A DNA stretch of 64,000 nucleotides from Aquabacterium sp. OR-4 (GTDB lineage Bacteria > Pseudomonadota > Gammaproteobacteria > Burkholderiales > Burkholderiaceae_C): positions 2,170,001 through 2,234,000 of the forward strand of contig NZ_JAOCQD020000002.1 of the NCBI RefSeq assembly GCF_025290835.2, written 5' to 3'. The notes under the pieces were generated by a model. The model saw nothing but the letters and a program-made list of their open reading frames with translations. It was not told the DNA's origin and made no database searches. Below, piece after piece: positions 1-64,000 of this stretch. Every line of letters begins with the position of its first letter. Position 1 is the first letter of the stretch. The position numbers were made by a program, and so were the translations under genes.

Positions 1-2047
1 TGGCGATGAAGATGCCGGCGTAACGCTCCATGCCGGCCAGCATCTGGTTGACCTCGGTGACCTCGTAGGCGCGCTCGGCGCGCTGGCGGCTGCGCAGAAA
101 GCTGTCGGCCTCATCGAGCAGCAGCACGGCCTGCTCGGCCTGCGCCTCGGCAAACATGCGCGCCATCGCCTGCTCGGTCTCGCCAACGAACTTGCTCATC
201 AGGTCGGACGCCAGGCGCACCATCAGCGGCCGGCCCAGGCGCTCGGCCACATGCTCGGCCAGCGCGGTCTTGCCGGTGCCCGGCGCGCCGTGCAGGCACA
301 GCGTGCCGTGGCCACGCAGGCGCAGCGCCTCGACGATGCGCGACACCTCGTAGCGGCATTCGAGGTTCAGCAGCTCGAGCTCGTAACGCGTGACCACCGG
401 CCGCGCGCGGCTGGCCGAATCAACGCCCAGCGCGCGGTCGGCATGGCCCAGCTGGCGCTCGATCATGGCCTCCAGGCCCTGACCGGGGCTTTGATCGTGG
501 CCCGCCAGGCGGGCAAAGCGCACCGCGGTGCGGATCTGCGCCGGCGTCAGCGCCCGGCGCTCGGTGAGCCGGGCCACCAGCGCGTCGCTGACCGGCGCGC
601 CTTCGAGCGCGCGGCGCACCAGCGCATCGCGCGCGCCGGGCGGCGGGCTTTTCAGCTCGAGGTGGTACTGGAAGCGGCGGCGAAAGGCCGGGTCGATCTG
701 CTCGATGCGGTTGGTGATCCAGATCACCGGCACCGGGTTGCTCTCGAGCACCTGGTTGACCCAGGCCTTGCCCGACACGCTGGCGTGGCCGCCCTCGCTG
801 GCGCCACCACCGGCATCGAAGCGCGCCATCCACTGCGCGGCGTCGGCGGCCAGCGGTGGAAACACGTCTTCGACCTCGTCGAACAGCAGGGCCACGCCGG
901 GCGTTGCGCTGGCGGCGGCCTCGCGCAGGGCGGGCGCGGCACCCTCGGGGCCGCGGCGGTCACCGGCCAGCACCACCTGGCTGACCTGCAGCGAGCGGTA
1001 GCGGTCGCGCCCGCTCAGCGCATGGCCGTCGCGGTCGGCGTACTCCACCTCGTACAGCGCCAGGCCGGCGGCCTGGGCGCACACCTTGGCCAGCTCGGTC
1101 TTGCCGGTGCCCGGCGGGCCGTACATCAGCACATTGACCCCCGCCGCGCCCTGGGCCACGGCATTGGCCAGCAGACGGGTGAGCACCTGCACATCGTCGG
1201 CCACGTAGCTGAAATCGGACGGCGCGAGCGCGCTGCGCGCGGCCGGGCGGGTGAACACCGCCATCAGCTCCTCGGGGCCCTGGTACTCGCGCATCAGCAC
1301 CGGCGGCAGCTGGTCGCTGACCTTCATCAGGTCGGCCAGGTCGGTGATGTTGTGCTCGGAGATCAGGTTCTCGACCATGCCGATGCGCTCGAGCCGGCTG
1401 CCGGCGCGCAAGGCCTCGGCCACCTCGCGCTGGTCGACCCCCGCCACCGCGGCAATCGCCGCATAGGCCTCGTGGGCATTGCTGACCTTGAACTCGACCA
1501 GCAGGCCGCGCAGTTCGCGCTGGTAGCGCGCCAGGGTGCCGTAGAGCAGCACCGCGCGCTCGGCGGCATTGAGCTGCAGCAGCTGCGCCAGCGCGTCGAT
1601 GTTCTTCTGCACCTGGGTGTGCTGCTTCTTGAGGTCGCGCGCCAGCCATTCGCAGCTGGCGGCCAGCACGGCGGCAAAGTCTTTCGGCGCGTCCTTCAGG
1701 TACTCGTCGAGGTAGAAAAACAGCGTGCCTTCTTCGTAGGGCCCGCGCCAGGGGCCGTGGCGGCGGATGAAACCGGCGTCATCCAGCGCCTGGTGGCCGC
1801 GCCACAGCGCATGGCCCTCGCAGCGCCGGCCCAGGTAGGCACGCAGCCGGCCCAGCACGGCCGGCGGCCAGGCCAGGTGGCGGCCCACCAGGGTGAGCAG
1901 GCTGGCACCGTCGCGCCGCAGGTTGAACTGGCCGCCATGGCGCACGGTGAGCGCCAGCACGAAATGCGCGCAAAGGCGGTCGAGCACCGGCGACTCGGCC
2001 ATGCCCGGCGACAGGATCCACTGCGATGCACCGTGCCCTCGCGCCAC
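1..2047 (-). CDS. Double-AAA-domain ATPase (C-terminus cut by window edge)
   Basis: A cytoplasmic ATPase with two AAA modules; at least 682 residues are visible and the frame runs off the left edge. The N-terminal 300 residues carry no domain I recognise. Module 1 has Walker A GPPGTGKT near residue 312 and Walker B LLFDEVED near 389. Module 2 has Walker A GAPGTGKT near residue 587 and Walker B LLLDEADS near 640. AAA modules of this type remodel or unfold partner proteins, and the substrate here is unknown. I chose the GTG at 2047 because a GGGGAGG-like ribosome site lies 8 bases upstream; the ATG at 2002 is the alternative. The next gene, DUF3567, lies 145 bases upstream on the same strand and is not obviously linked. 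Confidence 0.85.
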   Translation of the reverse strand, partial: MARGHGASQWILSPGMAESPVLDRLCAHFVLALTVRHGGQFNLRRDGASLLTLVGRHLAWPPAVLGRLRAYLGRRCEGHALWRGHQALDDAGFIRRHGPWRGPYEEGTLFFYLDEYLKDAPKDFAAVLAASCEWLARDLKKQHTQVQKNIDALAQLLQLNAAERAVLLYGTLARYQRELRGLLVEFKVSNAHEAYAAIAAVAGVDQREVAEALRAGSRLERIGMVENLISEHNITDLADLMKVSDQLPPVLMREYQGPEELMAVFTRPAARSALAPSDFSYVADDVQVLTRLLANAVAQGAAGVNVLMYGPPGTGKTELAKVCAQAAGLALYEVEYADRDGHALSGRDRYRSLQVSQVVLAGDRRGPEGAAPALREAAASATPGVALLFDEVEDVFPPLAADAAQWMARFDAGGGASEGGHASVSGKAWVNQVLESNPVPVIWITNRIEQIDPAFRRRFQYHLELKSPPPGARDALVRRALEGAPVSDALVARLTERRALTPAQIRTAVRFARLAGHDQSPGQGLEAMIERQLGHADRALGVDSASRARPVVTRYELELLNLECRYEVSRIVEALRLRGHGTLCLHGAPGTGKTALAEHVAERLGRPLMVRLASDLMSKFVGETEQAMARMFAEAQAEQAVLLLDEADSFLRSRQRAERAYEVTEVNQMLAGMERYAGIFIA

Positions 2048-2192
2048 GCCGCGCCCTCCCCCGCTGACCGGGGTTGCGCCCCGCCCGCACCAGCGGCCGG
2101 CAAGGCACCGTGGCGGGGCGATCTTGGCCCAGGCCGGGGCGCAGGGCAAGCCGGCGGCCGGCGCGCCGGCTCGGGCCGCCCGGTCAGAAGGC

Positions 2193-2552
2193 TCAGTGCA
2201 GCACGACCGGCTGCTGCGCCAGCGTGGTGAAGCTGCCGATGAACTCGTCCAGCGCCTCGGGATCGGGCCCTTGCGCCACCAGCGCCTGCACGCCCTGCTG
2301 GAACGACGCCGCCACCGCACCCTGGATGAAGATCTCCTTGCGCGCCAGCTTGTCGACGATCTCGTAGCCGCCCAGGCGCGGCGGCGCCGGCACGGTGGGG
2401 CTGACGTCGGCGGCGGCGGCCTCGGTGGGCTCGACCGCGGCCGACGGGGCGGCGGCTGGCGCGGCGGCCACCAGCGGCGCGGCCGCGACGGCGTCGCCGC
2501 TGAGGTCGAAGGCCACGACGACGAAGTGATCCGAGTTGTAGAGCATCTGCAT
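2193..2552 (-). CDS. DUF3567 family protein
   Basis: A 119-residue protein of the DUF3567 family, which I know mainly from Burkholderiales and whose function is unknown. The conserved N-terminus MQMLYNSDHFVVV, the core GGYEIVDKLARKEIFIQG and the C-terminal QQPVVLH are all present. An unusual alanine/proline-rich insert of about 45 residues (roughly residues 22-65) separates the two conserved blocks. The start at 2552 is well supported by AAAGGAG 9 bases upstream; a longer reading from 2600 would skip this site. No partner gene is evident. Confidence 0.85.
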   Translation of the reverse strand: MQMLYNSDHFVVVAFDLSGDAVAAAPLVAAAPAAAPSAAVEPTEAAAADVSPTVPAPPRLGGYEIVDKLARKEIFIQGAVAASFQQGVQALVAQGPDPEALDEFIGSFTTLAQQPVVLH

Positions 2553-2657
2553 GGTGAAACTCCTTTGACCTGCAGCTGGGGCCGCCGCCGCGGCTTTCAA
2601 GCCGGTGGCAGGCGCCCGGTCAAGGGGGTGGACAGCGGGCCTGGGCCGCGGCGGCGC

Positions 2658-3879
2658 TCACGGCGGCGGCGCCGGCTCGGCCGCCAGCAGCAGATCGAGC
2701 ACCTGGCCGCTGCGCAGCAGCGTGAAGCGCAGGCGCGCCGGCCAGTGGCCGCGTGCGGGGTCGAGCCAGGCCTCCACGCGCAGGCCCTCGGGCCTGGGCG
2801 GCTCGCGCCGCCAGTGCGCCAGGGTCAGGCTGCCCAGCGGGGTATGGAGCGACGGGTGACCGTCAAGCTGCCAGTGCCAGGTCTCGGCCCAGCCGCGCGC
2901 ATCGGCCACGAACACCCGGATGCCGCCGGCCGGCGGCGTTTCGGGCGCCGCGGCCACGATGGCGGTCAGCTGGGCCAGCACGCTCAAGCGGTCTTGCGTG
3001 CCGGGCAGCAGCGCAAAGTCGATGCGCGGGCCCGAGAAGCCGATGCGGCCGGTGTCGCGGCGAAAGTTGGCGGCGCGCCAGCCGCGGCCGCGGCGTCGGT
3101 CGGTGAAGCGCTCGGGCGCCAGGCCGGCGCTGTCGAAACCGCCGGTGCTGGCCTGCTCCAGCAGCGGCCGGCCGCCGGCCTGGGCCTCGAGCTGCAGCGT
3201 GTAGCGCCGGCCATCGTGGCGCAGCAGCAGGCGCGCTTCACCACGGGCCGGCGGCGCGGTGCCGTCCCCTGCGGCATCGGCCTGGCCGCTGCGCACCTGG
3301 TAGCGCAGCAGCACCGGCAGCGGCACCCGCGTGGCGTACACCGGCGGCGGCGCGCCATCGGCCGGCGGCGGCGGGGCGGACTCGGCGTCGGGTTCGGCAT
3401 CGGTGGCGGCGTCGGCGGCGGCGTCGGGCGCGGCCGGCGCCGCGGCGGCGGCCGGGCGCTGCGCCAGCCAGGGGGCGGCGGCCTCGCCGGGGGCCGCGGC
3501 ATCGTGCGCGGGTGGCCGCGGGCCATCGGCGGCGGCGGGTTCGGGCCGGGCTGCGGCGCCAGGGGGCGGGCGGGTCGGGGTCGGGGCCTGGGCCGGCTGG
3601 GCGTGGCGCTCGGCGGGGGGCGGGCCGGGCGGCGGCGGCCGGTGGCGCGGTGTCGGCCATCCGGGCCAGGGCAGCGGGCGGCGCCAAGGCCGGTGGCACC
3701 AGCAGCATCGGCCGCGGCGCCGGGCCCGCGCCGCTGCCGCTGGGCGGCGTGCCCGCCAGCCAGTGCGCGATCAGCAGGCCGTGCGCCGCCAGCACCAGGC
3801 CTGCCAGCAGCAGCAGGCGCGGCCATGGCCGCCGGCCGGGCGGCGGCGGCTGGCGGGCATGGGGGGGTGGCGCGCGCAT
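2658..3879 (-). CDS. DUF3108 membrane-anchored protein, apparent frameshift in the Pro/Ala linker
   Basis: The C-terminal part (2658 to about 3640) encodes a DUF3108-type domain: a beta-rich segment beginning YATRVPLPVLLRY, preceded by a long Pro/Ala/Asp/Glu-rich linker. The expected N-terminus, an Arg/Pro-rich head then one membrane helix (LLLLAGLVLAAHGLLIAHW), starts at the ATG at 3879 but in a different frame. The two readings must join between about 3615 and 3660, close to a run of six G at 3615-3620. DUF3108 proteins of this order usually have exactly this helix-linker-domain layout, so I treat it as one gene. It is either frameshifted in the strain or carries a sequencing error. If the upstream part is not used, translation could begin at the GTG at 3341, giving the domain alone. 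Confidence 0.6.
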
Positions 3880-4008
3880 CGGACAATGGTGCCAAATCCG
3901 GCGGGCCCCGCGGCCCGGCCCGCGGCACCGCGCCGCGCACGACAGAACGCGCCCGACAGTCCGCGCCCGACAGAACCGCCCAAGACCGCCCAAGACCGCA
4001 CCACCACG

Positions 4009-5094
4009 ATGAAACTCGCCACTTACAAGGATGGCTCGCGCGACGGCCAGCTGCTGGTCGTCTCGCGCGACCTCAGCACCGCGCACTACGCCAACGGCAT
4101 CGCCAGCCGGCTGCAGCAGGTGCTGGACGACTGGAACTTCCTGTCGCCGCAGTTGCAGGACCTGTACACCACGCTGAACCAGGGCAAGGCGCGCCATGCC
4201 TTTGCCTTTGAGCCGCGCCAGTGCATGGCGCCGCTGCCGCGTGCCTATGGCTGGCTGCAGGCCGATGCCTGGCCCGCGCCGGCGCAGCGCCAGGCCGGCG
4301 CTGAAGCCGCGGCCGACAGCGACGCGCCAGCGCAGCCGCCCCTGCTGCAGGGCGCCAGCGATGACTTTCTCGGCCCCTGCGACGACGCCTGGTTCGGCTC
4401 GGCCGCCTGGGACATCGACTTCGGCGCCGGCCTGGCCGCCATCACCGGCGACGTGGACATGGGCGCCAGCGCCGAGCAGGGCCTGGACGGCGTGCGCCTG
4501 CTGGTGCTGGCCAACCTGTGGCGGCTGCGCGCGCTGGCGCCCACCGAGCATGCGCTGCCGGCGCCCGCCTTCGGCCCGGTGGCAATCACCCCCGACGAGC
4601 TGGGCGAGGCCTGGCAGGGCGGCCGGGTGCATCTGCCGCTGCTGGCCGCGGTCAATGGCCGCAAGCTGGGCCAGTGCCCGGGTGCCGGCATGGCCTGGCA
4701 CTTCGGCGAGCTGATCGCCCGGGCCGCCAAGACGCGCAACCTGCGCGCCGGCTGCATGCTGGGCGCCGGCCCGGCCCGCGCCGACGATGCGGCGCAGGGC
4801 GTGGGCTGCCTGGCCGACAAGCGGGCGCTGGAGACCGCGCTGCACGGCGAGCCGCGCAGCGCCTGGCTGGCCCTGGGCGACACCGTGCGCCTGGAGTTGA
4901 AGGGCCGCGACGGGCAAAGCCTGTTCGGCGCCCTGGCCCAGCGCGTGGTGGGGCCGGGCATGGCCAGCGCGGCCGAGGCCGAGGCTGGTGAAGCCCCCGA
5001 CGCCGCCGAAGCGGCCGCGCCCCGGCCGACGCAGCCCCCGCCGAGACCCCCTGACGGGCCGGGGCGCCCTGGGGTGCAAGGCGGGCGTGGGTGA
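4009..5094 (+). CDS. Fumarylacetoacetate hydrolase family protein
   Basis: A 361-residue cytoplasmic enzyme of the FAH superfamily, whose members cleave C-C bonds in, or hydrate, 2-oxo acids from aromatic breakdown. The family pattern is visible: N-terminal MKLATYKDGSRDGQL, the central block DIDFGAGLAAITGDVDMG that supplies metal ligands in relatives, and the late block WHFGELIARAAKTRNLRAG. The exact substrate cannot be read from sequence. The last 35 or so residues are Pro/Gly/Ala-rich and not part of the fold, so the C-terminus may be overextended. Just upstream (3945-4000) are short direct repeats of the CGCCCGACAG and CCGCCCAAGA type. It stands alone, facing away from the DUF3108 gene. 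Confidence 0.85.
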   Translation: MKLATYKDGSRDGQLLVVSRDLSTAHYANGIASRLQQVLDDWNFLSPQLQDLYTTLNQGKARHAFAFEPRQCMAPLPRAYGWLQADAWPAPAQRQAGAEAAADSDAPAQPPLLQGASDDFLGPCDDAWFGSAAWDIDFGAGLAAITGDVDMGASAEQGLDGVRLLVLANLWRLRALAPTEHALPAPAFGPVAITPDELGEAWQGGRVHLPLLAAVNGRKLGQCPGAGMAWHFGELIARAAKTRNLRAGCMLGAGPARADDAAQGVGCLADKRALETALHGEPRSAWLALGDTVRLELKGRDGQSLFGALAQRVVGPGMASAAEAEAGEAPDAAEAAAPRPTQPPPRPPDGPGRPGVQGGRG

Positions 5095-5109
5095 ACGACG
5101 CTCGGCCTG

Positions 5110-7239
5110 TCAGTTCAGGTGCCGTGCCAGAAAGGCCTCGAGCCGCCGCGCGAAGTCGAAGCGGTTCTCGGGCTTGAGCCAGCCATGCCCTTCGTCGGCG
5201 TAGACGATCCACTCGGGCTCGGGCTTGCCGGCGCGGCGCAGCGCGTTGCGAAAGGCCTCGCCCTGGGCCAGCGGCACGCGGCGGTCTTGCGCGCCATAGG
5301 CCAGCAGCAGCGGAATCTGCCACTCGGCGGCGCGCAGCACCGGTGTGGCTTCGTCCAGCAGCGCGGCATCGGTCACCGGATCGCCCACCAGCGCCGGCCA
5401 GCTGTAGCGGCGCACCTCGTCGTTGAAGTCTTGCCAGGCGTCCCAGCGGTTCATCATCGCGCGCGGATCGGTCACGCCCACCCACGAGGCGGCGCAGCGA
5501 AAGATGCCGGGATGCTTGAGCGGCGCCATCAGCGCGGCATAACCGCCATAGCTGGCGCCGGCAATGCACACCCGGCCGGCATCGACATGGCCCTGCGCCG
5601 CGGCCCAGTGGACGGCATCGACCAGGTCGTCCTGCATCGCCCGGCCCCATTGCTTGCGACCGGCCTGGAACCAGCGCGCGCCGTAGCCGGTGCTGCCGCG
5701 GAACTCGGGCTCGATCACCACATAGCCGCGCGAGGCCAGAAACTGCGCCTGGCCATCCCAGCGCCAATGGCCGCCGCGCACCCAGGGGCCGCCGTGCACC
5801 AGCAGCACCGCCGGGCGCGGCCGCTTGTCCTTGTCGGCGCCGGCCGGCAGCGTGAGCCACAGCGGCATCTGCTGGCCGTCGCGCGTGGGCACGCGGTGGA
5901 AATCGAGCGTGGCCATGCGCCGCGGCTCGATGTCCTTGCGCACCACACCCAGGCGGCTCCAGCGCGCGTCGCTGCGGCGCGGGCGCAGCAGCCACAGCTC
6001 GCCGGGCTGCTGGTCGGACCACGACGCCACCAGCAGCACCGGGTCGTCACCGGTGCAGCGCCGGCAGCTCAGGCGGTTGACCCGGCCGGCCAGCATCTTG
6101 TCGGCCTCGGCCTGCCAGGTTTTCAGATCGGGCTGGAACCACACCGTGGTCTCGGCGTCGGTCTCGGCGCGCACGCCCAGCACCGGCCCGCCCTCGGGCG
6201 CGCTGACCAGGCTGCCGCGAAAGTCGAAGCCCTGCGTGCGCACCAGCGACTCGCCGGCCGGCTGGCCGGTGGCAAAGTCGAAGCGGCGCAGCTCGCTGGT
6301 GCCCTCGCGTCCGGCGGGCTGGGTGACGTACAGCCCCCCCTGCTCGTCCACCGAGTGCGGCGACCACGGCCGGCGCGTGTTGGGCATGCGCGCAATTTCG
6401 CGCCAGGCGGCGTCGCCCGGACCGCGCCAGTGCAGCCGCAGCTCGCCGTCGCGCACGACCTGCGCCAGGCGCGGCTCGCCGCGGGGGTCGAACCACCAGT
6501 CGGTGGCACCGTCGGGCATGCCCGCGGCCAGCGAGCGGGTGGTGACGGTAGCCAGGTTCAGGCGCATCGGCACCACCTCGCGCAGGTCGCCACCACCATC
6601 GAACACCATGCGGCCGATGACCACCTCGTCCTGCGTGTCGCGCGGCACCGCCAGCAGCCGGTGATGCCACTCGAGCGGCTGGCGCCCGGGACCGACGCGA
6701 TCAACCACCGTGTCCCAGCGCATGCGCACCACCATGCGCTGCCCCTGGCCGTCGGCCTGCACCGTGAACAGCCCCGGCGCGCCGCGCTGGTCACCCGAAC
6801 CGCGGCTCAGGTCCACCAGGCGGTAGGTCAGGCGCTCGTTGCCCACCCACTCGAAGCTTTCGATGTCGGCATCGGCATAGGCCGCCACCACCCTGGGCGT
6901 GCCCGCGCCGTCCACGGGCAGCACCGCCAGGGCGCGCCGGCCGCGCACATTGGCAATGGCCGCCAGCTGCCGGCCCGACGGTGACAGCTCGACCTCGCCC
7001 AGGTCGTCATGGCTGAAGAACAGCGCCGCCGGCGGCAACGCGCTGGCGGGCCCGGCCGCCGCATGGGCGGCGGTCGTGGCTGCAGCCGTGGTTGCGGTCG
7101 CGGCAGCCGTACCGGCCGCCGGCGCCACCGCGGCCGTCTGCCCCTGGGCGGCCATGCCGACCCACAGCGCCGCCAGCCCGGCGGCCCAGTCCCGCCATCC
7201 AATGCCGCCCGTGCGCGGGCGGCCCAACATGCCTGCCAT
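5110..7239 (-). CDS. S9 family (prolyl oligopeptidase-type) serine peptidase, exported
   Basis: A 709-residue alpha/beta-hydrolase peptidase. An N-terminal hydrophobic signal segment (about residues 15-32) is followed by an Ala/Thr-rich stretch, then a propeller-like N-domain and a C-terminal catalytic domain. The triad is visible: Ser near 562 in GASYGG, Asp near 652 in AQDRRVP, and His near 684 in DEGHGW. Upstream of the catalytic domain is a Cys pair, SCRRC, shared with the second S9 peptidase at 54172. The start at 7239 has GGGAGGA 7 bases upstream. The longer reading to 7338 would begin far ahead of that site. It probably trims short peptides in the cell envelope. It faces away from the retropepsin-like gene. 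Confidence 0.88.
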   Translation of the reverse strand: MAGMLGRPRTGGIGWRDWAAGLAALWVGMAAQGQTAAVAPAAGTAAATATTAAATTAAHAAAGPASALPPAALFFSHDDLGEVELSPSGRQLAAIANVRGRRALAVLPVDGAGTPRVVAAYADADIESFEWVGNERLTYRLVDLSRGSGDQRGAPGLFTVQADGQGQRMVVRMRWDTVVDRVGPGRQPLEWHHRLLAVPRDTQDEVVIGRMVFDGGGDLREVVPMRLNLATVTTRSLAAGMPDGATDWWFDPRGEPRLAQVVRDGELRLHWRGPGDAAWREIARMPNTRRPWSPHSVDEQGGLYVTQPAGREGTSELRRFDFATGQPAGESLVRTQGFDFRGSLVSAPEGGPVLGVRAETDAETTVWFQPDLKTWQAEADKMLAGRVNRLSCRRCTGDDPVLLVASWSDQQPGELWLLRPRRSDARWSRLGVVRKDIEPRRMATLDFHRVPTRDGQQMPLWLTLPAGADKDKRPRPAVLLVHGGPWVRGGHWRWDGQAQFLASRGYVVIEPEFRGSTGYGARWFQAGRKQWGRAMQDDLVDAVHWAAAQGHVDAGRVCIAGASYGGYAALMAPLKHPGIFRCAASWVGVTDPRAMMNRWDAWQDFNDEVRRYSWPALVGDPVTDAALLDEATPVLRAAEWQIPLLLAYGAQDRRVPLAQGEAFRNALRRAGKPEPEWIVYADEGHGWLKPENRFDFARRLEAFLARHLN

Positions 7240-7340
7240 TTGAATATCCTCCCTGTTGGTGCACGATGATGCCGCAGGCCTGGCGCGGGCTGTGGCATCG
7301 TGCGGCGCATCTCCCCCCGCCGGCCGATGCCGCGCCACCG

Positions 7341-7823
7341 ATGACCGAATTTCCCCGCACCCTCAAGCACATCACCCTCTGGCTGGTGCTGGGCACGGCC
7401 GTGTTTCTGGGCGTGCAGGCCTGGCAGGCGCAGCAGCAGGCCAGCCGCATCGTCATCGAGGGCCGGCACATCGAGCTGCGGCGCAGTGCCGACGGGCACT
7501 TTCACTGGACCGGCAGCGTCAACGGGCGGCCGGTGAGTTTTCTGGTCGACACCGGCGCCACGCGCACCGCGCTGCCGCTGGCCCTGGCCGAGCAGCTGGG
7601 CCTGCAGCCCGAGGCGCGGGTGCAGAGCCACACCGCCGGCGGCGTGGTGCAGGGCTGGCAGGCGCGGGCCGATCTGCTGCTGGATGGCGGCGTGCGCGCC
7701 GAGCGCCTGCCGCTCACCGTGCTGCCGCAGCTGGGCGCGCCGCTGCTGGGCATGGACGTGCTGTCCAAGCTGAGCTTCACGCAGACCGACGGCGTGCTGC
7801 GGCTCGAACGCCCCGCCCCTTGA
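7341..7823 (+). CDS. Retropepsin-like aspartic protease, TIGR02281-type, membrane-anchored
   Basis: A 160-residue single-domain aspartic protease. A membrane segment (about residues 10-27, LWLVLGTAVFLGVQAW) is followed by a periplasmic domain with the active-site motif FLVDTGAT near residue 70 and a later LLGMDVL block, as in retropepsin-like clan AA proteins. Such enzymes act as dimers, since a single chain supplies one Asp. The start at 7341 puts the membrane segment near the N-terminus; an in-frame ATG at 7269 would add 24 Pro/Ala-rich residues. It is divergent from the S9 peptidase and 89 bases ahead of phaM. Confidence 0.8.
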   Translation: MTEFPRTLKHITLWLVLGTAVFLGVQAWQAQQQASRIVIEGRHIELRRSADGHFHWTGSVNGRPVSFLVDTGATRTALPLALAEQLGLQPEARVQSHTAGGVVQGWQARADLLLDGGVRAERLPLTVLPQLGAPLLGMDVLSKLSFTQTDGVLRLERPAP

Positions 7824-7912
7824 GCATGGGCCCGCGCGCGCGGCGCCCGCCACGGCGCGGCGCGCCGGGCTACCATGGCCGGCACACCCCAAATCCAGCC
7901 TAGGAGATGCGC

Positions 7913-8737
7913 ATGTCCGATCCTCTGTCCTTCACCAAGATGGTTCCCGGCTTCGACTTCCTGCAGGGCCTGGTGAAGAACGCCGGTGCGGCGCTGCCCA
8001 ACGTGGGCCACTGGATCGCCCCCACGCTCGACCCGCAGGAGCTGGAAAAGCGCATCGAGGAGCTGCGCACCGTGCAGTTCTGGCTGGAGCAGAACGCGCG
8101 CATGCTGGGCGCCACCATCCAGGCGCTGGAGGTGCAGCGCATGACCTTGTCGACGCTGAAGACCATGAACGTCTCGCTGGGCGACCTGACCGAGTCGCTC
8201 AAGATCCGCGTGCCGGAGCCCAGCCCGGCGCCCAGCCCGGCAGCCCGTGCCAGCGCGCCGGCACCGGCCCCCGAGCCCGAACCCGAGGCGCCGGCCGAGG
8301 CCCCGACGGCCAGCGTGCCGCCGGGTGTGATCGACCCGATGCAGTGGTGGGGCGCGCTGACCAAGCAGTTCACCGACCTGGCCGCCTCGGCCATGAACGA
8401 CAGCGCCACCGATGCCGCCAAGAACCTGGCCGGCGCGATGGTCAAGCAGAGCTTCGACGCCGCCGGCGAGACGCTGAAAAAGGCCGCGGCCATGCCCGGC
8501 AACATGGTCAAGACGGCCGCCAGCGTGGCGCAGAAGGCCGCCTCGGTGGCGGGCACCATGGGCGGCACCATGGGCGGCACCATGGGCGGCACGGTGGGGG
8601 CTGCGGCGGGTGGTGCCGCGATGCCGCCAGCCCCGGCCGCGCGCAAGCCGGCACGCCGGGGCGCGGCCGGCACGCCGGCGCCCAAGGCCGCGGCCAAGGT
8701 CGCCCGCAAGGCGGCGGCCAAGCGCAGCCCGCGCTGA
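7913..8737 (+). CDS. phaM: PhaM-type PHB granule regulatory protein
   Basis: A 274-residue homologue of PhaM, which in Ralstonia eutropha activates the PHB synthase PhaC and ties granules to the nucleoid. The conserved N-terminal 95 residues (DFLQGLVKNAG, then a coiled segment ELEKRIEELRTVQFWLEQN) are followed by a Pro/Glu/Ala linker. A second helical block and a basic tail rich in AAK and ARK repeats, expected to bind DNA, complete the protein. Residues of the GTMG type are encoded by four near-identical 12-base units at 8553-8603, which could slip in length. The ATG at 7913 is favoured over 7907 because AGGAG ends only 6 bases before it. The gene indicates PHB storage, though no other pha gene is in the window. 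Confidence 0.88.
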   Translation: MSDPLSFTKMVPGFDFLQGLVKNAGAALPNVGHWIAPTLDPQELEKRIEELRTVQFWLEQNARMLGATIQALEVQRMTLSTLKTMNVSLGDLTESLKIRVPEPSPAPSPAARASAPAPAPEPEPEAPAEAPTASVPPGVIDPMQWWGALTKQFTDLAASAMNDSATDAAKNLAGAMVKQSFDAAGETLKKAAAMPGNMVKTAASVAQKAASVAGTMGGTMGGTMGGTVGAAAGGAAMPPAPAARKPARRGAAGTPAPKAAAKVARKAAAKRSPR

Positions 8738-8839
8738 GGCGCAGGCACCGGCGCAGCCCGCCCTGCCGCCACCCGCCTGCTCCCACCTGCACCCGCACCC
8801 TCGCACCCGCCAGCCCCAGCCCACCGGCCCACCCCGCCC

Positions 8840-10033
8840 ATGCAAGCCGCCATCACCGCCCACGCCACGCATCCCGATGCGCGCATGGCGCTGGCCCTGG
8901 CCGCCGCCCAGGCCGATGCCCAGCGCGCGGCGCGGCGGCCGGCCTTCCATCCCACGCTGGGCCTGCTGTACCTGAGCGACCGCTACGTGCCGCAGGCCGA
9001 GGCCCTGCTCGACGATGCGCGCCAGCGCTGGCCCGGCGTGCAGTGGGCCGGCGCGGTGGGCGTGGGCGTGATGGCCAGCGGCGTGGAGTACTTCGACGAA
9101 CCGGCGCTGGTGCTGATGCTGCTGGACCTGCCGACCACGCAGTTCAGCGTGTTCAACGGCCGCCGGCCACTCGACGAGGCCCTGGCCGACACGGCCCTGG
9201 TGCATGCCGATCCGGCCACGCCCGAGCTCGAGGAGCTGATCGTCGAACTGGCCGAGCGCACCGGCTCGGGCTACCTGTTCGGCGGCCTGGCCGCCTCGCG
9301 CGGGCGCAACCTGCACATCGCCGACGGCGTGTTCGAGGGCGGGCTCTCGGGCGTGGCCTTCGCGGCCGGCGTGCCGCTGCTGTCACGCGTCACCCAGGGC
9401 TGCCAGCCGGCCGGGCCGACGCGCCGCGTCACCACGGCCGAGCAGAACCTGGTGCTCACCCTCGACGGCCAGCCGGCGCTGCCGCAGCTGCTGGCCGATC
9501 TGCAGCTCAGCCTGGCCCAGCCGCAGCAGGCCGTGGCCGGCCTGCGCGGCACGCTGGTGGCGCTGAGCGATGCCGACGACACCATGCTGGCGCGCGGCGG
9601 CCAGTTTGGTGCCGACACGCGGGTGCGCCACCTGGTCGGCATCGACCCCGTGCGCCAGGGCGTGGCGGTGGCCGAGGTGCTGGCGCCCGGCCAGCAGCTG
9701 GCCTTCTGCCGCCGCGACGTGGCCGCCGCGCGGCGCGACCTGGTGCGCATCTGCGCCGAGATCCGCGACGAGCTCGAGGCCGACGCGCCGGTGCCGGTGC
9801 TGCCTGGCGCCGCCCCGCCGCCGGCCGGCGAGGCACCCGGGCGGCGCATTGCCGCGGCCATCTATGTCTCGTGCTCGGGCCGCGGCGGGCCGCATTTCGG
9901 CGGGCCCTCGGCCGAGGCGCTGATCGTGCAGCGTGCGCTGGGCGATGTGCCGCTGATCGGCTTCTTCGCCGGCGGCGAGGTCGCCCGCCACCATCTGTAC
10001 GGCTACACCGGCGTGCTGACGGTGTTGCTGTGA
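8840..10033 (+). CDS. FIST-domain sensory protein
   Basis: A 397-residue protein with the FIST N and FIST C domains, thought to bind small ligands such as amino acids and often linked to signalling proteins. Hallmarks include WAGAVGVGVMASG and SGYLFGGLAASRGRN in the N-domain, and YVSCSGRGGPHFGGPSAEA with LIGFFAGGEV in the C-domain. No kinase or cyclase domain is fused to it, so any partner must be encoded elsewhere. It lies 102 bases after phaM and 101 bases before a LysR gene on the same strand. No convincing ribosome site is visible, so the start is a little uncertain. Confidence 0.85.
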   Translation: MQAAITAHATHPDARMALALAAAQADAQRAARRPAFHPTLGLLYLSDRYVPQAEALLDDARQRWPGVQWAGAVGVGVMASGVEYFDEPALVLMLLDLPTTQFSVFNGRRPLDEALADTALVHADPATPELEELIVELAERTGSGYLFGGLAASRGRNLHIADGVFEGGLSGVAFAAGVPLLSRVTQGCQPAGPTRRVTTAEQNLVLTLDGQPALPQLLADLQLSLAQPQQAVAGLRGTLVALSDADDTMLARGGQFGADTRVRHLVGIDPVRQGVAVAEVLAPGQQLAFCRRDVAAARRDLVRICAEIRDELEADAPVPVLPGAAPPPAGEAPGRRIAAAIYVSCSGRGGPHFGGPSAEALIVQRALGDVPLIGFFAGGEVARHHLYGYTGVLTVLL

Positions 10034-10134
10034 GCCCCCGGCGCCGCGGGTACGCAACGCCCGCCGCCAGGCGGGTGCGGGCCGGCCTGGGCGCGACCCG
10101 GCGCTCGGCCCGCGGCCCGCAACCGTGAAGCCGC

Positions 10135-11028
10135 ATGCCCGCGCCACGCATTCCGCCCATCGCCAATCTGCAGGCCTTCGAGGCCGTGGCGCGGCTGCGC
10201 AGCGTCAGCGGCGCGGCCGATGAGCTGGCCGTCACGCCCAGCGCCGTCAGCCACCGCATCCGCCAGCTCGAATCGCAGCTCGGCCGGCGTCTGTTCAGCC
10301 GCGCCGACTTCACGCTCAGCGCCGACGGTGCGGCCTACCTCACCCAGGTGCGCCTGGGCCTGCAGGCGCTGGCCCAGCTGCCCGGCCTGGACGCACCGGC
10401 CCAGCCGGTGGCGCGGCTGCGGCTGGCGGTCACGCCCACCTTTTCGCGCCAGATCCTGCTGCCGCGGCTGGCGGCCTTTCGCCATGCCTACCCGGAGGTG
10501 GAGCTGGTGATGCAGGTGGCCATTCCGCTGGCCGACCTGAAGGCCGAGGAGGCCGATCTGGAGATCCGCTACGGCACCGGGCCCTACAGCGGCATCGAGC
10601 AGGTGCGCCTGCTCAGCGACCAGGTCACCCCGGTGTGCAGCCCGGCCTACGAGGGCGAGGCCGGGCCCTTCATCGGCCACTTCGAAACCGCCGAGGAGGT
10701 GGGCCGTGCGCGCCTGATCCGCAGCACCCTGGTGCCCTGGGGCCACTGGTTCCAGGCCTGCGGCATCGTGCTGCCCGAGCCGCGCGAAGGCGCCCAGTTC
10801 AACGACGTGGGCCTGGTGCTCGACGCCGCGGCCGCCGGCTTCGGCGTGGCGCTCACCCGGCTGAAGCTGGCCGCCGACTGGCTCAACAGCGGCCGGCTGG
10901 TGCGCCTGTCGCCACGCGCCGTGCCCTCGCCGCTGCACCACTGGCTGTGCTGGAAGCCCGGCACGCTGGCGCGCTGGGAGTGCCAGGCCTTTGTCGACTG
11001 GCTGACGCGGGCGCTGGCCACCGACTGA
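10135..11028 (+). CDS. LysR-family transcriptional regulator (GcvA-like)
   Basis: A 297-residue LysR-type regulator. The N-terminal winged helix-turn-helix (about residues 8-65) contains LQAFEAVARLRSVSGAADELAV and SAVSHRIRQLE. The substrate-binding domain (about 90-295) follows the GcvA/AmpR-like pattern, with LRLAVTPTFSRQILLPRL and a DLEIRYG strand. LysR proteins often control a neighbouring gene. The lactate permease starts 247 bases downstream on the same strand, and a palindrome lies in that gap, so control of lctP is a reasonable guess but not shown. Confidence 0.88.
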   Translation: MPAPRIPPIANLQAFEAVARLRSVSGAADELAVTPSAVSHRIRQLESQLGRRLFSRADFTLSADGAAYLTQVRLGLQALAQLPGLDAPAQPVARLRLAVTPTFSRQILLPRLAAFRHAYPEVELVMQVAIPLADLKAEEADLEIRYGTGPYSGIEQVRLLSDQVTPVCSPAYEGEAGPFIGHFETAEEVGRARLIRSTLVPWGHWFQACGIVLPEPREGAQFNDVGLVLDAAAAGFGVALTRLKLAADWLNSGRLVRLSPRAVPSPLHHWLCWKPGTLARWECQAFVDWLTRALATD

Positions 11029-11069
11029 CCCGGCCCCGGCCCGCCCGCGCGGCCTGAACACCACCTGAA

Positions 11070-11090
11070 CGCGTGAAAAAGCTTCACGCG
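11070..11090. promoter_or_regulatory. 8-bp inverted repeat upstream of the lactate permease
   Basis: A perfect dyad CGCGTGAA / TTCACGCG with a 5-base spacer lies 42 bases after the LysR stop and 185 bases before lctP. A further half-like TTTCACGC occurs at about 11104. There is no T-run after it, so a terminator is unlikely. It could be a binding site for the LysR protein or another regulator. Confidence 0.35.
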
Positions 11091-11274
11091 CGGCGGTGCC
11101 AGCTTTCACGCCCCGCCACGGGGCGCCCGCGCACCATCTCGCCCCGGCGCGGCCTGCTTGTTGTGGCTGTTGGATGCACGCAAGGCAGGGCCCCGCGCTG
11201 CGGGTCGGGCCCAGTGCATGGGCACCGGCTGCCGCGCCCAACCCGACGTTCAAACACAAGCCAGGAGACAAGCC

Positions 11275-12936
11275 ATGCTTTGGCAGCAGGTGTACGACCC
11301 CTTCCACAACATGTGGATCTCGACCGCGCTGGCGGCCATTCCGGTGGTGGTGATGCTGGTGGCGCTGGGCTTCCTGCACATCAAGGCCCACATCGCCGCC
11401 GGCCTGGGCCTGGTGGCGGCGTTCGGCGTGGCGGTGTGGGGCTACGGCATGCCGGTGGGCCTGGCCGGCAATGCCGCGTTCTACGGCGCGCTGACCGGCC
11501 TGCTGCCGATTGGCTGGATCGTGCTGAACATCATCTTCCTGCAGCAGCTGGCCGAGGGCAACGGCAGCTTCAAGATCCTGCAGGATTCGCTCTCGGGCAT
11601 CACCGCCGACCGGCGCCTGCAGCTGCTGCTGATCGCCTTTTGCTTCGGCGCGTTCTTCGAGGGTGCGGCGGGCTTCGGCACACCGGTGGCCGTGACCGCC
11701 GGCATCCTGATCGGCCTGGGCTTCAGCCCGCTGGCCGCCTCGGGCCTGAGCCTGATCGCCAACACCGCGCCGGTGGCCTTTGGCGCGCTGGGCACGCCGG
11801 TGATCACGCTGGCCAAGGTGCACGGCTACGACCTGATGGAAGTGACGGCGATGATCGGCCGCCAGCTGCCGTTCTTCAGCCTGCTGGTGCCGTTCTGGCT
11901 GATCTGGGCCTTTGCCGGGCGCAAGGCCATGTGGGAGGTGTGGCCGGCCATCCTGGTGACGGGCCTGAGCTTTGCCATCCCGCAGTACCTGGTGAGCAAC
12001 TTCATCGGCCCCGAGCTGGTGGACATCATCGCCGCGCTGGTGAGCATGGTGTGCCTGGTGGGCTTCCTGAAGTTCTGGCAGCCGAAGAAGATCTGGACCT
12101 CGCCCAGCCTGAAGGGCCATGAGAGCGACGGCGGCACGGCCAAGCCGGCCACGGTGATCGTCCAGCACAGCCCGCAGGCCCTGCTGCGTGCCTGGACGCC
12201 CTGGCTGATCCTGACCGTGGCGGTGTTCGTGTGGGGCCTGCCGGCGGTGAAGAGCGCGCTCAACGACATCTGGGCGCCCAAGTTCCCGATCGGCGGCCTG
12301 CACAACCTGATCGAGAAGGTGCCGCCGGTGGTGCCCACGCCGCACAAGGAGGCCGCGGTGTACGTGCTCAACGGCTTGTCGGCCACCGGCACCGGCATCC
12401 TGCTGTCGGCGGTGGTGGGGGCGCTGGTGATGGGCTACGGCCTGGGCGACATCGTGCGCACCTTCGGCCGCACGCTGTGGCTGGTGCGCACCTCGCTGCT
12501 GACCATCGTGCTGATGCTGGCGCTCGGCACGCTCACCCGCTTCTCGGGCACCGACACCACGCTGGGCCTGGCCTTTGCCGGCACCGGCGTGCTGTACCCC
12601 TTCTTCGGCACGCTGATGGGCTGGATCGGCGTGGCCATGACCGGCTCGGACACGGCCAGCAACGTGCTGTTCGGCGGCATGCAGAAGGTGGCGGCCGAGC
12701 AGCTGGGGCTGAGCCCCAACCTGATGGGAGCGGCCAACTCCTCGGGTGGGGTGATGGGCAAGATGATCGATGCGCAGTCGATCGTGGTGGCCAGCACCGC
12801 CACCCGCTGGTTCAACCACGAAGGCGACATCCTGCGCTATGTGTTCTTCCACTCGGTGGCCCTGGCCTGCCTGGTGGGCCTGTTCGTGACGCTGCAGGCG
12901 TATGTGTGGCCGTTCACCTTGATGGTGATCCACTGA
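11275..12936 (+). CDS. lctP: L-lactate/glycolate permease (LctP family)
   Basis: A 553-residue inner-membrane permease with 12 or more hydrophobic helices, of the LctP/GlcA family that imports lactate and glycolate with protons. Family blocks visible include FCFGAFFEGAAGFGTPVAV, NTAPVAFGALGTPVI and GSDTASNVLFGGMQ. The ATG at 11275 has AGGAG 9 bases upstream. The length matches LctP (about 550). The glcDEF dehydrogenase genes follow 660 bases downstream on the same strand, after a repeat element, so uptake and oxidation of 2-hydroxy acids appear to be grouped. The upstream LysR gene is a possible regulator. Confidence 0.92.
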   Translation: MLWQQVYDPFHNMWISTALAAIPVVVMLVALGFLHIKAHIAAGLGLVAAFGVAVWGYGMPVGLAGNAAFYGALTGLLPIGWIVLNIIFLQQLAEGNGSFKILQDSLSGITADRRLQLLLIAFCFGAFFEGAAGFGTPVAVTAGILIGLGFSPLAASGLSLIANTAPVAFGALGTPVITLAKVHGYDLMEVTAMIGRQLPFFSLLVPFWLIWAFAGRKAMWEVWPAILVTGLSFAIPQYLVSNFIGPELVDIIAALVSMVCLVGFLKFWQPKKIWTSPSLKGHESDGGTAKPATVIVQHSPQALLRAWTPWLILTVAVFVWGLPAVKSALNDIWAPKFPIGGLHNLIEKVPPVVPTPHKEAAVYVLNGLSATGTGILLSAVVGALVMGYGLGDIVRTFGRTLWLVRTSLLTIVLMLALGTLTRFSGTDTTLGLAFAGTGVLYPFFGTLMGWIGVAMTGSDTASNVLFGGMQKVAAEQLGLSPNLMGAANSSGGVMGKMIDAQSIVVASTATRWFNHEGDILRYVFFHSVALACLVGLFVTLQAYVWPFTLMVIH

Positions 12937-12973
12937 TCGTCGTGATGTCTTGAGCGCGCGGCTTCGCTGGCGT

Positions 12974-13420
12974 GGTTTCCCATGGCTCGTTGCAGCGCGC
13001 CGGGGGTTCGCCCCGGCGGGCGACATGGGCTTGGCATGGGACACATGGCCGCCGATGGCATGGACACTCATCTGTGAAGGCTCTGGCAGCGGACGCTGCC
13101 ATGCCATTGACCGCGCGCTGCGCTCAAGGGCAGAACTGGGGTCAAGGCCATGCCATGGACCAAGCCCTTCCCACACCACGCTGCGCCCGCAAGTCTTGAC
13201 CGGGGGGCCCGCGCGCGTGGACCGGCTACAACTTTCTCCGGCTGGCTATGTTCGAGCCCGCGGGGCGGGCGAGGCGCCCGCCTCGATGCACCAAACAAAA
13301 TGCTCAGTGGTGTCGGAAAGTTGGGATGCGCTTTCTTTGCCTACTTTCTTTTCGCAAAAAGAAAGTAGGTCGCCCGCCGGGGCGAACACCCGGCGCGCTG
13401 CAACGAACCCTGCGACACCC
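12974..13420 (+). repeat. Composite intergenic repeat, copy A (447 bp, inverted ends)
   Basis: Fills most of the 660-base gap between lctP and glcD. The left end (12974-13023) and right end (13369-13420) are imperfect inverted copies of each other (GTCGCCCGCCGGGGCGAA to CCGGCGCGCTGCAA). Inside, in order: module M1 (about 13024-13090, containing GCCGCCGATGGCATGG and CTCATCTGTGAAGGCTCTGG), a variable stretch, module M2 (about 13169-13235, containing CCGCAAGTCTTGACCGGG), then a unit of about 170 bases with a GC stem and the hairpin at 13340. The same modules recur in mirror orientation at 42459-43076. No plausible gene is inside it. Confidence 0.85.
13340..13369. repeat. 13-bp-stem hairpin of repeat copy A
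   Basis: CCTACTTTCTTTT, loop CGCA, AAAAGAAAGTAGG: a perfect 13-bp stem with a 4-base loop. It is the AT-rich core of the repeat and stands out in this GC-rich genome. It resembles a terminator but has no T-run beyond the stem. Confidence 0.85.
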
Positions 13421-13597
13421 CAGCCAACGAGGCCAGCCCAGCGCAGCCCAGCGCGCAAGCCATCCCGGCACAACCCCACCCACCCGCGCCATTGCCCGCA
13501 CCCAGGGTGCAGCCCCTTTGCGCCCAGGCGACGGGTCGTCCGGCAATCCATGCGTACAGTTGCACCGGCTGAGCCCGCCTGAGCCCAGGAGACACCG

Positions 13598-15130
13598 ATG
13601 AACGCCCCGACACCCGCCCTGGCCCTGACGGCCACCGCGGCCCCCACCGACAGCCCCGACCGTGCCGCCCGCGCCGAGCGCCAGCGCGAGGTGGTGGCCG
13701 CGCTGGCGCGCCAGCTGCCGGCCCATGCGCTGCTGTGGCAGGCCGAGGACACCGTGCCCTACGAGTGCGACGGCCTCACCGCCTACCGCGAGCGGCCGCT
13801 GGTGGTGGCCCTGCCCGAAACCGAAGACCAGGTGGCCGCCGTGCTGCGCGCCTGCCATGCGCTGCAGGTGCCGGTGGTGGCCCGCGGCGCCGGCACGGGT
13901 CTCTTCGGCGGCGCCATGCCGCATGCGCTGGGCGTGACGCTGGCACTGGCCAAGTTCAACCGCATCGTCAAGGTCGATCCGGTCAGCCGCACGGCGGTGG
14001 TGCAGTGCGGCGTGCGCAACCTGGCCATCAGCGAGGCGGCGGCGCGTTTCGGCCTGTACTACGCGCCCGACCCCAGCAGCCAGATCGCCTGCACCATCGG
14101 CGGCAACGTGGCCGAAAACTCCGGCGGCGTGCACTGCCTGAAGTACGGCCTCACGGTGCACAACGTGCTCAAGGTGCGCGGCTACACGGTGGAGGGCGAG
14201 GCCATCGAGTTTGGCGGCGAGGCGCTCGACGCGCCGGGCCTCGACCTGCTGGCGGTGATGGTGGGCAGCGAGGGCATGCTGGCGGTGATCACCGAGGTCA
14301 CGGTCAAGCTCACGCCCAAGCCGCAGGTGGCGCGCTGCATCATGGCCAGCTTCGACGACATCCGCAAAGCCGGCGACGCGGTGGCCGCGGTGATCGCCGC
14401 CGGCATCATCCCGGCCGGGCTGGAGATGATGGACAAGCCGATGACCGCCGCGGTGGAAGACTTCGTGCACGCCGGCTACGACCTGAGCGCCGAGGCCATC
14501 CTGCTGTGCGAGAGCGACGGCACGCCCGAGGAGGTGGAAGAAGAGATCGGCCGCATGCTGGCGGTGCTGCAACGCTGCGGTGCCACCCAGCTCACGGTCA
14601 GCGAGAACGAGGCGCAGCGGCTGAAGTTCTGGAGCGGGCGCAAGAACGCCTTCCCCGCCAGCGGCCGCATCAGCCCCGACTACATGTGCATGGACAGCAC
14701 CATCCCGCGCAAGCGCCTGGCCGACATCCTGATCGCCATTGCCGAGATGGAGAAGAAGTACCAGCTGCGCTGCTGCAACGTGTTCCATGCCGGCGATGGC
14801 AACCTGCACCCGCTGATCCTGTTCGATGCGAACGACCCCGACCAGATGCACCGCTGCGAGCTGTTCGGCGCCGACATCCTGGAGACCAGCGTGGCCATGG
14901 GCGGCACCGTCACCGGCGAGCACGGCGTGGGGGTGGAAAAGCTCAGCAGCATGTGCGTGCAGTTCAGCGCTGAAGAGCGCGAGCAGATGCTGGCGCTCAA
15001 GCACGCCTTCGACCCGCAGGGCACGCTGAACCCCGGCAAGGTGATCCCCACGCTGCACCGCTGCGCCGAGTACGGCCGCATGCATGTGAAGAAGGGGCTG
15101 CTGCCCTTCCCTGAACTGGAAAGGTTCTGA
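13598..15130 (+). CDS. glcD: Glycolate oxidase subunit GlcD (FAD-linked)
   Basis: A 510-residue FAD-linked oxidase of the GlcD/D-lactate dehydrogenase family, the catalytic subunit that oxidises glycolate to glyoxylate with GlcE and GlcF. The PP-loop FAD domain (about residues 50-230) shows VPVVARGAGTGLFGGA and TIGGNVAENSGGVHCLKYG. The C-terminal part has FHAGDGNLHPLILF and TGEHGVGVEK, typical of the family. The start has AGGAG about 8 bases upstream. It overlaps nothing, and glcE follows after 2 bases, so the two are co-translated. D-lactate is a possible alternative substrate given the permease upstream. Confidence 0.93.
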   Translation: MNAPTPALALTATAAPTDSPDRAARAERQREVVAALARQLPAHALLWQAEDTVPYECDGLTAYRERPLVVALPETEDQVAAVLRACHALQVPVVARGAGTGLFGGAMPHALGVTLALAKFNRIVKVDPVSRTAVVQCGVRNLAISEAAARFGLYYAPDPSSQIACTIGGNVAENSGGVHCLKYGLTVHNVLKVRGYTVEGEAIEFGGEALDAPGLDLLAVMVGSEGMLAVITEVTVKLTPKPQVARCIMASFDDIRKAGDAVAAVIAAGIIPAGLEMMDKPMTAAVEDFVHAGYDLSAEAILLCESDGTPEEVEEEIGRMLAVLQRCGATQLTVSENEAQRLKFWSGRKNAFPASGRISPDYMCMDSTIPRKRLADILIAIAEMEKKYQLRCCNVFHAGDGNLHPLILFDANDPDQMHRCELFGADILETSVAMGGTVTGEHGVGVEKLSSMCVQFSAEEREQMLALKHAFDPQGTLNPGKVIPTLHRCAEYGRMHVKKGLLPFPELERF

Positions 15131-15132
15131 CC

Positions 15133-16275
15133 GTGGCCACGCAGGATCTCGCCCTCCAGCGCCTGATCGACCAGGTCCGCGGCGCGCGCAGCGACCGCCT
15201 GGCGCTCAACATCGCCGGCGGTGGCACCAAGGCCTTCTACGGCGGGCCGATCACCGGCCTCACGCTGGATGTGCGGCCGCTGGCCGGCATCAGCGCCTAC
15301 GAGCCCAGCGAGCTGGTGGTGACCGCGCGCGCCGGCACGCCGCTGGCCGAGCTGGAAGCCGCGCTGGCCGAGCGCGGCCAGTGCCTGCCGTTCGAGCCGC
15401 CGCGCTTTGCACTGGCCGGCGGTGCAGGCGGCGGCACACCCGACGCAACGTCGGGCGGCACGGTGGGCGGCACGGTGGGCGGCATGGTGGCCGCCGGCCT
15501 GGCCGGGCCCAGCCGCGCCGCGGTGGGCAGCGTGCGCGACTACATGCTGGGCGCCACGCTGCTGAACGGCCGCGGCGAGCTGATGAGCTTTGGCGGCCAG
15601 GTGATGAAGAACGTGGCCGGCTATGACGTGAGCCGGCTGCTGGCCGGATCGATGGGCGTGCTGGGCGTGATCTGCGAGGTCAGCCTGAAGGTGCTGCCGG
15701 TGGCGCCGGCCAGCATCACGCTGCGCTTCGAGTGGGACGAGGCCACGGCACTGCAAAAGCTCAACGAGTGGGGCGGCCAGCCGCTGCCGGTCAACGCCAG
15801 CGCCTGGTGGAGCGGCATGCTGGTGCTGCGCCTGAGTGGCGCCGCAGCTGCCGTGCAGTCGGCCCGCCAGCGCCTGGGCGGCGAGGTGGTGGACGAGCCC
15901 CTGGCCGCGCCCTTCTGGCAGGGCCTGCGCGACCACAGCGACGAGTTCTTCCAGGGCGCGCACAAGGCCGTGGCCGCCGGCGCCACGTTGTGGCGGCTGT
16001 CGGTGCCGCAAACGGCGCCGGTGCTGCCCTTTTCGGGCGAGCACCTGGTGGAGTGGGGCGGCGCGCAGCGCTGGGTGGCCACCACCACGCCGGCGGCCAA
16101 GATGCGCGAGGCCGCCGCCCGCGTGGGCGGCCATGCCACGGCCTTTGCCGGTGACAAGGGTCAGGGCGCCTTCACGCCGCTGGCGCCTGCGCTGGCCACC
16201 GTGCACCGCCGGCTGAAGCATGCCTTCGACCCCGACCGGCTGTTCAACCGCGGCCGGCTGTTCGCCGAGGAGTGA
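15133..16275 (+). CDS. glcE: Glycolate oxidase subunit GlcE (FAD-binding)
   Basis: A 380-residue FAD-binding subunit of glycolate oxidase, starting with GTG two bases after the glcD stop. The FAD PP-loop family pattern is visible: LALNIAGGGTKAFYGG, a Gly/Thr-rich GGTVGGTVGGMVAAGLAGPSR block (about residues 110-130) and the helix MKNVAGYDVSRLLAGSMG. The gene contains a tandem GGCACGGTGGGC repeat at about 15459-15483 that lengthens the glycine loop. The next gene, a methyltransferase, starts 9 bases after the stop. Confidence 0.92.
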   Translation: MATQDLALQRLIDQVRGARSDRLALNIAGGGTKAFYGGPITGLTLDVRPLAGISAYEPSELVVTARAGTPLAELEAALAERGQCLPFEPPRFALAGGAGGGTPDATSGGTVGGTVGGMVAAGLAGPSRAAVGSVRDYMLGATLLNGRGELMSFGGQVMKNVAGYDVSRLLAGSMGVLGVICEVSLKVLPVAPASITLRFEWDEATALQKLNEWGGQPLPVNASAWWSGMLVLRLSGAAAAVQSARQRLGGEVVDEPLAAPFWQGLRDHSDEFFQGAHKAVAAGATLWRLSVPQTAPVLPFSGEHLVEWGGAQRWVATTTPAAKMREAAARVGGHATAFAGDKGQGAFTPLAPALATVHRRLKHAFDPDRLFNRGRLFAEE

Positions 16276-16283
16276 CACGCCAC

Positions 16284-16940
16284 ATGAGCGACATCACCCG
16301 CGACATGGCCGACTACTACCGCCAGCGCGCCGCCTACTACGAGCGCGTGTACTTCAAGCCCGAGCGGCAGGAGGATCTGCGCGCCATGGAGGCCTGGCTG
16401 CCCACGCAATTCACCGGCCGGCGTGTGCTGGAGGTGGCCTGCGGCACCGGCTGGTGGACCCCGCACGGCGCGCGCGATGCCGCACAGTGGCTGGCCACCG
16501 ACCTGAACCCCGAGACCCTGGCCGTGGCGCGCCGCAAGGCCTTGCCGGCCTGCGTGCAGTTTGCCGAGCTGGATGCCTACAGCTTTGCGCAGATCGAAGG
16601 CCAGCGCTTCGACGCCGCCTTTGCCGGCTGCTGGTGGAGCCATGTGCCGCTGGCCCGGCTGGGCGGCTGGCTGCAGGCACTGCATGCGCGGCTGGAACCC
16701 GGCGCGCAGGTGGTCTTTCTCGACAACAGCCATGTGCAGCTCAGCAGCACGCCGATCAGCCGCACCGATGCCGACGGCAACACCTACCAGAACCGCACGC
16801 TCGACGACGGCTCGGTGCACGAGGTGCTGAAGAACTTTCCCACGGCCGAAGACGCCATCGCCCGCCTGGGCCCGCGTGCGCGTGATGCGCAGTGGATCGC
16901 CCACACCCACTACTGGGTCCTGGCCTACACCCTGGCCTGA
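16284..16940 (+). CDS. Class I SAM-dependent methyltransferase inside the glc operon
   Basis: A 218-residue methyltransferase with the SAM-binding motif I VLEVACGTGWWT near residue 49, followed by ATDLNPE, a typical motif II acidic end. The late block FLDNSH is also consistent with the fold. The substrate is not evident. It lies between glcE and glcF, 9 bases after glcE, so it should be transcribed with glycolate oxidase. I know of no established role for a methyltransferase there. The ATG at 16284 is preferred; a GTG at 16272 overlapping the glcE stop is possible. Confidence 0.85.
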   Translation: MSDITRDMADYYRQRAAYYERVYFKPERQEDLRAMEAWLPTQFTGRRVLEVACGTGWWTPHGARDAAQWLATDLNPETLAVARRKALPACVQFAELDAYSFAQIEGQRFDAAFAGCWWSHVPLARLGGWLQALHARLEPGAQVVFLDNSHVQLSSTPISRTDADGNTYQNRTLDDGSVHEVLKNFPTAEDAIARLGPRARDAQWIAHTHYWVLAYTLA

Positions 16941-16970
16941 ACTCCGCCCCTTCCTGCCCCACCGCCGCCC

Positions 16971-18266
16971 ATGCAAACCCATCTCGCCGCCGAGTTCCAG
17001 GCCAGCCACGACGGGCAGGCCGCCGAGGCCATCCTGCGCAAGTGCGTGCACTGCGGCTTCTGCACCGCCACCTGCCCCACCTACCAGCTGCTGGGCGACG
17101 AGCTCGACGGCCCGCGCGGCCGCATCTACCTGATCAAGCAGGTGCTCGAAGGCGCCACACCCACGCGCGCCACCCAGCAGCACCTGGACCGCTGCCTGAC
17201 CTGCCGCAACTGCGAGAGCACCTGCCCCAGCGGTGTGCAGTACGGCCAGCTGGTCGACATCGGCCGGCGCATCGTCGAAGAAAAGGTCGAGCGCCCGATG
17301 CCCGAGCGCGCGGTGCGCTGGCTGCTCAAGGAGGGCCTGAACTCGCCGCTGTTCGGCACCGCCATGGCCCTGGGCCGCGTGGTGCGCCCGCTGCTGCCCG
17401 CCGCGCTGAAGGACAAGGTGCCCGGCGCCCCGCACCCGCGCGCCAGGCTGTGGCCGCAGCGCGAGCACCCGCGCAAGGTGCTGATGCTGATGGGCTGCGT
17501 GCAGCCGGCCATGCTGCCCAACATCAACTCGGCCACCGCGCGCGTGCTCGACGCCTGCGGCATCCAGACCCTGGTGGCCGACGAAGCCGGCTGCTGCGGC
17601 GCCATCCGCAGCCACCTCAACGACCATGCCGGCGGCCTGGCCGACATGAAGCGCAACATCGACGCCTGGTGGCCGCATGTGGCCGGCCTGAGCGGCCAGG
17701 GCAAGGTGGAAGCCATCGTGATGAACGCCAGCGGCTGCGGCGTCACGGTCAAGGAGTATGGCCACGCGCTGGCGCACGACCCCGAGTACGCCGACAAGGC
17801 CGCGCAGATCAGCCGCCTGACGCGCGATGTGAGCGAACTGCTACCCGATCTGCTGCCCACGCTGAAGAGCACGCTGGGCGCCCGCCCCCGCCCGGCGGGG
17901 GCGCCGGGCGGTGGGGCACCCGCCTCACCCGCCGGGCAGGGCACATGCCTGGCCTACCACCCGCCGTGCACGCTGCAGCACGGCCAGCAGCTCAAGGGCG
18001 GCGTGGAAGCCGCCTTCCGCGAACTGGGCCTGAGCATCCAGGTGGCGGGCCAGGACAGCCACCTGTGCTGCGGCTCGGCCGGCACCTACAGCGTGCTGCA
18101 GCCCGAGCTGAGCCACCAGCTGCGCGACCGCAAGCTGGGCCACCTGGCCGAGCTGCAGCCGGCGGTGATCCTCAGCGGCAACATCGGCTGCATCCAGCAC
18201 CTGCAGAGCGGCACGGCCACCCCGGTGAAACACTGGGTGGAATGGCTGGACGAGGTGCTGGCATGA
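16971..18266 (+). CDS. glcF: Glycolate oxidase iron-sulfur subunit GlcF
   Basis: A 431-residue subunit carrying two 4Fe-4S clusters, which passes electrons from the GlcD/E flavins to the respiratory chain. Ferredoxin motifs KCVHCGFCTATCP (near residue 24) and RCLTCRNCESTCP (near 74) are intact. Two CCG-type domains follow with GCVQPAMLPN, EAGCCGAI, YHPPCTLQHGQ and LCCGSAGTYS. A Pro/Gly/Ala insert around residues 305-325 is unusual. The stop overlaps the next start by 4 bases (ATGA), which suggests translational coupling with the serine hydrolase. Confidence 0.93.
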   Translation: MQTHLAAEFQASHDGQAAEAILRKCVHCGFCTATCPTYQLLGDELDGPRGRIYLIKQVLEGATPTRATQQHLDRCLTCRNCESTCPSGVQYGQLVDIGRRIVEEKVERPMPERAVRWLLKEGLNSPLFGTAMALGRVVRPLLPAALKDKVPGAPHPRARLWPQREHPRKVLMLMGCVQPAMLPNINSATARVLDACGIQTLVADEAGCCGAIRSHLNDHAGGLADMKRNIDAWWPHVAGLSGQGKVEAIVMNASGCGVTVKEYGHALAHDPEYADKAAQISRLTRDVSELLPDLLPTLKSTLGARPRPAGAPGGGAPASPAGQGTCLAYHPPCTLQHGQQLKGGVEAAFRELGLSIQVAGQDSHLCCGSAGTYSVLQPELSHQLRDRKLGHLAELQPAVILSGNIGCIQHLQSGTATPVKHWVEWLDEVLA

Positions 18267-19492
18267 CACGCGCGCCGGCCACCACCAGGCGACTGGCCAC
18301 CACCCGGCGACTGTCCATCACCGCGCTGCTGGCCGCCGCCACGCTGCTGGCCGGCTGCAGCAGCCTGCCCGGCTGGATGATCCTGCAGGGCCGGTCGATG
18401 ATCACCGACCACCAGCACTTCGACAATGCGCCCATCGCCGCCGCGGCCACGCCCCGGCCGCTGCCCGAGGCGCCCGCCGCCCTGCCCTGGCCCGACGGCA
18501 TGGACGACGACGCCGCCGCGCGCTGGCTGGCCGACAACGGCACCGTGGCGCTGCTGGTGCTGCGGCGTGGCCAGTTGGTGGCCGAACATTACTTTCACGG
18601 CTACCAGCGCGACAGCCTGTTCACCAGCTTCTCGGCAGCCAAGTCGGTGGTCTCGCTGATGGTCGGCCTGGCCATTGCCGATGGCCACATCGCCGGGGTG
18701 GACGAGCCCATCACCCGCCACCTGCCCGAGTTGCGGGCCAACGACCCGCGCTTTGGCCAGATCCGCTTGCGCCACCTGCTCAGCATGCGCAGCGGCATCG
18801 CCTTCGACGAGAGCTACAACAACCCCTTTGCCGAGGCCGGCCGCTTCTACCTGCGGCCCGACCTGAACGCCGAGATCCGGCGCCTGCGCATTGCCGGCCC
18901 GCCCGACCAGGCCTACGCCTACAGCAGCGGCGACACCCAGCTGCTGGCCATGGCCGTGCAGCGCGCGGTGGGCCAGCCCTTTGCGCGTTATGTCGAGCAA
19001 CGCCTGTGGCAGCCGATGGGTGCCGCCTACCCGGCCAGCTGGAGCCTGGACAGCGCCGCCTCGGGCGTGGTGCGCGGTTTTTGCTGCCTGAACGCGCGCG
19101 CAGTCGACTACGCGCGCCTGGGCCAGCTGGTGCTCGATGGCGGCCAGCGCGACGGCCGCGCCGTGCTGCCGGCCGAGTGGCTGCGGCAGAGCACCGCAGC
19201 GCAGCAGGGCCTGCCCGGCGCCAGCGATGAGGCGCAGCGCAACATCGAGCGGCGGCCGTGGGCACCGCCGGCCTTCTATGCCTGGCAGTGGCGGCGCCTG
19301 GCCCAGCCCGCGGTGCGCGGCGTGCCCAGCGAAATGCTGAGCCCGAGCCCGACCCTGTTTGCCCAGGGCCTGCACGGCCAGTACATCGTGGTCGTGCCGC
19401 AGGCCGATGCGGTGGTGGTGCGCCTGGGCCGCGACCGCGGCCCGGTGAACTGGGCCCGCTGGCTCGAGCGGATGGCGCTGGGACTGCCCTGA
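18263..19492 (+). CDS. Beta-lactamase-family serine hydrolase, lipoprotein
   Basis: A 409-residue class C beta-lactamase-like serine hydrolase. The N-terminus has a signal peptide ending in the lipobox LLAGC (Cys near residue 32), so the enzyme should be membrane-anchored. The catalytic SxxK motif is SAAK near residue 125, and YSSGD near residue 217 fits the Tyr-containing second motif. Such proteins act as esterases or peptidases; true antibiotic hydrolysis is not implied. Its start overlaps the glcF stop by 4 bases, making it the last gene of the glc operon, though a link to glycolate is not obvious. Confidence 0.85.
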   Translation: MTRAPATTRRLATTRRLSITALLAAATLLAGCSSLPGWMILQGRSMITDHQHFDNAPIAAAATPRPLPEAPAALPWPDGMDDDAAARWLADNGTVALLVLRRGQLVAEHYFHGYQRDSLFTSFSAAKSVVSLMVGLAIADGHIAGVDEPITRHLPELRANDPRFGQIRLRHLLSMRSGIAFDESYNNPFAEAGRFYLRPDLNAEIRRLRIAGPPDQAYAYSSGDTQLLAMAVQRAVGQPFARYVEQRLWQPMGAAYPASWSLDSAASGVVRGFCCLNARAVDYARLGQLVLDGGQRDGRAVLPAEWLRQSTAAQQGLPGASDEAQRNIERRPWAPPAFYAWQWRRLAQPAVRGVPSEMLSPSPTLFAQGLHGQYIVVVPQADAVVVRLGRDRGPVNWARWLERMALGLP

Positions 19493-19690
19493 GCGGGCCT
19501 GGCCCGCGGCGCACCGGCGCACCGGCCACAGGCCACAGCCGCCGACCACCAACTACGGCCACCCGGCCCCCGTCACCACCACGCCCCCCCCAGAAGCGGT
19601 GTCCGCCGTGCCGGCACGGCCGATAACATGCCGCGGCCTCGAGGCGAGGGGAGTCGCCGACGGGCCTTTGTTGTTCAACCGGGAGGCCCC

Positions 19691-20629
19691 ATGTCCAATC
19701 CATCCAGCCGCGCCACGTCGCGGCAATTGCTGCTGTCGCGCGCCGTGCAGGCCGCGGCCCTGAGCACCGGCCTGCTGGCCGGCCAGCTGGCCAGCGCCGC
19801 CGCGCCGGTGACGGCCATGACCCAACTCAACGTCTACCGCGACGGCAGCTCGGCCGACTGGGTGCTGGGCAACAGCCGCTGGCTGGGCGATGGGTTCGAC
19901 AACGGCAACCTGCTGGTCGGCCCGGCCTTCACCGGCACGGCCACCGCCGCCAGCTACCAGCTGCTGGGCGTGGCCGCGGGGGCCGATCCGGCATTGGCCG
20001 CGCAAGAGTCGGGCAGCGCGCTGCGCCTGGACGCCACGCAAGGCGACGTGGCCAGCAATGCGCTGGGTGCGCAGGGCCGCTCGGTGCGCCTGCGGCTGCT
20101 GACCAACACCTCCGATCCGGCATCGGGCTTTGCCCAATCACGCAGTTTCGCGGCCTCGTTGCGCCTGTCGCTCGACAGCCTGCCTGCGCTCGGCCACACC
20201 GCGGGCCTGCGCTTCGCCGACGGCTTCTCGAACAGCAACGACTATGTCGAGCTGTTCGTCACCGGCCAGACCGGCGGTGGCGCCCAGGTGGTGCTGCGCA
20301 AGCAGGACTTTGCGCTGGGCGCGATCACCGTGATCGGCGCGGCCACCCTGGCGCCGGTGAGCGGCGCCGCGCAGCTGGTGCTCTCGCTGGCCCACGGCGC
20401 GCCGGACAGCCCGCTGCTCTCTGGCAGCTTCAACTTTGCCGATGCCAGTGGCGCGCTGCTGAGCCCCAGCTTCATCGGCCTGGGCAGCGCCACGGCCTTC
20501 AACGGCGAGCTGCACACCCGCCTCGAGCTGCGCGCCACCGCGCCCGTGCCCGAGCCCGCCGACTGGGCACTGATGCTGGCCGGCGGCGGCCTGCTGCTGG
20601 CGGCGCGCCGCGCCCGGCGCGGGGCCTGA
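19691..20629 (+). CDS. PEP-CTERM sorting domain protein
   Basis: A 312-residue exported protein. A signal peptide (about residues 1-37, ending ASAA) precedes a beta-rich body without a recognised enzyme motif. The C-terminus is a clear PEP-CTERM tag: VPEPADWALMLAGGG, a hydrophobic helix, then the basic tail RRARRG. PEP-CTERM proteins are processed by an exosortase and usually go to the outer surface or exopolysaccharide matrix; no exosortase is in this window. The ATG at 19691 has GGGAGG 4-5 bases upstream. The body could be a carbohydrate-binding fold, but that is a guess. Confidence 0.85.
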   Translation: MSNPSSRATSRQLLLSRAVQAAALSTGLLAGQLASAAAPVTAMTQLNVYRDGSSADWVLGNSRWLGDGFDNGNLLVGPAFTGTATAASYQLLGVAAGADPALAAQESGSALRLDATQGDVASNALGAQGRSVRLRLLTNTSDPASGFAQSRSFAASLRLSLDSLPALGHTAGLRFADGFSNSNDYVELFVTGQTGGGAQVVLRKQDFALGAITVIGAATLAPVSGAAQLVLSLAHGAPDSPLLSGSFNFADASGALLSPSFIGLGSATAFNGELHTRLELRATAPVPEPADWALMLAGGGLLLAARRARRGA

Positions 20630-20677
20630 TCGGGCGGTCTGATCGGGCGGTCTCATCGGGTGGTCTGATCAGGCGGC
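20626..20677 (+). repeat. Four tandem 13-bp repeats
   Basis: Unit CTGATCGGGCGGT repeated four times with 0, 0, 2 and 3 changes, starting in the last codons of the PEP-CTERM gene and running into the gap before the GH1 gene. A short array of this kind can change length by slippage. Confidence 0.8.
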
Positions 20678-20692
20678 CCGATCAGCCGCGCG

Positions 20693-22117
20693 TCAGCCCG
20701 CCGTGCCGGGTGCGGCCGGCAGGCTGTCGCGGCAAAAGCGCGCGTACCACTGCCCACTGGTCTTCAGCGTGCGCTGCTGGGTGGCAAAGTCGACATGGGT
20801 GAGGCCGAAGCGGCGCAGGTAGCCCTCGGCCCACTCGAAGTTGTCGAGCAGGCTCCAGGCAAAGTAGCCCTTCAGCGGCACGCCAGCGGCCAGCGTGTCG
20901 CGCGCCGCCGCTAGGTGCCGGACCAGAAAGGCCAGGCGCTGCGGATCGTGCACCGCGCCATCGGGCTGCACCTGGTCGTCGAAGGTGGAGCCGTTTTCGG
21001 TGATGTAGATCGCCGGCGGCGCGTAGTCGCGGTGCACGCGGGTCAGCAGCTCGGTCAGGCCCTCGGGCACCACCGGCCAGCCGAAGGCGGTGCGCGCCAC
21101 GCCAGGCGCGTCCACCACGCGGGTGGCCAGCGGGTCTTTCAACGGGTCGTGGCCGGCGTCGTGGGTGGCATCGGCCACCACCTCGGGAAAGTAGTAATTG
21201 ATGCCGAGAAAGTCGCAGCGCTGCGCGATCTCGGCCAGGTCGCCGGCCACCACGCGCGGCGCCAGCGGGCCCAGGCGCTCGATCACGTCGGCCGGGTAGC
21301 CGCGGCCGAACAGCGGGTCGAGGAACAGCCGGTTGCGCCCGCCGTCGTGGCGCCGGGCGGCGGCCACATCGGCCGCGCTGGGGCTGGCCGGGCTGATCGG
21401 GTGCAGGCTCAGCGTGATGCCGGCCTGCGCATCGGCCACGTTGGCGCGGATCACCGGCAGCGCGCGCCCGTGGCTCAGCAGCAGGTGGTGGTGCACCTGC
21501 AGGGCCAGGCCCAGGTCCTTCACGCCCGGCGCATGCACGCCGTGCTGGTGGCCCAGAAAGGCGGTGCAGAAGGGCTCGTTGTGGGTGATCCAGTGCTTGA
21601 CGCGGTCACCCAGCGCGCGGGTCACGATGTCGGCGTAGTCGGCAAACCGCGCCACGCTGTCGCGCGCCATCCAGCCGCCTTCGTCTTGCAGGGCCTGCGG
21701 CAGATCCCAGTGGTACAGCGTGGCCCAGGGCTGCAGGCCGCGCGCCAGCAGGCCGTCGACCAGGCGTGAATAGAAGTCCAGTCCGGCTTGCAGCGCCGCG
21801 CCGCGGCCCGTGGGCTGGATGCGCGGCCAGGCGATCGAGAAGCGGTAGGCGTTGGCGCCCAGGCGCTGCAGCAGGTCCAGGTCTTCGGGCCAGCGGTGGT
21901 AGTGGTCGCAGGCGGTGTCACCGGTGTCGCCGTTCTTCACCTTGCCGGGCGTGTGGCTGAAGCGGTCCCAGATCGACTCGCCGCGGCCGGCTTCGTGCAC
22001 GCCGCCCTCGATCTGGTACGAGGCCGTGGCGCAGCCCCAGCGGAAGTCGGCCGGAAAGTCGCTGCGGCGCACGGCGGGCAGGCCGGCATCGACCGGGGCG
22101 TCAGGACGGGTGTTCAT
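20693..22117 (-). CDS. GH1 family beta-glucosidase
   Basis: A 474-residue GH1 glycosidase, a TIM-barrel enzyme that releases terminal beta-linked glucose or galactose. The N-terminal signature FRWGCATASYQIEGG, the acid/base Glu in HNEP near residue 180 and the nucleophile Glu in ITENG near 373 are all intact, and the length is typical. There is no signal peptide, so it acts in the cytoplasm on imported sugars. A LacI-type operator lies 19-32 bases before the start codon. An EamA transporter gene sits just upstream on the same strand, 64 bases away. No sugar-specific transporter is nearby. Confidence 0.93.
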   Translation of the reverse strand: MNTRPDAPVDAGLPAVRRSDFPADFRWGCATASYQIEGGVHEAGRGESIWDRFSHTPGKVKNGDTGDTACDHYHRWPEDLDLLQRLGANAYRFSIAWPRIQPTGRGAALQAGLDFYSRLVDGLLARGLQPWATLYHWDLPQALQDEGGWMARDSVARFADYADIVTRALGDRVKHWITHNEPFCTAFLGHQHGVHAPGVKDLGLALQVHHHLLLSHGRALPVIRANVADAQAGITLSLHPISPASPSAADVAAARRHDGGRNRLFLDPLFGRGYPADVIERLGPLAPRVVAGDLAEIAQRCDFLGINYYFPEVVADATHDAGHDPLKDPLATRVVDAPGVARTAFGWPVVPEGLTELLTRVHRDYAPPAIYITENGSTFDDQVQPDGAVHDPQRLAFLVRHLAAARDTLAAGVPLKGYFAWSLLDNFEWAEGYLRRFGLTHVDFATQQRTLKTSGQWYARFCRDSLPAAPGTAG

Positions 22118-22135
22118 GGCCGCATGATGCCGTCA

Positions 22136-22149
22136 TGAAAGCGGTTTCA
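22136..22149 (-). promoter_or_regulatory. LacI/GalR-type operator upstream of the GH1 gene
   Basis: TGAAAGCGGTTTCA is a near-perfect 14-bp dyad with the central CG and TGAAA/TTTCA arms typical of LacI-family operators. A further half-site TTGAAAC follows at 22157-22163. It lies 19-32 bases ahead of the beta-glucosidase start, where binding would block transcription. No LacI-family gene is in the window, so the regulator is elsewhere. Confidence 0.65.
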
Positions 22150-22181
22150 AAATCGGTTGAAACACGCATGCGGCGCGGCTT

Positions 22182-23165
22182 TCAGGCGGCGTGCGCGCTG
22201 GCCTCGGCCACCGGCTCGGGCCGCACGCGCAGCGCCCACATCACGCCGGCCACCAGCAGGGCCACGCCAGCGAGCGTGAGCGCATCGGGCGCGCGGCCGC
22301 GCAGCACATAGGCATAGGCCAGCGCGCTGAGCGTCTCGAACACGATCAGCTGGCCCACCAGCGTGGTGGGCAGGCGTTGGCTGGCCTCGTTCCAGCACAG
22401 CGTGCCGGCCCATGAGGCCAGCAGGCCGATGGCCAGCATCAGGCCGATGTACAGGCCTGGCCGCGGGCCGAAGGGCATGGCCAGGGTGCTGCCGCTGGCC
22501 GCGCTCCAGGCCCAGAACGCGGCAAATCCCAGCGCCGCCAGCGGCAGCGTGGCCAGGCCTTGCGCCGTGGCCCAGGCACGTGGCGAGCGCTCGGCATGGG
22601 CCCGCAGCCAGTCGGCATTGCGCATCGGGTACCAGGTCCAGCAGGCCACCGCGCCCACCGCCAGCGCGCCGCCCAGCGCATAGGCGCCTGAACTCACCAG
22701 TTCGGCGCCCGCCGGGTCGGCGCGCAGGGCCTGCAGCTCGACCTGGTTGACGCAGGCAATGCCGGCGCCGATCAGCCCCAGCGAGGGCAGCAGCTTCAGC
22801 CAGGGCAGGCGGCCGTCGCGCCGCGCATCGCGCAGGTTGCTGCTGATGGCGATGACCACCGGCAGCGTGCCGATGATCATCGTGGGCAGCGGCCCGCCGG
22901 CGCGCTGGATGGCGCTGGCCAGGAACAGGTAGTACACGATGTTGCCCACCAGGCCCAGCTTGGCGGCCTCGATCCAGTCGGCCCGCGTGAGCTCGCGCAT
23001 GCGGGCGCGGTCGATCCAGGCCAGCGGCGCGGCGATCAGGCCGAAGGCGATGTAGCGCCCGAAAGCCTGCATCGCCGCCGGGTAGTCGGGCAGCAGTTGC
23101 GGCCCGGCAAACACCAGGCCCCACATCAGGCCGGCGGCCAGCGCAAACAGGGTTCCGATCCACAT
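22182..23165 (-). CDS. EamA/DMT family transporter
   Basis: A 327-residue inner-membrane protein with about ten hydrophobic helices in two EamA-like halves, of the drug/metabolite transporter superfamily. Examples are the N-terminal helix LFALAAGLMWGLVFAGPQLL and the segment ALAYAYVLRGRAPDALTLAG in the second half. Family members export or exchange small metabolites; the substrate is unknown. The start at 23165 sets the first helix at the N-terminus; an earlier start at 23279 would add 38 residues that look non-coding. It is 104 bases from the divergent ppdK remnant. Confidence 0.85.
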   Translation of the reverse strand: MWIGTLFALAAGLMWGLVFAGPQLLPDYPAAMQAFGRYIAFGLIAAPLAWIDRARMRELTRADWIEAAKLGLVGNIVYYLFLASAIQRAGGPLPTMIIGTLPVVIAISSNLRDARRDGRLPWLKLLPSLGLIGAGIACVNQVELQALRADPAGAELVSSGAYALGGALAVGAVACWTWYPMRNADWLRAHAERSPRAWATAQGLATLPLAALGFAAFWAWSAASGSTLAMPFGPRPGLYIGLMLAIGLLASWAGTLCWNEASQRLPTTLVGQLIVFETLSALAYAYVLRGRAPDALTLAGVALLVAGVMWALRVRPEPVAEASAHAA

Positions 23166-23268
23166 GGGGCGCGAGGGTAACGCTTGCGCGATGTCAAACA
23201 CGGCATGCCGCGCCGGGCCGACGCTATCGGTTTGAAGCCCGGCATGTCGCTGGGGCGGGAGCGGATCG

Positions 23269-25482
23269 ATGGCCAGCACCCAATACGTCTACCTGTTCGG
23301 CAGCGCCCGCGCCGAGGGCGATGCCACGATGAAGAACCTGCTCGGTGGCAAGGGCGCCAACCTGGCCGAGATGTGCCGGTTGGGCATCCCGGTGCCCAGC
23401 GGCTTCACGATCAGCACCGAGGCCTGCACCGCCTACACCGCACGGGGCCGCGAGGCCGTGCTGGCGCTGATCCGCGGCCAGGTGCTGGAAGGCGTGGGCT
23501 TTGTCGAGCAGGAGATGGGCAAGCGCTTCGGCAATGCGGCTGATCCGCTGCTGCTGTCGGTGCGCTCGGGCGCGCACGCCTCGATGCCCGGCATGATGGA
23601 CACCATCCTGAACCTGGGCCTCAACGACGAGGCCGTGATCGGCCTGGCCCAGCGCAGCGGCGATGCCCGCTTCGCCTGGGACAGCTACCGCCGCTTCATC
23701 CAGATGTATGGCGATGTGGTGATGGGCCTGAAGCCGGCGCGCAAGGAGGATCACGACCCCTTCGAGGTGATCATCGACATGGTCAAGGAGAAGAAGGGCG
23801 TGAGGCTCGACACCGAGCTCGATGCCGCCGATCTGCAGGAGCTGGTGGCGCGCTTCAAGGCGCTGATCCGCGCGCGCATCGGGCACGACTTTCCAACGGA
23901 TCCGTGGCAGCAGCTGTGGGGCGCCGTGGTGGCGGTGTTCGAGAGCTGGAACAACGAGCGTGCCCGCGTCTACCGCGAGCTGAACGACATCCCCGCCAGC
24001 TGGGGCACGGCGGTGAACGTGCAGGCCATGGTGTTTGGCAATCTGGGTGACAGCAGCGCCACCGGCGTGGCCTTCACGCGCGATGCCGGCACTGGCGAAG
24101 ACCTGTTCAACGGCGAGTTCCTGGCCAATGCCCAGGGTGAAGATGTGGTGGCCGGCATCCGCACGCCGCAGCAAGTCACCTGGCCGCCGAGACCACGCTC
24201 GAGAACCACTTCAAGAACATGCAGGACCTGGAGTTCACGATCCAGCAGGGCCGGTTGTGGATGCTGCAGACGCGCAACGGCAAGCGCACCGGCGCGGCCA
24301 TGGTGCGCATCGCCATCGAGATGCTGGGCCAGGGCATGATCGACGAGGCCACGGCGCTCAAGCGCGTGGATCCCGAGCGCCTGAACGAGCTGCTGCACCC
24401 GGTGTTCGACCGCCAGGCACTGGCCGATGCACGCGTGATCGCCCGCGGCCTGCCGGCCTCGCCCGGCGCGGCCAGCGGCCAGATCGTGTTTTTTGCCGAC
24501 GAGGCCGAGGCCTGGGCCCGGCAGGGCAAGGCGGTGATCCTGGTGCGCCAGGAAACCTCGCCCGAAGACCTGCGCGGCATGAGCGTGGCCAAGGGCATCC
24601 TCACCGCCCGCGGCGGCATGACCAGCCATGCCGCCGTGGTGGCGCGCGGCATGGGCAAGTGCTGCGTGTTTTGAAGGCCTGTTCCGCGAGATGAGCGGCC
24701 TGCCGGTCACCATCCGCCTGCTCGACCCGCCGCTGCACGAGTTCGTGCCGCATGACGAAGCCGGCCAGCGCGCGCTGGCCGCCGAGATGGGTGTGAGCCT
24801 GGGCCGCATCCAGGCCCGCGTGGAAGAGCTGCACGAGGCCAACCCGATGATGGGCCACCGCGGCTGCCGTCTGGGCATCAGCCACCCCGAGATCACCGAG
24901 ATGCAGGCCCGCGCGGTGCTCGAGGCGGCGCTCAACGCCCGGGCCCGCGGCATTGCCGTGCAGCCCGAGATCATGGTGCCGCTGGTGGGCACGGTGCGCG
25001 AGTTCAATGCCCAGGCCGCGGTGATCCGCCGCAGCGCCGAGGCGGTGTTTGCCGAGCGCGGCGAGCGCATCGCCTACCAGATCGGCAGCATGATCGAGAC
25101 GCCGCGTGGCGCGCTGGTGGCCGACAGCATCGCCACCCAGGCCGAGTTCTTCTCGTTCGGCACGAATGACCTGACGCAGATGACCCTGGGCTTCAGCCGC
25201 GACGACGCCGGCAGCTTTTTGCCCACCTACCTGGCCCAGGGCCTGTACGAGCACGACCCCTTCCGCAGCATCGATCAAAAGGGCGTGGGCCAGCTGGTGC
25301 AGATGGCCGTGGCCAAGGGCCGCGGCGCGCGGCCCGGCATGGCCACCGGCGTGTGCGGCGAGCATGGCGGCGACCCGGCTTCGGTGGCCTTCTTCCACCA
25401 GGTGGGGCTGGACTACGTGAGCTGCTCACCCTTCCGCGTGCCGATTGCGCGGCTGGCGGCGGCGCAGGCGGCGGTGGGCTGA
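23269..25482 (+). pseudogene. ppdK: Pyruvate, phosphate dikinase with two internal deletions
   Basis: A remnant of a gene that should encode about 870-900 residues. Segment 1 (23269 to about 24178) reads normally from [19 protein letters not shown] through the ATP-grasp domain to [10 protein letters not shown]. Segment 2 (about 24183-24674, another frame) resumes at [18 protein letters not shown] and includes the phosphohistidine loop [16 protein letters not shown]. It stops just after CCVF. Segment 3 (about 24670-25482) resumes at [21 protein letters not shown] and ends normally with [11 protein letters not shown]. Compared with intact PpdK, roughly 30 residues are missing at the first junction and about 150 at the second. 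The second gap includes the start of the PEP-binding barrel and a conserved Arg region. The product cannot be functional as read. An assembly collapse is the alternative. Confidence 0.85.
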
Positions 25483-25708
25483 GCGGCTTTGTGCTGCGCG
25501 GGCACAGGGCGGTGCTGCGCATCTCGCCCTGCGCTTGCAAGGCGGCGCGGATCGCCCCGCGGGGCCGGCTCGCGGCTGTTGCTGCACACCTGGTGACAGG
25601 CCGGCGGCCGTTTGCAGCCGCCGCTGGCGCCCCGCAAACCACCGTTCGCACCCTTGGCCCCGCCTGGCGCGGCCGGCAGGCCGGCGCGCGGCCTAGCATC
25701 GGGGCCGA

Positions 25709-27560
25709 TGAACATCACCCGACGACACTGGCTGGCCGACAGCCTGGCGCTGGCCACGCTGCCGGTGCTGGGTGCAGGCCCGGCGCTGGCGCAGACGTCC
25801 GCGCCCACCCACACGCCCACCCATCCGGCCCCCCCGCGCCCGGCGCGGCGCGCAGCCCCGCCGCCCAGGCCCTGCACGCGCTGTTTGCCCGCCACTGGGA
25901 CGAAACCGCCCGCCAGACGCCCGAGTGGGCCACCTTCCGCGGCGACCACCGCTTTGGTGACCGCTGGGCCGATGTGTCGCCCGCGGCCGATGCGGCGCGC
26001 CTGGCCCTCACCGCCGGCTGGCTGGCCGAGGCACGGGCCATCGCGCCCGACAGCCTGGGCGCCACCGACCGCGTGTCGCGCGCGATGTTCATCCACAACC
26101 TCGAGGCGCAGCAGCGCCTCGCCGCCTTCGAGGGCTGGCGCACGTTGTCGCTGGGCTCGCTGTCGGGCGTGCAGCAGATGCTGGCCTCGGTGCTGCTGCA
26201 GGTGCCGGTCGACACGCCGGCGCAGCGCCAGCAGCTGCTGGCCCGCCTGGCCGCCTGGCCGGCGCGGGTCGAGCAGGAAGTCGCCCGGCTGGAGCGCGGC
26301 ATCGCGCTGGGCTGGGTGTCGGCACGGCCGGTGCTCGAGCGCGTGCTTGGCCAGCTGGACGGCCAGCTGGCGCCGGCGGTGCGCCAGGGCCCGTTCTTCG
26401 AGCCCTTCAACCGCCGCACGCCGGTGCTGCCCGAGGCCGAGCGCCTGGCCTTCCAGGCCGCGGGCGAGGCCGCCATCACCGGCCAGGTGCTGCCGGTCAT
26501 GCGCCGGCTGCGCGCCTTTGTGGCCGAGCGCTACCTGCCGGCCGCGCCCGCCGGCGGCGGCCTGGCCCAGCGCCCCGGCGGCGAGGCGCTGTATGCCGAG
26601 CTGTCGCGCCAGTCCACCACCACCGCGCTCACGCCGCGCCAGATCCATGCCATGGGCCTGGCCGAGGTGGCACGGCTGCAGGCCGAGTTCAAGCCGGTGA
26701 TGGCCGCGATGGGCCTGCACGGCAGCTTTGCCGAGGCCGGCGCCGCGCTGCGCCAGCCCGAGCACTTCTACGCCAGCGCCGAGGCCATGCTGGAGGCCTA
26801 CCGCGCCGTGGCCAAGCGGCTCGACCCCGAGATGCCGCGGCTGTTTGCCGAGCTGCCGCGTGCGCCCTACGGCATCCGCCCGATGCCGGCCCACCTGGGC
26901 CCCGGCGCGGCCGACAACTACAACGGCCCGCCGGCCGATGGCAGCGCACCCGGCTGGTACAACGCCAATGTGCTGGCCTTCTCGCGCCGGCCGCGCTGGG
27001 CCCTGCCCACGCTGGTGGCCCACGAGACCGTGCCCGGCCACCACCTGCAGATCGGCCGTGCACGCGAGCTGAGCGGCCTGCCGGCCTTTCGCCGCCAGGG
27101 CAGCTACACCGCCTTCAGCGAAGGCTGGGGCCTGTATGCCGAGCGCCTGATGGACGAGGTGGGCTTCTACACCACGCCGCAAGACCGCTACGGCTTCCTG
27201 CAGGCGCAAACCTTCCGCGCCGCGCGCCTGGTGGTCGACACCGGCCTGCACGCCCTGGGCTGGAGCCGCGAGCAGGCCATTGCCTACATGGTGGAGACGG
27301 TGGGCGAAAGCCCGGTGTTCATGACCGCCGAGGTCGACCGCTACCTGTCCACCCCCGGCCAGGCCCTGGCCTACATGGTGGGCCAGCTGCACATCCTGCA
27401 GCTGCGCGATCAGGCGCGCCAGGCGCTGGGCGCCCGCTTCGACCTGCGCCGCTTCAACAACGCAGTGATCGACCAGGGCGCGCTGCCACTGCCGCTGCTG
27501 AGCACGCAGATCGCCGAGTGGACGGCCGCCGAGCTGGCGGCCCCGGCCGCACCCGGCTGA
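25709..27560 (+). CDS. DUF885 metallopeptidase-like protein, apparent frameshift after the signal peptide
   Basis: The main body (about 25830-27560) is a DUF885 protein of about 575 residues; the family resembles zinc peptidases and the motif HETVPGHHLQ, with a downstream FSEGWGLYAE, is intact. A Tat-like signal peptide (MNITRRHWL, hydrophobic core, then PALAQ) starts at 25709 in a different frame. The two frames meet at a run of seven C (25819-25825); one extra C would join them exactly. I therefore read this as one exported protein with a single-base indel. Whether the indel is real, a sequencing error or a phase-variable site cannot be told here. The end is followed 57 bases later by a convergent gene. 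Confidence 0.72.
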
Positions 27561-27616
27561 GCCGCGGCCGCGCCAGGCGACCCCGGGCTGGCGCGTTCAA
27601 CGCGCAGCCACCCCGG

Positions 27617-28156
27617 TCAGTCGGGCGCGGCGGCGCGCAGGGTGGCCAGGAGCAGCAGGGCCTGGGCGCTGTGGCCATCGCTGCCATGCACCGCCATGCC
27701 CAGGTGCAGCGGCAGCAGCGCCGCGGCGCGCCCGCCCGCGCCGCGGTAGGGGCCTTGCAGCACGGCGCGCAGCCGCGCGCACACGCCGCTGGCCGCGGCC
27801 GCATCGGCATCGGCCAGCAGCACCACAAAGCCCTGCGCGGCCACCTGGAGCACACCGTCGCTGGCCCGCACGCGGTGGCGCAGGCGCTGGCCCATGGCCT
27901 GCAGCAGGTCGGGCAGCGCGTCGTCGGCGGCGCCACTCGCGCCTTGCACCCACAGCACCGTGGCGCGCCGGGCCTGGCGGCGGCAGCGGCCCAGCTGGGC
28001 CTCCAGCGCGGTGGTGGCGGCAGCCATGTCGGCGCACACCATCACCGGCGGCAGCGGCGGGCGCAGGCCCATCGCCGGTGCGGGCGGCAGCCCATCGGCC
28101 GGGCTGGCAGGCCGGTCGGACGCCAGGCCGGGGGCACGCAGGGGCGGGTGTTTCAT
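27617..28156 (-). CDS. Degenerate GGDEF-like domain protein
   Basis: A 179-residue protein whose C-terminal 130 residues follow the layout of a GGDEF diguanylate cyclase: RVRASDGVLQVAAQGFVVLLADAD in place of the active-site hairpin, then LHLGMAVHGSDGHSAQALLLLA matching the late helix. The catalytic GGDEF is replaced by AAQGF, so cyclase activity is not expected. It may bind a nucleotide or a protein partner instead. The similarity is structural and from memory, hence moderate confidence. It starts 109 bases from, and diverges from, the ECF sigma factor, so the two could share control. Confidence 0.55.
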   Translation of the reverse strand: MKHPPLRAPGLASDRPASPADGLPPAPAMGLRPPLPPVMVCADMAAATTALEAQLGRCRRQARRATVLWVQGASGAADDALPDLLQAMGQRLRHRVRASDGVLQVAAQGFVVLLADADAAAASGVCARLRAVLQGPYRGAGGRAAALLPLHLGMAVHGSDGHSAQALLLLATLRAAAPD

Positions 28157-28265
28157 GGGGCAGTGACGGCAAAGCGGTGCTGCCCTGTTCAAACGCAGCG
28201 CGCGGCGCCAAACCGACATGCCCCGGCAAAAAAAGTCCTGCCCAGACATGTGACACTGTGTATCG

Positions 28266-28886
28266 ATGTCCGCCTGCAGCAGTACCCCACCACCGGCCGC
28301 GCCGGTGCTCTCGCCGCCGCTGGCCGAGGCCTCGCCGCCGGCCATCACCCAGCTGCTGCAGGCCGCCGGTGCCGGTGATGCGCAGGCCGCCAACCAGGTG
28401 GTGCAGCTGCTGTACCGCGAGCTGCAGCAGCTGGCGCGCGCGCGGCTGCGGCGCTCGGGCGCGATCACGCTGCTCGACACCACGGCCCTGGTGCACGAGG
28501 GCTACCTGCGCTGGCAGCGCGCCCAGGGCCTGCAGTTTGCCGACCGGCGCCACTTCTTCGCCTATGCCGCCCAGGCCATGCACAGCGTGGTGATCGACTG
28601 GGTGCGTGCGCGTGAGGCCCAGCGCCGCGGCGGCGGCGCCGAGCACATCACGCTCGACACCGCCATCCTGCACGGCGCCACCGCCCCGGCCGACGAGATC
28701 CTGCGCGTGCACGAGGCCATGGCCGAGCTGGCCGCCACCGATGCCCGCCTGGCCGCCGTGGTGCAGATGCGTTACTTCGGCGGCCTCAGCGATGCCGAGA
28801 TCGCCGAGGCGCTGGCCATCACCGAGCGCACCGTGCAGCGCGACTGGCAGAAGGCGCGGCTGCTGCTGTCGCTGGCCCTCAAGTGA
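28266..28886 (+). CDS. ECF sigma factor linked to a Ser/Thr kinase
   Basis: A 206-residue sigma factor of the ECF type that I recognise as the TIGR02999-like (Sig-70_X6) group. Region 2 has LLDTTALVHEGYLRW and HFFAYAAQAMHSVVIDWVRARE; region 4 has the helix-turn-helix SDAEIAEALAITERTVQRDW. The kinase gene overlaps its stop by 4 bases (GTGA). In Vibrio and Xanthomonas, related ECF factors are activated by threonine phosphorylation from such a kinase, so direct phospho-control is likely here. The ATG at 28266 has no clear ribosome site. No anti-sigma factor is present. Confidence 0.88.
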   Translation: MSACSSTPPPAAPVLSPPLAEASPPAITQLLQAAGAGDAQAANQVVQLLYRELQQLARARLRRSGAITLLDTTALVHEGYLRWQRAQGLQFADRRHFFAYAAQAMHSVVIDWVRAREAQRRGGGAEHITLDTAILHGATAPADEILRVHEAMAELAATDARLAAVVQMRYFGGLSDAEIAEALAITERTVQRDWQKARLLLSLALK

Positions 28887-31591
28887 GCCGCCCTGCCGAC
28901 TGGACCCGCCTGAGCCCGCTGCTCGACGAGCTGCTGGATCTGGACGAGGCCGCGCGCCACGCCCGCCTGGCCGCGCTGCAGGCCGAGGATGCGGCGCTGG
29001 CCGCGCAGCTGGCCGAGCTGCTGCAGCGCGACGCCGCGCTCAGCCAGGCCGGCTTTCTGGGCGCCCCGGCGGTGCCGGGGCTGGCCGCGCTGCAGGCCAT
29101 GTCGGGCGCCGGTGTGGCGGCACCGGCGGCCGGCGAGGCGGTGGGCCCCTACACGCTGGAGCGCCTGCTGGGCGAAGGCGGCATGGGCAGCGTGTGGCTG
29201 GCGCGGCGCAGCGACGGGCGCTACGAAGGCCAGGTGGCGATCAAGTTCCTGCGTGCCGAGCTGCTGGGCCTGGGCGGCAGCACGGCCCCGGGCCAGGCCG
29301 AGCGCTTTGCGCGCGAAGGCGCGATCCTGGCGCGGCTGGCGCATCCGCACATCGCCCGCCTGCTCGACGCCGGCGTGGCGCGCGACGGTGCCCTGCCCTA
29401 CCTGGTGCTCGAGCACGTGGCCGGCGTGCCGATCGACCGCTGGTGCCACGCGCACCAGCTGGCGCCCCGCGCCCGCGTGCAGCTGCTGCTGGGGGTGATC
29501 GACGCCGTGGCCCATGCCCACAACCGGCTGATCCTGCACCGCGACCTGAAGCCCTCGAACATCCTGGTCACGCCCGAGGGCCGCGCGCTGCTGCTCGACT
29601 TCGGCATCGCCAAGCTGCTTGAGGGCGGCAGCGACGCCACCGAGCTGACCCAGCGCGCCGGCAGCGCCTACACCCCGCACTGCGCGGCGCCCGAGCAGCT
29701 GCAGGGCGGCGAGGTGACCACCGCCACCGACGTGTATGCGCTGGGCGTGCTGCTGTACGGCCTGCTGGGCGGCGGCCACCCGACCACGCCGCGCGAGGCC
29801 GCGCCGCTGGAGCGCCTGCGCACCGTGCTCGAGGTGCAGCCGCCACGCCTGTCGGACGCGGTGCGCGCCCAGGGCGGGCCCGATGCACCGCGCCGCGCAC
29901 GGGCACTGCGCGGCGACCTCGACACCATCGTCGCGCGCGCGCTGAAAAAAGCCCCGGCCGAGCGTTATGCCAACGCCGCGGCGCTGGCCGACGACCTGCG
30001 GCGCTGGCTGGCCCATGCCCCGATCACCGCCCGCCCCGACAGCCGGCTGTACCTGGCCGGGCGCTTCGTGCGCCGCCACCGGCTGGCCGTGGCCGCCGGC
30101 AGCGCGGCCACGCTGGTGCTGGCCGCGGCCGTTGGCAATGCCTTGCTGGAAGGCCGCGAGGCGCGCCGCCAGCGCGACCAGGCCGAGGGCCTGATCGAGT
30201 TCATGCTCGGCGACCTGCGGCGCAAGCTGCAGCCGGTGGGCCGGCTCGACGTGCTGGATGCGGTGGGCGCACGCGTGCTGGCGCACTACGCCGCCGACCC
30301 CGCCCAGCGCCTGGACGCCGACGCGCTGGGCCGGCGTGCCCGCGCGCTGCACCTGATCGGCGAGCTGGCCGAAAAGCGCGGCCAGCTCGACGACGCCGCC
30401 CAGGGCTTTGCCGAGGCCGCCCGCGCCACCGGCCTGCTGCTGGCCCGCAGCCCGCGCGATGGCCAGCGCATCTTCGACCATTCGCAAAGCGTGTACTGGC
30501 TGGGCTACATCGCGCGGCGCCGCGGCCTGCTGGCCGATACCGAGGCGCAATTCCAGCGCTACCGCGAGCTGGCCGAGCAGCTGGTGGCGATCAACCCGGC
30601 GCAACGCGAATGGCAGCTCGAACGCGGCTATGCCCAGGCCAACCTGGGCATCGTGCAGCTCGAGACGGGCCGCCCGCGCGAGGCGCTCGGCGCCCTTCAG
30701 CAGGCGCTGGCGGTGCACCAGGCCGATGCCACCCGACACCCCGACTCGGAAGGCGAGGTGGCCAATGTGCTGGGCTGGATCGCCCAGGCCCACCAGCTGC
30801 TGGGCGAGCACGACGCCGCGCGCCGCGCACTGGGCGGCAAGGTTGCCGCGCTGCAGCGCCTGCCCGGCAGCGCGCGCCAGGCCCCGGTGCAGCAGCAGCT
30901 GGCACTGGCCTCGCGCGAGCTGGGCGTGCTGGCGCTGCTGGACGGCGCCAGCGGCTTCGACCAGGCCGCCACCGCGCTGGCCCGCGCGCTGCAGGGCAGC
31001 CAGGCCCTGGTGGCGCTGGACAGCGCCAACCTCGACTGGCTGGCCCAGCTGCTGCTGGTGCGCCTGGATCTGGCCGAACTGGCCCAGGCCCGCGGCGATG
31101 CCGCCACCGGGCGCGCCGAGCTGGCCCTGGCCCGCCCGGCGCTCGAGCGCCTGCTGCAGGCCGGCAGCGGCAAGCTGTACTGGCAGGTCGATCTGCAGGG
31201 CAGCTACCTGCGCCAGGCGCTGCCGCTGGGCCTGGCCAGCCCCGACGCGCTGAGCGGCTATCTGGCCCGGCTGGCCGAGCGCGAGGCCGGCGGCGTGCGG
31301 CTGGATGCGCTGCAGCAGCGCGTGGCCGCCGAGCTGGCCCTGCGCCTGGGCGACCACCTGGCCGCCCGCGGCCAGCACGGGCAGGCCACGGCACACTGGC
31401 AGGCTGCCGCCGGGCGACTGGCCAGCGCCGAGCCGCGGCGTGACTTTCGCGGCATTTGCGTGCGGGCCATGGCCTTGCACGCGCTGGGGCAGCTACAGCC
31501 GGCGCAGGCGCTGGCCGATAGCGTCGAGGCATCGGCCTTCCGGCACCCGATGTGCGCCGATCTGCGCCGGCGCCTTGCTGCCGCTCACTGA
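28883..31591 (+). CDS. Transmembrane Ser/Thr protein kinase with TPR-like C-terminal region
   Basis: A 902-residue receptor-type kinase. An N-terminal 85-residue Leu/Ala-rich helical head precedes the kinase domain (about 88-365), which has the loop LLGEGGMGSVWLA, catalytic Lys in VAIKFL, HRDLKPSN near residue 219 and DFGIAKL near 239; it looks active. A membrane helix (about 398-420, LAVAAGSAATLVLAAAVGNALL) follows. The remaining 480 residues are Ala/Leu-rich helices with TPR-like spacing and would face the periplasm as a sensor. The GTG start overlaps the sigma-factor stop. I infer that it phosphorylates the sigma factor. Confidence 0.9.
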   Translation: MSRPADWTRLSPLLDELLDLDEAARHARLAALQAEDAALAAQLAELLQRDAALSQAGFLGAPAVPGLAALQAMSGAGVAAPAAGEAVGPYTLERLLGEGGMGSVWLARRSDGRYEGQVAIKFLRAELLGLGGSTAPGQAERFAREGAILARLAHPHIARLLDAGVARDGALPYLVLEHVAGVPIDRWCHAHQLAPRARVQLLLGVIDAVAHAHNRLILHRDLKPSNILVTPEGRALLLDFGIAKLLEGGSDATELTQRAGSAYTPHCAAPEQLQGGEVTTATDVYALGVLLYGLLGGGHPTTPREAAPLERLRTVLEVQPPRLSDAVRAQGGPDAPRRARALRGDLDTIVARALKKAPAERYANAAALADDLRRWLAHAPITARPDSRLYLAGRFVRRHRLAVAAGSAATLVLAAAVGNALLEGREARRQRDQAEGLIEFMLGDLRRKLQPVGRLDVLDAVGARVLAHYAADPAQRLDADALGRRARALHLIGELAEKRGQLDDAAQGFAEAARATGLLLARSPRDGQRIFDHSQSVYWLGYIARRRGLLADTEAQFQRYRELAEQLVAINPAQREWQLERGYAQANLGIVQLETGRPREALGALQQALAVHQADATRHPDSEGEVANVLGWIAQAHQLLGEHDAARRALGGKVAALQRLPGSARQAPVQQQLALASRELGVLALLDGASGFDQAATALARALQGSQALVALDSANLDWLAQLLLVRLDLAELAQARGDAATGRAELALARPALERLLQAGSGKLYWQVDLQGSYLRQALPLGLASPDALSGYLARLAEREAGGVRLDALQQRVAAELALRLGDHLAARGQHGQATAHWQAAAGRLASAEPRRDFRGICVRAMALHALGQLQPAQALADSVEASAFRHPMCADLRRRLAAAH

Positions 31592-31606
31592 GCCTCCACG
31601 CCTGCC

Positions 31607-31981
31607 ATGCCTCACCCCCCCGCCAGCATCCTCACCGTGAACGTCAGCGTCGTTGATGGCCAGGTGATCGTGAACCCTGAAACGCTGCCCGTCACCGACG
31701 GCCCGCACACGCTCGAGTTCAGGCTGCAGACCCTGGGCTACAGCTTTCCCACGCTGGGCGCCATCGTCATCGAGGGCGGGCACAAGAGCCAGTTTCCGCA
31801 GGCGCCGGTGTGGGTGAACGCCCAGACCGTGACCCTGTTCGACCGCAACGCCAACCGCCAGCCGCGCAGCTACAGCTACCGCGTGGCGGTGCTCGATGCG
31901 CTGGGCCGCCGCCGCTGCACCGACCCGACCATCACCAACGAAGGCCGGCCGGTGCGCCTGGCCAGCGACGCCCACGCCTGA
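31607..31981 (+). CDS. Small conserved protein in the sigma factor/kinase operon (possible DP-EP family)
   Basis: A 124-residue protein with no signal peptide or membrane helix, predicted mostly beta. Recognisable stretches are ILTVNVSVVDGQVIVNPE, a central LQTLGYSFPTLGAIVIEGG and the end block RCTDPTITNEGRP. The size and the DPTITNE block recall the DP-EP family (PF08985), but that is a weak memory match. It begins 15 bases after the kinase stop and ends 2 bases before a terminator T-run of the opposite operon, so it belongs to the sigma/kinase transcript. It could be the effector or a ligand-binding accessory of the kinase. Confidence 0.6.
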   Translation: MPHPPASILTVNVSVVDGQVIVNPETLPVTDGPHTLEFRLQTLGYSFPTLGAIVIEGGHKSQFPQAPVWVNAQTVTLFDRNANRQPRSYSYRVAVLDALGRRRCTDPTITNEGRPVRLASDAHA

Positions 31982-31982
31982 C

Positions 31983-32017
31983 AAAAAAAGCCGCCGGCGC
32001 GCAGTGCGCGCGGCGGC
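31983..32017 (-). terminator. Rho-independent terminator of the glp ABC operon
   Basis: Read on the minus strand, GCCGCCGCGCGC, loop ACT, GCGCGCCGGCGGC (one bulged base) is followed directly by seven T. It lies 58 bases after the glpV stop and ends the glpDSTPQUV transcript. It faces the small gene ending at 31981. Confidence 0.85.
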
Positions 32018-32075
32018 GGCCAACTCCTGGAGCGGGCCGGCCTCAGCCGGCCCGAGAGACATCGGGCGTGGACGA

Positions 32076-33806
<1,731 letters not shown>

Positions 33807-33871
33807 GTCTCTCTCTCCTCGTTGGGGTATCGAACTCAACAGCTTCCCCGCGTTGCAGTGAAGGATCACCA

Positions 33872-33895
33872 CGGCCCCGGGGAAGCACCGGGCCG
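33872..33895 (-). other. Intercistronic hairpin between glpU and glpV
   Basis: CGGCCC and GGGCCG form a 6-bp GC stem around a 12-base loop in the 108-base gap ahead of glpV. Such hairpins often protect or separate the binding-protein mRNA. The evidence is only the dyad and its position. Confidence 0.3.
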
Positions 33896-33914
33896 GATCC
33901 TCGGGTAGATCAGT

Positions 33915-34223
33915 TCATCCCTTGCGCATCACCAGGCCCAGCACCAGCATGCTCAGCACCAGGCTGATCCACACGCTGGGCTCGCTGTCGAGCGAGAACC
34001 ATTCGGCCAGCTTGCCGGCCAGGCCCACGAAGCCCAGGTTGATGTAGGCCGCCGTGAGCAGGCCGATGAACAGGCGGTCGCCACGCGTGGTGGCGATCGG
34101 CAGCCAGCCCTTGCGCATCACCGTGGGCGATTTCACCTGCCACACGGTCATGCCCAGCAGCATCAGCGCAATGCAGCAGAAGAACACTGCCACCGGCGTT
34201 GTCCAAACCATCCAGTCGAACAT
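33915..34223 (-). CDS. glpU: Small membrane protein GlpU (DUF2160)
   Basis: A 102-residue inner-membrane protein of the DUF2160 family with two or three hydrophobic helices: VAVFFCCIALMLLGMTVW, LFIGLLTAAYINLGFVGL and a C-terminal ISLVLSMLVLGLVM. In Rhizobium-type glycerol operons the equivalent gene, glpU, lies between the permeases and the binding protein; its exact role is not known. It starts 12 bases after the glpQ stop. Confidence 0.88.
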   Translation of the reverse strand: MFDWMVWTTPVAVFFCCIALMLLGMTVWQVKSPTVMRKGWLPIATTRGDRLFIGLLTAAYINLGFVGLAGKLAEWFSLDSEPSVWISLVLSMLVLGLVMRKG

Positions 34224-34235
34224 CTCAGCGACTCC

Positions 34236-35040
34236 TCAAACCCGTCCCATCGCGAAACCCTTCGCGATGTAGTGCCGCACGAACCAGATCACGATGGCGC
34301 CGGGCACGATGGTCAGCGTGCCGGCCGCCGCCAGCGTGGCCCAGTCCATGCCGCTGGCGCTGACGGTGCGTGTCATCGTGGCCACGATGGGCTTGGCGTT
34401 GACGCTGGTGAGGGTGCGCGCCAGCAGCAGCTCGACCCAGCTGAACATGAAGCAGAAGAACGCCGCCACGCCGATGCCGGCCTTGATCAGCGGAATGAAC
34501 ACGGTGAGAAAGAAGCGCGGGAAGCTGTAGCCGTCGATGTAGGCGGTTTCGTCGATCTCGCGCGGGATGCCGCTCATGAAGCCTTCCAGGATCCACACCG
34601 CCAGCGGCACGTTGAACAGCAGGTGCGCCAGCGCCACCGCGATGTGCGTGTCCATCAGCCCCACCGTGGTGTAGAGCTGGAAGAAGGGCAGCAGAAACAC
34701 CGCCGGCGGCGTCATGCGGTTGGTCAGCAGCCAGAAGAACACATGCTTGTCGCCCAGAAAGCTGTAGCGGCTGAAGGCATAGGCCGCCGGCAGCGCCACG
34801 GTGAGCGAGATCACCGTGTTGATGGCCACATAGATCAGGCTGTTGATGTAGCCCGAGTACCAGCTGGGGTCGGTGAAGATCAGCTTGTAGTTGGCCCAGG
34901 TGAAGTGCTGCGGAAGCAGCGAGAAGCTGGCCACGATCTCCTCGTTGGTCTTGAAGCTCATGTTCACCATCCAGTAGATGGGCAGCACGGCGAACACGAG
35001 GTACAGCGCCAGCACCAGGCTGCGCAGCGGCGAGCGGCTG

Positions 35041-35048
<8 letters not shown>
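34236..35048 (-). CDS. glpQ: Glycerol ABC transporter permease GlpQ
   Basis: A 270-residue inner-membrane permease with six hydrophobic helices of the MalG-like type. The cytoplasmic EAA-like loop that meets the ATPases, EGFMSGIPREIDETAYIDG, lies near residue 155. It would pair with GlpP to form the glycerol channel. Its start overlaps the glpP stop by 8 bases, so the two are probably made in equal amounts. Confidence 0.9.
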
Positions 35049-37013
<1,965 letters not shown>

Positions 37014-37014
37014 G

Positions 37015-38090
<1,076 letters not shown>

Positions 38091-38100
<10 letters not shown>

Positions 38101-39722
38101 GAAGTCTCCTGGCGCGGGGCCGGTGCGGGTTGGGTTGGGGTTGACGGGTGGTTCAGCGCCCACCATTGCGCCACCGCCTCACGCTGCGGCGCACTCAGGT
38201 GCAACCCGAGCTTGCTGCGGCGCCACAGCACGTCGTCGGCGCAGCGCGCCCACTCGTGCGCGTGCAGGTAGCGCAGCTCGCATTCGAAGAGGCCGGGCGC
38301 CACCTCGGCGCCCGGCGCAGCGCCATCGGCCAGCAGCAGGCTCACGCGGCTGCCATAGGCGCGTGCCCAACGTGCACGCACCGCGGCCGGCAGCTGCGGG
38401 TGGCGCTGCGCCAGCGCGGCGATGAAGCGGGCGATGTCGGCATCGGGGCGCTGCGCGGCGCCGATCCAGGCGCTCAGGTCGCCGCCGGGCAGCAGGGCCT
38501 GGCGGGTCCAGGCACGCTGGCTGCCGGCGGGGCCGCCCAGGCGGCGCACCAGCTCGTCGGCGGCTTCTTCGGCCAGCTTGCGGAAGGTGGTGATCTTGCC
38601 GCCCCACACGGTGAGCAGCGGCGCGCTGCCACCCGCGGCCTCGCCGTCAAATTCCAGCAGGTAGTCGCGCGTGACGGCCGCGGCATCGCCCGAGTCGTCG
38701 TCGAGCAGCGGGCGCACGCCGGCATAGCTCCACACCACATCGGCCGGGCGCACGGGCTTGGCGAAGTAGCGGCTGGCCTGCTCGCACAGGTAGGCGGTCT
38801 CGTCGCCATCGATCTGCGCGCTGCCGGGGTCGCCCTGGATCTCGACATCGGTGGTGCCGATCAGCGTGAACGCGCCCTCGTAGGGAATGGCGAAGATGAT
38901 GCGCCGGTCGGGGTTCTGGAAGATGTAGGCATGGTCGTGCTCGAACATCTTCGGCACCACGATGTGGCTGCCCTTGACCAGGCGCAGCGAGCGCGCGCTG
39001 GCCTGGCGCGCGCGGTCACGCAGAAACTCGCCGGCCCAGGGCCCGGCGGCATTGACCAGCGCACGCGCCTGCACCTGCTGCGGCGCAGCGCCCTCGGGCT
39101 GCAGCGTGGCCTGCCAGCCGCTGCCCTGGCGCTGGGCCGCCAGCACCGTGCAGCGGGTCAGCACCGTGGCGCCGCGGGCCTGGGCATCGAGCGCGTTCAG
39201 CACCACCAGGCGGGCATCGTCGACCCAGCCGTCGCTGTAGACGAAGCCGCGCTGGAAGCCGGGCTTCAGCGGCGTACCGGTCGGGTGCTGGCGCAGGTTC
39301 ACCGTGCTGCTGCCGGGCAACCATTCGCGGCGGGCCAGGTGGTCGTAGAGAAACAGGCCGGCGCGGATCATCCACACCGGCCGCATCGAGGGGTCGTGCG
39401 GCATCACGAAGCGCAGCGGCCACATGATGTGCGGCGCGCTCTTGAGCAGCAGCTCGCGCTCGGCCAGCGCCTTGCGCACCAGGTTGAACTCGTAGTACTC
39501 GAGGTAGCGCAGACCGCCGTGGATCAGCTTGGTGCTCGACGACGAGGTGTGGCGCGCCAGATCGTCGCGCTCGGCCAGCAGCACCTTCAGGCCGCGGCCG
39601 GCGAGATCGCGTGCGATGCCGGCGCCATTGATGCCGCCGCCCACCACCAGCACGTCACACGACGTGGGCAGCGCGGCAGCAGTCGACACCGGCGCGGCGG
39701 CGCCGGCCTGGGGCTCGGTCAA
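38091..39722 (-). CDS. glpD: Glycerol-3-phosphate dehydrogenase GlpD
   Basis: A 543-residue FAD enzyme that oxidises glycerol-3-phosphate to dihydroxyacetone phosphate at the inner membrane and feeds electrons to quinone. The FAD-binding fingerprint DVLVVGGGINGAGIARDLAG is near residue 18; STKLIHGGLRYLEYYEF and IGTTDVEIQGDP are family blocks. The start is TTG at 39722, chosen because GAGGAG lies 6 bases upstream; the reading from 40997 runs through the glpR gene and is not credible. It is the first gene of glpD-S-T-P-Q-U-V, 237 bases from the divergent glpR, behind a promoter with GlpR-like boxes. Confidence 0.92.
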
Positions 39723-39815
39723 TCGGGTCTCCTCGGGTCCGGCCGCGGCGGGGTGGGCGGCCTGGAGAAGGCGCTGCCTGGCGGCGGATGTGATGTTCGG
39801 TTGAACGCAAACGCG

Positions 39816-39833
39816 TGTTCGTTTGTGTTCGTT
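39816..39833 (-). promoter_or_regulatory. GlpR-like operator: two TGTTCGTT boxes 10 bp apart
   Basis: TGTTCGTT occurs at 39816-39823 and again at 39826-39833, one helical turn apart, with a looser TGTTCGGTT at 39794-39802. Such TTCG-type direct repeats are the pattern known for GlpR (DeoR family) operators in pseudomonads. They lie 9-26 bases downstream of the predicted -10 box of glpD, where a bound repressor would block transcription. I infer glycerol-3-phosphate as inducer from the family. Confidence 0.65.
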
Positions 39834-39841
39834 CCTTTTCT

Positions 39842-39870
39842 TTTTTAGCCGATTGCATGATCGAATGCAA
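39842..39870 (-). promoter_or_regulatory. Predicted sigma-70 promoter of the glpD operon
   Basis: On the minus strand a -35 TTGCAT (39870-39865) and a -10 TAAAAA (39847-39842) are separated by 17 bases. The -35 lies in a perfect dyad TTGCAT-N6-ATGCAA (39853-39870). The stretch is strikingly AT-rich for this genome. Confidence 0.6.
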
Positions 39871-39959
39871 GCGGGTTCACCCCGGGAGAACCCGATGCGA
39901 ACATGGCTTACCCTTCGCCGCGCCCTTGCTGCCCACCCTGCGCCAATCCGCCCGACCCC

Positions 39960-40739
39960 ATGAGTTCGCTGCCCGCCAACCCCCGCCACGACGCCATGCT
40001 GGCCGCCGTGCGCGAGCTCGGCACCGCCAGCGTGGAGGCCCTGGCCGAGCGCTTCGGCGTGACGCTGCAGACCGTGCGCCGCGACGTCAAGCTGCTGGCC
40101 GATGCCGGCCTGGTGGCGCGCTTCCACGGCGGCGTGCGCCTGCCCAGCAGCACCACCGAGAACATCGCCTACCGCCAGCGCCAGGCCCTGCACGATGCGG
40201 CCAAGCAGCGCATCGCCCGCGCCGTGGCGCGCGAGGTGCCCGACGGCTGCAGCCTGATCCTCAACATCGGCACCACCACCGAGGCCATTGCGCGCGAGCT
40301 GGCCGGCCGCCGCGGCCTGCGCGTGATCACCAACAACCTCAACGTGGCCGCCATCCTGAGCGACAGCCCCGACTGCGAGGTGATCGTGGCCGGCGGCGTG
40401 GTGCGACACCGCGACCGCGGCATCGTCGGCGAGGCCACGGTCGAGTTCATCAACCAGTTTCGCGTCGACATCGGCCTGATCGGCATCTCGGGCATCGAGG
40501 CCGACGGCACGCTGCGCGACTACGACTACCGCGAGGTGAAGGTGGCGCAGGCCATCATCCGCGCCAGCCGCCAGGTGTGGCTGGCCGCCGACCACAGCAA
40601 GTTCAATCGCCCGGCGATGGTGGAGGTGGGCCGGCTCGACCAGGTCGACCAGCTGTTCACCGACGCCCCGCCGCCGCCGCCCTTCGAGGCCCTGCTGGCC
40701 GAGGCCGGCGTGCAGTGCACGGTCGCGGGAGTCAACTGA
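39960..40739 (+). CDS. glpR: DeoR-family glycerol-3-phosphate regulon repressor GlpR
   Basis: A 259-residue DeoR-type repressor. The N-terminal helix-turn-helix (about residues 10-60) has [22 protein letters not shown] and [11 protein letters not shown], and the effector domain has the phosphosugar pattern [15 protein letters not shown] and [20 protein letters not shown]. Such repressors release DNA when glycerol-3-phosphate binds. It is divergent from glpD and upstream of glpK, with TGTTCGTT boxes between. The ATG at 39960 places the helix-turn-helix normally; an in-frame ATG at 39903 would add 19 residues. Neither has a clear ribosome site. Confidence 0.9.
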
Positions 40740-40804
40740 TGGCGTACCGAGGCGGGCCGAGCGCCGGGCCGGCCACCGGCCAGAGGCCGATGGCCTTCGG
40801 CTGG

Positions 40805-40832
40805 CACAAACAGTCCGCAGGGACTGTTTGTG
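40805..40832 (+). other. 12-bp-stem hairpin between glpR and glpK
   Basis: CACAAACAGTCC, loop GCAG, GGACTGTTTGTG: a perfect 12-bp stem. It is followed within 60 bases by ATCCCC-TTG-GGGGAT and further GC-rich dyads. The 169-base gap is therefore strongly structured. No T-run follows, so an attenuator, mRNA-stabilising element or small repeat are all possible. Confidence 0.55.
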
Positions 40833-40908
40833 TCCGGCCTCAGTCCACCAGCCGGCCCGCCATCCCCTTGGGGGATCGGCCGGCGTACTCGCCGGACGAG
40901 AGACAGAC

Positions 40909-42408
<1,500 letters not shown>

Positions 42409-42510
42409 GTGTTTGCGGCCCTTCCGTCGGGCCGCCAGTTCTTCCCGACCGGTGGGCCGGGTGTTCCCATGGCTCCTTGCAGCGCGCCGGGATTTCGCCC
42501 CGGCGGGCGA

Positions 42511-42544
42511 CCTACTTTCTCTTTCAGGCGAAAGAGAAAGTAGG
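42511..42544. repeat. 15-bp-stem hairpin, left arm of repeat copy B
   Basis: CCTACTTTCTCTTTC, loop AGGC, GAAAGAGAAAGTAGG: a perfect 15-bp stem. Compared with the other two copies, a T-to-C change on one side is matched by an A-to-G change on the other, which keeps the pair. Confidence 0.85.
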
Positions 42545-42719
42545 CAAAGAGAAGCGCCTTCCAAACTTTCCGACACCACTGAGCATCTTGCTTGGTGCAT
42601 CGAGGCGGGCGCCTCGCCCGCCCCGCGGGCTCGAACATAGCCAGCCGGATGCAGGTGTAGCCGGTCCCCGCGCGCGGGCCCCCCGGTCAAGACTTGCGGG
42701 CGCAGCGTGGTGTGGGCAG

Positions 42720-42766
42720 GTCTTGGTCTTGGTCTTGGTTTTGGTCAGTGCCAGTGCCAGTGCCAG
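42720..42766 (+). repeat. Hexanucleotide repeats inside copy B
   Basis: About four units of GGTCTT are followed by three units of CAGTGC. This is the variable stretch between modules M2 and M1 and is absent from copy A, which suggests slippage growth. Confidence 0.7.
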
Positions 42767-42994
42767 GCCAACGCCCTTGCTCATGGCCCAGGCACTCTGT
42801 CGGTGGCACGGCCTGCCCACTTGCGGCGAGCAGCCAGAGCCTTCACAGATGAGCGGCCATGCCATCGGCGGCAACGTTTCCCAAGCCAAGCCCTGAGTCG
42901 GCAGCCTGTTCGAGCCCGCCGGGCGGGCGAGGCACCCGCCCCGATGATCGAGAAGCAGAACGGCGGTGTCGGAAAGTTCAATGCGCTTTCTTTG

Positions 42995-43024
42995 CCTACT
43001 TTCTTTTCGCGAAAAGAAAGTAGG
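42995..43024. repeat. Perfect 30-bp palindrome, right arm of repeat copy B
   Basis: CCTACTTTCTTTTCG followed by its exact reverse complement CGAAAAGAAAGTAGG, with no unpaired base. Confidence 0.88.
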
Positions 43025-43150
43025 TCGCCCGCCGGGGCGAACACCCGGCGCGCTGCAAGGAGCCATGGGAACACCCCAGCACCCGCCACCCATCCACCGC
43101 AGACCACAGACCACAGACCACAGTCTGCAATCCGCAACCAGCAGTCCGCA

Positions 43151-44566
43151 TCAGTGCTGGTGATGCCCCCCAGCCGGCTTGCGCACCTGAACCTCGGCCC
43201 CCGCCGCCCCGGCAGCCACCCCGCCAGCGGGCACCGCAACCGCCGCCGAAGCCGCCGCCGGCAGCGCACCGGTCCATTCGTATGGCCGCGTGCCGGCCGG
43301 CGCCTCGTACCAGCCGGGATCGCTGTAGTCGCCTGGTTTCTGCCCCCGCCGCACCTTCAGCACGCTGAACATGCCGCCCATCGCCAGCGGCCCGAACGGC
43401 CCCTGGCCGGTCATCATCGGTGCGGTGTTCTCGGGCAGCGGCATCTCCATCTCGGCCATCTCGTGCATGCCGTGCTCGCCCATGGCCATGTAGTCGGGGA
43501 TCAGCTTGCCCAGGCGCTCGGCCAGGTCGCGCTGCGGCACGCCGATCATCGTGGGCACGTTGTGGCCCATGGCGTTCATGGTGTGGTGGCTCTTGTGGCA
43601 GTGCAGCGCCCAGTCGCCCTCGGCGTCGGCGATGAACTCGATCTGCCGCATCTGGCCCACGCCGATGTCGGTGGTCACCTCGGGCCAGCGCGCGCTGCGT
43701 GGCACCGGGCCGCCGTCGGTGCCGGTCACCATGAACTCGTGGCCGTGCAGGTGGATCGGGTGGTTGGTCATGGTCAGGTTGCCGATGCGCAGGCGCACGC
43801 GGTCGCCCAGGCGCACGTTCAGGCTGTCGATGCCGGGAAAGATGCGGCTGTTCCAGGCCCACAGGTTGAAGTCGAGCATGGTCATCACCTTGGGCGTGGC
43901 GCTGCCGGGCTCGATGTCGAAGGCGTTGAGCAGAAAGCAGAAGTCGCGGTCGACCGGCTCGATCAGCGGATGCCGGCCCTTCGGGTGGGTGATCCACAGG
44001 CCCTGCAGGCCCATGGCCATCTGCACCATCTCGTCGGCATGCGGGTGGTACATGAAGGTGCCCGGCCGCTGCGCGACGAACTCGTAGACGAAGGTCTTGC
44101 CCGGCGGGATCACCGGCTGGGTGAGCCCGGCCACGCCGTCCATGCCGTTGGGCAGGCGCTGGCCATGCCAGTGCACGGCCGTGGGCTCGGGCAGGCGGTT
44201 GGTGACGAACAGGCGCACGCGGTCGCCCTCCACCACCTCGATGGTCGGGCCGGGGCTCTGGCCGTTGTAACCCCACAGCCGGGCGGTGAAGCCGGGCGTC
44301 ATCTCGCGGCGCACGGGTTCGGCCACCAGATGGAACTCCTTGACGCCCTGGTTCATGCGCCAGGGCAGGGTCCAGCCGTTGAGCGTGACCACCGGGTTGT
44401 AGGGGCGGCCGTCGTGCGGGCGCAGCGGCGGCTGGGTGGCCGCGCTGGCTTGTTGATGGGCCTCGGGCAGCGCGGCCAGCGCGCTGCGGGGCACGGCCAG
44501 GGTGCTGGCGGCCAGCGCAGTGGCGGCGCCGCCGCTGCGGCCGAGAAACAGGCGTCGGGAAACCAT
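43151..44566 (-). CDS. Multicopper oxidase, Tat-exported
   Basis: A 471-residue multicopper oxidase. A Tat signal (SRRLFLG, then an Ala-rich core) sends the folded enzyme to the periplasm. Copper ligand motifs are complete: HWHG near residue 130, HPH near 173, HPIHLHGH near 270 and HCHKSHH near 323. A Met/His-rich stretch (MAMGEHGMHEMAEMEMP, about 355-375) and a His tail would bind extra copper. This fits oxidation of Cu(I) to less toxic Cu(II). The start at 44566 has GGAG 10 bases upstream. It is the last gene of a three-gene operon with TolC and a Cys/His-rich protein. Confidence 0.9.
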   Translation of the reverse strand: MVSRRLFLGRSGGAATALAASTLAVPRSALAALPEAHQQASAATQPPLRPHDGRPYNPVVTLNGWTLPWRMNQGVKEFHLVAEPVRREMTPGFTARLWGYNGQSPGPTIEVVEGDRVRLFVTNRLPEPTAVHWHGQRLPNGMDGVAGLTQPVIPPGKTFVYEFVAQRPGTFMYHPHADEMVQMAMGLQGLWITHPKGRHPLIEPVDRDFCFLLNAFDIEPGSATPKVMTMLDFNLWAWNSRIFPGIDSLNVRLGDRVRLRIGNLTMTNHPIHLHGHEFMVTGTDGGPVPRSARWPEVTTDIGVGQMRQIEFIADAEGDWALHCHKSHHTMNAMGHNVPTMIGVPQRDLAERLGKLIPDYMAMGEHGMHEMAEMEMPLPENTAPMMTGQGPFGPLAMGGMFSVLKVRRGQKPGDYSDPGWYEAPAGTRPYEWTGALPAAASAAVAVPAGGVAAGAAGAEVQVRKPAGGHHQH

Positions 44567-44691
44567 GGGGTTCGCTCCGGATGGGTGTTGGGTTCTGGGC
44601 GCCATCGCCGGCAGCCTGGGGAGGCGGTGGGGGGGGATGGCTTCGGGCTGGATTCGGGCTGGGCGTGGGCTGGGCGCGGCAGGGGCCGCGG

Positions 44692-46152
44692 TCAATGGCC
44701 CGCCGCGTCGGGCGTGGCAGCGGGCACGGCAGCGGCCGCGCTGGCGCCCGTTGCCGAGGCCAGCATGGGCCGGCCCACGCGGGCTGCGTCCAGCTCGATG
44801 TCGGCCAGCCAGAAATCGCGCTGGGCTTCGAGGGCGGCGCTCACGCCGGCGATCTGCGCACGCGCATCGGCCAGCAGCTCGAACACGCCGACCAGCATGC
44901 CGTTGTAGCGCAGCAGCATCTCCTGGCCGATGCGCGCCTTCAGCGGCACCAGGGCGTCGCGGTGGTGGCGGGCGATGTCCCAGGCGCTGCGGTAGTGGCC
45001 CCAGGCCTCGTGCAGCTCGCTGCGCGCATCCTGCGCCACGGCGGCCACGCGCAGCACGGCCTGGCGCTGGCGGTGCTCGGCGGCGGCCAGGCGCGCGTCG
45101 CCGCTGTCAAAGATCGGCAGCTCCAGGCTCAGTTCGAAGCCGCGCTGCGTCGGCGCCTCGTTGCTGCCGTTGTGCACCACGCCCAGCTCGAGCACGTTGA
45201 GCCAGCGCGTGGCTTGGGCCAGACCCAGGGTGCCCGACAAGGCCTCGGCCTCGGCGCGCGCGGCCTGCAGGTCCAGGCGCTCGTCCAGCGCGGCGCGGGC
45301 CAGGTCGGGCAGCGCGCGCGCCTGGGCCGGCAGCGGCGGCAGGCGCTCGGGCAGTTGCAGCTGCTGGCGCTGCGCGGCGTCCAGCGCCAGCAGGCGCAGC
45401 AGGCGCTCGCGGCTGGCGTCGCGCTGCTGCGTGGCGCGGGCCAGGCCCAGTTGCGCATCGGCATGAAAGGCCTGCTCGCGCGCACGCTGCAGGGCCGACC
45501 AGTTGCCGGCCTGCTGCATGCGCCGCGCCAGTTCGGCGCCGGCATCGGCGGCATCGAGCACTTGGCGGGCGTACAGCAGCTGCTCCTGGGCGGCCACCGC
45601 GCGCACCCAGGCGCGGCGGGTGTCGGCGGCATGGGCCAGCAGATCGGCCGCCACCTGGGCCTGCAGCTGGGCCTGCTGGCGGCGGCCGGCCTCGCGCAGC
45701 CAGGGCTGGGCCAGCCAGCGCGCCAGATCCACATGCAGGCCGCGCTCGTACTCACGCTCGTCGCCACGCAGCAGGCGCGCAAAGCTGACGCCGGGGTTGG
45801 GCAGACGCGTGGCCTGCACCGCCCGGGCATCGGCAATGGCCAGGTCGTGCAGGCGGGCGCGCAGGCCGCGGTGCTGAACCAGCGCCAGCTGCACCGCGGC
45901 CTCGGCCGTCAGCGGCCGGGCCAGCAAGGCCTGGGCACGCTCGGCGATGGCCGCCGCCTCGCCGTCGGGCGCTATGGCCGCTGGCGCCAGGGCCGGCAGC
46001 TCGGCGCCGGTGTGGCGGCGCACGGTGTCGGCCACCGGGCCCAGGCCGGCATCGGGGGCCAGCGTGGCGCAGCCGCTGAGCAGGCCGATGGCAGCCAGGC
46101 AGCCCAGGGTGGCCCAGGGGCCCGGACGGGAGATGGAAGGGGATCGACGCAT
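44692..46152 (-). CDS. TolC-family outer-membrane efflux lipoprotein
   Basis: A 486-residue TolC-family protein. The signal peptide ends in the lipobox LLSGC (Cys near residue 28). The rest is long Ala/Gln/Arg-rich coiled-coil helices in two repeats, with PNPGVSFARLL and FELSLELPIFDSG as the typical beta-strand segments. Such proteins form the outer-membrane channel of heavy-metal (CusC-like) or other efflux pumps. No inner-membrane pump or adaptor gene is next to it, so it must use a pump encoded elsewhere. It begins 99 bases after the small Cys/His-rich gene and the oxidase follows 125 bases later. Confidence 0.88.
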   Translation of the reverse strand: MRRSPSISRPGPWATLGCLAAIGLLSGCATLAPDAGLGPVADTVRRHTGAELPALAPAAIAPDGEAAAIAERAQALLARPLTAEAAVQLALVQHRGLRARLHDLAIADARAVQATRLPNPGVSFARLLRGDEREYERGLHVDLARWLAQPWLREAGRRQQAQLQAQVAADLLAHAADTRRAWVRAVAAQEQLLYARQVLDAADAGAELARRMQQAGNWSALQRAREQAFHADAQLGLARATQQRDASRERLLRLLALDAAQRQQLQLPERLPPLPAQARALPDLARAALDERLDLQAARAEAEALSGTLGLAQATRWLNVLELGVVHNGSNEAPTQRGFELSLELPIFDSGDARLAAAEHRQRQAVLRVAAVAQDARSELHEAWGHYRSAWDIARHHRDALVPLKARIGQEMLLRYNGMLVGVFELLADARAQIAGVSAALEAQRDFWLADIELDAARVGRPMLASATGASAAAAVPAATPDAAGH

Positions 46153-46251
46153 GGCAGCCTCGAAAAAGCACGCCGGCACGGCGCGCGGGAGAACACGGTG
46201 GGATGCGAGACGCAGCGCGGCCTGCGGGTGCCGCAGCCGCGGTGGCGGTGA

Positions 46252-46695
46252 TCAGCCGCGCGGTGGCCGCTCGATGCCGTCGGTGACCCAGGGCGCCACG
46301 GCTGGCGTGGTGCGCTGCTGCGGCGCCGCTGCGGGCAAGGGCAGGCGCGGCGCCAGGAGCCACACAGCGGGTGGCGCCGTGCCGTGGCCGCAGCAGGCGG
46401 CGCAGGCCGTGCAGCCGGCATGCTGGGCGGCATCGGGGCTGCTGCTGTCGTGCGCCACCGCGGCCGCGTCGTGGCAGGCCGGCAGGGCCTGCGCATCGTG
46501 CTGGGCCGTGGACGCTGCGCCGTGCGCCGCCTGCGCAAGCTGCAGCATCGCCCCGGGCGGCGCGGCCGGCCGGCCCATGCCGACGGCGCCAGGCACACCG
46601 TGCAGCCAGGCCACCGCCGCCAGTCCCTGCAGGGGCAGGGCCAGCGCCAGCAGGCACAGACAGCACAAGCGCAACAGACGCAACAGACGCGACAT
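46252..46695 (-). CDS. Small exported Cys/His-rich protein of the copper operon
   Basis: A 147-residue protein with an N-terminal signal segment (LLRLLRLCCLCLLALALPLQGLAA). Its body is Ala/Pro/His-rich with scattered Cys and His, including LPACHD, HAGCTACAACCGHG. That pattern suggests metal binding, and in Burkholderiales small proteins of this kind often stand first in copper operons. I do not know a named family for it. It is the first gene of the operon with TolC and multicopper oxidase. Confidence 0.6.
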   Translation of the reverse strand: MSRLLRLLRLCCLCLLALALPLQGLAAVAWLHGVPGAVGMGRPAAPPGAMLQLAQAAHGAASTAQHDAQALPACHDAAAVAHDSSSPDAAQHAGCTACAACCGHGTAPPAVWLLAPRLPLPAAAPQQRTTPAVAPWVTDGIERPPRG

Positions 46696-46811
46696 GGCCG
46701 GCACTCTAGCGCAGCGTGCTGCAGGCAGCTTGGCCGGGGTCAAGCCGCGCGAAGCTGACAGGCGGCGCAAGGGCGACAGGCGCTGCCCGGGCGGCCACCG
46801 ACAATGGCCCG

Positions 46812-47567
46812 ATGCGCGACACCCCCGACGAACACCCGCGGCTCGAAGGAGCCAGCAATTTCCGCGACCTGGGCGGCTATGCCGGCCAGGACGGCCGGCC
46901 ACTGCGGCACCGGCAGCTCTACCGCTCCGACCACCTGGCCGGGCTGAGCCTGGCCGACCGCGAGGCCCTTGCCGCACTGGGCCTGGGCCGCGCGCTCGAT
47001 TTTCGCGGCGTGGCCGAGCGCGCTGCCGCGGCCTACGATCTGCCGGGCCTGACCCAGCATGCGCTGAGCATCGAGCCCACCGTGGTGCAGCAGATGCAGG
47101 CGCTGGTGGCCTCGGGCCAGGCGCTCGATGTGCCGACCGTCACCGCGCTGATGCAAGACCTTTACCGCCGCCTGGTGAACGACCAGTCGCACCGCTTTGC
47201 CGAGCTGTTTGCTCACCTGCTCGACGAGACCGACACCCGGCCGCTGGTGTTTCACTGCACCGCCGGCAAAGACCGCACCGGCCTGGCCGCGGCGCTGATC
47301 CTGCTGGCCCTGGGCGTGTCGCGCGAGCGCGTGCTGCACGACTACCTGCTGACCAACGAGCGCTACCGCTTCGTGCCGGGCGAGCACCCCGAGATCCCGC
47401 GCGACTCGCTGATGGTGCTGTGGCGCGTGCAGCAGAGTTTTCTGGAGGTCGCGCTGCAGACCATCGATGCCGACCACGGCGGCCTCGCGCGCTACCAGGC
47501 CGAGCGCCTGGGCCTCACGCCGGCGGCGCTGCGCACGCTGGCGGCGCGCTACCTCGAGCCGGCCTGA
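46812..47567 (+). CDS. Tyrosine-protein phosphatase
   Basis: A 251-residue protein phosphatase of the dual-specificity/lipid-type (Y_phosphatase3-like) group. The active-site loop HCTAGKDRTG is intact with Cys near residue 148 and the N-terminal FRDLGGYAG block is typical. It has no signal peptide and would act on phosphoproteins or phosphoinositide-like substrates in the cytoplasm. It diverges from the copper operon by 116 bases and is convergent with the M90 peptidase. GATC-rich short repeats (CTGATCGCC type) fill the gap after its stop. Confidence 0.88.
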   Translation: MRDTPDEHPRLEGASNFRDLGGYAGQDGRPLRHRQLYRSDHLAGLSLADREALAALGLGRALDFRGVAERAAAAYDLPGLTQHALSIEPTVVQQMQALVASGQALDVPTVTALMQDLYRRLVNDQSHRFAELFAHLLDETDTRPLVFHCTAGKDRTGLAAALILLALGVSRERVLHDYLLTNERYRFVPGEHPEIPRDSLMVLWRVQQSFLEVALQTIDADHGGLARYQAERLGLTPAALRTLAARYLEPA

Positions 47568-47634
47568 CCGGTCTGATCGCCCTGATTGACCTGATCGCCC
47601 TGATCGGCCCGGCCGGCGCACACCGCGCCGCGGC

Positions 47635-48465
47635 TCAGCGCCAGGCGCGTGGGTCAACCTGGTACAGGTCGGCCAGCTCGCGGTAGGCCGCGGGCGCCTC
47701 GTCGGCCAGGGCCTGCGGCTGCTCGAAGAACAGCTCGGTGAGCACCGCAAACAGCTCGGCCATGTCGCTGGCGGCGTAGCTGCCGATCAGCGCCGAGGGC
47801 TGCACCTGCAGCCGTGCGAACAGGCCGCCCATCACCGCGTCCCAGCGCCGGCGCGCCGCGGCACCGGGGCGCCAGGGCCGGCCATCGGCGCTGCCGTGGT
47901 GCTGGTCGATCTGGTGCGCAAACTCGTGCAGCACCACGTTGCGGCCGTCGTCGGGCAGGGCCGCGCCGTCGCGCACATCGGCCCACGACAGGATCACCTG
48001 GCCCTGCTGCCAGCTTTCGCCGGCCAGCACCTGGCGCTGGTCCTGCACCACGCCGCCGGGCGCCGCGCGCACCCGGTCGACCACAAACGCGCCGGGATAC
48101 ACCAGCACCCGCTGCAGCGTGGGAAAACACGGCGCCTGCGCCTCGCCCAGCAGCAGCAGGCAGGCCTGGGCGGCGATGCTCACGCGCACCTCGTCGTCCA
48201 CCGGCTGGCCCTGGCAGCCGACGAAGGCCTTCTCGGCCACGAAGACCTGGATGTGCCCTTCGAGCCGCCGCCGCAGCGGATAAGGCAGCCGCGCCACCGC
48301 CGGCACGCGCCGGCGCAGGATGCGCCGCCAGGCCGCCGGAAACGGCTGCGCACGCAGCCGCGCCTGGCGCCGCGCCACCCAGCGCGGCTGCAGCAGCAGC
48401 GCGGCGCTGAACACCAGGCCCAGCAGCAGCAAGGCGCCGAGGGAGAGCATCGCGGCAGTGTCCAT
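47635..48465 (-). CDS. M90-family zinc metallopeptidase (MtfA-like)
   Basis: A 276-residue M90 peptidase. One N-terminal membrane helix (about residues 6-26) anchors it, and the zinc motif HEFAHQID lies near residue 181 with a downstream DMAELFAVLTELFFE. E. coli MtfA (M90) binds the Mlc repressor, but the membrane-anchored versions of Burkholderiales are not well studied. It diverges from the DUF2242 lipoprotein gene by 92 bases. Confidence 0.88.
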   Translation of the reverse strand: MDTAAMLSLGALLLLGLVFSAALLLQPRWVARRQARLRAQPFPAAWRRILRRRVPAVARLPYPLRRRLEGHIQVFVAEKAFVGCQGQPVDDEVRVSIAAQACLLLLGEAQAPCFPTLQRVLVYPGAFVVDRVRAAPGGVVQDQRQVLAGESWQQGQVILSWADVRDGAALPDDGRNVVLHEFAHQIDQHHGSADGRPWRPGAAARRRWDAVMGGLFARLQVQPSALIGSYAASDMAELFAVLTELFFEQPQALADEAPAAYRELADLYQVDPRAWR

Positions 48466-48557
48466 GCACTGCAGATGCGGTGCGCGGCGGCGGGTTCAAT
48501 CCCCCTTGAACAAGGCCCGCGGGGCGCCTGCCCCAGGCTGGCTAAGATGCGCGCGCC

Positions 48558-49238
48558 ATGCGCCAACCTCCACGCCCGTGCCGTCGCCACCGCCTTTGCC
48601 AAGGCCTTCGCTGCCTTGCCCTGCTGGCCACGGCCGCCACGCTGGCGGCCTGCAGCACGCCGGCCCTGCTGGGCGGTGCGCCGCCCCTGCCCAGCTTTGC
48701 CAGCGAGCGCTTCGACCGCAGCGCGCCCTTCGCGCGGCGCTTTGCCGGCCAGCCCGAGGCCTTGTGCGAGGCCGCGCGCCGCGCGCTGCTGAGCCAGGGC
48801 TACATGATCACCGGCCATGAGCGCCTGGGCCTGAGCGGGCGCAAGTTCTTCCAGCCGCAGCGCGACGCGCATGTGCAGCTGGCCATCAGCGTGTCCTGCG
48901 CCGACGAGGTGGCCGATGCCCAGCGCGGCACCGTGTACGTGACCGCCTGGCAGGACCAGTTCGTCATCAAGCGCAACCCCAGCCATGCCAGCGTGGGCGT
49001 GAGCGCCTTCGGCTCGATCTCGCTGCCGCTGAGCGCCAGCGAAGACTCGCTGGTCAAGGTGGGCATCGAGACGATCAGCGATGCGGCGTTCTACGAGCGC
49101 TTCTACGGGCTGCTGGGCGCGGTGCTGGCGGCGGGCGTCACCGCACCGGCGGCCACCGCAACACCCTCCACCGCACCGGCAGCCACCGCAACACCTTCCG
49201 CCGCCGCGGCGCCGCCCTCAACCCCCGCCGGCCGCTGA
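48558..49238 (+). CDS. DUF2242 lipoprotein
   Basis: A 226-residue lipoprotein with a signal peptide ending in LAAC (Cys near residue 32) and a DUF2242 body, recognised by GYMITGHERLGLSGRKFFQP and YVTAWQDQFVIKRNPSHASVG. The function is unknown. The C-terminal tail is encoded by imperfect tandem repeats (CCACCGCAACACC type, about 49140-49200), so its length may vary. Its last 21 bases overlap the end of the convergent M16 gene. Confidence 0.85.
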   Translation: MRQPPRPCRRHRLCQGLRCLALLATAATLAACSTPALLGGAPPLPSFASERFDRSAPFARRFAGQPEALCEAARRALLSQGYMITGHERLGLSGRKFFQPQRDAHVQLAISVSCADEVADAQRGTVYVTAWQDQFVIKRNPSHASVGVSAFGSISLPLSASEDSLVKVGIETISDAAFYERFYGLLGAVLAAGVTAPAATATPSTAPAATATPSAAAAPPSTPAGR

Positions 49239-50762
49239 GCCCGGCCTGGCGGCCACCAGCCCCGGGCGCATCAGGTCGAGCGTGGCCATCGTCAGGCGCA
49301 GGGCCCGGGGCTCGGCGGCCGGCGCCAGCCCGGCCCCGGCGGCGGCCAGATCGCCCACCACCACGGCGCGCAGGCGCTCGGGCGTCCAGTGGCTGCGCGC
49401 AAAGGCCGCCACCTGCTCGGACGTGACGGCCAGGATCTCGGGCACGGTGCGCTGCAGGTCGGCCAGCGGCCGGCCCTGGCTCCACTGGCTGGCGGCCAGC
49501 GCGGCCAGGCCGCCGGTGGTGTCGAGCCGGCGCGCAAAGCTGCCCACCAGCGTGGCCTGGCGCGCGGCCAGCTCCGCCGGCGTGGGCGGCTCGGCGGCCA
49601 GGCGGGTGATCTCGCCGCGCAGCAGGGCCAGGGCTTCGGCGGCGGTCTTGTGGTCGGTCTGCGTGCGCGCGGCCAGCATGCCGCCGGGCGGCTGGCTCTC
49701 GCTGTCGGCAAAGGCGCCGTAGCTCAGGCCGCGCTTGATGCGCACCTCCTGGTTCAGCCGCGCCGAGTAGCCGCCGCCCAGTACCGCGCCGGCCACCTGG
49801 GCCACGCGGCGCTGCGCGTCGCCGCTGGCCACAAAGGGCGCGGCCACGGCCACGCCGCTCTGGCCGGCGCCGGGCATGTCCAGCAGCACCAGCGGCGCCG
49901 CCAGCGGTGCCGGTGCGCTGGCCGCGGCCGGCGGCGCCAGGGCCGGCGCCGCGCCGCGCCAGTCGCCCAGCAGGCGCTGCGCCAGGGCCTGGGCCTCGTC
50001 GGCCGTGATGTCGCCGGCCAGCACCAGTGCGGCCTGCTCGGGCCGGTACCAGCGCGCATGAAAGTCGCGCAGCGCCGCCACCGTGAGCTTTTGCAGTGCT
50101 GCCGGCGCGGCCACGGCGCCATAGGGCGACTCACCCCACCAGGCGCGGCGCAGCAGCAGGCCCGACAGCGCCGCGGGGTCCTTGAAGCTGACGCGCAGGC
50201 CGTCCAGCGCCTGGGCGCGCGCACGCTCCAGCTCGTCGGCGGCCAGCAGCGGCTGGCGCATCACGTCGGCCATCAGCGCCAGCGCGGCCTCGAGCTTGGG
50301 CCGGGTGACGGTCATCGCCAGGCTGCTGCTGCGCCAGCCGCTGGCGGCATCGAGCGCGCTGCCCAGCGATTCGGCCTGCTGGGCCAGCACCGTGGCCGAT
50401 ACCGGCCGGCCGCCGCGGCGCGTGCCCTTGGCCAGAAGCGTGGCGGTCATGGCGGCCACGCCGGGCTGGCCGGGCGCGTCGGCCTCGGCGCCCACGCGCA
50501 GCAGCAGCATGGCGCTGACCAGCGGCAGCCCGGGCAGCGGTGCGCTGATCACGCTCAGGCCATTGGCCAGCTGCGCCTGCTGCAGCGGCGGCACCTGCAC
50601 CGGGCGCGGCGGCAGTGGCTCGGGCGGGGCGTCGATGCCCGGCGTGGCGGCCTGGCCGGCCAGCGGCAGCCACAGCGCGCCGGCCTCCATCAGCCCGGGG
50701 CCCAGGCCCAGTGTGGCGCGCAGCAGCGCGCGGCGCTGGTTCATCCAGGGGTGGCCGGTCAC
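49218..50762 (-). CDS. M16-family peptidase-like subunit, second of a pair
   Basis: A 514-residue M16 (pitrilysin-type) protein that lacks the zinc motif HxxEH at the place where its upstream neighbour has it. It is therefore the non-catalytic partner of a heterodimer. Family blocks include NGLSVISAPLPGLPLVSAML and NQEVRIKRGLSYGAF. A Tat-like RRALLRATLG stretch and a hydrophobic segment indicate export. I start it at the GTG at 50762, which overlaps the upstream stop (GTGA) and has AAGGAG 7 bases upstream; an ATG at 50744 is the alternative. It ends inside the convergent DUF2242 gene. Confidence 0.88.
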   Translation of the reverse strand: MTGHPWMNQRRALLRATLGLGPGLMEAGALWLPLAGQAATPGIDAPPEPLPPRPVQVPPLQQAQLANGLSVISAPLPGLPLVSAMLLLRVGAEADAPGQPGVAAMTATLLAKGTRRGGRPVSATVLAQQAESLGSALDAASGWRSSSLAMTVTRPKLEAALALMADVMRQPLLAADELERARAQALDGLRVSFKDPAALSGLLLRRAWWGESPYGAVAAPAALQKLTVAALRDFHARWYRPEQAALVLAGDITADEAQALAQRLLGDWRGAAPALAPPAAASAPAPLAAPLVLLDMPGAGQSGVAVAAPFVASGDAQRRVAQVAGAVLGGGYSARLNQEVRIKRGLSYGAFADSESQPPGGMLAARTQTDHKTAAEALALLRGEITRLAAEPPTPAELAARQATLVGSFARRLDTTGGLAALAASQWSQGRPLADLQRTVPEILAVTSEQVAAFARSHWTPERLRAVVVGDLAAAGAGLAPAAEPRALRLTMATLDLMRPGLVAARPGSAAGGG

Positions 50763-52237
50763 GGTGCGGCTCCTTGCAGATAGTCGATGGTGACGCGGCG
50801 CTGGCCGAGCACATGCTGGCGCAGGACGCGCTGCACATCGGCGGCGCCCACGGCCTGCAGCCGGGCCAGGCTGCGGTCGGCCTCGCGGGCATCGCCGTGC
50901 AGCAGCACGGCCTGGCCGATGGCGCCGGCCAGGCCCTGCGGTGTCTGCCGGCCCAGCAGCGCGGCGGTGACCAGCTGGGTGCGCACCTTGTCGAGCTCGG
51001 CCGGCGCGATGGGGCCGCTGGCCAGGCGCTGGATCTGCGCCAGCAAGGCCTTCTCGAGCGTGCGCAGCGACTGCCCGCTGGCCGCGATGGCATAGGCCGC
51101 CAGCATGCCGGCGTCGGCATGCAGCTCGGTGGCAAAGCCGGCCGCCTGGGCGGCCTGCGCGCGGTACACCAGGGCCTCGTTCAGGCGCGACGAATCGCCG
51201 GCCGAGAGCAGCGCCGAGGCGATCTCCAGCGCCGCGGCATCGGCATGGCTGGCGCGCGGGCCCTTCCACAGCAGGGCCACCGCGGGCAGCGGCACGTTGG
51301 GGGCGGTGAGGGTGACGCGTGCATCGCGCGCGCGCGGCGGCTCCTGCACCGCCACGCGCGGCACCGGCGTGGCCGGCGCCTGGAGCGGGCCGAAGTAGCG
51401 GTCGATCCAGGCGTCGAGCTGCGGCGCATCAAAGTCGCCGGCCACGATCAGCAGCGCGTTGTCGGGGCGGTAGTAGGTGGCGTGGAAGCGGCGCACGTCG
51501 TCCAGCGTGGCGGCGTTGAGATCGGCCTCGCTGCCGATCACCGGTCGCTGGTAGGGATGCCGCTCATAGGTGTGGGCCGCCAGCGCATTGAACAGGCGGC
51601 CGTAGGGATCGGCCAGCACGCGCTGGCGCAACTCTTCGATCACCACCTTGCGCTCGCTGTCGAAGTTGGCCTGGTCGACGGTGAGGTGGGCCATGCGCTC
51701 GGCCTCGGCCCACAGCAGGCGCTCGAGGTGGTTGCTGGGCACCTCGCTCTGGTAGGCCGTCATGTCCTCGGCGGTGAAGGCGTTGTTCTGGCCGCCCACA
51801 TCCTCGGTCAGGCGGTCGAACATCTCGTTGGGCATGTGGCGCGTGCTCTTGAACATCATGTGCTCGAACAGGTGCGCAAAGCCCGAGCGGCCGGCCGGAT
51901 CGTCCTTGCCGCCCACGCGGTACCAGACCTGCACGCTGACCACCGCGCCGCGGTGCGGCACGCTCACCACCTGCAGGCCGTTGGCCAGCCGGCGCTCGCG
52001 CAGCGGCAAGGGCGCCAGGCTCACCGCAGCCGCCGCGGCGGCCGTGGTGGTGGCCGCGGTGGCGTTGGCGTTGGCGGGCAGCGCCCAAGCAGGCATGGCC
52101 GGCAGCACGCCCAGGGTGCCCAAGGCGCCCGAGGCCAGCAGCGCGGCGTGCCGGCCCAGCCATTGGCGGCGGGTGGCCCCGGCCGGGCGATGCGGGCCGG
52201 ACGGTGGGCGAAGGATCGAGAAGGCCGTAGGGTGCAT
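50759..52237 (-). CDS. M16-family zinc peptidase, catalytic subunit
   Basis: A 492-residue M16 peptidase with the inverted zinc motif HLFEH near residue 124 followed by MMFKSTRHMPNEMFD, plus the downstream Glu-containing helix ERKVVIEELRQRV. An N-terminal arginine-rich segment and Ala-rich helix indicate export to the periplasm. It overlaps the next gene by 4 bases, so the two subunits are translationally coupled. The start at 52237 is chosen as the first ATG before the signal; a reading from 52498 is not credible. It diverges from the VOC gene across a structured 259-base gap. Confidence 0.9.
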   Translation of the reverse strand: MHPTAFSILRPPSGPHRPAGATRRQWLGRHAALLASGALGTLGVLPAMPAWALPANANATAATTTAAAAAAVSLAPLPLRERRLANGLQVVSVPHRGAVVSVQVWYRVGGKDDPAGRSGFAHLFEHMMFKSTRHMPNEMFDRLTEDVGGQNNAFTAEDMTAYQSEVPSNHLERLLWAEAERMAHLTVDQANFDSERKVVIEELRQRVLADPYGRLFNALAAHTYERHPYQRPVIGSEADLNAATLDDVRRFHATYYRPDNALLIVAGDFDAPQLDAWIDRYFGPLQAPATPVPRVAVQEPPRARDARVTLTAPNVPLPAVALLWKGPRASHADAAALEIASALLSAGDSSRLNEALVYRAQAAQAAGFATELHADAGMLAAYAIAASGQSLRTLEKALLAQIQRLASGPIAPAELDKVRTQLVTAALLGRQTPQGLAGAIGQAVLLHGDAREADRSLARLQAVGAADVQRVLRQHVLGQRRVTIDYLQGAAP

Positions 52238-52330
52238 GCGCAGATCATCGCCGATCAAGCCACACCCGCCCCCCGCGCGCGGCAGGATGCCGATGGCAGC
52301 CGGCCACTGGCAGACTCGTGGTGCTGCGTG

Positions 52331-52431
52331 TGTGCCGCGGCCAGGCCCGCGGTGTGTGTTTGCAGCGGCCAGGCCCGCTGCGGGGCGGCGCACGCGCTGC
52401 CGGGCTGCTGACACTGCGCTGTCAGCAGCCC
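52331..52431 (+). promoter_or_regulatory. Three tandem stem-loops upstream of the VOC gene
   Basis: Stem 1: CCGCGG, loop CCAGGC, CCGCGG (52335-52352). Stem 2: GCAGCGG, loop CCAGGC, CCGCTGC (52362-52381). Stem 3: GGGCTGCTGACA, loop CTGCGC, TGTCAGCAGCCC (52402-52431), with a 12-bp stem. The first two share the loop but differ in the stem while staying paired. They end 66 bases before the VOC start. An RNA leader or operators for a divergent promoter are possible. Confidence 0.5.
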
Positions 52432-52496
52432 CCGGGCAGCATCGGGGCCTGCGCGGTGCACAGGGCCCGCGCAACCCACCCACCCAGGAGAAGAGC

Positions 52497-52886
52497 ATGC
52501 AATTCGGCTACACCATCGTTTATGTGCGCGACGTCAAGGCGTCGCTGAGCTTCTTTGAACAAGCTTTCGGCCTGCAGCGCGGCTTCGTGTCCGAGGGCGC
52601 CGAGTTCGGCACGCTGGCCACCGGCAGCACCGCGCTGGCCTTTTGCAGCCACGAGATGGCGCGCGACAGCGTGGGCCACGACTACGTGGCCGCCGAAGAA
52701 TCGGCGCGCCCGCTGGGCATGGAGGTGGGCCTGTGCACCGACGACGTGCCCGCCGCCTGCCAGCGCGCGGTGGCCGCCGGCGCCACGCTGCTGAACCCGC
52801 CCAAGACCAAGCCCTGGGGCCAGACCGTGGCCTACGTGCGCTGCCCCGACGGCACGCTGGTCGAGCTGTGCACGCCGATGGGCTGA
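52497..52886 (+). CDS. VOC (glyoxalase/bleomycin-resistance) family protein
   Basis: A 129-residue VOC-fold protein. The N-terminal YTIVYVRDVKASLSFFEQAFG and the C-terminal YVRCPDGTLVELCTPMG with its metal-type Glu are typical. VOC proteins isomerise, open rings of, or bind small electrophiles; the substrate is not evident. CAGGAGAAG precedes the ATG. The cupin gene begins 23 bases after its stop, so they may form an operon with the WYL regulator. Confidence 0.88.
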   Translation: MQFGYTIVYVRDVKASLSFFEQAFGLQRGFVSEGAEFGTLATGSTALAFCSHEMARDSVGHDYVAAEESARPLGMEVGLCTDDVPAACQRAVAAGATLLNPPKTKPWGQTVAYVRCPDGTLVELCTPMG

Positions 52887-52909
52887 GCGGCCGCGCCGTC
52901 GTACCCGCC

Positions 52910-53416
52910 ATGACCGCCCCCATCCTGAACCTGGCCGAGCTGCGCCCCGAAGCGCGCCCGGCCGACTGGGCGCCGCCGGGCAAGCTCGGCCAGCGCATCG
53001 AGGCCCGCATCGCGCGGCTGACGCCCGGCCTGGGCCTGCGCCACCTGGGCTGCGGCCTGGTGGAGGTGCCGCCGGGCCGGCAGGCCTTCCCGCTCCATGG
53101 CCACCGCCACAACGACGAGCTGTTCATCATCCTGTCGGGCAGCGGCCTGCTGCGCCATGGCCGCGACCGCCAGCCGGTGCGCGAGGGCGACGTGATCGGC
53201 TGCCCGGTGGGCGATGCCCACAGCGCCCATGCCCTGCTCAACACCGGCAGCCAGACACTGCGCTACCTGGCGCTGAGCAGCCAGCACACGCCCGAGATCT
53301 GCGACTACCCCGACAGCGGCAAGTTCGGCGTGTTCGACGGCGAGGGCGAGGGCGAGGCCGAGTTTTTCCACCTGGCGCGGCCCGAGGACGGGCGCGACTA
53401 CTGGGACGGCGAGTAG
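52910..53416 (+). CDS. Cupin-domain protein
   Basis: A 168-residue single-domain cupin. The metal-binding motif is recognisable as PLHGHRHNDELFIILSGSG, and the second motif as GCPVGDAHSAHALLNTG. Such proteins bind metal and act as small dioxygenases, isomerases or ligand sensors. It follows the VOC gene by 23 bases and precedes the WYL regulator by 16 bases. Confidence 0.85.
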   Translation: MTAPILNLAELRPEARPADWAPPGKLGQRIEARIARLTPGLGLRHLGCGLVEVPPGRQAFPLHGHRHNDELFIILSGSGLLRHGRDRQPVREGDVIGCPVGDAHSAHALLNTGSQTLRYLALSSQHTPEICDYPDSGKFGVFDGEGEGEAEFFHLARPEDGRDYWDGE

Positions 53417-53432
53417 CCGCTCCCCGGCCACG

Positions 53433-54119
53433 ATGCGCCGCGCCGACCGCCTGTTTGCCCTGGTGCAGCTGATCCGTGGCCGGCGCCTGTCCACCGCCGC
53501 GTGGCTGGCCCAGCGGCTGGAGGTGTCGCTGCGCACGGTGTACCGCGACGTGGCCGACCTGCAGCACCAGGGCGTGCCGATCGAGGGCGAGGCCGGCGTG
53601 GGCTACCGCATGCGCGCCGGCTTCGACCTGCCGCCGCTGATGTTCAGCACCGACGAAGCCCGCGCCCTGGTGGCCGCCGTGCGCCTGGCCCAGCCGCGGC
53701 TGGATGCCGAGCTGGGCGCGGCGGCCGAGGCCGCGCTGGGCAAGATCCTGGCGGTGCTGCCGCCGGCCACGCGGGCGGCGGCCGAGGCGCTGGCGCTGTA
53801 TGCGCCCGATGTGGCGCTGGACCCCGCCACCCGCGCCCGGCTCACCGTGCTGCGCGGCGCCATCGAGGGCCGCAACAAGCTGCGCTTTGCCTACCGCGAC
53901 CTGAAGGACGCCGACAGCCGGCGCACCGTGCGGCCGCTGGGCTGCTTCTTCTGGGGCCAGGTCTGGACGCTGGCCGCCTGGTGCGAGGCGCGCAGCAGCT
54001 TCCGCAGCTTTCGCGTCGACCGCATCGGCGAGCTCACCGTGCTGGACGAGCGTTTTCGCGACGAGCCCGGCCGCACGCTGGCCGATCTGCAACGGCGTTA
54101 TGCCGACGACGCCGGCTGA
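53433..54119 (+). CDS. WYL-domain transcriptional regulator (YafY-type)
   Basis: A 228-residue regulator with an N-terminal HTH_11 helix-turn-helix (LFALVQLIRGRRLSTAAWLAQ, then SLRTVYRDVADLQ) and a C-terminal WYL domain (about residues 135-215). The WYL domain is thought to sense ligands such as nucleotides. It is the last gene of the VOC-cupin-WYL group and may control it. The S9 peptidase starts 52 bases later. Confidence 0.9.
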   Translation: MRRADRLFALVQLIRGRRLSTAAWLAQRLEVSLRTVYRDVADLQHQGVPIEGEAGVGYRMRAGFDLPPLMFSTDEARALVAAVRLAQPRLDAELGAAAEAALGKILAVLPPATRAAAEALALYAPDVALDPATRARLTVLRGAIEGRNKLRFAYRDLKDADSRRTVRPLGCFFWGQVWTLAAWCEARSSFRSFRVDRIGELTVLDERFRDEPGRTLADLQRRYADDAG

Positions 54120-54171
54120 CACACCCGGCCCTTATGCTCGGCGCGGTTCATCGTGCCGGGCAGGGAGGCCC

Positions 54172-56364
54172 ATGCTGCAACAACGATTCACGGGCGTCGG
54201 CGTGCGCCGCGCTGGCGCCAGGGCCAGGGCTGGGGCCGGCCTGGCCCGCCGGGTGGTGTGGGAACCGCTGTCCAGGCGGGTGTTCGGGCCGGCGTTCAGG
54301 CGCTGGTTCGGGCTGGCCTGCGGGCTGGGCACCGCACTGGCCGTGCCGGTGCAGGCCGCCGACCTGCTGCCGGCCGAGCGTTTTTTCCAGCATCCGCAGG
54401 TGCTGGCGGCGCAGCTTTCACCCTCGGGCCGCCAGGTGGCGGTGACCAGCGCCATCGGCACCGACACCGTGCAGCTGCTGGTGCTGGATGTGGCCAGCGA
54501 CGCGCCGCCGCGCCGCGTGGCGGGCTTTCGCGATGCCGACATCGTCGATGTCACCTGGGCCAGCGACACGCGGCTGCTGTACTCGGTGCGCGACCTGGCT
54601 GCCGGCAGCGGCCGTGATCTGTTCGTGGGCGCCGGCCTGATGGCGGTCAACGCCGACGGCAGCGACGCCCAGGTGCTGGTGCGCCGCCGGCCCGGCCCGG
54701 TGGCCGCTGTGGGCGATGTGCGGCGCGACCGCGCGCTCTCGGTCGATCACCGGCTGCTGTGGGTGCCCGCCGCGTCGCGGCCCGGCCCCGCAGCGGCAGA
54801 CACCACGCCGGGCGGCAGCCGCGACGCCAGCCCGCCACTGGCCGGCCAGGTGGTGGTGGGCCACCTGCGCCGCGGCCGCGACGGCCAGCCGCTTGTGCAG
54901 CCGCTGTGGCTGGACACCCGCAGCGGCCTGACCCGCGAGATGAATCTGGACGGCGCGCCGCCCGAGGTGCTGCACTGGTGGTTCGACAGCCAGGGCACGC
55001 CGCGCGTGGCCCGCACCGAGCGCGACGGCCGGGCCACGCTGCACTGGCGCGGCCCGGCCGATGCCGGCTGGCGCGTGCTGGTCGAGGCGCCGGTCCTGCA
55101 GATGCCCTTCGAGCCGCTGGCCGTGGCCGACGACGGCACGCTGTACCTGCGCCATGACGCCGGCCCGCGCGGCGAAGCGGTGCTGGGCACCTACGACCCC
55201 GCGCGCCAGGCCCCGGCCGCCACACCGCTGCTGCACTGGCCGGGCTATGACGTGGGCCACCAGATGCTGCGCGATGCCGGCAGCGGCGCGCTGCTGGGCC
55301 ATCGCGGCGAGGCCGAGCGCGAGCGCAGCCACTGGTTCACGCCACGGCTGCAGCGCCTGCAGCAGCAGATCGACGCAGCGCTGCCCGAGCGCGTGAACAG
55401 CATCGACTGCCGCCGCTGCGAGGCCGACGATCTGGTGGCCCTGGTCAGCAGCCACAGCGACCGCGACCCCGGCCAGCTCTACCTCTACACCGCCGCCACC
55501 GGGCAGATGCAGCACCTGGGCCCGCGCATGGGCGGCATCGACCCGGCGGCCATGGCCCGCGTGCAGCTGCACCCGATCCGCGCCCGCGACGGCCTGCCGC
55601 TGCCGGTCTGGCTCACCGTGCCGGCCGGCGCCACGCCCGGCCGCGCGCTGCCGGCCGTGGTGCTGGCCCACGGTGGGCCCTGGCTGCGTGGCGGCCACTG
55701 GCGGTGGGAGCCGATGGCGCAGTTTCTGGCCTCGCGCGGCTGGCTGGTGATCAGCCCCGACTTCCGCGGCTCCACCGGCTATGGCCAGGCCCACCTGCGT
55801 GCCGGCTTCCGCCAGTGGGGCCGCGCCATGCAGGACGACCTGGCCGATGCGCTGCGCTGGGCCCGGCGCGAGGGCCTGGCCGGGCCGCAGGCCTGCATCA
55901 TCGGCGGCAGCTACGGCGGTTATGCCACGCTGATGGGCCTGGTGCGCGACGCCGACCTGTACCGCTGCGGCGCCGCCTGGGCCGCGGTGAGCGAGCCGCT
56001 GCTGCTGCTGCAAAGCCCGTGGTGGCTGGTGGACGACAGCAACGAGGCGCTGCGCCGCCACCGCCTGCCCGACCTGATCGGCGACGCCGAACAAGACGCC
56101 GGGATGCTGGCCGCCGCCTCGCCGCTGCGCCAGGCCGCGCACATCCGGGCGCCGCTGCTGCTGGCCCATGGCGGGCTGGACCGCCGCGTGCCGCCCGTCC
56201 ATGCCCAGCGCCTGCGCGAGGCCCTGGGCGCCGCCGGCCACCCGCCCGAATGGCTGCTGTACGACGACGAGGGCCACGGCTGGCGGCGCACCGACCACCG
56301 GGTGGACTTTGCGCAGCGGCTCGAGGTTTTTCTGCGCCGGCATCTGGACACGCCCGTGCGCTGA
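54172..56364 (+). CDS. Second S9-family serine peptidase, exported
   Basis: A 730-residue paralogue of the peptidase at 5110. The triad is Ser near 580 (GGSYGG), Asp near 670 (GLDRRVP) and His near 702 (DEGHGW). It shares AQFLASRGW, FRGSTGYG, WGRAMQDDL and the CRRC pair with the first copy, so both likely come from one duplication. The N-terminal 60 residues are Arg-rich, then a hydrophobic segment and VQAADLLPAERFF suggest a signal peptide with a long positive head. GGGAGG lies 5 bases before the ATG. Confidence 0.88.
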   Translation: MLQQRFTGVGVRRAGARARAGAGLARRVVWEPLSRRVFGPAFRRWFGLACGLGTALAVPVQAADLLPAERFFQHPQVLAAQLSPSGRQVAVTSAIGTDTVQLLVLDVASDAPPRRVAGFRDADIVDVTWASDTRLLYSVRDLAAGSGRDLFVGAGLMAVNADGSDAQVLVRRRPGPVAAVGDVRRDRALSVDHRLLWVPAASRPGPAAADTTPGGSRDASPPLAGQVVVGHLRRGRDGQPLVQPLWLDTRSGLTREMNLDGAPPEVLHWWFDSQGTPRVARTERDGRATLHWRGPADAGWRVLVEAPVLQMPFEPLAVADDGTLYLRHDAGPRGEAVLGTYDPARQAPAATPLLHWPGYDVGHQMLRDAGSGALLGHRGEAERERSHWFTPRLQRLQQQIDAALPERVNSIDCRRCEADDLVALVSSHSDRDPGQLYLYTAATGQMQHLGPRMGGIDPAAMARVQLHPIRARDGLPLPVWLTVPAGATPGRALPAVVLAHGGPWLRGGHWRWEPMAQFLASRGWLVISPDFRGSTGYGQAHLRAGFRQWGRAMQDDLADALRWARREGLAGPQACIIGGSYGGYATLMGLVRDADLYRCGAAWAAVSEPLLLLQSPWWLVDDSNEALRRHRLPDLIGDAEQDAGMLAAASPLRQAAHIRAPLLLAHGGLDRRVPPVHAQRLREALGAAGHPPEWLLYDDEGHGWRRTDHRVDFAQRLEVFLRRHLDTPVR

Positions 56365-56397
56365 ACGGCCACGCGCGGCCGCGGGCCGGCCAGAAGC

Positions 56398-57516
56398 TCA
56401 GGCTGCCGGCGGGTGTTTGGCCACGCGGTAGTGCCACCAGGGCAGCGCCTGGGTCAGCGACAGCACCTCGCCGCTGTGCCAGGGCGCATAGCCCGGCAGC
56501 CCGGCCAGCGTGGCCTGCCAGGCCGGGCTGGCCAGGGCCTCGCGCAGCTTGCGCACGGCCGGGTGCTCGAGCGCGTCCTTCAGGCACACCAGAAAGTAGT
56601 CTTCGTCGAGCAGGGGCACGAAGTCCAGCCCGAACTGCCGCGCCGCGGCCGCCAGGCCGGGGCCCACGTCGGCCTGGCCGCTGGCCACCGCGGCGGCCAC
56701 CGCCACGTGGCTGTCCTCGGGGGTGTCGTGCCAGCCGCGGAGGCTGGCGGCCTCGAGGCCCAGCTCGTCCACCAGGTGGTCCAGCAACAGCCGCGTGCCC
56801 GAACCGGCCTGGCGGTTGACGAATCGCGCCGCGCTGCCGCTGATGTCGGCCAGGCCGCGCAGGCCCAGCGGATTGCCGGGCGACACCATCAGGCCCTGGG
56901 TGCGGCGCACGCAGCCGATCAGCTTGTGCACGCCGGGCTGCAGCAGCGGCTTCATCACCTTCGAGAACAGTGCCGAGCCGGCCGGCAGCGGCGGCACATG
57001 GAAGCCGGCCACCAGGCAGCGGCCCTGGGCCAGTGCGGTCAGCGCGTCCACGCTGCCGGCAAAGCGCAGCTCGATGTGCAGGCGCTGGGCGCTGCTGGCC
57101 AGCTCGCGCAGCTGCGGCAGGGCCAGGTCGTGGCTGGCCAGGATGGGCAGCACATGCTGATCACCGTCCAGCGCCTCGTCGAGCACCCGCTCGAGCTCGG
57201 CACGCAGCGCCTCGATGTGCGGCGTGAGCCGGGTGCGCGCGCGGGTCTCGGCCCACAGCAGGCGGTCGGCAAAGGGCGTCAGACGCGCCGGCTGGCCCTG
57301 CACCCAGGTGAGCAGGGGTTCGCCCAGCGTCACCTCCCAGCGCTTGAGCGCGCCCCACACATGGCGGTAGCTGGCGCCCAGGGCCTTGGCGGCATGCTGG
57401 ATCGAGCCGTGCTCGCGCACCGCGCTGAGCAGCTCGAACAGCGGGTTGTGCAGGGCCGCGCCGCGCTGGTCGGTGGCTTCAAAGCTGTATTGCAGGTGGA
57501 CGCCGCGGGACTTCAT
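56398..57516 (-). CDS. ModE-like HTH regulator with a periplasmic-binding-type sensor domain
   Basis: A 372-residue regulator. Residues about 20-90 form a ModE/LysR-like helix-turn-helix (REHGSIQHAAKALGASYRHVWGALKRWE). From about residue 125 on, the protein resembles the PBP-like domain PF12727 used to bind a ligand (molybdate or another anion in some relatives). Late blocks RQAGSGTRLLLDHLVDE and DSHVAVAAAVASGQADVGPG are characteristic. It may link to molybdenum, as an XdhC gene lies 6 kb away, but no such target is adjacent. It is 103 bases after the start of the TAXI gene's stop and on the same strand. Confidence 0.78.
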   Translation of the reverse strand: MKSRGVHLQYSFEATDQRGAALHNPLFELLSAVREHGSIQHAAKALGASYRHVWGALKRWEVTLGEPLLTWVQGQPARLTPFADRLLWAETRARTRLTPHIEALRAELERVLDEALDGDQHVLPILASHDLALPQLRELASSAQRLHIELRFAGSVDALTALAQGRCLVAGFHVPPLPAGSALFSKVMKPLLQPGVHKLIGCVRRTQGLMVSPGNPLGLRGLADISGSAARFVNRQAGSGTRLLLDHLVDELGLEAASLRGWHDTPEDSHVAVAAAVASGQADVGPGLAAAARQFGLDFVPLLDEDYFLVCLKDALEHPAVRKLREALASPAWQATLAGLPGYAPWHSGEVLSLTQALPWWHYRVAKHPPAA

Positions 57517-57589
57517 CAGAGCTCGAACAAAAAGACGTGCCGGCCGGTGCCGGACCGGGCGCGACGATAGCGCACGCCGGGTGGGTGCA

Positions 57590-57615
57590 CCGGCGCACCG
57601 GCGCACCGGCGCACG
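57590..57615 (+). repeat. 9-bp tandem repeat between the regulator and TAXI genes
   Basis: About three copies of GCACCGGCG in a row in the 103-base gap. No other structure is seen there. Confidence 0.6.
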
Positions 57616-57619
57616 GGGT

Positions 57620-59017
57620 CTAGGCTTGCAGGCGCCGGCGCACCAGCTGGATGTGGCTGCGCAGCGCATACAGCGCGTCGGTGTGCGACAGCGGCACCAT
57701 CACCGCGCTGACGCGCTGCTCGATCGCGTCCAGCTCGGCCAGCAGCTCGGCCGCGGGGCGCTGGCCCTGCGCCGCCTCCACCGCGCGCAGCCGCGCGTAC
57801 CAGCGGAACACGCGCGAGCGGATGCGGAACTCGTAGATCGGCGGCAGCACGCGCGACAAGGGGATCAGCACCGCCACGATGGCCAGCAGCACCACCCACA
57901 TGCGGTCGGCCAGGTTGGCCAGCCAGAACGGCAGCCAGCGCTGCAGCCAGGGTGTGCCGCTGCGGTAGAAGCGTTGCGCCTCGGGCGCCAGCGGCCGCTC
58001 GGTGTCGGCGGCGTTCGGAAACTCGCCCTTGCGCTGAAACCAGCCGGCGCCGCCGTGCACCTGCTGCGCCGCCTGCATGAACAGCTGCACCAGCGCCGGG
58101 TGCAGCGATTCGCGCGCCACCAGCGTGGCGGTGGGGGCCACCAGGTGCATGTCGGTGGCCGGCAGGTCGGCGGCCAGATCGGCCACGCCGCGCGGCAGCA
58201 GCACCGGGTTCAAGAAGGGCAGGCGCCGCGCATAGGCCTCGCTCTGGGCCAGATCGAGCAGGCGGATGCCGGGCGTGCGCAGCAGCATCTGCACCATCGG
58301 CGCCTCGGGCGCGGTGGCCAGGGCCAGGGCGTCGAGCCGGCCCTCCAGCAGCTCCACCACCGCCGGCGTGGTGGCCAGGTTCGACAGCTGCACCGCCTGC
58401 GGCGCCAGGCCGTTGAGCGACAGCAGCCGGGCCATCAGCGGCGGCACGCCGCTGCCCGCGGCGCCGACGTTCAGCGTCCAGCCCTGCAGCTGCACCAAGC
58501 GCGTGGGCAGCACGCCGCGGCCCAGCCGGCGCTGCGCCGCAGCCTCGCGGTAGAACAGCCACACCGGCTCATGGAACATGCGGCCCAGCGAGACCAGGCC
58601 GTCCTCGGGCCGGCCCGCGGCGTCGGCGGCGGGCTGGCCGGGTGCCGGCGCCAGCTCGTCGGCGCCGCCCTGCACGAAGGCGATGTCGACGCCCGAGCCG
58701 GCCTCGCGCAGCAGCGCCAGGTTCTCGGCCGCGCCCTGGGTGGCGCGCAGCGTCACGCGGATGCCGTGGCGGCGCAGCTGCTCGGCATAACGCTGGCCGA
58801 ACTCGGCATAGGCGCCCTGCGCAATGCCGGTGGCCAGCACCACCTGGCGCGGCGGCGCCGGATCGAGCCAGCGGTAGGCCAGCGCCACCAGCAGCAGGCC
58901 CAGCAGCACGAAGGGCCCAAAAGTCAGTGCCAGCTCACGCAGCGCCGACGGGGCCGCCCAGGCCGGCAGCGCGGCACGCGGTCGGCTGCGCTCTGGCGGG
59001 GTGGCGGGCGGCGGCAT
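57620..59017 (-). CDS. TAXI-family solute-binding protein, membrane-anchored, orphan
   Basis: A 465-residue TAXI (TRAP-associated extracytoplasmic immunogenic) protein. A helix near residues 30-48 anchors the N-terminus, the ligand domain follows (VLATGIAQGAYAEFGQRYAEQLRR, IAFVQGG, WTLNVGAAGSGVPPL), and a second helix (about 365-388) is followed by a cytoplasmic tail. TAXI proteins normally feed a TRAP channel, but no dctM-type gene is here. The double anchor suggests a sensing or scaffold role rather than transport. Confidence 0.82.
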   Translation of the reverse strand: MPPPATPPERSRPRAALPAWAAPSALRELALTFGPFVLLGLLLVALAYRWLDPAPPRQVVLATGIAQGAYAEFGQRYAEQLRRHGIRVTLRATQGAAENLALLREAGSGVDIAFVQGGADELAPAPGQPAADAAGRPEDGLVSLGRMFHEPVWLFYREAAAQRRLGRGVLPTRLVQLQGWTLNVGAAGSGVPPLMARLLSLNGLAPQAVQLSNLATTPAVVELLEGRLDALALATAPEAPMVQMLLRTPGIRLLDLAQSEAYARRLPFLNPVLLPRGVADLAADLPATDMHLVAPTATLVARESLHPALVQLFMQAAQQVHGGAGWFQRKGEFPNAADTERPLAPEAQRFYRSGTPWLQRWLPFWLANLADRMWVVLLAIVAVLIPLSRVLPPIYEFRIRSRVFRWYARLRAVEAAQGQRPAAELLAELDAIEQRVSAVMVPLSHTDALYALRSHIQLVRRRLQA

Positions 59018-59097
59018 GCGGCCATGCTAACTGGCGCCCTGCCGGCGGCCTGGCCGACGAAGCGCCTGGCCACCGCGGCGGCGCAGCGGGCTGGGGT

Positions 59098-59868
59098 CTA
59101 CTGCGCCATCTCGCCAGTGCCCAGGGTCAGGCCCTGGGCGTTGGCCGCCGACAGCGTGGCCAGCGCCGAGGTGGCGGCGGCGGCCGAGACGGCGGCGGCC
59201 GCCATCTCCTGCGGCGGCGCCATCGGCGCGGCCGCGGCCGCCGGTGCCGATGCCGGTGCCGGCCAGGCGCGCTGCGGCACGGTGTCGAAGGCCGAGCGGT
59301 GGCGCGCCTGCCACTCGGCGCGGGTGATGCCGAACTCCTCCAGCAGCACCTTGTGGCCGGCCTCGTGGTCGCGCAGCACCAGGTCCAGCGGATGCAGGCC
59401 GCACAGGCGCATCAGCTGGCACGAAGGCTTGTTCTCGGGCGAGGCGGCCCCGATCAGCATGTCCACATTGCTCAGCGCAAAGGCCGCCGAGACGCACAGC
59501 CGCCCCAGCTCGAGGCTGTAGCGCCCGTGCCAGAAACGGTCATGTGTCCAGATGCCCATTTCTACCGCCCCAGGCCGGGTGGCGTGCGGCAGAAAGCGGA
59601 ACAGCGAGATCCAGTCTCCAGTTTCCTTGACCACCGCCGATATGCCAGCCAGACGGCCTTTGCGGGCCGCCTCGACGATCACGGACATGCGGTCCAGCAC
59701 ATCGCGCTCGGCTTCGGGCTGCGACCACAACAGATGCTGGTTGAACAGGGGATTGCGGCTGGCGTGGTACAGCGGCCACGCATCGCTCAAGGCCACCGGC
59801 CTGAGGGCAATGCGGCGGCTGTGCGCGCGCTCGAGTTCGAGCGCCAGCTGGTGAAAGTCGAAGTTCAT
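59098..59868 (-). CDS. GNAT-type N-acetyltransferase
   Basis: A 256-residue protein. Residues 1-180 form an RimJ/RimL-like acetyltransferase fold: IALRPVALSDAWPLYHASRNP, the acetyl-CoA strand VEMGIWTHDRFWHGRYSLELG and ENKPSCQLMRLCGL. The C-terminal 70 residues are an Ala/Pro-rich low-complexity tail. The substrate could be a protein N-terminus or a small molecule. It diverges from the EAL gene by 88 bases. Confidence 0.82.
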   Translation of the reverse strand: MNFDFHQLALELERAHSRRIALRPVALSDAWPLYHASRNPLFNQHLLWSQPEAERDVLDRMSVIVEAARKGRLAGISAVVKETGDWISLFRFLPHATRPGAVEMGIWTHDRFWHGRYSLELGRLCVSAAFALSNVDMLIGAASPENKPSCQLMRLCGLHPLDLVLRDHEAGHKVLLEEFGITRAEWQARHRSAFDTVPQRAWPAPASAPAAAAAPMAPPQEMAAAAVSAAAATSALATLSAANAQGLTLGTGEMAQ

Positions 59869-59956
59869 GGGCCGGCGTGTCCGTCAGGTGCGAGGGGCGA
59901 AACCCGTCGCATGGGCACGGTCGGCAGCGTTTGGATCATCACGAAGTAGGTACTGC

Positions 59957-61663
59957 ATGCGTCGCGACGAGATGGGTTGGATGTTGGAGTCTGTCGACGC
60001 GATGGCGTTGGACCATCTGCTGGGTCAGGCCGGGGAGGCCGTGATCCATGTCGACGATCAGTGGATCGTAAGGTTCTGTAACCAGGTCTATCTGCAGAAT
60101 ATCGGACTGTTGCGACACCAAGTTCTCGGCCGCACACCGTTCGAGTACCAGCCGGGCTTCGAGCGCTCGATCTTTTTCACCTGCATCGACACCTGCCGGC
60201 GCGAGCGCAAGCCCGCGTCGCGCATCGGCTATTCCACGATCCTCAAGCGCTGGCTGATGGTGCGGGTGTTTCCCTGCGAGGGCGGCACCATGATGCTGGC
60301 CAACGACGCCTCCGAGAGTGTTGTGCGCCAGCATCAGCTGGCCCAGCGCGCCACCCAGGACGAGCTGACCGGCCTGCCCAACAAGCTGCAGCTGGTGGAG
60401 GTGCTGGGCTCGCGCAGCGCCGCCGATGCGCCGCTCAGCCTGGCCGTCATCGGGCTGGACCGCTTTCGCCAGGTGATCGACGCACGCGGCTATGCCGGCG
60501 GCGACATGGCCATCCTGGAGATGGCCTCGCGCCTGCAATCGGCCACCCTGCCCGACGAGCAGCTGTTTCGCCTGACCGGCCACGAGTTCGCGCTGCTGCT
60601 GCCCGAGGGCCCCGGCGTGGACGAGCGGCTGGCCACGCTGGCCGCGCGCTGCGCCATGCCGGTGGTGCTGGAGGGCACGATGTTCGTGCTGGGCGCCACC
60701 GTGGGCCTGGCGCGCGCCGAGGCCGTCAGCAGCGACGGCGCCGACAGCGCCGAGCAGCGCATCAAGCATGCCGCGCTGGCGCTGCGCCATGCCAAGAAGG
60801 TGCGCCGCGGCGGCGTGCTGGCCTATGAGCCGGCCCTGGAAGCCGCCACGCAGCAGCGCGCCGGGCTCGAGACCGAGCTGCGCGCGGCCATCGAGCAGCA
60901 GCAGTTCACGCTGGTGCTGCAGCCCAAGGGCCGGCTCGACAGCGGCCATGTGGTGGGCGCCGAGGCGCTGATCCGCTGGCAGCACCCCGAGCGCGGCATG
61001 ATCTCGCCGGCCGAGTTTCTGCCGCTGGCCGACGAGTGCGGGCTGATGCTGCGCATCGACCAGCTGGTGCTGGAGATGGCCGTGCAGCAGGTGGCGGCGC
61101 TGCGCGCGCTGGATCTGGCCATGCCGGTGAGCATCAACCTCAGCGTCGACTCGCTGGCCGACCCCACGCTGGCGCTGCGGGTGCAGACGGCGCTGGCCAG
61201 CGCCGGCCTGCCGCCGGTGCTGCTGGAGGTGGAGGTGCCCGAGGGCGCGGTGATGAAGGACGTGGACACCAGCGCGCAGGTGCTGTCCTCGCTGGGCGCC
61301 ATGGGCGTGGCCATCAGCATCGACGACTTCGGCACCGGCTACTCGTCGTTCGCGTACCTGGCGCGTTTTCCGGTGCATGCGCTCAAGATCGACCGCTCCT
61401 TCGTGGCCGACATGCAGCGCAACGGCGCCAGCCTGAAGATCGTGCGCGCCATGGTGCGCCTGGCGCACTCGCTGCAGATGCAGGTGGTGGCCGAAGGCGC
61501 CGAGACCGACACCGAGATCGAGCTGCTGCGCCGCATGCGCTGCGACCTGGTGCAGGGCTACGGCTACGGCCGGCCGATGCCGCTGGACCGCTTCATCGAC
61601 TTTGCCCGCAGCCACCGACCGCAGTCGCTGGAGCCAGCCATGCCGGACCCGATGGTGGTGTGA
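59957..61663 (+). CDS. PAS-GGDEF-EAL c-di-GMP phosphodiesterase (GGDEF degenerate)
   Basis: A 568-residue signalling protein. An N-terminal PAS-like domain (about residues 15-115), a GGDEF domain whose motif reads TGHEF (near 207, so inactive), and an EAL domain (about 305-555) follow. EAL hallmarks are intact: GAEALIRWQHP near 335, SINLSVDSL, IDDFGTGYSSF near 455, LKIDRSFV, VVAEGAET and QGYGYGRPMP. The enzyme should degrade cyclic di-GMP; the degenerate GGDEF may bind GTP as a regulator. No membrane helix is seen. The start at 59957 precedes an alternative ATG at 59972. Confidence 0.88.
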   Translation: MRRDEMGWMLESVDAMALDHLLGQAGEAVIHVDDQWIVRFCNQVYLQNIGLLRHQVLGRTPFEYQPGFERSIFFTCIDTCRRERKPASRIGYSTILKRWLMVRVFPCEGGTMMLANDASESVVRQHQLAQRATQDELTGLPNKLQLVEVLGSRSAADAPLSLAVIGLDRFRQVIDARGYAGGDMAILEMASRLQSATLPDEQLFRLTGHEFALLLPEGPGVDERLATLAARCAMPVVLEGTMFVLGATVGLARAEAVSSDGADSAEQRIKHAALALRHAKKVRRGGVLAYEPALEAATQQRAGLETELRAAIEQQQFTLVLQPKGRLDSGHVVGAEALIRWQHPERGMISPAEFLPLADECGLMLRIDQLVLEMAVQQVAALRALDLAMPVSINLSVDSLADPTLALRVQTALASAGLPPVLLEVEVPEGAVMKDVDTSAQVLSSLGAMGVAISIDDFGTGYSSFAYLARFPVHALKIDRSFVADMQRNGASLKIVRAMVRLAHSLQMQVVAEGAETDTEIELLRRMRCDLVQGYGYGRPMPLDRFIDFARSHRPQSLEPAMPDPMVV

Positions 61664-61670
61664 GGCCCGG

Positions 61671-63044
61671 TCAGGCCGCCGCGGCCGGCGGCCGCGGCAA
61701 GGCCGCCCAGCGCGGCAGCAGGGCGGCCACGCCCAGCGCCAGCAGGGCGAACACGCCGTGGCTGGCGGCGCCAGCCTGGGCCAGCGCCGGCGCGGCAGGG
61801 GCCTCGCCGGCCAGCGTGAAGTACAGCGTGCCCACCAGGGCCACGCCCAGCGCATTGCCGAACCACTGCACGCTGCCCACCAGGCCCGAGGCCAGGCTTT
61901 GCTGGCCGGCCGGTGCCACGCCCATGGCCCGCGCGATCAGCGGGCCCATCACCAGGCCCATGCCCAGGCCGGCCAGCACCATCGGCAGCAGCAGCCAGGC
62001 CAGCGCCTGCTGCGTGGCCAGGGCCAGGGCCAGCAGGGCATGCCCGGCCGCCAGCACCCAGGTGCCGGCGGCCAGCAGGTCACCCGGCCAGCGCGCGGCC
62101 AGGCGCCGCGCACCGAAGTTGCTGGCCAGAAAGCCCGCCACCATGGCGCTGAACACCAGGCCGGCCCAGTGCGGCGGCAGCCGGTACTGGCTTTGCAGCG
62201 TCAGCGAGAAGATCAGCATGAACGAGGCCACGCTGGCATAGAAGGTGAGCACCGTGACCAGGGCCGTGGCAAACCGCGGCGTGAACACCGCCGGGCTCAC
62301 CAGCACCGCCCCGCCGCTGGCCGCCAGGCGGCGCTGGCGCGCGACAAACAGTACCAGCCCCACGGCCCCCAGCGCCGCCGGCAGCAGCAGCCACGGCGCC
62401 CCGTGCTGGCGCCGGCCCTCGATCAGCGGCAGCATCAGCGCCACCACGGCCACGGCCAGCAGCAGCACGCTGGTCACATCGATGCGCTGCGCCACGCCGG
62501 CCGGGCCGCGGTAGCCCCGCAGGCGCCAGGCCACGCCGCTGGCAAACAAGGCACTCAGCACGAACTCGGCGCGCCAGCCCAGGCCGGCCGGATCGAGCGC
62601 GATCAGCGCGCCGCCCACCAGCTGGCCCAGGCCCGAGCCCAGGCCCAGCGCCGCGCCATACCCGGCAAAGGCGCGCTCGCGTTCGCCGGCCTGCGGCAGC
62701 CGGCCGATCAGCGCCAGCACCTGGGGCGAAAGCAGCGCCGCGCTGAGGCCCTGCAGGGCGCGCGCGCCGATCAGCTGCCAGGGCCCCTGGGCCACGGCGC
62801 AGCCCAGCGCCGCCATGCCGAACAGGCCCATGCCGGCACGAAAGGCGCGCAGCGGGCCCAGCCGTTCACCGAGCCGGGCACCGGCCACCAGCGTGGCACC
62901 GAACATCACGCCGAACACGGCCACGCACCATTGCAGCTGGCTGGGCGTGGCCTGCAGCGCCTCACGGATCGACGGCAACGCGACACTGATCGCGAAGAAG
63001 TCGAAGGTGATCAGAAAGGTTCCGGCAAGCAGCAGGGCGGTCAT
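61671..63044 (-). CDS. MFS transporter (DHA2/14-TMS-like)
   Basis: A 457-residue major facilitator with about 12-14 hydrophobic helices. The start helix LLLAGTFLITFDFFAISVALPSI is the DHA2-type entrance, and GARALQGLSAALLSPQVLALIG with the following GYGAALGLGSGLGQLVGGALI resembles motif C. Such pumps export drugs or metabolites with protons. It is convergent with the EAL gene, 7 bases apart. The start at 63044 gives a normal first helix; the reading to 63515 is not credible. Confidence 0.88.
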   Translation of the reverse strand: MTALLLAGTFLITFDFFAISVALPSIREALQATPSQLQWCVAVFGVMFGATLVAGARLGERLGPLRAFRAGMGLFGMAALGCAVAQGPWQLIGARALQGLSAALLSPQVLALIGRLPQAGERERAFAGYGAALGLGSGLGQLVGGALIALDPAGLGWRAEFVLSALFASGVAWRLRGYRGPAGVAQRIDVTSVLLLAVAVVALMLPLIEGRRQHGAPWLLLPAALGAVGLVLFVARQRRLAASGGAVLVSPAVFTPRFATALVTVLTFYASVASFMLIFSLTLQSQYRLPPHWAGLVFSAMVAGFLASNFGARRLAARWPGDLLAAGTWVLAAGHALLALALATQQALAWLLLPMVLAGLGMGLVMGPLIARAMGVAPAGQQSLASGLVGSVQWFGNALGVALVGTLYFTLAGEAPAAPALAQAGAASHGVFALLALGVAALLPRWAALPRPPAAAA

Positions 63045-63109
63045 GGGCGACGGTACGGCACGTGGGCGGATCCACCCGCACCGGCGTGGCCGCCGGGCAG
63101 TGTAGCGGC

Positions 63110-63160
63110 GCACCCACGGCAAGCACCCACGGCAAGCAGCCACGGCAAGCAGCCGCTGCC
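63110..63160 (+). repeat. Four tandem 13-bp repeats upstream of the XdhC gene
   Basis: Unit GCACCCACGGCAA twice, then GCAGCCACGGCAA and a partial fourth GCAGCCGCTGCC. It lies in the 232-base gap between divergent MFS and XdhC genes. Hexamers of the CCAGAC type follow at about 63247-63266. Confidence 0.8.
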
Positions 63161-63276
63161 AGCGGCCTGCGCCGGCGCTGGCGCTGGCGCCGCCGTATGC
63201 TCGGGCCTTTGCACGCGGCACCGGCCGGCCGCTGGCGGCCCTTGCCCCAGACCCAGACCCAGACCCATTCAAGCCC

Positions 63277-64000
63277 ATGGACAACGTCGATCTCAATGTG
63301 CTGCGCCAGATCACCCAGTGGCTGGCCGCCGGCCACCGCGTGGTGCTGGGCACCATCACCCGCACCTGGGGCTCGGCGCCGCGGCCACCGGGCTCCACGG
63401 TGGCGGTGCGCGATGACGGGCTGATCGCCGGCAGCGTCTCGGGCGGCTGCATCGAGGACGACCTGATCGACAAGGCGCGCGGCGGCGTGCTGGCCGCGGG
63501 CGTGCCGCAGGTCATCCGCTACGGCATCGATGCCGACGCCGCGCACCGCTTCGGCCTGCCCTGCGGCGGCCTGATCGAGCTGGTGCTCGAGCCGGTGCTG
63601 CCGCGCACCCGGCTGGACGAGCTGCTGCAGCGCCTGGCCGACGGCCAGCGCGTGCGCCGCGTGCTCAGCCTGGCCAGCGGCGAGGTGAGCCTGCAGCCGC
63701 CCACCGACACCGACGAGCTCGAACTTTCCGACGCCACGCTCACCACCCACCACGGCCCGCACTGGCGGCTGCTGCTGATCGGTGCCGGGCAGATGACCCA
63801 GTACCTGGCGCAGATGGGCACCGCGCTGGGCTACCAGGTGATCGTGTGCGACCCGCGTGAAGAATATGCCGAGGGCTTTGCGATCGACGGCGCCACGCTG
63901 CTGCGCACGATGCCCGACGACACCGTGCGCGAGCTGCGCGTGGATGGCCACACCGCCGTCATCGCCCTCACCCACGACCCCAAGCTGGACGACCTGGCAC
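63277..64000 (+). CDS. XdhC-family protein (3' end beyond window)
   Basis: The first 241 residues of an XdhC/CoxI-type protein. The N-terminal XdhC domain has VVLGTITRTWGSAPRPPGS, SVSGGCIEDDLID and FGLPCGGLIELVLEP. The C-terminal Rossmann domain starts at LLLIGAGQMTQYLAQMG with the acidic end CDPREEYA. XdhC proteins bind molybdenum cofactor and sulphurate or insert it into xanthine-dehydrogenase-type enzymes. The gene is cut at the right edge, and its partner genes may lie beyond. Confidence 0.88.
   Translation, partial: MDNVDLNVLRQITQWLAAGHRVVLGTITRTWGSAPRPPGSTVAVRDDGLIAGSVSGGCIEDDLIDKARGGVLAAGVPQVIRYGIDADAAHRFGLPCGGLIELVLEPVLPRTRLDELLQRLADGQRVRRVLSLASGEVSLQPPTDTDELELSDATLTTHHGPHWRLLLIGAGQMTQYLAQMGTALGYQVIVCDPREEYAEGFAIDGATLLRTMPDDTVRELRVDGHTAVIALTHDPKLDDLA

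What the first reader, a model, noticed from the sequence alone, without database searches (positions are those of the whole stretch)
42459..43076. A mobile-looking, non-coding element with 52-bp inverted ends and conserved internal modules
The element has near-identical terminal inverted repeats, two arms each with a hairpin, and two internal modules (M1, M2). The second copy at 12974-13420 keeps the order end-M1-M2-arm-end in mirror orientation. Order is conserved although the spacer between the modules differs (83 versus about 116 bases). That is more than a random cluster of palindromes. It could be a miniature inverted-repeat element moved by a transposase elsewhere, a mosaic of smaller REP-like units, or an RNA gene.
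Basis: seen in the sequence. Interest (0 to 1): 0.72.

Follow-up and report, generated by a model that had tools for sequence, protein, structure and literature searches.

The report
Paired-hairpin dispersed repeat without genes
Between two genes sits one of about nine copies of a gene-free DNA element whose two mirror-image ends fold into paired hairpins; relatives in related bacteria keep the same design, and a few hold single foreign genes, which suggests a little-described kind of passenger mobile element.

Summary
The element at 42459-43076 has 65-nt inverted ends (95%), two hairpins per end, inner inverted arms and two internal modules. The same genome holds nine loci with it; module order is kept in 9 of 9. 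The end motif occurs in 28 of 120 sampled genomes of the family (at least three look like chance), and 56 of 60 neighbouring end pairs face inward. Hairpin stems vary in sequence but stay paired. The second window copy is missing at the lldP-glcD site in the 4 relatives where I found both flanks close together, and copies in one relative share an outer edge against unrelated flanks. So it has spread. I found no target duplication above control, no transposase between the ends, no link to Y1 transposases, two plasmid records and no phage record. Seven relatives' elements hold 0.6-1.9 kb inserts, five with plausible, different genes; one insert ends in a site 84% alike to one beside that genome's integron integrase. 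Best reading: a non-autonomous element moved in trans by an unidentified enzyme acting on folded ends, REPIN-like in behaviour but filed in no tested family. New variant of a known kind.

The parts
42459..43076 (.). Copy 1 of the element, terminal repeat to terminal repeat
42459..42523 (+). Left terminal inverted repeat, 65 nt
43012..43076 (-). Right terminal inverted repeat, 65 nt
42486..42510 (+). Hairpin H1 of the left end (TCGCCC..GGGCGA at 42495-42510, followed by a T-rich stretch)
42511..42544 (+). Hairpin H2 of the left end, 15-bp perfect stem
42995..43024 (-). Hairpin H2 of the right end, 15-bp perfect stem
43025..43049 (-). Hairpin H1 of the right end
42598..42637 (+). Inner arm, left
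42907..42946 (-). Inner arm, right
42685..42705 (+). Word inside module M1
42719..42770 (.). Six-base tandem repeats GGTCTT and CAGTGC between M1 and M2
42833..42872 (+). Word inside module M2
12974..13420 (-). Copy 2, mirror orientation, one arm shortened
40909..42408 (+). Flanking gene: FGGY-family kinase, glpK-like
43151..44695 (-). Flanking gene: multicopper oxidase
11158..12936 (+). Gene before copy 2; lldP-like lactate permease (name recalled from the sequence, no family search run)
13598..15130 (+). Gene after copy 2; glcD-like FAD-linked oxidase (name recalled from the sequence, no family search run)

Best explanation
Copy 1 belongs to a chromosomal family of gene-free, dispersed elements made of two inward-facing ends, each a pair of hairpins (H1, H2) followed by an inner arm, around a subfamily-specific core. 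The family spreads by being copied or moved in trans by an enzyme that it does not encode. That enzyme most likely recognises the folded form of the ends, as RAYT transposases do with REPINs. Copies are found mostly after the stop codon of a neighbour, where H1 plus the T-rich stretch may also end transcription from either side. Shown: family, fixed order, fixed orientation, stem pairing kept despite sequence change, presence/absence between species, common outer edges in one relative. Inferred: movement by a trans-acting enzyme, recognition of folded ends, the terminator role.
For: Nine loci in the genome with fixed module order. Inward-facing ends in 56 of 60 neighbouring pairs, none outward. 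Forty distinct H2 stems 97.3% Watson-Crick against 57.7% (maximum 66.2%) with permuted 3' arms; best-hairpin score 10.2 against 1.9 in shuffled sequence. Alternative paired H1 stems in 20 ends of G156/G158. Site without the element in 4 of 4 relatives where both lldP-glcD flanks were found close together and in G157 at a G051 site. Common outer edge with unrelated flanks in 14 of 16 distinct uncut G009 ends; 11 of 12 places of that edge in G009 lie by an H1. Few divergent-gene sites: 1 of 34 against 9 of 58 background pairs.
Against: No target duplication beyond control, though REPIN-like movement need not make one. No enzyme identified; Y1 transposase genes are as common without as with the motif and lie beside other repeats in the four loci I read. 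Copies in this genome are 76-93% identical, so none is demonstrably recent. An element at the same G051/G158 site differs strongly, which could mean old vertical descent. Stems were picked by a hairpin finder, which favours pairing.
Confidence: 0.55

Rival explanations
1. A classical MITE: a deletion derivative of an insertion sequence, moved by a DDE transposase that binds double-stranded terminal repeats.
For: Multi-copy, gene-free, inverted ends, empty site in relatives.
Against: Of 55 pairs, 42% show a flank match of 3 nt or more against 43% in swapped pairs (edges are uncertain outside G009). No pair that I read encloses a transposase, and 11 of 12 places of the G009 outer edge lead to an H1, the twelfth lying in coding-looking DNA.
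Confidence: 0.2
2. A host-kept 3'-end element (terminator, RNA stabiliser or chromosome-structure site) that spread long ago and is now maintained by selection and homogenised by recombination between arms.
For: Sites after stop codons and few divergent sites; covarying hairpins; terminator-like sites at both ends (3 found, shuffles 0.7 +/- 1.0); slightly greater left-right likeness within than between elements.
Against: Patchy presence: 28 of 120 genomes and absence at the matching sites of relatives. The terminator score is weak and the T-rich stretch starts several bases after the stem.
Confidence: 0.17
3. A docking platform for integron cassettes and other single genes, with the folded core as recombination site.
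For: Inserts of 0.6-1.9 kb between arms in seven relatives' elements; one insert ends in 75 bp 84% identical to a site beside the integron integrase of the same genome.
Against: No insert in any of the nine copies of this genome. Only one insert matched the integron stretches I compared. Folding of the two candidate attC sites was no better than shuffles.
Confidence: 0.07
4. A local duplication or chance cluster of palindromes.
For: Two copies lie in one 64-kb window.
Against: Nine loci on three contigs of this genome and carriers in many genera; fold z -22.7.
Confidence: 0.01

Closest known systems
REPIN / BIME with RAYT transposase (PMC8049555, passages read)
   Same: Two inverted hairpin-bearing halves, intergenic, chromosomal, able to fold back, non-autonomous.
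   Different: About 400-740 bp between ends with two hairpins each and conserved core modules; no REP tag seen; no RAYT gene flanked by these ends was found.
MITE (review PMC10969869, passages read)
   Same: Gene-free, multi-copy, inverted terminal repeats, strong fold.
   Different: No target duplication above control and no autonomous partner found.
Mobile insertion cassette (concept recalled; one example, PMC5444012, seen only as search listing and start of abstract)
   Same: Some relatives hold a passenger gene between inverted arms and no transposase.
   Different: The window copy has no gene; the ends match no insertion sequence that I could test.
BRE, beta-proteobacterial repeat element (PMC3110155, passages read)
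   Same: Repeat of about 90 bp in Bordetella and Comamonadaceae chromosomes, sometimes in tandem; our end unit is of similar size and is doubled in G141.
   Different: Described as single or tandem units, not inverted pairs with a core; its letters are not in the text I could read, so identity is open.
CALIN, cassette clusters without integrase (PMC8618304, passages read)
   Same: One G022 element holds two cassette-like ORFs away from the integrase; off-target insertion by a distant integrase is one proposed origin of CALINs.
   Different: CALINs are not defined by inverted hairpin arms; for the other inserts no attC was shown.

Membership tests
MITE | Terminal inverted repeats, no transposase gene, many copies | tested here: met
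MITE | Target-site duplication | tested here: not met
   23 of 55 pairs with k of 3 or more (42%) against 43% in swapped pairs; edges uncertain and a few pairs doubtful
MITE | Related autonomous element with the same ends | tested here: inconclusive
   none among the pairs read or by the G009 outer edge; gene-content association not possible without whole genomes
REPIN/BIME | Two inverted palindromic units forming one foldable unit | tested here: met
REPIN/BIME | GTAG or CGTC tag beside the palindrome | not tested
   no tag seen by eye beside H1; no systematic test
REPIN/BIME | RAYT (Y1) gene flanked by, or co-occurring with, the repeats | tested here: not met
   19 of 24 genomes counted as carriers v 19 of 22 counted as non-carriers have PF01797; none of the 30 returned Y1 loci holds H1 within 2 substitutions
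Mobile insertion cassette | Passenger gene between inverted repeats in place of a transposase | tested here: not met
   not met for the window copy; seen in relatives
BRE | Sequence identity with the published repeat | not testable with these tools
   sequence only in figure and supplement, which are not held
Integron cassette / CALIN | attC sites | tested here: inconclusive
   one relative's cargo has a site 84% like a site beside intI, but folding is no better than shuffles; the window copy was not scanned for attC
Rfam RNA families | Match at gathering score | tested here: not met
   none in the window

The most novel reading that the evidence does not exclude
The family is a cassette carrier without an enzyme of its own: hairpin-armed platforms scattered over the chromosome whose folded core is a docking site for single genes, integron cassettes included, so that a genome can keep cassettes at many loci far from its integrase.
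Probability: 0.12. Interest if true: 0.8.

Novelty: new variant of a known kind. Interest (0 to 1): 0.55.

Why it matters
A repeat spread over several genera with covarying hairpin ends and no visible enzyme poses a testable question: what moves it? If the ends are read as folded DNA, it adds a large two-hairpin design to the few known systems that work this way (recalled: IS200/IS605, REPINs, integron attC). The cargo-bearing relatives would make it a route by which low-GC accessory genes and integron cassettes enter core-gene neighbourhoods. My nine paper searches listed no description of the paired form; they cover an open-access library only, by keyword, and subscription journals are mostly missing from it.

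Tried and rejected
Target-site duplications: 55 pairs against swapped controls, no excess; the 55 include a few doubtful or repeated pairs, such as one of 1937 bp in L120 and the doubled ends of L134. A mobilising Y1 transposase: no association. An earlier count gave 20/24 and 18/22; the recount is 19/24 and 19/22. The labels are imperfect: G155 was counted as a carrier on match number alone, and G060, counted as a non-carrier, later proved to hold the arm word. Insertion into an older palindrome, which would give locus-specific outer repeats: in the two larger sets (G000, G051) within-element likeness is only slightly above between-element; it is clearer in G100 and G018, three elements each. 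Plasmid or phage carriage: one plasmid record for the window element, two of 72,556 for a relative's end, no phage record, no viral contig for one exact pattern. Empty site at glpK: relatives' downstream regions show no element by eye, but the neighbours differ, so there is no clean junction. Elements flanking the integron of this genome: two lie about 7 and 26 kb from one integrase, on the side away from the cassette-like genes; my attC-like scan printed no site there or in G022, although G022 does have one by similarity, so that scan is too strict and its silence says little. In some searches I read minus-strand loci in the wrong orientation; repeat these.

Full report
What is there. The element at 42459-43076 lies between the stop codon of a glpK-like gene (FGGY kinase, 40909-42408) and the end of a multicopper oxidase gene on the other strand (43151-44695). 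Its terminal inverted repeats are 65 nt and 95% complementary. Each end holds hairpin H1 (GCCGGG..TCGCCCCGGCGGGCGA, in which two possible hairpins overlap), hairpin H2 (15-bp perfect stem) and, further in, an arm of 40 nt. Between the arms lie module M1, six-base repeats and module M2. The whole folds far more strongly than shuffles. The left end alone folds as DNA into the two local hairpins with z near -7 on either strand.

Copies in the same genome. The exact word TCGCCCCGGCGGGCGA occurs 17 times in the genome. These fall into nine loci, eight with two ends and one with one, on three contigs; a further fragment lies at C2:1396772 (which scored 40 of 81 first-look candidates). The order end, P, M1, M2, P, end holds in 9 of 9 copies: seven are complete, one lacks an end and copy 2 lacks one inner arm. 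Pairwise identities over the aligned parts are 76-93%. The spacer between M1 and M2 holds six-base repeats in several copies, with different units and numbers; one copy has 18 units.

Relatives. The exact word was found in 28 of 120 genomes of the same family, own genome included, with one hit of the reversed control. Hits in at least three of these (G008, G075, G119) lack a good second hairpin and look like chance. Positive genomes hold from 1 to 72 exact words. Among 60 distinct neighbouring end pairs under 1 kb apart in the loci then held, 56 face inward, 2 are both forward, 2 both reverse, none outward. A subfamily arm word gave 12 of 399 genomes and 58 stretches of named contigs: Rhodoferax, Hylemonella, Curvibacter, Polaromonas, bins named only Burkholderiaceae, beta proteobacterium or Gammaproteobacteria, and one Natronolimnohabitans contig that is probably chance.

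Structure is what is kept. Between genomes, and often between the two ends of one element, the H2 stem changes sequence but stays paired. Forty distinct ten-pair stems from 28 genomes are 97.3% Watson-Crick; permuting their 3' arms 1000 times gives a mean of 57.7% and a maximum of 66.2%. A hairpin finder chose those stems and only scores of 8 or more were kept, so the shuffled-sequence control on all ends is the safer one: mean score 10.2 against 1.9. In 20 ends of G156 and G158, chosen by arm similarity, the H1 stem itself has other forms: 17 of a TCCGCC type, two TCGCCC, one CTGCCC, mostly still paired. The base-paired form therefore seems to matter, as single-stranded DNA, cruciform or RNA; the data do not separate these.

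Evidence for spread. Copy 2 lies between the stop codon at 12936 and the start codon at 13598. In one search, four relatives have both flanks close together (G002, G005, G008, G009) and all four lack the element; 80 to 185 bp separate the aligned flanks. G016 has the flanks 4.8 kb apart with other DNA between, not read; in others I saw one flank, or flanks on different contigs. At a G051 site between two convergent stop codons, G157 has about 80 bp and no element, G155 is rearranged, G156 has other DNA after the left flank, and G158 has a divergent copy. In G009, 14 of 16 distinct uncut ends share an outer edge, mostly about 74 bp outside H1, with unrelated DNA beyond; the two ends of one locus do not. 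Of 12 places of that edge in G009, 11 lie by an H1 and one, with three mismatches, lies in coding-looking DNA. Against recent movement, no two copies in this genome are near identical.

What was not found. Of 55 pairs, 23 show a flank match of 3 nt or more, 42%, against 43% in swapped pairs. No pair of ends that I read encloses a transposase. Y1 transposase genes occur in 19 of 24 genomes counted as carriers and 19 of 22 counted as non-carriers. On plasmids there are two records of 72,556, one a 2.5-Mb Variovorax replicon; on phages none of 50,697.

Where it sits. With a crude gene caller, 34 sites in G000 and G051 gave 13 convergent, 20 tandem and 1 divergent neighbour pair; 58 background pairs gave 10, 39 and 9. 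Several G051 ends lie 19-50 bp from a called stop codon. On either strand the first hairpin met on entering the element is followed by a T-rich stretch, which a consensus scan calls terminator-like at both ends (3 hits in the region against 0.7 +/- 1.0). I take this as a hint only.

Cargo in relatives. One subfamily has a central palindrome (ACAAGGACGCGCCATGGCGCGTCCTTGT and paired variants): 52 distinct occurrences in the held loci, 50 with the inner-arm word in the same locus; many of these loci had been fetched by arm words, so part of that is selection. Of nine distinct inner-arm pairs, three are 123-167 bp long and six 656-1647 bp; a seventh long element is L178. The seven lie in four genomes. 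Six cores measured have GC 0.47-0.53 against 0.59-0.70 in the usable flanks. Five hold plausible ORFs, all different: SLFN_AlbA_2 with a RecG-like C-terminal domain, MORN repeats, a 125-aa ORF with a weak, below-cut-off Trypco2 match, a 298-aa unknown, and two unknown ORFs in tandem. In L250 and L257 I see no convincing gene. The two-ORF insert in G022 ends in 75 bp that are 84% identical to a site behind the first ORF beside the integron integrase of that genome. In that one case the insert looks like integron cassettes. Folding of the two candidate sites did not exceed shuffles, and the other inserts showed no similarity to the integron stretches I compared. Integron integrases over the cut-off occur in 9 of 18 genomes searched, all of them carriers, so I have no non-carrier comparison.

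Interpretation. A dispersed, non-autonomous element with fixed architecture and structure-conserved ends is well supported. That a trans-acting enzyme moves it by reading folded ends is my inference, by analogy with REPINs (PMC8049555, passages), and is not shown. I do not file it as a MITE, REPIN or mobile insertion cassette, because for each of these a defining feature was tested and not met for the window copy.

Noticed in passing
window 42719-42770; L005, L006: The M1-M2 spacer holds six-base tandem repeats whose unit and number differ between copies (18 units in L005; three arrays in L006), possible variable-number markers.
   Followed up: partly
L106-L124 and L001-L009, flanks: DNA outside the left end is rich in G and T and outside the right end in A and C, often with short tandem repeats.
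   Followed up: no
L208, L221, L222, L224: Single-copy Y1 (RAYT-like) genes lie beside another repeat, GGGGTCAGA..., not beside this element.
   Followed up: no
L160, L162, L163: glpK of G018, G020 and G013 matches in two pieces in one open frame, as if short extra coding stretches had been inserted.
   Followed up: no
L134, L135, L136 (G141): End units of roughly 80-95 bp are doubled in tandem.
   Followed up: no
G000:C2:1091192-1092145 and C2:594463-595389: The genome of the window has two integron integrases over the NCBIfam cut-off; beside the first lie small cassette-like ORFs, one PIN-like by eye.
   Followed up: partly
L179 4058-4222 and G047:C33:9244-9268: In G022 and G047 an element lies close to a XerC/D-like recombinase gene (partial TIGR02249 hits at G022:C9:4579-5385 and G047:C33:9520-10326), perhaps the same ancestral site.
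   Followed up: no
L320: The arm word occurs once in a contig labelled Natronolimnohabitans; chance or a mislabelled contig.
   Followed up: no
L269, L270, L276, L284, L321, outside the ends: A second small palindrome of the type GCTATTGAATTTATAGC lies outside several ends.
   Followed up: no
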